NCBI GenBank assembly: GCA_030827595.1
Contig: JAURED010000001.1
Coordinates: 93,161-126,878, forward strand
Source of the DNA: Burkholderiales bacterium
GTDB lineage: Bacteria; Pseudomonadota; Gammaproteobacteria; Burkholderiales; Methylophilaceae
Reading direction: 5' to 3'
DNA: 33,718 nucleotides
Shown here: positions 1 to 33,718 of the stretch, one piece after another
Layout: each line of letters starts with the position of its first letter
How positions within the stretch are numbered: the first letter of the stretch is position 1
The notes under the pieces: model-generated
What the model saw: the letters and a program-made list of their open reading frames with translations, nothing else
Told to the model about the DNA's origin: nothing
Databases searched by the model: none
Made by a program: the position numbers and the translations under genes

Positions 1-93
1 TTCAAATTTCATATTATGCATAATTTCTGCGATACCAGACATTCCTGATCCACCTATGCCCACAAAATGAATGTATTTAATTTTATTTTCCAT
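1..93 (-). CDS. murC: UDP-N-acetylmuramate--L-alanine ligase MurC, N-terminus only (cut by window edge)
   Basis: The first 31 codons are present; the rest lies beyond the left edge. The N-terminus carries the glycine-rich signature [13 protein letters not shown], typical of the MurC nucleotide-binding domain. MurC adds L-alanine to UDP-MurNAc in the cytoplasm, the first peptide step of peptidoglycan synthesis. Its ATG lies inside the end of murG (11-base overlap), consistent with translational coupling and with the usual murG-murC order of the dcw cluster. Function is assigned from motif and position. Confidence 0.9.
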
Positions 94-1147
94 TATTTTC
101 AATCTGACTAAAAATCAATGAGGCAGCGTTTTTATGTTTTGATGATTTTAATCTTTTTGCCATCTCAATGCATTTTTTCTTTGAAATTTTTTGGAGAATA
201 CCTTCAAGCTTTAAAGTGATATCTTGTTCTTTACATATCATTGCTCCACCTTTCTTTAATAGATACTCTGCATTTTTTTGTTGATGATCATCGATAGCGT
301 ATGGATACGGAATAAGTATAGAGGGAAGACCTACATGCTCTAATTCAGCAATTGTCATTGCTCCAGCCCTGCCAATAACAAGATCAGCCCATTGGTAATA
401 CTTACCCATATCCTCAATGAACTCTAAAACTTTTGCTTTTCCCGAATACATTTGATCAAGATTTATTTTTTTACCGGCGCCACATTGGTGAATGAGATTA
501 AATTGTGGAAATTTTAATAAAATTTGAGGTAATTTTTCATTAAAAACTTTAGCCCCTAAGCTTCCTCCAATAACTAAAACATTTATCTTTACTGTTGTTT
601 TATTAAAGTTTTTTTTAATGTTAAGAATTGACTTTCTGATTGGATTCCCAGAGATGCATATTGGATACTTTGACTCAACCTTAAAAGCAGTAAATATTTT
701 CTTTGCAAAAGGGGTTAAAAGCCTATTACTTGTGCCATAAATTATGTTCTGTTCATGAATAAATAAATTCTTTTTTAAAATGATGGATGCATAACCAGCT
801 GGTAATGAAATATACCCTCCAAAAACAACTACATTAGAAGCCTTATATTTAATGATCCAATAACACGACTTAATAAGCGCATAAAAAAACTTAAATGGAT
901 AGGTAATTAAAGTAAATAATTTCTTACCTCTAAAGCCACCTATATTTAAAGATAAAAAAATGACATTATTTTTATTGATTATTTTATTTTCCATCCCGGT
1001 TGGTGTTCCAAGCCAGATAACTTTCCATCCATTGATGAAGTATTGCTCAGCTAGGGCCCATGCCGGCATGATATGGCCACCTGTGCCAGCCGCTGCAATG
1101 ATTATAGATTTTGGATTAATTTCTTTTTGCTTTGATTTTGTTTTCAT
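83..1147 (-). CDS. murG: UDP-GlcNAc:lipid I N-acetylglucosaminyltransferase MurG
   Basis: MurG transfers GlcNAc from UDP-GlcNAc to lipid I to make lipid II on the inner face of the cytoplasmic membrane. The 354-residue protein has the N-terminal GTGGHIMPA loop (about residues 21-29), a HEQN motif, and a GGSLGA motif opening the C-terminal donor-binding half, as in GT-B family 28 enzymes. An in-frame TTG at 1153 would add two residues, but the ATG at 1147 has a GAGG ribosome site seven bases upstream and is preferred. The start lies inside the end of ftsW (32-base overlap) and the end overlaps murC. Length is normal for the family. Confidence 0.95.
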
Positions 1148-2261
1148 AATCAATCCTCATGAGAATACCACTTGCAATGAAAGTAACAAGCAATGCACTA
1201 CCTCCATAAGAAACAAATGGTAGCGTTAATCCTTTTGTAGGGAAGAAACCTACATTCACTCCTATATTGATTGCTGCTTGAATACCAAACCATAATCCTA
1301 TTCCTTGAGCCAGTAAGGCTGAAAAATTGTTTCTTAATTGTGTTGATATTTTACTAATACCAAAAATTCTTATAATCATTACGGCATATAAAAAAATAAT
1401 TAATGTAAATCCAAATAAACCAAGCTCCTCGGCAAGAATAGCAAGAATAAAATCCGTATGAGCTTCAGGTAAGTATTGCAATTTTTGGATACTTTCCCCC
1501 AAACCTACACCAAAGAAATCTCCGCGTCCGATTGCAATCAAAGAATGGGATAATTGCCAACCTTTTCCATACAAATCTTCAAAAGGTGCAAGAAAAGTTG
1601 TTATTCGGTCCACACGATAAGGCGCGATCTTGAGTAATGAATACATAGCAATTGGAACAGATAACATTAACCCAAATATTATTTTTAATGAAATCCCACC
1701 AAGAAATAATATGCCCATTGATATACTAATCACTACAACCAATGCACCAAAATCAGGTTGATAAATAAGTAATGAACCAACGAGTGCAATTGCAACGGAC
1801 ATCGGAAGAAACCCCTTGACAAAGGTTCCAATTTGACGAGATTTTCTTAAAACATAATCTGCGGCATAAATAATAGTGAATAATTTTACAAGCTCCGATG
1901 GCTGAAAATTCATTATTCCAATTGGAATCCATCTTTGGCTACCATTTACCGTTTTTCCTATACCAGGAACTAAAACTGCAATTAATAGAAGAATCCCAAA
2001 TACAAAAAATGTAGGAGCAAATTTTTGCCAAAAATTTATGGGTATCAAAAATGCAATCAAACCACAAAATATTGAAATGGTTAAATAAATAGAATGTCGA
2101 AGTAAATAATAATAATTTTGGTATTTAGAAATTTGCTTTAATGCCGCCACATCGATGGATGAAGAGTAAACCATAACCAAACCAACGCCGGAAAGTATAA
2201 TAATTATCCAGAGTAAAAATGGATCATAATTTGGCTGATTAAAACTATTTCTTAATTGCAT
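1116..2261 (-). CDS. ftsW: Septal peptidoglycan polymerase FtsW (SEDS family)
   Basis: This is a 381-residue, roughly ten-helix inner membrane protein of the SEDS family, which polymerises lipid II at the division septum together with FtsI. Visible signatures are the region GVGLGESIQKLQYLPEAHTD followed by AEELG, and near the C-terminus PFVSYGGSALL. The start ATG overlaps the last codons of murD by ten bases. Its partner FtsI is encoded upstream in the same cluster. The murD-ftsW-murG position distinguishes it from RodA. Confidence 0.95.
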   Translation of the reverse strand: MQLRNSFNQPNYDPFLLWIIIILSGVGLVMVYSSSIDVAALKQISKYQNYYYLLRHSIYLTISIFCGLIAFLIPINFWQKFAPTFFVFGILLLIAVLVPGIGKTVNGSQRWIPIGIMNFQPSELVKLFTIIYAADYVLRKSRQIGTFVKGFLPMSVAIALVGSLLIYQPDFGALVVVISISMGILFLGGISLKIIFGLMLSVPIAMYSLLKIAPYRVDRITTFLAPFEDLYGKGWQLSHSLIAIGRGDFFGVGLGESIQKLQYLPEAHTDFILAILAEELGLFGFTLIIFLYAVMIIRIFGISKISTQLRNNFSALLAQGIGLWFGIQAAINIGVNVGFFPTKGLTLPFVSYGGSALLVTFIASGILMRIDYENKIKAKRN

Positions 2262-3595
2262 TTGAACATCTCTACAACTAAATTCTTAAATTGATTACCC
2301 CGATCCTCATAATTTTTAAACATATCCTTACTGGCACACCCGGGTGACAAAAGTATGATTTGATTTCTTTTGAGTATTTTTTTTAAATAAGTTAAGACAT
2401 CTTTTAATGAATTGAAATAATTTATCTCAAAGGAGTTATTAAACTTATTCAAATAAGTCAAAATAGACTCAGCATCCTTTCCAATTAAATTCAAGCTCAC
2501 AAGTTTATTTTGAAATAATTTTTCAAGACCTACTACAGATTGATTTTTTAATTCTCCACCAAATATCAAATGAATATTATTTTCCAGCGAATTGAGTGCA
2601 GATGCAGTAGAGGCAATGTTGGTTGCTTTCGAGTCATTAATAAAAATGTTCGGATGATTAACCTCTATCTGCTCAAATCTATGCTCAATTCCCCGCTGCG
2701 TGCTAAAAAATAGTACTATTTTTTCTAGTGAAATCTGCTTATATGCACAATCTAATAATTTGATGATATAAAGTATGTTTTTAATGTTGTGTATCCCCTT
2801 TAAATAAGGGGTATCTATCCTGAATTGTTTTTCTTCATGTTTAAATAGAAAAGATTTTGCGTCCCAGCTTTGTAAGATATAACTCTCGTCAATTCCCAAT
2901 GGAATAGCTTTATCAGGATTACTTTTGATCGGCACTGATTCTTTATCAAACAGAATGACATCACAAAATTTCTTTAAACTTATTTTTGTATCTCGATATG
3001 ATTCAAATGAATCATATCGATCTAAATGATCAGGCTCAATATTCAGGATCACTCCAAAATCAAATCTTGTTTCCTCTTTTAGCAATTCAATTTGATAACT
3101 CGACAATTCAATAATGATAAATTCATTGTATTCTTCCTCAGAAAAAAAAAGATCGAGGATTGGAGTTCCAACATTACCCACTAATTTTGATTTCAGCTTT
3201 AGCTTTATAAAAAAATTTTGCAGTAATGTACAAAATGTAGTTTTGCCATTTGTTCCCGTGACGGCAATTAATTTTGTCTTTGATCTATCGATTTGATTTA
3301 AGAAATAAGTGTCATTCCTGAGTTGAATATGATTATCAAGGCATTCTCTAAAAAAAGGTTTTCTTAGATCAATCCCTGGACTTACATAACAATTCTCATA
3401 ATTATGAAAATTTTTTAATTGTTTCTCATCATGAAATATTTGAATATGATGCTGTTCTAAAAAAAAAAGATCTTCTGGTGAAATTGGTTTATTTTCAATG
3501 AGGGTGATTTTTCTATTTAACCTGGCCAGGTATTGAACAATTGATTTTCCTGTGATGCCGTACCCAAATACAATATCTGATTTTTGGTTATTCAT
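2252..3595 (-). CDS. murD: UDP-N-acetylmuramoyl-L-alanine--D-glutamate ligase MurD
   Basis: MurD adds D-glutamate to UDP-MurNAc-L-Ala in the cytoplasm using ATP. The ATP loop TGTNGKTT lies near residue 113, and an N-terminal Rossmann-like segment (FGYGITGKS) binds the UDP moiety. The reading frame stays open upstream to 3652, but that would run 57 bases into mraY. The ATG at 3595 shares one base with the mraY stop (TAATG) and gives 447 residues, the usual length, so it is preferred. The C-terminus has the conserved SPGCASKDMFKNYEDRG segment. Confidence 0.94.
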   Translation of the reverse strand: MNNQKSDIVFGYGITGKSIVQYLARLNRKITLIENKPISPEDLFFLEQHHIQIFHDEKQLKNFHNYENCYVSPGIDLRKPFFRECLDNHIQLRNDTYFLNQIDRSKTKLIAVTGTNGKTTFCTLLQNFFIKLKLKSKLVGNVGTPILDLFFSEEEYNEFIIIELSSYQIELLKEETRFDFGVILNIEPDHLDRYDSFESYRDTKISLKKFCDVILFDKESVPIKSNPDKAIPLGIDESYILQSWDAKSFLFKHEEKQFRIDTPYLKGIHNIKNILYIIKLLDCAYKQISLEKIVLFFSTQRGIEHRFEQIEVNHPNIFINDSKATNIASTASALNSLENNIHLIFGGELKNQSVVGLEKLFQNKLVSLNLIGKDAESILTYLNKFNNSFEINYFNSLKDVLTYLKKILKRNQIILLSPGCASKDMFKNYEDRGNQFKNLVVEMFKCN

Positions 3596-4695
3596 TATCG
3601 AATTTTTAAACTTGCTAATCCAATCAATATCAAGACCATAGTAATTATCCAAAATCTAATCACTACTTGATTTTCATTCCATCCTTTTTTTTCATAATGG
3701 TGATGAATCGGTGCCATTAGAAATATTCTTTTACCAACCCCATATTTACTCTTTGTATATCTAAAGTAGATTACTTGTCCAGCAACTGATAATGTTTCAA
3801 TCACAAAAATTCCGGACATAATAAACAATACTATTTCTTGACGAACTAATATTGCGATTGTTCCAAGAGCAGCCCCTAAAGATAGCGAGCCAATGTCTCC
3901 CATAAAAACTTCTGCTGGATAAGCATTGAACCAAAGAAAACCTAGTCCAGCCCCTGCTATTGCTGCACAAAAAATAGTTATTTCCCCTGCACCGCGAATA
4001 AAAGGTAACTGCAAATATTCAGCGAAAATTTGATTGCCTGTCAGATATGCAAAAATACCTAATGCCGAAGCAATCATCACTGTTGGCATTATTGCTAATC
4101 CATCCAACCCATCAGTAAGATTGACGGCATTACTGCTTCCGACAATTACAAAATAAGACAATAAAATAAATCCAAAGGTGCCTAAATATAAATATGACGA
4201 CTTAATATAGGGAATAAGTAAATTTATTTCCTCAAAGCTCGAGGTATTGTTATAAATCCATACAGCCAAAATAATGGCTACAGTAGATTGTAAAAAATAT
4301 TTTAACTTCGATGAAATCCCCGCTGAATGTTTTTCTTTAATTTTTTTAAGATCATCGAAAAATCCAATTAATCCAAATCCAACAAGAGCGAATAGAAGTT
4401 GCCAAATAAAAATATTACTGAGGTCGCTCCACATTAATACTGATAACACAATTGAAATAATGATAAGCAGGCCGCCCATTGTTGGTGTACCCATTTTATT
4501 TTGATGATCTGGGCCAAATTGTCGAACGTATTGAGAGAAACTATATTCCCCCATCGTTTTTATAAAAATTGTTCCAAAAAATAAAGAAATAGCTAAGGAA
4601 GTTATTATTGCCATGACTGATCGAAAAGTTATGTAATTAAATACATTTAAAAAATTAAATTTCAAATTTAAAAATTGAATTAAATCTAAAATCAT
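3595..4695 (-). CDS. mraY: Phospho-N-acetylmuramoyl-pentapeptide transferase MraY
   Basis: MraY moves phospho-MurNAc-pentapeptide from UDP to undecaprenyl phosphate, making lipid I at the cytoplasmic membrane. The 366-residue polytopic protein shows the catalytic motifs GFFDDLKK, NAVNLTDGLDGLA and FMGDIGSLSLGA, plus the HHH loop (APIHHHYEKKGW) seen in all MraY proteins. Start and stop are both tightly coupled: ATGA overlap with murF upstream and TAATG overlap with murD downstream. Confidence 0.96.
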   Translation of the reverse strand: MILDLIQFLNLKFNFLNVFNYITFRSVMAIITSLAISLFFGTIFIKTMGEYSFSQYVRQFGPDHQNKMGTPTMGGLLIIISIVLSVLMWSDLSNIFIWQLLFALVGFGLIGFFDDLKKIKEKHSAGISSKLKYFLQSTVAIILAVWIYNNTSSFEEINLLIPYIKSSYLYLGTFGFILLSYFVIVGSSNAVNLTDGLDGLAIMPTVMIASALGIFAYLTGNQIFAEYLQLPFIRGAGEITIFCAAIAGAGLGFLWFNAYPAEVFMGDIGSLSLGAALGTIAILVRQEIVLFIMSGIFVIETLSVAGQVIYFRYTKSKYGVGKRIFLMAPIHHHYEKKGWNENQVVIRFWIITMVLILIGLASLKIR

Positions 4696-6056
4696 TTAAA
4701 CCTTTCTTTCAATTCAGAAGCAATAACATCGAATTTCATAAAACGTGATGCTTTTATTAAAACGATTGTATCTTTTTTTATCAACTTAAGGGATTTGTCA
4801 ATTAAATGACGAATATCATCAAAGCAATAGATATCTTTTTTCATATTTTTTTCTTTGTTTAAAGCTCGGGTAATTGAACTTCCATATGCAAGAATAGAAT
4901 CAATATTGGATTCTTCAATTTTTTTCACAATTTGATCATGATATTGCTCACTTAACTCTCCTAGCTCCCCCATATCACCAATCATTAGGATTTTATATTT
5001 TTGTGAACCACTTAAATAATCAATAGCAGATGACATTGAAGTGGGATTTGAATTATATGAGTCATCAATAATATCTATATTATTTTTCATAGATATTTTA
5101 TTAAACCTTCCAACTGTGCCTGAAAAATGTTTAAATCCATCAACAAATGAGTGTAAATTAAATCCTAAATTAATTAATACAGCGCAAGCGATAATAAAAT
5201 TTTGAAGATTATGATTGCCCTCAACAGGTGATTTGAGAACGACTTCTTGATCGAGATAAATAAATTTAAGCTTATTCAGCCCCAAATATTCATAATTTAA
5301 ACGATTAGCTTGATTTAGATAATCTGACGAAACAATAAACAACTGTCCTTTGGAATTATCAAGTTCTGAAAAGAAATTAATATTATCCGGAAGTATCTTA
5401 ATGTCCTTCTCATTGTGATAATAAAAAATTTGTTTTTTTTCTTTTGCAATTTCTTCTTGAGAACCAAAATTACCAATGTGGGCATCGCCAATATTTGTTA
5501 TCACAGCAATGTGGGGTCTCACAATATTTGCTAACTCCCTAATTTCTCCTGGATGATTAGTTCCTATTTCTAAAACTAGATATTTCTCATTTCCTTGAAT
5601 TTTAAATATTGAGAGAGGCAAACCAATATCGTTATTAAAATTTCCAAAAGTTGCAGCCACATCTTGGTCGCCCACCTTGCGCCTTAAAAAATGGGTAATT
5701 AAATTTTTAGTTGTCGTTTTACCGTTACTGCCCGTTATAGCTATTTTTTTTGATGATGTTTTCTTAATAATTAGCTTAGCAAGATCAATTAAAAATTCTT
5801 TTCCTGAATCTACTTGTGCATAAGGTATTTGATTATCTATTTTTTTTTCTGAAATAATAAACAATGGATTTATATTTAATACTTCTTGAATAAAATTATT
5901 CCCATCAAAATTTTCACCTTTAATCGTTATAAAAATTTGATTTGTTTGAATTGTTCTTGAATCGATGCTTATATCTGATGTATTAAAACAAAGATCATCA
6001 TTCAAATTAGATACCTTAGAAAATAAATGCTTAATTTCTTTAATAGAAAGCTCCAT
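4692..6056 (-). CDS. murF: UDP-MurNAc-tripeptide--D-alanyl-D-alanine ligase MurF
   Basis: MurF attaches the D-Ala-D-Ala dipeptide to UDP-MurNAc-tripeptide, completing the pentapeptide precursor. The 454-residue protein has the Mur ligase ATP loop ITGSNGKTTTK near residues 106-116 and the central motif EIGTNHPGEI characteristic of MurF. It starts two bases after the murE stop and overlaps mraY by four bases. Confidence 0.95.
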   Translation of the reverse strand: MELSIKEIKHLFSKVSNLNDDLCFNTSDISIDSRTIQTNQIFITIKGENFDGNNFIQEVLNINPLFIISEKKIDNQIPYAQVDSGKEFLIDLAKLIIKKTSSKKIAITGSNGKTTTKNLITHFLRRKVGDQDVAATFGNFNNDIGLPLSIFKIQGNEKYLVLEIGTNHPGEIRELANIVRPHIAVITNIGDAHIGNFGSQEEIAKEKKQIFYYHNEKDIKILPDNINFFSELDNSKGQLFIVSSDYLNQANRLNYEYLGLNKLKFIYLDQEVVLKSPVEGNHNLQNFIIACAVLINLGFNLHSFVDGFKHFSGTVGRFNKISMKNNIDIIDDSYNSNPTSMSSAIDYLSGSQKYKILMIGDMGELGELSEQYHDQIVKKIEESNIDSILAYGSSITRALNKEKNMKKDIYCFDDIRHLIDKSLKLIKKDTIVLIKASRFMKFDVIASELKERFK

Positions 6057-6058
6057 AG

Positions 6059-7486
6059 CTAACCTTTGAAACCTTTTACAACATCTTTATCAGAAAAAAA
6101 TACAGTTTTATCTTTTAATATTTGGTAGTTTTCATGTCCTTTTCCAGCTATCAAAATTACTTCGCTTAACGGCTGCTTCAATGCCTCTTCAATTGCTTTT
6201 TTTCGGTCGAGAATGATTTTTTTATCAATTGTCACATACTTAGATATTTGTTGTGCAATACTCATAGGGTCTTCTGACCTTGGATTATCTGAGGTAATTA
6301 ATACAGAATGAGCATATTTGTTTGAAACTTCACCCATGAGTTTTCGCTTACCTATATCTCGATCACCCCCACATCCAAAAACTAATGTTATTTTTTTTTT
6401 ATAATTTGACTTTAAAGTTTCAAGAACATTTTTTAACCCGTCAGGTGTATGGGCATAATCAATAAAGATTTTTTTATTTATATTATTTATTTTTTTATTG
6501 AACATCTCTAATCGCCCTTCTGGAATAGGAAGTTTTTTCACAGTTTTAATTAAAGTATTCATGGAAACTTTTTTTAAATGACAGACTGCTATAGCGCCTA
6601 CAAGGTTTAAAATATTAAATTTACCAATAATGTTTGTTTCAAATTGATATCGTTTATTTTTAATTTCTAATTCAAATTCCGTCTTATTTGTGGCTATTAA
6701 ATTTGTGGAATTATGAATAATTTTAATATCTGCGTGTTTTGAAAAGCCAAATGTTAAAACTCTCTTATTTAATGTTTTTAAATGCTGGCACAGTCTGGCT
6801 CCATACTTATCATCAATGTTAATTATTGAGCAATTCTTTACATTTTCTAGAAAAAACCTTTCTTTCACACTAAAGTAATTAGCCATTGTTTTGTGATAAT
6901 CTAAATGATCTCGGCTTAAATTTGTAAAAATTCCATACTCAAAATTTAATCCCTTTATCCTTTGCTGATCAATTCCATGAGAGGAAACCTCAAGAACAAA
7001 ATTTTTAATCTTATTCATTTTTTTATGAAATAGATCGTATAAAATAAAAAGGTCAGGCGTGGTATTTTGAATATTTTTTTCTTTTGAAATGGTCCCTATT
7101 AGTTTTGAAGATTGAATGTGTTTATTTATAAGAAAATCTAACCAAAATCCTGTTGATGTTTTTCCATTGGTTCCAGTGATGCCGATTAATTTAATTTTTT
7201 GATTTAAATTACCATAGAATCTATCTAAAATTTTTTTTTGGTTAAATGCGATATTTTTAAATTCTATAATATTTATTTTGGGATATTTTTTTTGTAGAAG
7301 CTTGATCTCTTTTGCTGATTCAATAAGAATAAATTTTGCTCCCTTCTTGATTGCATCTTTTACAAATTCAGAACCATCAAACTTTTTACCAGGATAAGCA
7401 CAAAATACATAATCTTTTTTTACATAATTGCTGTTATTCGTTATCCCCTTGGCTTCTTTAAAAAATCTAAAGTCTGCTATCTTCAT
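6059..7486 (-). CDS. murE: UDP-MurNAc-L-Ala-D-Glu--meso-diaminopimelate ligase MurE
   Basis: MurE adds the third residue of the peptidoglycan stem. The ATP loop GITGTNGKTST is near residue 105, and the DNPRSEDP motif in the C-terminal domain marks specificity for meso-diaminopimelate, as expected in a Gram-negative cell. Two starts are possible: ATG at 7495 (478 residues, no visible ribosome site) and ATG at 7486 (475 residues, a GGA eight bases upstream). The second is taken with low certainty. Either way the start lies inside the ftsI 3' end. Confidence 0.93.
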   Translation of the reverse strand: MKIADFRFFKEAKGITNNSNYVKKDYVFCAYPGKKFDGSEFVKDAIKKGAKFILIESAKEIKLLQKKYPKINIIEFKNIAFNQKKILDRFYGNLNQKIKLIGITGTNGKTSTGFWLDFLINKHIQSSKLIGTISKEKNIQNTTPDLFILYDLFHKKMNKIKNFVLEVSSHGIDQQRIKGLNFEYGIFTNLSRDHLDYHKTMANYFSVKERFFLENVKNCSIINIDDKYGARLCQHLKTLNKRVLTFGFSKHADIKIIHNSTNLIATNKTEFELEIKNKRYQFETNIIGKFNILNLVGAIAVCHLKKVSMNTLIKTVKKLPIPEGRLEMFNKKINNINKKIFIDYAHTPDGLKNVLETLKSNYKKKITLVFGCGGDRDIGKRKLMGEVSNKYAHSVLITSDNPRSEDPMSIAQQISKYVTIDKKIILDRKKAIEEALKQPLSEVILIAGKGHENYQILKDKTVFFSDKDVVKGFKG

Positions 7487-9197
7487 AAGTAGCATCCATT
7501 TTTGTATCTAATAAATTTTCATTCAATTGTTTATCATAGGGGACATCATATAATTTAAGCGCTTCCTTCATGACCTCTTTAAACACTGGACCAGCAACGG
7601 TTCCTCCATAATAGCTATCTTTTTTTGGATTATCTATCATTACTGCCATGATAAATTTTGGATTGGTACTTGGTGCCATACCTATAAATGATGCTACATA
7701 CTCTCGGGAGTACTCCCCATTTACAACTTTTCTAGCTGTTCCAGTTTTACCAGCAACCGTATAGCCTGGAATTCTAGCCTTAAAACCTGTACCGCCATCT
7801 TCCTCTACGACTGCCCGCATATACATTTTCATTTCATTGCTTACGTATGGTGATAAGACTTTTTCACCAATCACAGCATCTTGATTCATATAGATTTTAG
7901 GGTGAACTATCAAACCTTCATTTGCAAAAATTGAATAGGCTTGAGTCAATTGAAGCAAATTTACACTCACTCCATAGCCATATGGCATTCTTGAATGATC
8001 AGTCTCCCTCCACAGTGAGTAGTTACTGAGTCGACCACTAGTTTCTCCTGGTAAACCAATATTTGCTTTTTTTCCAAATCCCAACTTATCATAAACTCCC
8101 CATAATTCTTTCGGCTCTAAACGGGTACCTATAATTGATGCGCCCACATTAGAAGAAGTCTTAATTACATCTTTTATTGTGAGTTCATTTTCTGGATGGT
8201 CATCTCTAATGAATGTTCTTCCCACTTTTAATAAGCCATTATTTGTATGTATTATCTCGTTAGTTTTTACTTTTTTTCTTTCCATAGCATAAGCAACCGA
8301 GATGGGTTTTAATGTTGATCCTGGTTCAAAGGTATCTGTGACTGCTCGATTTCGCATTGCATCCATATTTGTGATTGAGGAATTTGGGTTATAAGATGGA
8401 TAATTTGTCATGGCAATAATTTCACCACTTTTTGCATCCATCAAGATTGCAGATCCCGCTATGGCCTCATATCTTTCGATGTATTTTTTTAGTGTTTCAA
8501 ATGTCGTATGTTGGAGTCTACTGTCAATGGTGGTATGGATGTCGGATCCATTGATTGGTAATTTAAAGTCCTGTAAATCATCAATAATTCTTTTGCCGCC
8601 ATCCACTAAGACTTTTTTATGACCAATTTCACCTGTCAGGGTTTTATCCCATAACTTCTCAAGTCCCTCATTTCCAATCCCATCAATATTTGTTTTTCCA
8701 ACTATATGAGCGGCTGACTCACGATTGGGGTAGAAGCGTCGATATTTTTTCTCAAGATCTAACCCCGCTAACTTAAGATCTGTTATTTTTTTTGCTTTTT
8801 CTGGAGAAATGCTTCTTTTGATATAAATAAACCCTTTATCCTTTTTTTTAATTTTATTAATAAGTTCTTGTTGATTTATATCAAGGAGATTTGCAATTTC
8901 TTTTATTTTAGATAGATCTGGATTTTCTTTTATTGATATTCCAACATCATAGGTGGGGCTACTGACTGCTAAAAGCTTATTGTTTCTATCATAAATTTTT
9001 CCTCGATAAGAATACAAAACTTCTTTACGAACACTGAAACCATCGCCTTTTGATTGTAAAAATTCTTGTTGTACTTGTTGGAGATACAATGCTCTTAAAA
9101 AAAGCATTGAAAATAAAATTAACACTACAGCTAGTACAACCCTTCTCCTTGTTTTTGAAAGCTCAAAAATATCACTTTGATGGCTAAATTGCTTCAT
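7467..9197 (-). CDS. ftsI: Division-specific peptidoglycan transpeptidase FtsI (PBP3)
   Basis: FtsI cross-links septal peptidoglycan in the periplasm. The 576-residue class B penicillin-binding protein has one N-terminal membrane helix (about residues 19-37), a pedestal domain, and the transpeptidase motifs SxxK (S294-K297), SxN (S348-N350) and KTGT (484-487). Order and spacing are normal. It overlaps ftsL by four bases upstream and murE downstream. Its polymerase partner is the FtsW encoded in this cluster. Confidence 0.96.
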   Translation of the reverse strand: MKQFSHQSDIFELSKTRRRVVLAVVLILFSMLFLRALYLQQVQQEFLQSKGDGFSVRKEVLYSYRGKIYDRNNKLLAVSSPTYDVGISIKENPDLSKIKEIANLLDINQQELINKIKKKDKGFIYIKRSISPEKAKKITDLKLAGLDLEKKYRRFYPNRESAAHIVGKTNIDGIGNEGLEKLWDKTLTGEIGHKKVLVDGGKRIIDDLQDFKLPINGSDIHTTIDSRLQHTTFETLKKYIERYEAIAGSAILMDAKSGEIIAMTNYPSYNPNSSITNMDAMRNRAVTDTFEPGSTLKPISVAYAMERKKVKTNEIIHTNNGLLKVGRTFIRDDHPENELTIKDVIKTSSNVGASIIGTRLEPKELWGVYDKLGFGKKANIGLPGETSGRLSNYSLWRETDHSRMPYGYGVSVNLLQLTQAYSIFANEGLIVHPKIYMNQDAVIGEKVLSPYVSNEMKMYMRAVVEEDGGTGFKARIPGYTVAGKTGTARKVVNGEYSREYVASFIGMAPSTNPKFIMAVMIDNPKKDSYYGGTVAGPVFKEVMKEALKLYDVPYDKQLNENLLDTKMDATYEDSRL

Positions 9198-9457
9198 TGG
9201 CCTTCCAATTGAATAATATTATTTTGATTTGGTTCAACCATTTCCAATTTCTTTTTTGCAAATTCTTCAATTCTGTTATTCCCAGATTGGTCAGTATTTT
9301 CTAATTCAAGCTTCGTTTTTTCTTCTTTTAATTCAATTTCCCTCTTTTGCTCAGAGTCAAGAATTGAAAAATTCTTTCTATATAAATGCTCTGTATTAAC
9401 TTTTAATAAACAAAAAACAATGAGAACAATAAATAATAAAATATTCAATTTCATCAT
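9194..9457 (-). CDS. ftsL: Cell division protein FtsL
   Basis: This small 87-residue bitopic protein has a hydrophobic N-terminal helix (about residues 4-18) followed by a charged, Glu/Lys-rich segment likely to form a coiled coil. FtsL is poorly conserved, so the call rests on size, topology and position between rsmH and ftsI, where ftsL is found in proteobacterial dcw clusters. It scaffolds FtsQLB and activates FtsWI. ATGA-type overlaps occur at both ends. A second ATG one codon in is also usable. Confidence 0.85.
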   Translation of the reverse strand: MMKLNILLFIVLIVFCLLKVNTEHLYRKNFSILDSEQKREIELKEEKTKLELENTDQSGNNRIEEFAKKKLEMVEPNQNNIIQLEGQ

Positions 9458-10373
9458 TTTTTTTCAATCACCCTCAATCGTGCACTTCTGGATCGTGGAT
9501 TTCTTTCAATCTCATAATCAGATGGAGTTGTTGAACAAATGTTAATTGCAGATGTTTCTTGATCAACGTCTTCATCTTTAATGGGTATGAATTTTGGAAT
9601 ATTATCGACTGGGGGCTTGGTTAATTGTTTGAAGTAATTTTTAATTATTCTGTCTTCCAAAGAATGAAAGGTTAGAACCACAAATCTACCCTTATTTTTT
9701 AAAGCATCAAATAATAAAGGGAGTGCTAAAGATAATTCATTCATTTCTTGATTTACTTCTATGCGTATTGCCTGAAATATTCTTGTTGCTGGATGTTTTT
9801 TTTCTCGAGAAAACGGTATAGATTTTTTGACTATTTCGGATAATTCAAATGTTGTTTCAATTTCTTTTAATGCTCTTGTTTTGCAAATATTTGCTGCAAT
9901 TCTTTTCGCAAACCGTTCTTCGCCATAGTCTTTGAAAATTTCAACTAATTGTGTTTCTTCATAATGATTGACAATATGTCTTGCATCTAAAATTTGATCT
10001 TGATTCATGCGCATATCTAAAGGCCCATCATGCATAAAACTAAACCCCCTTTCAGGATCATCAATTTGGGGTGATGAAACTCCTAGGTCCATAAATATTC
10101 CATCAAAACTTTTTTTTTTAAAGTTTTTGCATAATCAATTATCGAGGTGTGAATAGAATTAAATCTTTTATCGTTTATCATTGCAGAGTGAGTAATTGCA
10201 TCTTTATCTTTATCCAGAGCAATTAATTTTCCATCTGTTGATAATTTTTTTAATATTGCTGTCGAATGTCCACCGCGACCAAAAGTACAGTCTAAAAATT
10301 TGCCATGTTCGTTCAATACTAATTGATCAATTACTTCGACTTCCATAATTGGCAAATGTGTTAGTTCTGTCAT
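9454..10373 (-). CDS. rsmH: 16S rRNA m4C1402 methyltransferase RsmH, reading frame broken by one base
   Basis: RsmH methylates N4 of C1402 in 16S rRNA using S-adenosylmethionine. The gene appears as two overlapping frames. The first (10373 down to 10083) holds the SAM motif CTFGRGGHS and ends in an unrelated tail; the second (from about 10110 down to 9454) holds LDLGVSSPQ-like, ERGFSFMHDGPLDMRM and LTFHSLEDR motifs. The break is at a run of ten A on the coding strand (10110-10119); eleven A would restore one 306-residue protein of normal length. The span is 920 bases, one short of a multiple of three. It may be a sequencing or assembly error, a true mutation, or a site of -1 frameshifting or polymerase slippage. 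Both halves look intact and conserved, which argues against old decay. Confidence 0.88.
10110..10119 (-). other. Run of ten A (coding strand) at the rsmH frame break
   Basis: On the coding strand the run reads TTT-A10-GTTTTG. In the upstream frame it decodes Leu-Lys-Lys-Lys-Val and then reaches a stop after about eight codons. Adding one A, or a -1 shift on A AAA AAA, gives Lys-Ser-Phe-Asp-Gly-Ile-Phe-Met-Asp-Leu-Gly, which matches the RsmH family. The position of the break is therefore pinned to this run or its immediate surroundings. Confidence 0.85.
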
Positions 10374-10813
10374 AAAGAAAAACCACCCAATTCATTGATA
10401 TTCTCTAAATGCATTTCTTGTAAAGAATGGTTAATTTTTGTATCCCATTTATTTTTATCCCAAATTTCAAAGTGACTTCCTTGTCCAATAATGATTACTT
10501 GTTCTTGAATTTCTGCAAATTGCATAAGGGACTGGGAGATCAAAATTCGACCGGCTTTATCCTGCACTAATTCTTCCGCATAACCCACAAGCAATCTTTG
10601 TAGTGAGCTGATTTTTGGATCAAAACTTGATAGGGACATTAATTTTTTTTCAATGGGAATCCATTCAGAAATGTTATATAAGATTAAACATTTTTCGGGA
10701 TGTGCTGTTAGAACAAGACTAGTTGAGTTTTCGAGAAGCTTTTCCCTAAATTTTTTTGGGATTGCTAGTCGGTTTTTTTCATCCAAATTAACAATACTCG
10801 AGCCTCTAAACAT
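10370..10813 (-). CDS. mraZ: Transcriptional regulator MraZ
   Basis: MraZ is a DNA-binding repressor of the dcw cluster. The 147-residue protein has two AbrB-like repeats, each with the DxxxR signature (D11-R15 and D85-R89). It is the first gene of the cluster, with an AGGAT ribosome site six bases before the ATG, and it overlaps rsmH by ATGA. G-rich boxes upstream (10879-10903) could be its own operator. Confidence 0.95.
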   Translation of the reverse strand: MFRGSSIVNLDEKNRLAIPKKFREKLLENSTSLVLTAHPEKCLILYNISEWIPIEKKLMSLSSFDPKISSLQRLLVGYAEELVQDKAGRILISQSLMQFAEIQEQVIIIGQGSHFEIWDKNKWDTKINHSLQEMHLENINELGGFSL

Positions 10814-10878
10814 TCATTATCCTTTTGTAAAGAGGGGGCTGGTCAAATAAGTAACAACCCTTAGTTTTGTTAATTATT

Positions 10879-10903
10879 TCCCATAAATTACCACTTTTCC
10901 CCC
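10879..10903 (-). promoter_or_regulatory. Possible MraZ operator: three G-rich boxes with 10-base period
   Basis: On the minus strand, about 65-90 bases upstream of mraZ, GGGGG, TGGTA and TGGGA follow one another with exactly five bases between boxes. MraZ is known to bind TGGGN-type direct repeats with five-base spacers upstream of mraZ. Only one box is a full TGGG match, so this is a candidate. Confidence 0.35.
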
Positions 10904-10919
10904 TCATTTACACTATAGG

Positions 10920-10950
10920 CAAAAAAAAAGCGCTTTGCAAGCGCTTTTTT
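10920..10950 (-). terminator. Rho-independent terminator of rnpB
   Basis: A 12-bp stem (10924-10935 with 10939-10950) contains the self-complementary AAGCGCTT on both arms and a three-base loop. On the minus strand it is followed by a run of U. It lies just after the 3' end of the RNase P RNA and upstream of mraZ. Confidence 0.85.
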
Positions 10951-10961
10951 AATCAATTCAA

Positions 10962-11239
10962 TAAGTTAGCCTATAAGCCGGGTTCTGTATTTGTACAGTC
11001 ATTCATCTTGGTAAATGATTACTCATTTACTCTAGCGGCCTACCCGGTAATAGTGCGAGCAGCACTGTAATTACCCTATTTGGCCTTGCTCCTGGTGGAG
11101 GTTACCGCGTTTCACCGTAACTTAATACGCTCGTCTCTGTGGCCCTATTCCTCATCTCACGATGGTTGGCTGTTAACCAACACCATGCTCTATGGAGCCC
11201 GGACTTTCCTCTATAAATAGCGACTGTCCAGCTAACTCA
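10962..11239 (-). ncRNA. rnpB: RNase P RNA, bacterial type A, compact form
   Basis: This is the catalytic RNA of RNase P, which matures tRNA 5' ends. Reading the minus strand, it shows the conserved blocks GAGGAAAGTCCGGGCTCC near the 5' end, GGAGCAAGGCCAAATAGGG in the middle, and ACAGAACCCGGCTTATAG near the 3' end. The ends pair (GAGTTAGC with GCTAACTT) as helix P1, which sets the approximate limits. Length is about 278 nt, clearly shorter than the 377-nt E. coli RNA. The missing part falls between the ACAGAGA and CTCCACC segments, where P13/P14 would be expected. Confidence 0.93.
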
Positions 11240-11245
11240 ATCAGA

Positions 11246-11251
11246 ATTATA
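11246..11251 (-). promoter_or_regulatory. -10 box of rnpB, embedded in the pyrC stop codon
   Basis: A perfect TATAAT on the minus strand contains the TAA stop of pyrC and ends seven bases before the inferred rnpB 5' end. No strong -35 is visible; TTTCCT at a spacing of 18 is the best guess. Only about seven bases separate the pyrC stop from rnpB, so the promoter must overlap pyrC. Confidence 0.6.
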
Positions 11252-12284
11252 ACTCGTTTAAAATTTTCCAGGAAATTGTTTGGTCAGCCATCAATGGGAT
11301 TAGCTCATGATTTTCAATAGTGAAAGCAGCGGGAATGGTGTAGTCAGACTTTTCAAAGGTTATCATCTTGTCTGAAGGTTTTAGTCCATAAAAAGCACAG
11401 CTATTGCGAACAGCAAAATTTTCAAAATTATCGATCGCATTTTCAGCCTCAAAGTATTGTAAATAAATTTCAAGAGCGCCAATTGCCGAAAAAATTCCTG
11501 CACATCCACAGGAGCTTTCTTTTTGGCTTCTTGGATGCGGAGCACTGTCGGTACCAAGAAAAAACTTTGCATTCCCTGAAACAGCTGCATTTGCTACAGC
11601 AATCCTGTGTTCTTCTCTCTTCAATACAGGTAGACAATAGTGATGAGGCTTCAGCCCCCCAGATAAAAGATCATTTCGATTTAAAATCATATGTTGGGGG
11701 GTGATTGTTGCAGCCACATTTATTGATGATGCTTCAATGAATTGAACAGCATCTTTTGTTGAAATATGTTCAAAAATTACCTTCAATGCTGGAAACATTG
11801 AAGTAATTTTAATCAACTCATCAATAAATAACTTTTCACGATCGAATATATCAATTTCTTTATTCGCAACTTCGCCATGGATAAGTAATGGCAGTTGATA
11901 CTTTTCCATTAATTCAAAAATTTTATAGCATGCTTTAAGATCGCTAACTCCTTTTTCAGAATTTGTGGTCACCCCTGCAGGATACAACTTAGCCCCAATG
12001 ATTCGCATATCTTGTGCAGATAGTTGAATATCTTCTTCCGTTAATGTCTCAGTCAAATATAAGGTAACAAGAGGTTCAAAATGTTTAAAGCGAGAAATCT
12101 TTTGAATCTGATCATAATAATTAATTGCCTTGGAATAACTAGTAATTGGATCTTTTAGGTTGGGCATCGCGACGGCATGATGAAAATTTTTAGCTGTGGC
12201 ATTCACAGCGAAATCAAGGAGGATACCCTCCCGAAAATGGATGTGCATGTCATTGGGTAATGGAATTGTTAATTTATTTGTCAT
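11247..12284 (-). CDS. pyrC: Dihydroorotase PyrC (class II)
   Basis: PyrC cyclises carbamoyl-aspartate to dihydroorotate in pyrimidine synthesis. The 345-residue protein has all metal ligands of the binuclear zinc centre: H14 and H16 (MHIHFREG), the lysine that becomes carboxylated (K99, AKLYPAG), H136 (LIHGE), H173 (FEHIS) and D246 (GTDSAPH). Length and order match the E. coli type. Its start overlaps the rsmI end by 11 bases, and its stop codon is part of the rnpB -10 box. Confidence 0.96.
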   Translation of the reverse strand: MTNKLTIPLPNDMHIHFREGILLDFAVNATAKNFHHAVAMPNLKDPITSYSKAINYYDQIQKISRFKHFEPLVTLYLTETLTEEDIQLSAQDMRIIGAKLYPAGVTTNSEKGVSDLKACYKIFELMEKYQLPLLIHGEVANKEIDIFDREKLFIDELIKITSMFPALKVIFEHISTKDAVQFIEASSINVAATITPQHMILNRNDLLSGGLKPHHYCLPVLKREEHRIAVANAAVSGNAKFFLGTDSAPHPRSQKESSCGCAGIFSAIGALEIYLQYFEAENAIDNFENFAVRNSCAFYGLKPSDKMITFEKSDYTIPAAFTIENHELIPLMADQTISWKILNEL

Positions 12285-13122
12285 TTTTATTATTTAAGCC
12301 TACTTTATATAAATCCTTTTTATTTCTTTTAAAAATTTTAGCCACAATATTAGCTGCTTTTTTCAACGGTAATTCTTCACTAAGCATGCCTAACATTTCA
12401 ATCTCTTGATGAGAGAACTCCTCTATATCATCTGATTTTAATGGATTAATTATAATAACAAATTCACCTTTTAAACTCTTAGTATTGTTTTTAAAAAAAT
12501 TACATAAATTTTCTGCAGAATCAGAATAATGAGTTTCATATATTTTTGTCATTTCTCGAGCCACAAATATTGGGGTTGATGGATCAATCACATCGCAAAT
12601 AGCTTCTAACAATGCAAGAACTCTGTTTGGAGATTCAAAGAGTATAGCCGGATGTTGTTCTTGTTTTATTTTTACCAAAAGCTCTTCTGTATTTTTTTTC
12701 TTATTCGGTAGAAACCCATAAAAATTGAATTTTCCATCTACAATTCCGCTTATCGCAAAAGCAGCAACTGCAGATGAGGGTCCGGGAATTGAGAATACTT
12801 CGATGCCGAGATTTCTAGCTACATTTACCAAAAAACTTCCTGGATCACTAACGCAAGGAGTCCCAGCATCGGTCAAATAAGCTATATCAGCTTTATCTGC
12901 AATTATTTTTTTTAACAGAATCTCTGATTTTTCTTTCTCATTATGCTGATGGATTGAAAGAATTTTATTTATTTTGATCCCATAGTGATTGAGTAATTTT
13001 CTTGTATGTCTGGTATCTTCACATAAAATATATTCAGTGTTTTTTAATGTTTCAATTGCTCTTAGGGTGATATCACCTAAGTTACCAATTGGTGTGGCGA
13101 TTATAAATAATTTTGATGACAT
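12274..13122 (-). CDS. rsmI: 16S rRNA 2'-O-ribose C1402 methyltransferase RsmI
   Basis: RsmI methylates the ribose of C1402 in 16S rRNA, the same nucleotide that RsmH modifies on the base. The 282-residue protein opens with ATPIGNLGDITLRA and has SDAGTP-like (TDAGTPCVSDPG) and PGPSS motifs of the tetrapyrrole methylase family. The neighbouring divergent dolP-like gene matches the rsmI-dolP neighbourhood seen in other proteobacteria. Confidence 0.95.
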   Translation of the reverse strand: MSSKLFIIATPIGNLGDITLRAIETLKNTEYILCEDTRHTRKLLNHYGIKINKILSIHQHNEKEKSEILLKKIIADKADIAYLTDAGTPCVSDPGSFLVNVARNLGIEVFSIPGPSSAVAAFAISGIVDGKFNFYGFLPNKKKNTEELLVKIKQEQHPAILFESPNRVLALLEAICDVIDPSTPIFVAREMTKIYETHYSDSAENLCNFFKNNTKSLKGEFVIIINPLKSDDIEEFSHQEIEMLGMLSEELPLKKAANIVAKIFKRNKKDLYKVGLNNKNDK

Positions 13123-13189
13123 TTTTACCCAATATTGTTTTCTCTAGTATACAATTTATATGCGATCTAAAAATAAAGTAAACCAAAAA

Positions 13190-13777
13190 ATGATCAAACA
13201 CATAATATCCTTCGCATTAATATTGTTCACCATAGCAGCATGTGCTCCTACAGGAATTGTCGCTATACCCTCCTCTATCGCGGACAGAAGAACAACTGGC
13301 GTTCAAGTTGAAGATCAAACTATAGAGTTTAAAGCGCTTTATGAGTTTCAGAAAATGAATGGGGATTTTAGTGTTAGTGCAACAAGTTATAATCAAAATG
13401 TTCTTATAACAGGTGAATCCACCTCACAGGAATTAAAAGACCAAATACAAGATGTTGTTGCAAAGATCGAGGGGGTTAAATCCATTTATAATGAAGTCCT
13501 TGTCACCAGCTCCCTTCCGCTTAAAGAAAAAGCTAAGTCTAAAACTAAAGATTATGGGATAACAACAAATATAAAAGCTCGTCTTTTTAAAGAAGAAACT
13601 AAATCAAACGTTTCTCCTGTTCATATAAAAGTAGTTACTGAAAGACAGATCGTATACTTAATGGGCCTAGTAACACAGCAAGAAGCAGATGAAGCATTGC
13701 AAATCGCAAAAACCAGTTCAGGAGTCTTGAAAGTAAAATCATTTTTTGAAATTAATAGCCAATATAAAAAGAATTGA
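13190..13777 (+). CDS. dolP: BON-domain outer membrane lipoprotein, DolP (YraP) family
   Basis: DolP-type lipoproteins bind anionic phospholipid at the outer membrane and support envelope integrity. A signal peptide of about 17 residues ends in a lipobox (TIAAC). After it come SIADRRTTGVQVEDQTIE, close to the DolP family consensus, and two BON domains (roughly residues 35-105 and 120-190). An ATG at 13160 would extend the protein by ten residues, but it sits only about five bases after a TACAAT -10-like box (13150-13155), so the ATG at 13190, giving a typical lipoprotein leader, is preferred. Neither start has a good ribosome site. Confidence 0.88.
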   Translation: MIKHIISFALILFTIAACAPTGIVAIPSSIADRRTTGVQVEDQTIEFKALYEFQKMNGDFSVSATSYNQNVLITGESTSQELKDQIQDVVAKIEGVKSIYNEVLVTSSLPLKEKAKSKTKDYGITTNIKARLFKEETKSNVSPVHIKVVTERQIVYLMGLVTQQEADEALQIAKTSSGVLKVKSFFEINSQYKKN

Positions 13778-13801
13778 TTTATTTTTCAAAAACTTTATAA
13801 T
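13774..13801 (+). promoter_or_regulatory. Promoter upstream of trxA
   Basis: TTGATT, a 16-base spacer and a perfect TATAAT. The -35 box overlaps the dolP stop codon. It predicts a transcript start near 13808, about 55 bases before trxA, and could serve trxA-rho. Confidence 0.6.
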
Positions 13802-13862
13802 CTCAAAAAAACTCCTCAAAAATTTTCCAAAATTTAATTGTTTAACCTTTTGAAATCTATTT

Positions 13863-14189
13863 ATGAATGAAAATATAATTAATGTAACTGATTCAACTTT
13901 CGATGATGAAGTTATTAAATCTGAACTACCCGTTTTGCTTGATTACTGGGCTGAATGGTGTGGCCCTTGCAAAATGATAGCCCCAATTTTAGACGATATT
14001 GCAAATGAATACATCGGTAAAATAAAAGTAGCTAAAATAAATATTGATGACAACCCAAATACACCGGCCAAGTTTGGTGTTCGTGGCATACCAACTTTGA
14101 TGATTTTTAAATCAGGCTCTATAGAAGCAACAAAAGTAGGCGCCTTATCAAAATCACAATTATCAGCCTTTATTGACTCAACAATTTAA
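13863..14189 (+). CDS. trxA: Thioredoxin 1
   Basis: This general cytoplasmic disulfide reductase has 108 residues with the active site WCGPC (C33 and C36) and the cis-proline segment RGIPTLMIF, a full single thioredoxin domain. It sits directly upstream of rho with only five bases between stop and start; trxA-rho is a common proteobacterial pair. No strong ribosome site is visible before the ATG. Confidence 0.97.
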
Positions 14190-14194
14190 AATAT

Positions 14195-15454
14195 ATGCAA
14201 ATTTCTGATTTAAAACACTTACCGGTAGCAAACCTCATTGAATTAGCCAACGAAATTAAAGTTGATAATGCAGGAAGGATGAGAAAACAAGATTTAATCT
14301 TTGCTATTCTTAAAAGTAAAGCTAAAAGTGGTGAAACTTTATACGGTCAAGGCACATTAGAAGTTCTCCCTGATGGATTTGGATTCTTAAGAGGAGCAGA
14401 TACATCTTATTTGGCTGGGCCAGATGATATTTATGTCTCACCCTCACAAATTAGAAGGTTTAATTTACATACTGGAGATACTGTCGCGGGTGAAATCAGA
14501 ACACCAAAAGATAGTGAAAGATATTTCGCACTAGTTAAGGTTGAAAAAGTAAATGAAGAACCTCCTGAAAACACAAAAAATAAAATTTTATTCGAAAACC
14601 TAACGCCTTTATTTCCAACTGAACGCCTTAATCTGGAACGTGATATTTCAAGCGAAGAAAATATTACTGGAAGAATCATTGACATGATCTCGCCAATCGG
14701 AAAAGGACAAAGAGGTTTAATTGTTGCCAGCCCGAAAAGCGGTAAAACTGTAATGATGCAAAATATTGCTCATGCAATCTCCGCTAATCATCCAGATACC
14801 GAACTTATTGTTTTGTTGATTGATGAGAGACCGGAAGAAGTGACCGAAATGAGTCGTTCTGTTAAGGGCGAGGTGGTCGCATCTACTTTTGATGAACCGG
14901 CTACCCGACACGTGCAAGTTGCTGAAATGGTTATTGAAAAAGCCAAACGAATGGTTGAACATAAAAAAGACGTCGTTATACTTCTTGATTCAATTACCCG
15001 CTTAGCCAGAGCGTATAATACCGTTATTCCTTCATCTGGAAAAGTATTAACGGGCGGTGTAGATGCAAACGCTTTACATAAGCCTAAACGTTTTTTTGGT
15101 GCAGCTAGAAATACTGAAGAAAGTGGATCACTCACTATTCTCGCTACAGCTCTGATTGATACTGGCTCCAAAATGGATGATGTTATTTATGAGGAGTTTA
15201 AAGGTACAGGTAATATGGAAATTCATCTTGATCGAAGAATGGCAGAAAAACGACTTTACCCTGCGATTAATGTTAATAAATCTGGTACAAGACGTGAAGA
15301 ATTGCTGATTCCCCAAGAAGTTCTTCAGAAAATATGGGTTTTACGAAAATTGCTATACCCGATGGATGATATCGAAGCCATGGAATTCCTGATGGATAAA
15401 ATTAAATCAACAAAAACCAATGAGAATTTTTTTGATAGCATGCGAAGAGGTTAA
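14195..15454 (+). CDS. rho: Transcription termination factor Rho
   Basis: Rho is a hexameric RNA-dependent ATPase that ends transcription. The 419-residue protein has the N-terminal Rho helix domain, a cold-shock-like RNA-binding domain ([29 protein letters not shown]), a P-loop of the form VASPKSGKT, and the region [13 protein letters not shown] leading to the C-terminal ATPase motifs. Length matches the E. coli protein. It is likely cotranscribed with trxA. Confidence 0.98.
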
Positions 15455-15456
15455 TG

Positions 15457-15485
15457 TTGATTTTTTATCTTATTAATAAGATAAT
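15457..15485 (+). promoter_or_regulatory. Promoter upstream of rpmE with overlapping palindrome
   Basis: TTGATT, a 17-base spacer and GATAAT precede rpmE. A perfect 20-base palindrome (15465-15484) fills the spacer and overlaps the -10 box, the position expected of a repressor site. Confidence 0.5.
15465..15484. repeat. Perfect 20-base palindrome between rho and rpmE
   Basis: The arms TTATCTTATT and AATAAGATAA are exact reverse complements with no spacer. As RNA it would be a weak hairpin with no following U run, so it is a poor terminator for rho and more like an operator. Confidence 0.7.
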
Positions 15486-15517
15486 ATGCGTCTTAAAAAA
15501 TTATTAGATTAAATATT

Positions 15518-15718
15518 ATGAAAAAGAATACACACCCTAAATACCCTGAAATTAATGTAACTTGTAGTTGCGGTAATGTGTTTACTACACAATCAACAGC
15601 AGGTAAGGACCTAAGTATTGAGGTTTGCTCACAATGTCACCCGTTTTACACTGGAAAACAAAAAATTGTAGACACGGCAGGTCGAGTTGAGAAGTTCAAA
15701 CAAAAATATGGCATGTAA
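15518..15718 (+). CDS. rpmE: 50S ribosomal protein L31, zinc-binding type
   Basis: The 66-residue protein has the four zinc-ligand cysteines C16, C18, C37 and C40 (CSC and CSQC) and the family segment HPFYTGKQ. This is the C+ form of L31, which holds zinc, as opposed to the zinc-independent paralogue. It has its own promoter and a strong terminator. Confidence 0.97.
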
Positions 15719-15733
15719 TTAGTCTATATGCAT

Positions 15734-15761
15734 AAAAGGCAGCAGAGCTGCCTTTTTTTTT
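15734..15761 (+). terminator. Terminator after rpmE
   Basis: The stem AAAAGGCAGC / GCTGCCTTTT has a three-base loop AGA and runs into nine T. It is a textbook intrinsic terminator 16 bases after the rpmE stop. Confidence 0.92.
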
Positions 15762-15774
15762 GTATATTAATCAT

Positions 15775-17397
15775 ATGAAATACTTTTTAGATCATGACTG
15801 GCAAGGCAATATGCAAACCCCCAAAAAAAAAGTTGGGGAAAAATCAAAAATAAATTTTTTGATTATATTTGCCTCAATCTACATTATTTTTGGCTTATTT
15901 GATCACAGTCCATGGCGGCCACTCGAGACAGACTCTTTTAGCATTTTTGCAGATATTTTTTTTAATAAAAATATTATTTCTGCTAATCTTGCTAGCAATG
16001 AGGGATTTGGTCATGCTCATTTATATGAAGTTTTAGGTGCAATATTTAGCAAAATATTTTTTTTCCTTGAGCCTCACAATGCTGCACGCTTAAGTAATAT
16101 TATTTGGATCTCCATTGCAATGCTCAGCATAGGATTAACCAATAGAGAATTAAGGGGTTTTGGTTACGGCAGACAAAGTAATATTATTTTTTTATCATCC
16201 GTTGGTTTATTTATTGCTCTTCATTCATTTAATTATGAAATAGCTATTCTAACCGCCTCTGCACTCAGCTTGTATGCTTTTTCATTATCCCAAAGACGGC
16301 CTTTTAGGGCATCCATTCTCCTTGGTTCAGCCCTCACCATTGGTATTTTTACAAAAGGCTTATTCTTTTACCTTCCAATACTCGGAGTAACCCTTTCATT
16401 AGCCCTCTTACCAAATTGGAATACTAAAAGACTCTTTATTTTTTCATCCATTGGGTACTTGTGTAGTGTCATAACTTTATCTATTTGGTTATTTTTATTA
16501 TCTTCACATGCTCCTGAGAGTATGAATCAATATCTCAATCAAAGCTTTACCCCCCTTACTCAAAATCTTAAGTATTACTTAGTTAATTTATTATGGTTTG
16601 CTTGGCCTGCTATTCCATTGTTTTTTTGGACACTTTTTAAAGAAATTGATACTTTTTTTAAATTCAAAAGAACCAATCTACCCATCATTTTTATTTTTTG
16701 GTTTTTAATCCTGTTAATTTCAGAATCTTCAATCAATCAAACTAAGTTAATGATTCTATTACCTGCTATTTCAATTTTGGCGAGCAGCTCAATTGATTCA
16801 CTCCAAAGAGGGGCATCAGGCGCTTTAAATTGGTTTGGTATTCTTATTTTTTCATCTATTACGTTGGTATTATGGATCGGTTGGTTTGCATTTCATGTGG
16901 GCATCCCATTTAAGCTTCATGAGAGGATGCTTTATTTATCAGGTAACCTGATTCCTGAATTTAATCTAATCACTTTTTTATTAGCTTTAACATTTCTTAG
17001 TTTATGGATTTTTTCTTTATTAAAAAATAAACTTACGAATCGATCAACAGTTACAAACTGGGCTCTTGGTATTACTTTAGTCTGGGTCACCATTACCTTA
17101 CTTTGGTTTCCTATGATCGAAAATAGAAAAAACTATGGTCAGGTATATCAATCTATCGAAGAATTAAATATTTCAAAAAATGAGTGTCTCAATTCAAATG
17201 ATTTAAACGCAAGCCATATCGATCTTATCTTTTATTACACACAGCTCATTATAAAAAATCAGAGTTATAGTTGTCCCTATACAATAGGTTATTCTAATTT
17301 AGCTAGAGGTTCAGAATTGGTAAAGGGTAAAAAAAATATTCTTTGGACAGGAAAAATGCCAAACGATCGAAAGTCATTTTACATTATTAAAAATTAA
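15775..17397 (+). CDS. Membrane glycosyltransferase, PMT/ArnT-like (GT-C fold)
   Basis: The protein of about 540 residues has ten or more hydrophobic helices and a soluble C-terminal part. The first periplasmic loop reads DHSPWRPLETDSFS, matching the acidic catalytic loop of dolichyl-phosphate-mannose/ArnT-like enzymes, which move a sugar from a polyprenyl phosphate to lipid A, protein or another acceptor. Donor and acceptor cannot be told from sequence. The start is uncertain: ATG at 15775 has no ribosome site, whereas ATG at 15811 has AAGG a few bases upstream. The gene stands alone, right after a strong terminator, and its end overlaps the convergent fdsD by four bases. Confidence 0.75.
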   Translation: MKYFLDHDWQGNMQTPKKKVGEKSKINFLIIFASIYIIFGLFDHSPWRPLETDSFSIFADIFFNKNIISANLASNEGFGHAHLYEVLGAIFSKIFFFLEPHNAARLSNIIWISIAMLSIGLTNRELRGFGYGRQSNIIFLSSVGLFIALHSFNYEIAILTASALSLYAFSLSQRRPFRASILLGSALTIGIFTKGLFFYLPILGVTLSLALLPNWNTKRLFIFSSIGYLCSVITLSIWLFLLSSHAPESMNQYLNQSFTPLTQNLKYYLVNLLWFAWPAIPLFFWTLFKEIDTFFKFKRTNLPIIFIFWFLILLISESSINQTKLMILLPAISILASSSIDSLQRGASGALNWFGILIFSSITLVLWIGWFAFHVGIPFKLHERMLYLSGNLIPEFNLITFLLALTFLSLWIFSLLKNKLTNRSTVTNWALGITLVWVTITLLWFPMIENRKNYGQVYQSIEELNISKNECLNSNDLNASHIDLIFYYTQLIIKNQSYSCPYTIGYSNLARGSELVKGKKNILWTGKMPNDRKSFYIIKN

Positions 17398-17603
17398 AGA
17401 AGCTTAGACGCATCTTTAACCAAAGGATCAATGTCAGCAATTTTATCCTCTTTGATAATTTGTTTAAGCAAATTTCTCATTTTAGGTGCCCAAAATTTTT
17501 GAATATGATTTGCAACGCCATCAATGGCTTCTTTTTTATCTGGGTAAGCCTCAAAAAAACTTGCAATTTGATTGGCCATTTTTATTAATTGCTGATGTTC
17601 CAT
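17394..17603 (-). CDS. fdsD: Formate dehydrogenase delta subunit FdsD
   Basis: This 69-residue protein begins MEHQQLIKMANQIASFF and contains IANH-like and KFWAPKMR segments, the hallmark of the small FdsD family. FdsD is needed for assembly or stability of NAD-dependent molybdenum formate dehydrogenases. The frame is open further upstream to 17804, but that region overlaps fdhD and has no resemblance to FdsD, so the ATG at 17603, eleven bases after the fdhD stop, is used. It is the last gene of the fds operon. Confidence 0.88.
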   Translation of the reverse strand: MEHQQLIKMANQIASFFEAYPDKKEAIDGVANHIQKFWAPKMRNLLKQIIKEDKIADIDPLVKDASKLL

Positions 17604-17614
17604 GGGTTGGTATT

Positions 17615-18418
17615 TTACAAGATAATTCGATGCTTGTGAGCATAGGTGACGAATCTTTTTTCTCTTGCAAAGCCAATTAATGTCAGAGAATTTTTGACCG
17701 CGAGATTCACTGCCATTGATGTGGGAGCAGATATAGCAATTAAGATGGAAATTTCTGTCGTCAGCACTTTTTGAACCATTTCGTAGCTCGCCCGACTTGA
17801 ACATACAATAAAATGTCCTAATAAATTGTTCATTAATTTAGTGCCAATTAATTTATCCATGGCATTATGTCTACCAACATCTTCCTTAATTGATAATAAA
17901 TTCGCGTCTTGATCAAATAAGGCCACCGCATGAATTGATCCAGTTTTTGACTGTGCGTCTTGATTGGCATTAAATATCTCAAGACTTTTTTGAATATTTT
18001 TTTTATCTAATTGATTATCTTTTTTCTTTGGGTAGTCTGCCAATAATCTTTGAGAAAAATAATCTAAACTCTCTACTCCACAAATTCCACAACCGGTTTT
18101 CCCAGATAAATTTCTTTTCACTTCCTTTAATTTTTGAAAATTTTCTTGGGCAATCTCAACTTCTATTTGAATACCGTTTTCATTTTTTTTTATTTCAATA
18201 TCATAAATATCTTCAAATTTTGAAATGATTCCCTCTGTAAATGAAAATCCAACAACAAACTCTTCTAAATCAGTGGGTGAAGCCATCATAACAACATGAG
18301 CTATTCCGTTATAACTCACAGCAATGGGCATTTCATTAGAAAGATAATCCTCAGTGTCGGAATTGGGTAAGTTAGAATCTGTAACTAAATGCTTTGAATA
18401 TAAGCTTGGGTCGCTCAA
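17615..18418 (-). CDS. fdhD: Formate dehydrogenase sulfurtransferase FdhD (FdsC)
   Basis: FdhD carries sulfur from a cysteine desulfurase to the molybdenum cofactor before its insertion into formate dehydrogenase; without it the enzyme is inactive. The 267-residue protein has the essential CGICG motif (C110 and C113) within GKTGCGICGVESL, and the conserved EDVGRHNAMDKLIG and SSRASYEMVQK segments. It lies three bases after fdsA and before fdsD, the usual fds order. Confidence 0.95.
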   Translation of the reverse strand: MSDPSLYSKHLVTDSNLPNSDTEDYLSNEMPIAVSYNGIAHVVMMASPTDLEEFVVGFSFTEGIISKFEDIYDIEIKKNENGIQIEVEIAQENFQKLKEVKRNLSGKTGCGICGVESLDYFSQRLLADYPKKKDNQLDKKNIQKSLEIFNANQDAQSKTGSIHAVALFDQDANLLSIKEDVGRHNAMDKLIGTKLMNNLLGHFIVCSSRASYEMVQKVLTTEISILIAISAPTSMAVNLAVKNSLTLIGFAREKRFVTYAHKHRIIL

Positions 18419-18421
18419 TAT

Positions 18422-21262
18422 TTAAACTTTTTCTTTTTTAGTATCAACAAAGGAGATTTGTTGTTCACTAAAAGATCTGTACTTTTCTTGCCAAGATGAA
18501 ACTTGAGTCACTTTGGTTAATTGAACAGCGGTCACTTTAAATTCTGGGCAGTTGGTTGCCCAATCTGAATTATCCGTTGTGATAACATTCGCTCCCGAAA
18601 AAGGATGGTGGAAAGTTGTGTAAACCACTCCAGGCTGAACTCTTTCAGTAATTTGACACCTCAATACTGTTTCACCAGCTCGACTAGTAATACCTACCCA
18701 GTCACCATTATTGATCCCTCTCTCTTCAGCATCATGAGGGTGGATTTCTATGAGGTCTTCAGAGTGCCACTGACTATTTTCCGTTCTTCTGGTTTGTGCT
18801 CCCACATTATATTGTGAAAGTATTCTTCCTGTGGTTAAGATTAAAGGGAAGCGTTTATTTACTTTCTCTGTTGTAGGAATATATTCGGTCACAAAAAATT
18901 TACCTTTACCACGCACAAATTCATCAATATGCATTGTTGGTGTTCCATCTGGATGCTCATCATTACAAGGCCATTGGATACTCCCTAATTCATCTAATTT
19001 TTTGAATGAAACATTTTTAAAAGTTGGAGTTAATTTAGCAATTTCATCTAAAATTTCTGAGGCATGGTTATAGTTCATTTTATAACCTAATGCATTAGAT
19101 AGCATTTGTGTTACTTCCCAGTCTTCATAACCATTTTTTGGTGTCATCACCCTGCGAACAGGAGAAATGCGTCTTTCTGCATTCGTAAATGTTCCACTTT
19201 TTTCTAAAAAGGATGAACCTGGAAGAAATACATGAGCATACATTGCGGTTTCATTTAAGAAGAGATCTTGGACAATCACACACTCCATTGACTCCAAGGC
19301 ATGAGTCACATGTTGGGTATTTGGATCTGATTGAGCAATATCTTCACCTTGGCAATATAGGGCTTTAAAAGAACCATCAATTGCTGAATCTAGCATATTA
19401 GGAATCCTTAAGCCTGGTTCTGACTGCAACTGAACGCCCCAACTCTCCTCAAGCATTTTTCTTGTTTCATCATCTGAAACATGTCTATAGCCAGGGAACT
19501 CATGAGGAAATGAGCCCATATCACAAGAACCTTGAACATTATTTTGTCCACGAAGAGGATTGACTCCAACCCCTTCGCGACCAATATTAGCTGTTGCCAT
19601 CGCCAAATTTGCTATACCCATAACCATGGTAGAACCTTGGCTATGCTCGGTCACACCTAAACCATAATAAATGGATCCATTATTTTCTTTAGCAAATAAA
19701 CGAGCAGCCTGTCTGACTGTTTCAGCAGGGACTCCCGTTTCTAATTGCAAAGCTTCTGGTGAATTTTTTTCCAAACCCACAAAATCAGCCCACTTTTTAA
19801 AAGAATCTATTTCACATCGCTCATTTACAAATTTTTCATCCACCAATCCCTCAGTAACAATCACGTGAGCAATCGCATTAATAATAGCGACATTGGTACC
19901 CGGTTTTAATTTTAAGTGATAGTCAGCCTTCACGTGAGGTGTCTTATTTACTAAATCGATTTCCCTTGGATCTACCACAATTAACTTAGCTCCCTGTCTT
20001 AATCGGCGTTTCATTTGCGACCCAAAAACAGGGTGGCCATCTGTAGGATTTGCACCAATCACCATAATGACATCTGATTTCATTACAGAGTCAAAATTCT
20101 GTGTACCAGCAGATTCACCAAGTGTTTGTTTTAGACCGTAACCTGTGGGCGAGTGGCATACACGAGCGCAAGTATCAATATTATTGTTACCAAAACCTGC
20201 ACGGACAAGTTTTTGAACTAAATAAGTTTCTTCGTTGGTGCAACGCGATGAGTTAATTGCTCCCACAGCCTCAGTTCCATATTTTTTTTGGATACGTGAG
20301 ATTTCTTTAGCCGCATAATTTATTGCTTCATCCCAAGAAACCTCTTCCCATGGGTCATGGATACTTTTACGTATCATTGGAGTAGTAATGCGATCCTTGT
20401 GTGTAGCGTAACCCCAGGCAAATCTACCCTTAACACAAGAGTGTCCATGGTTAGCCCCGCCATTCTTATTTGGCGTCATACGCACTAATTCCTCACCCTT
20501 CATCTCTGCATTAAAAGAACATCCCACCCCGCAATATGCGCATGTTGTGGTAACTGATCTTTCAGGAACGCCTGATTTAATAACCGAATTTTCCATCAAT
20601 GTTGCAGTAGGGCATGCCTGAACACAGGCGCCACATGACACACATTCAGAATCAAAAAAGCTTTTATTTCCTGCTGATACTTTGGAATCAAAACCACGAC
20701 TATCAATTGTTAATGCAAACGTTCCTTGAGTTTCCTCACAGGCACGGACACATCTTGAACAGACAATACATTTTGAAGGATCAAAAGTGAAATATGGATT
20801 AGACTCGTCTTTTTCTGCATTTAAGTGATTTAAACCTTCATACCCATATCTAACTTCTCTGAGCCCGACTGCTCCTGCCATATCCTGTAGTTCGCAATCA
20901 CCGTTGGTTGCACAAGTGAGACAATCCAAAGGGTGATCTGATATGTATAACTCCATCACGCCTTTTCGAATATCTGCTAATTTTGGAGTCTGGGTTGAAA
21001 CAACCATACCCTCTTCAACAGGGGTCGTACATGAAGCTGGGTACCCTCTTTTTCCTTGGATTTCCACTAAACACAATCGGCATGAACCAAATGGTTCAAG
21101 TGAGTCAGTGGCACATAATTTAGGGATCGATGATCCAAGCTCAGAGGCTGCACGCATCACTGAGGTTCCTTCAGCAACAGTAACTTTTTGACCATCAATG
21201 GTTAAAGTTACTTGCTCTAAAGTATCCTTTTTTGGTGTTCCAAAATCTCTCGTATCATCCAT
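18422..21262 (-). CDS. fdsA: NAD-dependent formate dehydrogenase, molybdenum catalytic subunit FdsA
   Basis: FdsA oxidises formate to CO2 in the cytoplasm. The 946-residue protein has an N-terminal [2Fe-2S] ferredoxin domain (C50, C61, C64, C78), a His-Cys cluster (H110, C114, C117, C123), two [4Fe-4S] clusters (C165-C175 and C207-C217), a further cluster (C241, C244, C248, C276), and the bis-MGD molybdopterin domain. The active-site residue is a cysteine (C369) followed by H370, in CARVCHSPTG, so the enzyme does not use selenocysteine. All expected ligands are present. With FdsB, FdsG and FdsD it forms a soluble NADH-producing complex, the last step of methanol oxidation. Confidence 0.96.
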   Translation of the reverse strand: MDDTRDFGTPKKDTLEQVTLTIDGQKVTVAEGTSVMRAASELGSSIPKLCATDSLEPFGSCRLCLVEIQGKRGYPASCTTPVEEGMVVSTQTPKLADIRKGVMELYISDHPLDCLTCATNGDCELQDMAGAVGLREVRYGYEGLNHLNAEKDESNPYFTFDPSKCIVCSRCVRACEETQGTFALTIDSRGFDSKVSAGNKSFFDSECVSCGACVQACPTATLMENSVIKSGVPERSVTTTCAYCGVGCSFNAEMKGEELVRMTPNKNGGANHGHSCVKGRFAWGYATHKDRITTPMIRKSIHDPWEEVSWDEAINYAAKEISRIQKKYGTEAVGAINSSRCTNEETYLVQKLVRAGFGNNNIDTCARVCHSPTGYGLKQTLGESAGTQNFDSVMKSDVIMVIGANPTDGHPVFGSQMKRRLRQGAKLIVVDPREIDLVNKTPHVKADYHLKLKPGTNVAIINAIAHVIVTEGLVDEKFVNERCEIDSFKKWADFVGLEKNSPEALQLETGVPAETVRQAARLFAKENNGSIYYGLGVTEHSQGSTMVMGIANLAMATANIGREGVGVNPLRGQNNVQGSCDMGSFPHEFPGYRHVSDDETRKMLEESWGVQLQSEPGLRIPNMLDSAIDGSFKALYCQGEDIAQSDPNTQHVTHALESMECVIVQDLFLNETAMYAHVFLPGSSFLEKSGTFTNAERRISPVRRVMTPKNGYEDWEVTQMLSNALGYKMNYNHASEILDEIAKLTPTFKNVSFKKLDELGSIQWPCNDEHPDGTPTMHIDEFVRGKGKFFVTEYIPTTEKVNKRFPLILTTGRILSQYNVGAQTRRTENSQWHSEDLIEIHPHDAEERGINNGDWVGITSRAGETVLRCQITERVQPGVVYTTFHHPFSGANVITTDNSDWATNCPEFKVTAVQLTKVTQVSSWQEKYRSFSEQQISFVDTKKEKV

Positions 21263-21295
21263 ATTTGTCTTAACTACCTTGGTAATTCCTCTATT

Positions 21296-22849
21296 CTAAG
21301 TGTCTGAAGCATTTGTATCAACCCCAAAATCTTTAGGGAAATATTTTAATGCGCTCATTACTGGAAAAGGCGTCATCCCGCCCATTGCACATAATGATCC
21401 ATTCACCATGGTGTCGCATAAATTTTCTAATAATTGAACATTTTTTGCTTGCTCATCATTTGCAGTAATTTTATCAATTACCTCCATACCTCGAGTTGAA
21501 CCAATACGGCATGGGGTACATTTTCCGCAAGACTCAATTGCACAGAACTCAAATGAATACCTGGCCATCTCTGCCATATTCACGGTCTCATCAAAGGCAA
21601 CGATACCGCCGTGACCGACAACCGCATTAAGTTTTGAATATGCTTCATAATCTAATTCAATATCAAAATGCTCTTCAGCGATGAATGCTCCTAGCGGGCC
21701 CCCCACTTGGACAGCTTTAATTTTTTTCCCTGATGCTGAACCTCCACCGAAATCATATAAAAGTTCACGCAATGTGATTCCAAAAGCTTTTTCAATGAGT
21801 CCCGTATTTTTTAGATTCCCCGCTAATTGAATGGGTAATGTTCCTTTAGATCGTCCTACCCCAAAATCAGCGTAGTACTTTGCGCCTTTGGACATAATGA
21901 TTGGAATTGTTGCAAGCGAAATGACGTTATTCACCACCGTTGGTTTGCCAAAAAGTCCTTTAATCGCAGGCAATGGGGGTTTATAGCGAACCAACCCTCT
22001 TTTTCCTTCAAGGCTTTCAAGCAATGATGTTTCCTCTCCACAAATATAAGCTCCGGCCGCTCTTCGCACTTCTAAAGTAAAGTTTTTACCCGAATTTAAA
22101 ATATTTTTACCAAGGTAGTTATTTTCTTCAGCAATTTTGATAGCTTTATTTAAGGTTACAAGTGCATGAGGATATTCCGACCTAAGATAAATATAACCAT
22201 GATCGGCATTGACGGCTAGCCCAGCAATAACCATGCCTTCAATGAGCATAAAGGGGTCATTTTCCATAGCCATTCGGTCTGAGTATGTTCCTGAGTCACC
22301 TTCATCAGCATTACATACAATATATTTTTGATCTGAATCCACATCGAGGACAGTTTGCCATTTGATGCCTGTTGGGAATGCAGCACCGCCACGGCCCCTT
22401 AATCCTGATTCTTTAACTTCATCTACAATTTGCTGATTAGTCATTTTTAATGACTTTAGAAGTCCATTGAAACCATCGTGAGCGATATAATCCCCAATCG
22501 AAAGTGGATCAGTGATCCCTGTTCGGGCAAAAGTTAATCTTTCTTGTTTTTTTAACCATGCCAATTCTTCAGTTTGGCCTAAGTATTTTGCATGCTGCCC
22601 ACCCAAATAAAACTCACAATCAAATAATGAATCAACATCATTAATTTCAATCGGGCCATAAGCTAATCTTCCATCATCTGTCTCAACTTCAACTAGGGGT
22701 TCAAGCCAAAACATGCCTCGAGATCCATTACGAATAATTGTGATATCAATATTTCTTTTTTTTGCTGTAGCCGCAATTAAATCAGCAACGTCATCCGCTC
22801 CAAGTGACAAAGATGTTGAGTCTATTGGCACAAAAATTTTAACAGCCAT
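21296..22849 (-). CDS. fdsB: Formate dehydrogenase beta subunit FdsB (NADH/FMN, NuoF-like)
   Basis: FdsB passes electrons from FdsA to NAD+. The 517-residue protein has an N-terminal thioredoxin-like part, the glycine-rich loop GLRGRGGAAFPTG (about residues 149-161) that binds FMN and NADH, a GAYICGEETSLLESLEG segment, and the C-terminal [4Fe-4S] site (C441, C444, C447 and C487). It overlaps fdsG by one base (TAATG type) and is separated from fdsA by 33 bases. Confidence 0.96.
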   Translation of the reverse strand: MAVKIFVPIDSTSLSLGADDVADLIAATAKKRNIDITIIRNGSRGMFWLEPLVEVETDDGRLAYGPIEINDVDSLFDCEFYLGGQHAKYLGQTEELAWLKKQERLTFARTGITDPLSIGDYIAHDGFNGLLKSLKMTNQQIVDEVKESGLRGRGGAAFPTGIKWQTVLDVDSDQKYIVCNADEGDSGTYSDRMAMENDPFMLIEGMVIAGLAVNADHGYIYLRSEYPHALVTLNKAIKIAEENNYLGKNILNSGKNFTLEVRRAAGAYICGEETSLLESLEGKRGLVRYKPPLPAIKGLFGKPTVVNNVISLATIPIIMSKGAKYYADFGVGRSKGTLPIQLAGNLKNTGLIEKAFGITLRELLYDFGGGSASGKKIKAVQVGGPLGAFIAEEHFDIELDYEAYSKLNAVVGHGGIVAFDETVNMAEMARYSFEFCAIESCGKCTPCRIGSTRGMEVIDKITANDEQAKNVQLLENLCDTMVNGSLCAMGGMTPFPVMSALKYFPKDFGVDTNASDT

Positions 22850-23301
22850 TATTTATAATCCTTGATTAATTGATCAACTTTTTCTTCGGTTACCCGACCA
22901 TACACCTCATCATTAATCATAATCGAGGGAGAGCAGGCACAATTTCCTAAACAGTACACGGGCTCTAATGAAAATTTTTGATCATCCGTCATTTCATGAT
23001 AATCAATGCCCAGCTTATTTTTTATATATTGTTCTAAGTGTCTGACATTCATCGCCTGACAAGATTCAGCTCGACAAACTTGTATTATATTTTTTCCCGT
23101 TTTTTTGGTTCTAAAATGATGATAAAAAGATACAAATCCATGAATCTCTGCAACGGATAGATTCATGGATTGTGAAATTAAAGGATAGCTTTCTTCAGGA
23201 ATATACCCAAAATCATCCTGGATAGAATGCATCAATGGAAGTAATCCCCCTGGGGTATCTTTAAACTTATCGATATGTGCTTGTATATTTATTTCATTCA
23301 T
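22849..23301 (-). CDS. fdsG: Formate dehydrogenase gamma subunit FdsG (NuoE-like)
   Basis: The 150-residue thioredoxin-fold protein carries one [2Fe-2S] cluster, with ligands C76, C81, C117 and C121 (CRAESC and CLGNC). It is homologous to the NuoE subunit of complex I and pairs with FdsB. It is the first gene of the fds operon; its promoter faces that of moaA. Confidence 0.95.
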
Positions 23302-23307
23302 AATTTA

Positions 23308-23335
23308 TTGACCTAACTTATATGAGTATTATACT
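23308..23335 (+). promoter_or_regulatory. Promoter for moaA-mobA-moeA
   Basis: TTGACC, a 16-base spacer and TATACT, each one base from consensus, lie about 55 bases before moaA. The -10 overlaps the -10 of the opposite fdsG promoter. Confidence 0.6.
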
Positions 23336-23355
23336 TGTTAATTAATTCCTTTTAA
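23328..23355 (-). promoter_or_regulatory. Promoter for the fds operon
   Basis: On the minus strand, TTAAAA, a 16-base spacer and a perfect TATAAT lie about 27 bases before the fdsG ATG. The -10 boxes of this and the moaA promoter share bases, so the two polymerases cannot both occupy the site. Confidence 0.5.
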
Positions 23356-23387
23356 TAAGAGAAATCATTATTCTTAATCCTGTTTGA

Positions 23388-24359
23388 ATGTTAGTTGATC
23401 AATATCAAAGAAAAATATCTTATTTAAGATTATCAGTTACCGATCGTTGTGATTTTCGTTGTCAATACTGCATGAGTGAAGATATTGAATTTATGCCAAA
23501 ACAACAAATGCTCACCATTGAGGAAATGACACGATTAAGTCAAATTTTTATTAATTTGGGTATTACTAAAATTCGATTAACGGGTGGAGAGCCCTTAGTG
23601 AGAAGAGGTATAGATGATTTAATTGTCTCGCTCGGAAAAAATAAAAAACTCAAAGAACTTACACTGACAACCAATGGATCTCAATTAGATAAAAAATATT
23701 CCATATTGAAAAAATCTGGCATCAAAAGAATAAATGTTAGTCTCGATAGTCTGAATGCAAAAAACTTCAAAGCTATCACCCGGGGGGGCGATCTTAACCA
23801 AGTGTTGTCAAATTTAGAGTTAATAAAAAATAATATACAAGTAAAGTTAAATGTCGTTTTAATGAAAAATATTAATGATCATGAAATCAATGATTTATTA
23901 AACTATGCTATTGAACGCCATTTCAATATTACTTTTATTGAACAGATGCCACTCGGTGAAATTGGTTTTGATCGATACAGTAGTTTTATCGACAGCGATC
24001 AAACAAAAGAATTAATTGAATCAAATTTTTCTTTAATAAAAATTCCTTTATCAACGGGTGGTCCTGCCAATTACTGGAAAATTAAGAATACCAACACTAC
24101 AGTTGGATTAATATCCCCTCATACTCATAACTTTTGTGAAGCCTGTAATCGAATTCGAGTCAGTGCCGATGGTCACTTACATCTTTGTCTTGGTCAAGAA
24201 AACAAGATCAATTTAATAGATCCTTTGCGAGCAGCACAATCAGATCACGAGGTAGAAAAGCTTATTTTAGAGGCGCTACTCACGAAACCAAAATCTCATG
24301 ACTTTGACTTACAATCAAAAACCCAAATTATTCGTTTTATGTCTCACACAGGGGGTTAA
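23388..24359 (+). CDS. moaA: GTP 3',8-cyclase MoaA
   Basis: MoaA is the radical SAM enzyme that starts molybdopterin synthesis from GTP. The 323-residue protein has the radical SAM cluster motif CDFRCQYC, the LRLTGGEPLVR-like segment, a C-terminal second cluster site (CEACNRIRVSADG with a later cysteine in HLCLG), and the double glycine that ends MoaA proteins. Its stop is directly followed by the mobA start. It is divergent from fdsG. Confidence 0.96.
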   Translation: MLVDQYQRKISYLRLSVTDRCDFRCQYCMSEDIEFMPKQQMLTIEEMTRLSQIFINLGITKIRLTGGEPLVRRGIDDLIVSLGKNKKLKELTLTTNGSQLDKKYSILKKSGIKRINVSLDSLNAKNFKAITRGGDLNQVLSNLELIKNNIQVKLNVVLMKNINDHEINDLLNYAIERHFNITFIEQMPLGEIGFDRYSSFIDSDQTKELIESNFSLIKIPLSTGGPANYWKIKNTNTTVGLISPHTHNFCEACNRIRVSADGHLHLCLGQENKINLIDPLRAAQSDHEVEKLILEALLTKPKSHDFDLQSKTQIIRFMSHTGG

Positions 24360-24935
24360 GTGAGGATTGCTGGATTAATCATTGCAGGCGGAAAGTCAAC
24401 GCGCATGGGTCAAAATAAAGCATTAACTTACTTTAAACAAAAGCCATTAATAGAACATGTATATGATCGCCTTAAGGATCAGGTTGAAAAAGTTTTCATA
24501 AACATTAACCAAGCTTGTAACACGCTTAAATATAAAGAAAATATTATCCCCGATCAAAAACAAGATTATCAGGGGCCGTTAGCTGGGCTCGATGCTGGAT
24601 TACAAATGATTCAAACTGAATGGCTACAAATCACGCCATGCGACAGCCCCTTTTTACCCTTAGATCTCACACAAATATTAATGAACACATCAAAACAATC
24701 CACGCATAAAATAATCATTCCGCAAACTCAAAATAATATTCATCCAACCTTGGGGCTATTTCATTCATCCATTGCGGACGATTTAAAATTATTTCTCAAA
24801 AATGATGATCGTGGATTCATTAACTTTATCGATTCAGTTGGTTTTGAAGCAGTTTCTTTTGAGGATGAGGATGCATTTGTTAATATCAACACGCCTGATG
24901 AATTAAAAAAATATGAAAAAAATGAAAATAAATGA
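24360..24935 (+). CDS. mobA: Molybdenum cofactor guanylyltransferase MobA
   Basis: MobA joins GMP to molybdopterin to form the MGD cofactor, which FdsA needs as bis-MGD. The 191-residue protein begins with LIIAGGKSTRMGQNKAL, the nucleotide-binding signature, and has a TPCDSPFLP metal-binding segment. The start is GTG, immediately after the moaA stop, suggesting coupled translation. It overlaps moeA by 23 bases. Confidence 0.94.
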   Translation: MRIAGLIIAGGKSTRMGQNKALTYFKQKPLIEHVYDRLKDQVEKVFININQACNTLKYKENIIPDQKQDYQGPLAGLDAGLQMIQTEWLQITPCDSPFLPLDLTQILMNTSKQSTHKIIIPQTQNNIHPTLGLFHSSIADDLKLFLKNDDRGFINFIDSVGFEAVSFEDEDAFVNINTPDELKKYEKNENK

Positions 24936-26187
24936 ATTTTTAAAAGATAAGGGCTGCTTGTCTGAATATGACCCAAATACTATGTCCTATGAAAAAGCGC
25001 TAATGCTGCTTGAACAATTTCTTACGGTTACCAAAAAAACTACGTATCTTTCAATCGACGAGGCTCAAGGATGTTTTTTAGCAGAGGATATCAAGTCTCC
25101 GGTAAATGTTCCAAATTATAATAATTCAGCGATGGATGGCTTTGTTTTTCGTCACAAATTTATTAAGCCAAAAAATAACAAATTTAAAATTGATGGAAAA
25201 ATTTTAGCGGGTCATCCAATAAAAAATAAAATTTCATCGATGTCATGTTTGCAAATCATGACCGGGGGAATGATTCCAAGGACATTTGATACCGTCATTC
25301 CCCAAGAACTGGTTAACATTAATCATGAAACTGTTGAATTTGACTTCAAACCAAAAGTTGCTGCAAATATTCGTAAAATTGGTGAGGACATCAAAAAAAA
25401 TCAAGTGGCTATCAAACAGGGAGTTTGTCTAAATGCTTGTAATATTGGTCTCCTTGCATCACTTGGTATTACAAAAGTAAAAGTTTTTCAATCTATTCGT
25501 ATAGGATTTTTTAGCACCGGAGATGAGGTTGTTCAGCTTGGATCGAAAATTCAAGCAGGTCAAGTGTATGATAGCAATCGTTTTTTAATTAAAGCTTTTA
25601 TTAAAAAAATGAATGCATGTTTAGTTGACTATGGAAATTTATCTGACAATAAAACTTTACTTGAAAACCAACTCAAGAAAGCGTCGACTGAATGCGATTT
25701 GATTATTACAACCGGAGGTGTGTCTGTTGGTGAGGCTGACTATATGAAAGAAATATTAACAAAAATTGGGCAAGTTCTTTTCTGGAAAATGGCGATTAAA
25801 CCAGGACGGCCCATGGCTTTCGGTAAGGTAAAGAAAGCATTTTATTTTGGCTTACCCGGAAACCCTGTCTCTGCAGCCGTTACTTTTTTACAATTTGTAA
25901 AGCCCAGTATTCGCTTTATGATGGGCAGCGCAAAATTTGAAAAAATACCCTATGTTCAATTAAAAATTAATACAGAAGTCCAAAGAAAAAAAGGTCGTAA
26001 AGAATTTGTAAGGGGGATCATACAGGGTCAAGGAAAATCTTCTTCAGTGATGCCCCTTTTACAACAAGGTTCAGGAATGTTGAAGTCAATGTCTGACGCA
26101 AATTGCTTTATTGTTTTTGATGCTGACCAAGACTTAATTAGGAAAAATTCCTATGTCAATATACTTCCATTTGATGGGATAATTTAA
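24913..26187 (+). CDS. moeA: Molybdopterin molybdenumtransferase MoeA
   Basis: MoeA inserts molybdate into adenylated molybdopterin. The 424-residue protein has NSAMDGF near residue 70, a TGGVSVGEADY segment in the central domain, and GLPGNPVSA in the C-terminal half, all typical. A second ATG at 24922 is also possible. It ends the moaA-mobA-moeA unit. Other steps (moaC, moaD/E, mogA) are not in this window. Confidence 0.95.
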   Translation: MKKMKINEFLKDKGCLSEYDPNTMSYEKALMLLEQFLTVTKKTTYLSIDEAQGCFLAEDIKSPVNVPNYNNSAMDGFVFRHKFIKPKNNKFKIDGKILAGHPIKNKISSMSCLQIMTGGMIPRTFDTVIPQELVNINHETVEFDFKPKVAANIRKIGEDIKKNQVAIKQGVCLNACNIGLLASLGITKVKVFQSIRIGFFSTGDEVVQLGSKIQAGQVYDSNRFLIKAFIKKMNACLVDYGNLSDNKTLLENQLKKASTECDLIITTGGVSVGEADYMKEILTKIGQVLFWKMAIKPGRPMAFGKVKKAFYFGLPGNPVSAAVTFLQFVKPSIRFMMGSAKFEKIPYVQLKINTEVQRKKGRKEFVRGIIQGQGKSSSVMPLLQQGSGMLKSMSDANCFIVFDADQDLIRKNSYVNILPFDGII

Positions 26188-26189
26188 TC

Positions 26190-26216
26190 CTTAACTAAAA
26201 TTAGTCTAAGTTTTTT
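26190..26216 (+). terminator. Possible terminator after moeA
   Basis: An AT-rich stem (CTTA/TAAG and ACTAA/TTAGT with a one-base bulge) is followed by six T. It is weak, but it fits between the moeA stop and the tonB start. Confidence 0.4.
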
Positions 26217-26220
26217 ATTT

Positions 26221-26913
26221 ATGAGTCCAACTCTACAAAAATTTGAAGTTAAATTTTTTGAGACAATTGTTTTGTCTTTACTTCTGCATGCCTCCTTATT
26301 GATCATAATTCCTCGAATGAATCTGAATGATGTCGTGATTCCTGAATTATTAAATGTTGAAATTGAATTAAGTAAGCCGCAGCCACCGCCAAAAATAGAA
26401 GAAATACCCAAACCGATCGAGCCACCGAAGAAACAAGAAAAACCTGTTGAAAAAAAACAAGAAGTAAAGCCGGAGATTAAGCCGATACAAGAAACCGTTA
26501 AAGATGTTATCGAGCCGATTATTGAAGAGGTCACAGAGCCACTTAATGAACAACCCATTGAGGAGGCGATAAAACCTGTACCAGAAGTAGCGCCCTCACA
26601 ACCTTCCCCCGAAGTTGTGAAACAAGTCACTGATAGTTACACAAATCAATTAACGAGAGCGATTGCGAAGCAAAAAAAATATCCCAAAATTGCCCAAATG
26701 CGACAATGGCAAGGAGAGGTTCTTTTAAATGTTGAGATTGATCCCCAAGGAAATTTAGTAAAAACTGAAATTTTGGAAGGATCGAGGTATAAAATCTTAA
26801 ATAATGAAGCGGTCGATATGGTCAAACGTGCTGCTCCATTTCCAAACCCTCCCGAAGAATTACAAAAAAGAAATTTCACGGTTTTAGTACCAATATCTTT
26901 TAAACTTGAGTAA
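26221..26913 (+). CDS. tonB: Energy transducer TonB
   Basis: TonB links proton motive force at the inner membrane to outer membrane receptors. The 230-residue protein has one N-terminal membrane helix (about residues 17-32), a proline-rich Glu/Lys spacer with EP and KP repeats (about 48-135), and the C-terminal TonB domain (about 145-230) with KYPKIAQMRQWQGEV and PFPNPPEEL. No exbB or exbD is adjacent and no receptor gene is nearby, so the transported substrate cannot be read from context. Confidence 0.92.
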   Translation: MSPTLQKFEVKFFETIVLSLLLHASLLIIIPRMNLNDVVIPELLNVEIELSKPQPPPKIEEIPKPIEPPKKQEKPVEKKQEVKPEIKPIQETVKDVIEPIIEEVTEPLNEQPIEEAIKPVPEVAPSQPSPEVVKQVTDSYTNQLTRAIAKQKKYPKIAQMRQWQGEVLLNVEIDPQGNLVKTEILEGSRYKILNNEAVDMVKRAAPFPNPPEELQKRNFTVLVPISFKLE

Positions 26914-26920
26914 GATTTAT

Positions 26921-26948
26921 TTGTCGCATATATTAATTAAACTTTAAT
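26921..26948 (+). promoter_or_regulatory. Possible promoter upstream of bcp
   Basis: TTGTCG, a 16-base spacer and TTTAAT. The predicted start would leave only a few leader bases before the bcp ATG, so either the mRNA is nearly leaderless or this is a chance match. Confidence 0.3.
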
Positions 26949-26960
26949 AAAATATTAACA

Positions 26961-27404
26961 ATGAAAATACAAAATTTCACCCTAGAAGGCACAAACAATC
27001 TACAGTTTGATCTTAAAAATTTTACCGGTAAAAAACTGATCATTTATTTCTATCCTAAAGATTCAACACCAGGTTGTACCAATGAAGGTATTGATTTTTC
27101 TGCAAATATCGAAGCATTCAAGAAATTGAATTGTGAAATATTTGGGATATCCAGAGACAGCATTAAGTCACATGAAAATTTCAAAGCAAAATACGATTTT
27201 AAGTTTGAATTATTATCAGACCCTGAAGAGGTTGCATGCAATATTTTTGATGTAATTAAAATGAAAAATATGTACGGCAAACAAGTGCGTGGAATCGAAA
27301 GAAGTACTTTTATCATCGATGAAACTGGTAACATCATAAAAGAATGGCGCGGTGTTAAAGTAAATGGACACGTTGACGCCGTTCTGGATTTCTTAAACTC
27401 ATAA
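26961..27404 (+). CDS. bcp: Thioredoxin-dependent peroxiredoxin, Bcp/PrxQ family
   Basis: This enzyme reduces peroxides using thioredoxin as electron donor. The 147-residue protein has the catalytic motif YPKDSTPGCTNE with the peroxidatic cysteine. The second cysteine found five residues later in E. coli Bcp is replaced (GCTNEGIDF), so the enzyme would act as a 1-Cys type or use another cysteine. It is separated from the PhoH-like gene by nine bases. Confidence 0.92.
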   Translation: MKIQNFTLEGTNNLQFDLKNFTGKKLIIYFYPKDSTPGCTNEGIDFSANIEAFKKLNCEIFGISRDSIKSHENFKAKYDFKFELLSDPEEVACNIFDVIKMKNMYGKQVRGIERSTFIIDETGNIIKEWRGVKVNGHVDAVLDFLNS

Positions 27405-27413
27405 ACGGTATAT

Positions 27414-28796
27414 ATGGTTAATACAAAAACAAAGCTGTTTGTTCTGGATACTAATGTTCTTCTTCATGACCCTAGCTGTCTGTATCGCTTTGAAGAGCAT
27501 GATATTTATCTACCTATGGTGACCCTAGAAGAGCTGGATAATATCAAAAAAGGGAGTTCTGAGGTTGCGCGAAACGCTCGACAAACAAGCCGTTTTATTG
27601 AAGAAATTATTGCAGATACGGAAACAAATCTTGATCAAGGGTGTTTACTTGATAAGTTTAGTAAAAACTCAGGACGTTTGTTTTTACAAACACAACCCAT
27701 TGATTATAACCTTCCGATGCTTGCCGGCATTAAGGCAGACAATCAAATTTTAGGTGTAGTCCATTTCTTAAAAACGGAATATTTTAAACGGGATGTAATC
27801 CTTGTTTCAAAAGATATTAATATTAGAATTAAAGCTCGCGCCCTATCCATACCAGCTGAGGACTACTTCAACGATAAAGTATTAGAAGATACTGAACTCT
27901 TGCACTCCGGTGTGAAAGAGCTTCCTGAGGATTTTTGGGAAAATCACAGCAAGGATATGGAGTCTTGGCAAGAAGAAGGGAAGATGTTTTACAAACTGAC
28001 TGGACCCCAATGTAAAGATTTTATACAAAATGAATTTGTTTGTTACGATTTTGACAAACCTTTTCACGCGATTGTTCGCAAGATTGTAAAAAATACAGCC
28101 ACACTAGAAATCGTTCAAGACTTCTCGAATACAAAATTTAATGTTTGGGGAATCAACGCACGCAATAAGGAACAAAACTTTGCTCTCAATTTACTGATGG
28201 ATCCAAATATTGATTTTGTGACCTTATTGGGTCAAGCAGGAACAGGAAAAACGTTACTCACTTTAGCAGCAGCGCTCCAACAAACCTTAGACTTAAAAAT
28301 TTATTCTGAAATTATTATGACCCGAGTGACGGTATCAGTGGGTGAGGATATTGGTTTTCTCCCTGGAACCGAAGAGGAGAAGATGAACCCATGGATGGGG
28401 GCACTTGAGGATAATTTAGATGTACTTAATAAGTCTGATGAAACAGCTGGCGACTGGGGAAGGGCGGCCACCACTGATTTAATTAAATCAAGAATTAAAG
28501 TGAAATCACTTAACTTTATGCGAGGAAGAACGTTTCTTAAAAAGTTTTTAATAATTGACGAAGCTCAAAATTTAACACCGAAACAAATGAAAACTTTAAT
28601 TACCCGAGCTGGCCCTGGAACTAAAGTCGTTTGTCTAGGAAATATTGCGCAAATAGATACCCCATATTTAACTGAAGGTAGCTCAGGATTAACTTTTGTG
28701 GTTGATCGCTTTAAGGGTTGGCAGCACAATGGGCATGTTACTCTTCAGCGAGGTGAGCGTTCTCGATTAGCAGATTATGCAGCAGAAGCCCTCTAA
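27414..28796 (+). CDS. PIN-domain PhoH-family ATPase
   Basis: The 460-residue protein fuses an N-terminal PIN nuclease-like domain (FVLDTNVLLHDP, then the acidic segment TLEELD) to a C-terminal PhoH ATPase domain with a Walker A loop GQAGTGKT (about residues 279-286) and a Walker B-like FLIIDEAQNLTP. This matches PhoH2-type proteins, described as RNA helicase and ribonuclease. The cellular target is unknown. It follows bcp closely and overlaps lplT by 20 bases. Confidence 0.9.
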   Translation: MVNTKTKLFVLDTNVLLHDPSCLYRFEEHDIYLPMVTLEELDNIKKGSSEVARNARQTSRFIEEIIADTETNLDQGCLLDKFSKNSGRLFLQTQPIDYNLPMLAGIKADNQILGVVHFLKTEYFKRDVILVSKDINIRIKARALSIPAEDYFNDKVLEDTELLHSGVKELPEDFWENHSKDMESWQEEGKMFYKLTGPQCKDFIQNEFVCYDFDKPFHAIVRKIVKNTATLEIVQDFSNTKFNVWGINARNKEQNFALNLLMDPNIDFVTLLGQAGTGKTLLTLAAALQQTLDLKIYSEIIMTRVTVSVGEDIGFLPGTEEEKMNPWMGALEDNLDVLNKSDETAGDWGRAATTDLIKSRIKVKSLNFMRGRTFLKKFLIIDEAQNLTPKQMKTLITRAGPGTKVVCLGNIAQIDTPYLTEGSSGLTFVVDRFKGWQHNGHVTLQRGERSRLADYAAEAL

Positions 28797-29970
28797 TAAT
28801 TCTATTCACAGCAAAGGATTCTACTTTTTCCTAAGTGCTCAATTTTTGTCAGCTCTTGCTGATAATGCCCTTTTGTTTGCTGCAATTGCTTTACTCGCTA
28901 ATATGCAGGCGCCTCAATGGCACCAACCCTTATTGCTTCAATTTTTTGTGGTTTCCTACATTGTGTTGGCCCCTTTTGTTGGAGCCATCGCTGATGCCTT
29001 TCCAAAAAGTAATGTGATGTTTTTTTCTAATGGGATTAAATTAATCGGAAGTTTAGCCATGTTAGCTGGAATTCCTCCACTCTATGCCTATGGGATTGTT
29101 GGTATTGGTGCTGCGTCTTATTCCCCAGCAAAGTACGGAATCTTAACGGAATTACTTCCATCAAAAGAACTGGTCGCGGCCAATGGTTGGGTTGAGGGGC
29201 TCACGGTTGCTGCGATTATTTTTGGTGCAATTATTGGGGGTATTTTTGCAAATTTTTCACCCCAAATTGCGATCATTATCATCTCTTTTTTATATCTGGC
29301 CGCAGCCATATGTAACCGATATATCCCCTTTGTTCCGATAGATCATAAATTAAATACAAAAAATCCAATGTATCTACTCAAAGATTTTTATATTTCTCTT
29401 AAAAAATTATGGTTAGATCCCCTCGGTCAACTTTCATTGGTTATTACTACCTTATTTTGGGGAGCTGGCGCTACTCTGCGTCTTGTTGTGATTGCTTGGG
29501 CGGCCTTTGCATTGTCGTTTGGTCTGGATAGAGCAACATTACTCACCGCGATGGTTGCACTTGGGGTTGCGATTGGATCAGTAATCGCTGCTCGTTTTAT
29601 TAAAATGAAAGATGCCGTCAAAATACTATTGGTAGGGTTTTTTATGGGAATTTTAGTCTGCGTCATGGTATTTTTAAATACATGGCAGGCTGCCGCCATT
29701 AATTTATTACTCATTGGAATCTTTAGCGGTATTTTAATTGTCCCCATGAATGCTCTACTTCAATACAGGGGGCATAAATTAATTGGGGCTGGGCATTCCA
29801 TCGCTGTTCAAAATTTCAGTGAGAATCTTGGGATTTTGATTTTAAGTGGCGCCTACACTTTTATGGTCAAACAATCATTGCCCATTAATGGGATTGTATT
29901 TATCTTTGGTTTTTTTGTTGCATTAACCATGATCATCGCTTTAATCTATTATGAAGATGCGAATAAATAA
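28777..29970 (+). CDS. lplT: Lysophospholipid transporter LplT (MFS)
   Basis: LplT flips lysophospholipids across the inner membrane for re-acylation. The 397-residue protein has about twelve hydrophobic helices and begins with FYFFLSAQFLSALADNALLFA, close to LplT. The GAASYSPAKYGILTELLP segment is also typical. In E. coli it is paired with the acyltransferase Aas, which is not seen here. The start ATG lies inside the upstream PhoH-like gene. The stop directly abuts the convergent ndh stop, with no space for a terminator. Confidence 0.88.
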   Translation: MQQKPSNNSIHSKGFYFFLSAQFLSALADNALLFAAIALLANMQAPQWHQPLLLQFFVVSYIVLAPFVGAIADAFPKSNVMFFSNGIKLIGSLAMLAGIPPLYAYGIVGIGAASYSPAKYGILTELLPSKELVAANGWVEGLTVAAIIFGAIIGGIFANFSPQIAIIIISFLYLAAAICNRYIPFVPIDHKLNTKNPMYLLKDFYISLKKLWLDPLGQLSLVITTLFWGAGATLRLVVIAWAAFALSFGLDRATLLTAMVALGVAIGSVIAARFIKMKDAVKILLVGFFMGILVCVMVFLNTWQAAAINLLLIGIFSGILIVPMNALLQYRGHKLIGAGHSIAVQNFSENLGILILSGAYTFMVKQSLPINGIVFIFGFFVALTMIIALIYYEDANK

Positions 29971-31296
29971 CTAATGCAGCTTGACCCTAGCCTCGGTTCT
30001 TCGTGAAATAATTTTACCAATTAAACGGAACACAACACTGACAACACCATGTAATGCCGATAGGTGCATTTGATACAACATCAGGTACATTAATCGAGCA
30101 ATCAATCCCTCAACAAACATACTTCCACCGAGCAACGATCCCATGAGGTTCCCTACGGTAGAATATCGGCCCAAGTTGACCAATGAACCATAATCTTTAT
30201 ACACATAATCAAGAGGGGTTTTATTAGGCCTCGTAACACGATTTTTAAGGGTTTTATAGAGCAGAGATGCCTGCTGATGAGCCGCCTGGGCACGAGGAGG
30301 AACTAACTCTTCAGCTCCAGGTTTAATCGGACACGCAGCACAATCGCCAAAAGCAAAAATATTTTTATCCGTCACAGTTTGTAGGGTAGAAAGTACTTTT
30401 ACCTGATGAATTGCATTTGTTTCTATGCCCTCAATTTTTGATAAAAACTCAGGGGCTTTTATTCCTGCGGCCCACACCACTAACGATGAAATGATTTTTT
30501 TTCCTGAATGGGTTTCAACACCATGCTCGGTGACTCGGGTTACTTTTTCACCCAAAAATAATTTTACGTTTAATTTACGTAATTCCATCTCAACTGAAGT
30601 ACTAATTTTAGGGGGGAGTGCTGGAAGCAATCTTGGGCTTGCTTCAACTAAATGAATACTAATATCCCGATCTGGATTAATGCGGTCTAATCCATAGGCC
30701 GCCATTTCCCTTGTCGCTTTATGCAGTTCAGCGGCTAATTCCACTCCTGTGGCGCCACCTCCCACTATCACCACTTCCAATTGTCCTGGTCTCACCGAAC
30801 CTGCTTGGGTCTGCGCTCTTAAAATAGAATTGTGTAATTTTTGATGGAAGCGTTCAGCCTGGTATTGTGTATCCAGCGCAACAGCATGCTCTTTTGCTCC
30901 AGGAATATTAAAATCGTTCACTGTGCTTCCGACGGATAAGACTAAAGTGTCATATTTAATTTTTCTTTGTGGGATAATCTCAACCCCATCAATATCTGAT
31001 GTCGGGCCAATGGTGATGGTTTGATTTTTAGCGTCAACATCATCGACACGGCCATAACGAAATTTGAAGTGATGCCAATGCGCTTGCGCTAAATATTCAA
31101 GCTCATCCTTATCTGGATTCAAGCTTCCTGCGGCAATTTCATGTAATAAAGGTTTCCAAACATGGGTCTTTTTGGCATCGACTAAAAAAATTTCTGCGAG
31201 ATTTTTTTTACCCAAACTATTACCCAGTTTAGTGGCAAGCTCTAAGCCACCCGCACCGCCGCCAACAATCACTATTCGATGAAGCTGTTGTTCCAT
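29971..31296 (-). CDS. ndh: Type II NADH:quinone oxidoreductase (NDH-2)
   Basis: NDH-2 passes electrons from NADH to quinone at the inner membrane without pumping protons. The 441-residue flavoprotein has two Rossmann motifs: IVGGGAGGLELATKLG at the N-terminus for FAD and IVGGGATGVELAAELH mid-protein for NADH. It also has FAFGDCAAC near residue 315 and an amphipathic or hydrophobic C-terminal region for membrane binding. It begins eight bases after the stop of the lipoprotein cytochrome gene, with a GGGGA ribosome site, and is probably cotranscribed with it. Confidence 0.9.
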   Translation of the reverse strand: MEQQLHRIVIVGGGAGGLELATKLGNSLGKKNLAEIFLVDAKKTHVWKPLLHEIAAGSLNPDKDELEYLAQAHWHHFKFRYGRVDDVDAKNQTITIGPTSDIDGVEIIPQRKIKYDTLVLSVGSTVNDFNIPGAKEHAVALDTQYQAERFHQKLHNSILRAQTQAGSVRPGQLEVVIVGGGATGVELAAELHKATREMAAYGLDRINPDRDISIHLVEASPRLLPALPPKISTSVEMELRKLNVKLFLGEKVTRVTEHGVETHSGKKIISSLVVWAAGIKAPEFLSKIEGIETNAIHQVKVLSTLQTVTDKNIFAFGDCAACPIKPGAEELVPPRAQAAHQQASLLYKTLKNRVTRPNKTPLDYVYKDYGSLVNLGRYSTVGNLMGSLLGGSMFVEGLIARLMYLMLYQMHLSALHGVVSVVFRLIGKIISRRTEARVKLH

Positions 31297-31304
31297 TCAG
31301 TCCC

Positions 31305-31856
31305 CTATTCGTTTCCGGTTAAGTCTTTATTATGGCTTCTTACGAAAGCAATAATTTTTAATAATTCATCCACTGTTACACCGTCATCAGCAGCCATAAT
31401 ACCGAAGCCTTTGCCGCCCATACCGCCGTTAGTGCCGCCCCAGATCGTTTCAAACATGCCTTTGTTTGTCGCGTCTTTTGCGTAGTTATATTTTGGGCCA
31501 ATTAAACCTGGACCCACTTGGCCTTTTGCTGTTGGACCATGACACTGTGTACATGACCACATGTTATAACGTTTTTTACCAGCCGCTACGGCTTCCGCAT
31601 TACCAACATAAATGTTCTTACCAGACTTGAGGAATTCTTTTTCAGCATCTGTGCCTACTAAAGCCTTTTCTGGAAATTTAATTTCACTACCGTCAGAGGT
31701 TTTAACCAGTTTGATGTTTGTGACTGGTTGTATGGATATGCTTTCTTCAGTCGATACCTGAGCTACTGTATCATTCTCAGCGCTAACAGGAATTGATGAA
31801 TCATCTTTTGAGCAACTTTGAATAAAACATATAAAGATTAGAACTAGATATTTCAT
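31305..31856 (-). CDS. Lipoprotein form of cytochrome cL (XoxG duplicate with swapped N-terminus)
   Basis: The 183-residue protein starts with a lipoprotein signal (lipobox FIQSC, C15) and a flexible Ser/Glu-rich linker of about 30 residues. From N47 it is identical to the mature XoxG of the next gene, including the single haem site C-T-Q-C-H. It lacks only the last two residues. A strong GGGAGG ribosome site precedes the ATG. Serine follows the lipidated cysteine, which in E. coli would favour outer membrane sorting. Inference: a membrane-tethered version of the methanol dehydrogenase electron acceptor, cotranscribed with ndh. An assembly artefact is not excluded because the shared DNA is identical. 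Confidence 0.82.
   Translation of the reverse strand: MKYLVLIFICFIQSCSKDDSSIPVSAENDTVAQVSTEESISIQPVTNIKLVKTSDGSEIKFPEKALVGTDAEKEFLKSGKNIYVGNAEAVAAGKKRYNMWSCTQCHGPTAKGQVGPGLIGPKYNYAKDATNKGMFETIWGGTNGGMGGKGFGIMAADDGVTVDELLKIIAFVRSHNKDLTGNE
31308..31720. repeat. 413-bp perfect direct repeat, copy 1
   Basis: Compared base by base with 31943-32355, this block shows no difference. One end is at the signal peptidase junction of the encoded protein; the other is two codons before the xoxG stop. The copies are offset by 635 bases. Confidence 0.97.
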
Positions 31857-31876
31857 AATCCTCCCAGATTACAAAT

Positions 31877-31901
31877 AAAAACGGCTGATGAAATCAGCCG
31901 T
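31877..31901 (-). terminator. Terminator after xoxG
   Basis: A nine-base stem (ACGGCTGAT with ATCAGCCGT) and three-base loop are followed on the minus strand by a U run. It lies 33 bases after the xoxG stop and 20 bases before the lipoprotein cytochrome start. Confidence 0.8.
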
Positions 31902-31902
31902 A

Positions 31903-31908
31903 ATTATA
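31903..31908 (-). promoter_or_regulatory. -10-like TATAAT between the two cytochrome genes
   Basis: A perfect TATAAT on the minus strand, without a clear -35. If used, transcription would start near or inside the hairpin at 31882-31901, which would then be a leader hairpin of the lipoprotein cytochrome gene. Confidence 0.35.
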
Positions 31909-31933
31909 ACCTATGATGCAAAATACTTTTGAA

Positions 31934-32425
31934 TTATAGACCTTCGTTTCCGGTTAAGTCTTTATTATGGCTTCTTACGAAAGCAATAATTTTTAATAAT
32001 TCATCCACTGTTACACCGTCATCAGCAGCCATAATACCGAAGCCTTTGCCGCCCATACCGCCGTTAGTGCCGCCCCAGATCGTTTCAAACATGCCTTTGT
32101 TTGTCGCGTCTTTTGCGTAGTTATATTTTGGGCCAATTAAACCTGGACCCACTTGGCCTTTTGCTGTTGGACCATGACACTGTGTACATGACCACATGTT
32201 ATAACGTTTTTTACCAGCCGCTACGGCTTCCGCATTACCAACATAAATGTTCTTACCAGACTTGAGGAATTCTTTTTCAGCATCTGTGCCTACTAAAGCC
32301 TTTTCTGGAAATTTAATTTCACTACCGTCAGAGGTTTTAACCAGTTTGATGTTTGCATAAGTCAAACTAGAGAGACCAACTAATGCTGCTAATAGTGATG
32401 ACACAACTACTTTTTTTGAAAACAT
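31934..32425 (-). CDS. xoxG: Cytochrome cL, electron acceptor of methanol dehydrogenase (XoxG/MxaG type)
   Basis: This periplasmic cytochrome c takes electrons from PQQ methanol dehydrogenase. The 163-residue precursor has a Sec signal peptide with a likely cut after A24 (LTYA-N). The mature protein has the haem motif C80-T-Q-C83-H84 within MWSCTQCHGP, then GLIGPKYNY, GMFETIWGGTNGGMG and DELLKIIAFVRSH, characteristic of the cytochrome cL family; the methionines at 113, 124 and 132 are candidates for the distal ligand. The open frame extends to 32455, but the ATG at 32425 has an AGGAG site five bases upstream and gives a proper signal peptide. It lies directly after xoxJ in the xox order. Confidence 0.93.
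   Translation of the reverse strand: MFSKKVVVSSLLAALVGLSSLTYANIKLVKTSDGSEIKFPEKALVGTDAEKEFLKSGKNIYVGNAEAVAAGKKRYNMWSCTQCHGPTAKGQVGPGLIGPKYNYAKDATNKGMFETIWGGTNGGMGGKGFGIMAADDGVTVDELLKIIAFVRSHNKDLTGNEGL
31943..32355. repeat. 413-bp perfect direct repeat, copy 2
   Basis: This block is identical to 31308-31720. It encodes the whole mature XoxG except the final Gly-Leu. Confidence 0.97.
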
Positions 32426-32458
32426 AATTTCTCCTATTTGTATTTTGAGAATCACAAG

Positions 32459-32479
32459 TTATATAAACTGTTTATATAA
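32459..32479. repeat. Perfect palindrome upstream of xoxG
   Basis: Arms TTATATAAAC and GTTTATATAA flank one central base. Its core AAACTGTTT is repeated at 32492-32500, 27 bases away. The pair lies between the likely promoter and the ribosome site, and one arm overlaps a TATATAA -10-like sequence. A regulator site or leader hairpin is possible. Confidence 0.65.
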
Positions 32480-32531
32480 CCTAGACCAGCAAAACTGTTT
32501 AATAGTTTAATAATTTATAACTATCAGGGTT

Positions 32532-32559
32532 ATTTAAAAATTAGATTATGGGTAGTCAA
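32532..32559 (-). promoter_or_regulatory. Candidate promoter for xoxG
   Basis: On the minus strand, TTGACT, a 16-base spacer and TTAAAT lie after the xoxJ terminator. It would give a leader of about 100 bases containing both AAACTGTTT sites. A TATATAA closer to the gene is an alternative -10. Confidence 0.4.
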
Positions 32560-32578
32560 TCTTTGGACAACATTATAT

Positions 32579-32608
32579 AAAAAAAGGGGTGAAAAATCAC
32601 CCCTTTTT
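32579..32608 (-). terminator. Terminator after xoxJ
   Basis: The stem AAAAAGGGGTGA / TCACCCCTTTTT has a four-base loop. On the minus strand it ends in a U run. It starts 20 bases after the xoxJ stop. Confidence 0.9.
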
Positions 32609-32627
32609 AAAACTTTTTTTACAAAAT

Positions 32628-33512
32628 TTATTGCTTGTGACGCTTATAACCATCCAGATTACTTGAAAATTCTGGCTCTAAATATGGGATGCCATAATCA
32701 TCAAGAATTTTTAAGATTTTATCTCTATTTTTCATAACAACCGCCTCAATTTCATCACGTCGTTCAACATCTCTTTTACGCACACCAACTGAGATGTTCC
32801 ATAATGTTTTGCCTGTTTGTTTGACTTGCTCATATTCTGGAATTGGAACAATCATCATCTCAACACCCGACTGTTTCGCATAATAGCCTGCTAGAGGTCC
32901 CCATTCGACGGCGATATCAACTTCTCCAGAGACAACATCATCGATTAATTCGCCTGGAGATGCGGTCAAGTCTCTTTGAATTCGATACGGTTTAGCGTTA
33001 CCCATTAAATCATTATCATCCAGGGCGACAGTAACAGGACTTTTATCCTTAATGCCAATGACGCTTTTTCTTAAATCTTCTGATTTCCAATCTTTAATAT
33101 TTAAACCCCTATCTTTTCGATATACCCAGACATACCCGGCTCGATAATATGGCTTAGTGGTATCGACAGCATCATAAGTTGTAGTCGTTCCAATGAGGTA
33201 ATCACATCGATAGGCATTCAACGTATTCCTTAAGAAACCAAAGCGATCAAACCAAAATTGATAGGATAATTCTTTGCCCATTTCCTTGGCTAACAATTCT
33301 GCAATTTTGTTTTCAAAACCTTCACCTTTGTCATTCGAATATGGAAGATTGTTTGAATCTGCGCACACCTTAAATTCATTGTCTTTTGGAACGCGTCTAG
33401 CCTCTCCGACCTTTCCATCACTATAAATATCGTCAGCATAAACTGTTTCCATAGTCACCAATGGTAACGACATTAATGCAATCAAAAATGTAATTAATCT
33501 TTTTTTAGCCAT
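32628..33512 (-). CDS. xoxJ: Periplasmic solute-binding-like protein XoxJ (MxaJ family)
   Basis: XoxJ/MxaJ proteins are periplasmic-binding-protein folds needed to activate or assemble PQQ methanol dehydrogenase. The 294-residue protein has a signal peptide cut after about A26 (TVYA-DD). Its mature start region EFKVCADSNNLPYSNDKGEGFENKIAELLA and later YRCDYLIGTTTTYDAVDTTKPYYRAGYVWV segments are typical of the family. An AAGGA site precedes the ATG. It sits between the xoxF end and xoxG. It has its own -10-like box and terminator, so it may be transcribed separately. Confidence 0.93.
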   Translation of the reverse strand: MAKKRLITFLIALMSLPLVTMETVYADDIYSDGKVGEARRVPKDNEFKVCADSNNLPYSNDKGEGFENKIAELLAKEMGKELSYQFWFDRFGFLRNTLNAYRCDYLIGTTTTYDAVDTTKPYYRAGYVWVYRKDRGLNIKDWKSEDLRKSVIGIKDKSPVTVALDDNDLMGNAKPYRIQRDLTASPGELIDDVVSGEVDIAVEWGPLAGYYAKQSGVEMMIVPIPEYEQVKQTGKTLWNISVGVRKRDVERRDEIEAVVMKNRDKILKILDDYGIPYLEPEFSSNLDGYKRHKQ

Positions 33513-33548
33513 ATCCGCATTTCCTTAATTTGTAAATTATTTTCCGTG

Positions 33549-33554
33549 ATTATA
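33549..33554 (-). promoter_or_regulatory. -10 box upstream of xoxJ
   Basis: A perfect TATAAT on the minus strand directly follows the U run of the xoxF terminator, 36 bases before the xoxJ ATG. The -35 position falls in the terminator stem and is not a good match. Confidence 0.45.
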
Positions 33555-33557
33555 CAC

Positions 33558-33589
33558 AAAAAAAAACACCCTACCGAAGTAGGGTGTTT
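33558..33589 (-). terminator. Terminator after xoxF with UUCG loop
   Basis: An 11-bp stem (AAACACCCTAC / GTAGGGTGTTT) closes on a UUCG tetraloop in the minus-strand RNA and is followed by nine U. This is a very stable terminator or mRNA 3'-end protector. Confidence 0.93.
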
Positions 33590-33617
33590 GTAAGACTAAC
33601 TAACGAGTAATTAGTTT

Positions 33618-33639
33618 CTTATAATTTAAAAATTATAAG
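33618..33639. repeat. Inverted repeat overlapping the xoxF stop codon
   Basis: Arms CTTATAATTT and AAATTATAAG flank two bases. The TAA stop of xoxF lies in one arm. Confidence 0.6.
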
Positions 33640-33718
33640 CTAAATACTGTTAATGCACCGCCGCCAGGAGCAGCGTTGTATTTTGTTAGTTCTTTATAAC
33701 CACCAGCAGCACCAAGTG
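33633..33718 (-). CDS. xoxF: PQQ-dependent methanol dehydrogenase XoxF, C-terminus only (cut by window edge)
   Basis: The last 27 residues are visible and end GGYKELTKYN-APGGGALTVFSL-like, matching the C-terminal blade of the MDH family. It is called XoxF rather than MxaF because the genes after it are xoxJ, xoxG and a second cytochrome, with no mxaI. The lanthanide-ligand residues lie outside the window, so the XoxF/MxaF choice is inference. The enzyme oxidises methanol in the periplasm. Confidence 0.8.
   Translation of the reverse strand, partial: LGAAGGYKELTKYNAAPGGGALTVFSL

Follow-up and report, generated by a model that had tools for sequence, protein, structure and literature searches.

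Here, we analysed a window of 33,718 nucleotides, i.e. the whole stretch of DNA under study, from a marine, methanol-eating bacterium of the family Methylophilaceae. Near one end of the window, five genes follow each other on the minus strand in the order xoxF-xoxJ-cytochrome-lipocytochrome-oxidoreductase, the upstream cytochrome being predicted to stay free and the downstream one to be fixed by a lipid. The features of this locus are, in the direction of the genes:

33633-33718, minus strand: xoxF (lanthanide methanol dehydrogenase), 3' part only, as the contig stops at G000:C21:126878; stop codon located by eye
33564-33589, minus strand: intrinsic-terminator-like hairpin after xoxF (pattern scan)
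32628-33512, minus strand: xoxJ, quinoprotein dehydrogenase-associated binding protein (TIGR03871, 263 bits, cut-off 212)
32581-32608, minus strand: hairpin and T-tract in the spacer from xoxJ to the Sec cytochrome gene (listed by the scan on the plus strand; T-rich sequence after it on the minus strand by eye)
31934-32425, minus strand: gene of a putatively Sec-exported XoxG/cL-like cytochrome c, 163 aa, signal peptide MFSKKVVVSSLLAALVGLSSLTYA, heme motif CTQCH, assigned by family matches
31943-32355, minus strand: mature domain, copy 1 (Sec gene), presumed homogenised, 413/413 identical to copy 2
31881-31901, minus strand: intrinsic-terminator-like hairpin between the two cytochrome genes (pattern scan)
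31305-31856, minus strand: predicted lipoprotein cytochrome gene, 183 aa, lipobox MKYLVLIFICFIQSC, 31-residue linker, same mature domain
31721-31856, minus strand: lipoprotein leader and linker, absent from the Sec copy, 89.0% nucleotide identity to LSUCC0401
within the preceding feature: linker of the lipoprotein copy, including SKDDSSIPVSAENDTV, 31 residues between the lipobox Cys and the common domain
31308-31720, minus strand: mature domain, copy 2 (lipoprotein gene), presumed homogenised, 413/413 identical to copy 1
29971-31296, minus strand: pyridine nucleotide-disulphide oxidoreductase, Ndh-like (PF07992, 168 bits), 8 nt after the lipoprotein gene and syntenic in relatives

The two cytochrome genes carry a direct repeat (31308-31720 versus 31943-32355) that is identical at 413 of 413 nucleotides, as the original prediction had stated. 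Searched against its own genome, the repeat gave two matches (746 bits, 100%), both on contig G000:C21, and among the direct-repeat families of at least 30 nt listed by the repeat finder for the window it is the sole one; the finder's entry is one 300-nt family, and the ends of the 413-bp block were read from the sequence. The block covers the mature protein only. Identity sets in with base 2 of the codon preceding the Asn of 'NIKLV', directly after '...SLTYA' and just past the point where signal peptidase I would probably cut the Sec copy, a site predicted by eye; this is the boundary that had been proposed at the XoxG cleavage site. At its other end the block stops short of the stop codons, and the C-terminal ends differ (NE* versus NEGL*). 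The common part thus corresponds to the mature carrier beneath two different export leaders: a Sec signal peptide in one copy and, in the other, a lipobox with a linker for which we counted 31 residues (about 30 had been claimed). The ribosome sites that had been noted ahead of both starts were found again by eye (AGGAGA and GGGAGG).

Both proteins are class I cytochromes c with one CxxCH motif (PF00034, about 35 bits, gathering threshold 21.3). Their best model match is the strict cytochrome c(L) model TIGR03872, but with 90.3 and 90.9 bits they stay below its curated cut-off of 147.8, as do six related genes (78-103 bits). With about 90 bits where 147.8 are required, 'cL-like/XoxG' is a safer name than the initial cytochrome cL. 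Among solved structures, the Sec copy is closest to 7c90, a 'mono- and diheme variant' cytochrome c, followed by the cytochrome cL structures 2d0w and 2c8s and by c551i/c-L 2gc4. xoxF and xoxJ adjoin the cytochrome genes, as expected of an XoxG-type acceptor; the xoxF end (33518-33718) is 99.0% identical to LSUCC0401 at the nucleotide level, and an entire xoxF precedes xoxJ in locus L033. The downstream neighbour, previously called ndh, is a pyridine nucleotide-disulphide oxidoreductase, but the family matches do not show its substrate. Tight clusters of xoxF, xoxJ, xoxG and the oxidoreductase are described for Methylophilaceae in the sections of PMC3728764 used here, and those of PMC5723320 report several cytochromes of two lineages in this family.

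The lipoprotein nature of the downstream copy is suggested by a pattern match comprising an n-region, a hydrophobic stretch and a lipobox Cys near residue 15-30. In the window, the lipobox reads F-I-Q-S-C with Cys15, followed by 31 residues up to the common domain. The window and LSUCC0401 both have Q at position -2, which departs from the strictest consensus, so that only wider patterns caught the lipobox of the window. This residue would fit a leader that stays an uncleaved signal anchor and never undergoes lipoprotein processing; however, other lineages carry classical lipoboxes at the same place (e.g. LLAC, LISC, MVAC, LGAC), and we regard such an anchor as unlikely. We rather infer that the downstream cytochrome is lipidated and membrane-located, so that the same cytochrome would occur both free and tethered in the cell. 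Lipoboxes were found by pattern in 69 genes (the spurious L044 being dropped), with 60-93 residues between the Cys and the heme motif and G in 30, S in 24, N in 13 and D in two cases at residue +2 after the Cys. In E. coli, the +2 residue after the lipid Cys decides on the membrane, with G, S and N leading to the outer membrane. By this rule, which comes from another organism, 67 of the 69 lipoproteins would go to the outer membrane, a weak hint at their location. Structure prediction for the lipoprotein form was of low quality (mean pLDDT 56.8).

Two adjacent matches occur in 13 of the 31 genomes of the genus, five of them single-contig assemblies, and a scan of the GTDB species genomes yielded 75 loci. 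Loci with such cytochromes include beta proteobacterium KB13, LSUCC0401, LSUCC0665, LSUCC0717 and HTCC2181 as well as many Methylophilus, Methylotenera and Methylovorus. We classified 91 loci (window, L009, L016-L023, L025-L029, L031, L033-L107), leaving out L001-L008, L010-L015 and L024 because their genomes were already represented; no row exists for L030 and L032, which contig ends cut short. At 67 of the 91, at least two such genes stand in a row. A lipobox gene was recognised by pattern in 65 of these 67, with L059 as a 66th by eye. In L096 (1976-2498), no leader can be read for the second cytochrome gene, whose frame shifts ahead of the core; it may be a lipoprotein copy in decay or one that was misassembled. 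xoxJ precedes and the oxidoreductase follows at 63 of the 67, and the other four lack one matched flank (three at contig ends, one with masked bases). The gene order thus recurs across the Methylophilaceae, and relatives with a lipoprotein cytochrome next to the oxidoreductase, for which the original prediction had asked, could be found and their copies compared.

A single such gene was seen by pattern at 24 loci. Fifteen of them are from the window's genus, namely 13 G genomes with a G2 core, the truncated L031 and HTCC2181; G1 and G2 are core-type labels of this analysis and are not equated with XoxG1/XoxG2 of PMC5723320. The others are Methylopumilus-type L044 and L045, lipoprotein genes near a contig end (L048, L093, L101), L099, whose second gene was not recovered, and L090, L092 and L102, which are cytochromes of other loci and were left out of the tree and the leader tests below. 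In part of the genus, e.g. HTCC2181 and L084, the interval from xoxJ to the oxidoreductase holds no lipoprotein gene, which is therefore dispensable in those genomes. Where the pair exists in five deeper relatives of the genus, its members differ at 94-154 of 405 sites, and this divergence shows that the Sec/lipoprotein pair is old. Synteny and the orthologous flanks of each copy place the duplication before the split of the species. A diverged core behind the lipoprotein leader, which the original prediction had set against its own reading, does therefore occur, but it does not refute duplication plus conversion.

Given these distances in deeper relatives, exchange between the two genes appears to have become frequent in the clade of the window. 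The Sec and lipoprotein mature domains (411 nt) of one genome differ at 0 sites in the window and LSUCC0401, at 1 in LSUCC0717, 2 in ERR599143, 3 in LSUCC0665, 6 in G003, 7 in Ww101 and 25 in KB13. Between genomes, mature domains differ at 16-30 sites inside the KB13-like subclade (five genomes), at 46 for the window versus LSUCC0401 and at 74-89 for other pairs. All 46 of 411 differing sites between the window and LSUCC0401 follow an AABB pattern and none ABAB, meaning that every change is mirrored in both copies. Third codon positions show 0 differences between the copies in the window and likewise in LSUCC0401, whereas the mean third-position difference between Sec and lipoprotein copies across genomes of the clade is 0.298. 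Over the clade, the mean Sec-lipoprotein distance is 0.009 within versus 0.136 across genomes (permutation p = 0.00015), and the own partner is the nearest in seven of eight genomes. Outside the domain, the window and LSUCC0401 are alike at 89.0% in the lipoprotein leaders, 94.3% in the signal peptides and 93.85% over the whole 33.7 kb; the leaders of both genomes align, and parts outside the domain therefore follow the species. Paralogs closer than orthologs, third positions included, between orthologous flanks are the signature of concerted evolution, which in these alignments is confined to the mature domain and strong in the window clade (7/8 genomes). The working parts of the two genes probably stay identical because DNA is copied from one to the other. 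Of the three options that had been offered for the perfect identity (very recent duplication, ongoing gene conversion, assembly chimera), ongoing conversion is the best favoured, with 46 of 46 sites mirrored and 0 differences within either genome.

Exchange of this strength is limited to the window clade, and ongoing conversion across the whole family was rejected. The own partner is nearest in only 1/12 Methylophilus pairs (0.234 within versus 0.242 across genomes, p = 0.0068), 3/15 Methylotenera-like pairs (0.263 versus 0.271, p = 0.042), 1/5 deeper OM43 pairs (0.328 versus 0.338, p = 0.117) and 2/5 other pairs (0.295 versus 0.312, p = 0.106). The gap between within- and cross-genome distances outside the window clade amounts to 0.008-0.017, with L089, L072 and L098 as clearer single cases. 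Such small gaps could reflect a little old conversion or shared ancestry.

Leaders and cores occur in different combinations. A Sec G1 core stands before a lipoprotein G2 core at 19 loci, while G2 is found in both genes at 44. Sec leaders of the form 'M(L/F)GNKxxK' are common to both core-type sets in several lineages, and 'MLGNK..K' precedes two core types. A profile of the Sec G1 leaders gives more than 10 bits to 20 of the 60 Sec G2 leaders but at best -9.8 to the 69 lipoprotein leaders (the spurious L044 included in this test); as controls, an xoxF signal peptide gives -3.9 and an xoxJ signal peptide -19.7. Five of the 60 Sec G2 leaders fall below -9.8, three of Methylophilus type with a one-residue length shift, which the ungapped profile cannot handle, and two with a mis-chosen start. 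With 8.1 bits (shuffle p = 0.0004), the window's Sec leader shows a faint relationship to the leaders of the other core type. In a quick tree of 157 cores (135 columns; 61 of 146 inner branches below 80), of which we use the broad message only, the lipoprotein and Sec labels change at least 12 and at least 13 times on the starred branches. Two Methylovorus genes, L068 and L071, look like mosaics: up to 'NPY' they score 172 against Sec G1, 170 against Sec G2 (L051) and 122 against lipoprotein G2, while their heme part scores 481/485 against lipoprotein G2, 445/441 against Sec G2 and 225/227 against Sec G1.

Could the identity in the window have arisen without repeated copying? The 0/411 differences would suit a very recent tandem duplication in this genome after which one copy gained a new leader. 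However, both leaders and the gene order are also present in relatives (the tandem in 13 of 31 genomes of the genus, at least two genes at 67 of 91 loci, 63 of these with both flanks), the lipoprotein leaders of the window and LSUCC0401 align at 89.0% and are orthologous throughout the other genomes of the clade, and the same event would be needed anew in each genome; we therefore hold this origin, raised in the original prediction, to be highly improbable. The chimera suspected there, i.e. a short-read assembler writing one consensus into two diverged genes, draws on the state of the source genome, which is fragmented (22 contigs, 67% complete) with the window's contig ending in xoxF about 1.3 kb upstream of the Sec gene, and on matches cut at contig ends in the fragmented G004, G011 and G015. 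It is nevertheless quite improbable, for five single-contig genomes have the same tandem, among which LSUCC0401 stands at 0/411 and others at 1, 3 and 6, and KB13 with 25 shows that diverged copies can stay apart. The contig ends of G004, G011 and G015 are as expected if an identical tandem repeat halted the assembler. Purifying selection alone might also hold old paralogs alike without any DNA exchange, given that both copies may have to fit the same XoxF. It is contradicted by the third positions, which are identical too (0 differences in the window and LSUCC0401 versus 0.298 across genomes), and its probability appears practically negligible.

A different molecular route to the same outcome would be cycles of unequal crossing over, i.e. 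triplication followed by deletion, instead of non-reciprocal gene conversion. The expected intermediate is found in L070 (1443-3409), where three genes combine a Sec leader with a G1 core, a lipoprotein leader with a G1 core and a lipoprotein leader with a G2 core; the middle gene matches the third upstream (77% over 66 nt) and the first in its core (71% over 188 nt), and the array appears to be a remnant left by unequal crossing over. L064 with its duplicated first gene points in the same direction, and the single-copy Sec genes of the genus could be deletion products. Yet, none of the eight window-clade loci holds a triplication, and the L070 event must be old since its matching stretches are only 71-77% alike. 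We consider such cycles possible as the homogenising process but rather doubtful, and favour gene conversion for the window clade. The mosaics and the three-gene array in relatives are likely intermediates. In L064 (4253-6414), the first gene (Sec, G1-type) is duplicated in tandem, the two being 75% alike over about 600 nt.

Of the 69 spacers between cytochrome genes, 65 contain a terminator-like hairpin with varying stem sequences, where shuffling of the spacers gave an expectation of 0.3; L039, L062, L064 and L070 have one spacer each without it. The scan is by pattern only, and 20 loci were folded. With such a hairpin in the spacer, transcription of the tethered copy and of the oxidoreductase would be weaker than that of the free copy, and the cell probably makes less of the tethered cytochrome. 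For the OM43 isolate NB0046, the part of PMC5120137 available to us gives 10-11 xoxG transcripts per cell versus a mean of 83 for xoxF in exponential phase, the xoxG figure not telling the two cytochromes apart. In several lineages, a TATAAT motif is located within the loop of the spacer hairpin or next to it; 30 of 67 spacers contain the motif at any position (9.3 expected). Near it, no -35 match was seen by eye; the motif might be a promoter of the lipoprotein gene embedded in the terminator.

Taken together, we regard it as likely that an old pair of XoxG-type cytochromes, one with a Sec and one with a lipoprotein leader, has its mature domain but not its leaders copied by recombination, and that this provides a free and a smaller tethered pool of one carrier. 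The carrier domain would be copied by homologous recombination between the segments that encode the mature proteins, through gene conversion and, in one lineage or more, through unequal crossing over, while both leaders would stay uncopied because they do not match each other. In the window clade, copying would be frequent enough for (near-)identity, so that both copies diverge from other species in step. XoxF would pass electrons to the cytochrome, whose free copy shuttles them in the periplasm, and the lipoprotein copy would present the same docking surface held at the membrane on its linker. Through recombination, the two surfaces would both go on fitting their common partners. XoxF would have a single kind of acceptor at two sites: one pool free in the periplasm and a smaller one tethered to a membrane. 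Observed are the repeat, the mirrored substitutions, the synteny, the combinations of leader and core and the conservation of the hairpin, while conversion as the molecular event, the dose and the electron transfer from XoxF to both forms are, like lipidation and membrane location, the parts of this model that we infer. More tentatively, one may go a step further and ask whether carrier and address are separate modules: recombination would then move a core under either leader in both directions, the terminator would set the ratio, and the lipoprotein leader would perhaps be an outer-membrane address.

What would one carrier at two places mean? If carrier and address are indeed such modules, XoxF would feed two spatially separate electron pools via one identical carrier surface. 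The location of the electron acceptor has received little attention in the literature searched, in which a two-pool layout for methanol oxidation is not described. As the functional domain is identical in the window clade, location is almost the sole variable, and a change of leader would test tethering directly.

A soluble and an anchored cytochrome that run between the same complexes and work alike are known as cytochromes c2 and cy. Cytochrome cy, however, is encoded by a separate gene, is anchored in another way and is not known to be kept identical to c2. A close parallel is the archaeal mtrA, where copying homogenises one domain and spares the localisation part. According to the parts of PMC4632066 considered, gene conversion limited to one domain acts on mtrA-1/mtrA-2 of methanogens, which, like the present pair, are neighbouring paralogs in one operon with differing membrane parts and for which synteny argued against recent duplication. 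In contrast to that archaeal methyltransferase subunit with its two transmembrane types, our case concerns a bacterial periplasmic c-type cytochrome in a free and a lipoprotein form with strong current exchange in one clade only (comparison with the same parts of PMC4632066). Long-lasting concerted evolution is also reported in the portion of PMC6053082 used here for amo/hao/cycAB of ammonia-oxidising Nitrosomonadales. There, too, periplasmic electron-transfer paralogs of Betaproteobacteria are homogenised, as argued from paralog/ortholog topology and synteny, but the homogenisation is full-length and the copies are multiple whole operons. The locus itself agrees with Methylophilaceae XoxG as described in sections of PMC5723320 and PMC3728764, with multiple xoxG and a conserved cluster of xoxF, xoxJ, xoxG and oxidoreductase. 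The word 'lipoprotein' is absent from both papers, and those sections hold nothing on exchange between xoxG genes. Domain homogenisation in a soluble/lipoprotein cytochrome pair was not reported in the literature searched, the scope of which excluded most subscription papers; where papers on XoxG or cytochrome cL mention lipoproteins there, the passages considered concern other matters. According to an excerpt of PMC5120137, XoxF-type methanol oxidation ranks with the most highly transcribed functions in coastal OM43 bacteria.

The common cytochrome domain is itself more diverged than its surroundings. Between the window and LSUCC0401, it differs by 11.1% in both copies, compared to 2.9-8.8% in 24 other coding segments, and 46 differences are reached by 1.5% of 413-nt windows, the copies included. 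No donor lineage for the diverged domain was found. The highly diverged domain sits near the conserved xoxJ (4.4%) and the xoxF end (1.0%) in the same comparison. In KB13 (L036), the 25 differences between the copies are scattered along most of the domain, as compared to 1-6 in four close relatives, and one of the two KB13 copies may have been re-imported.
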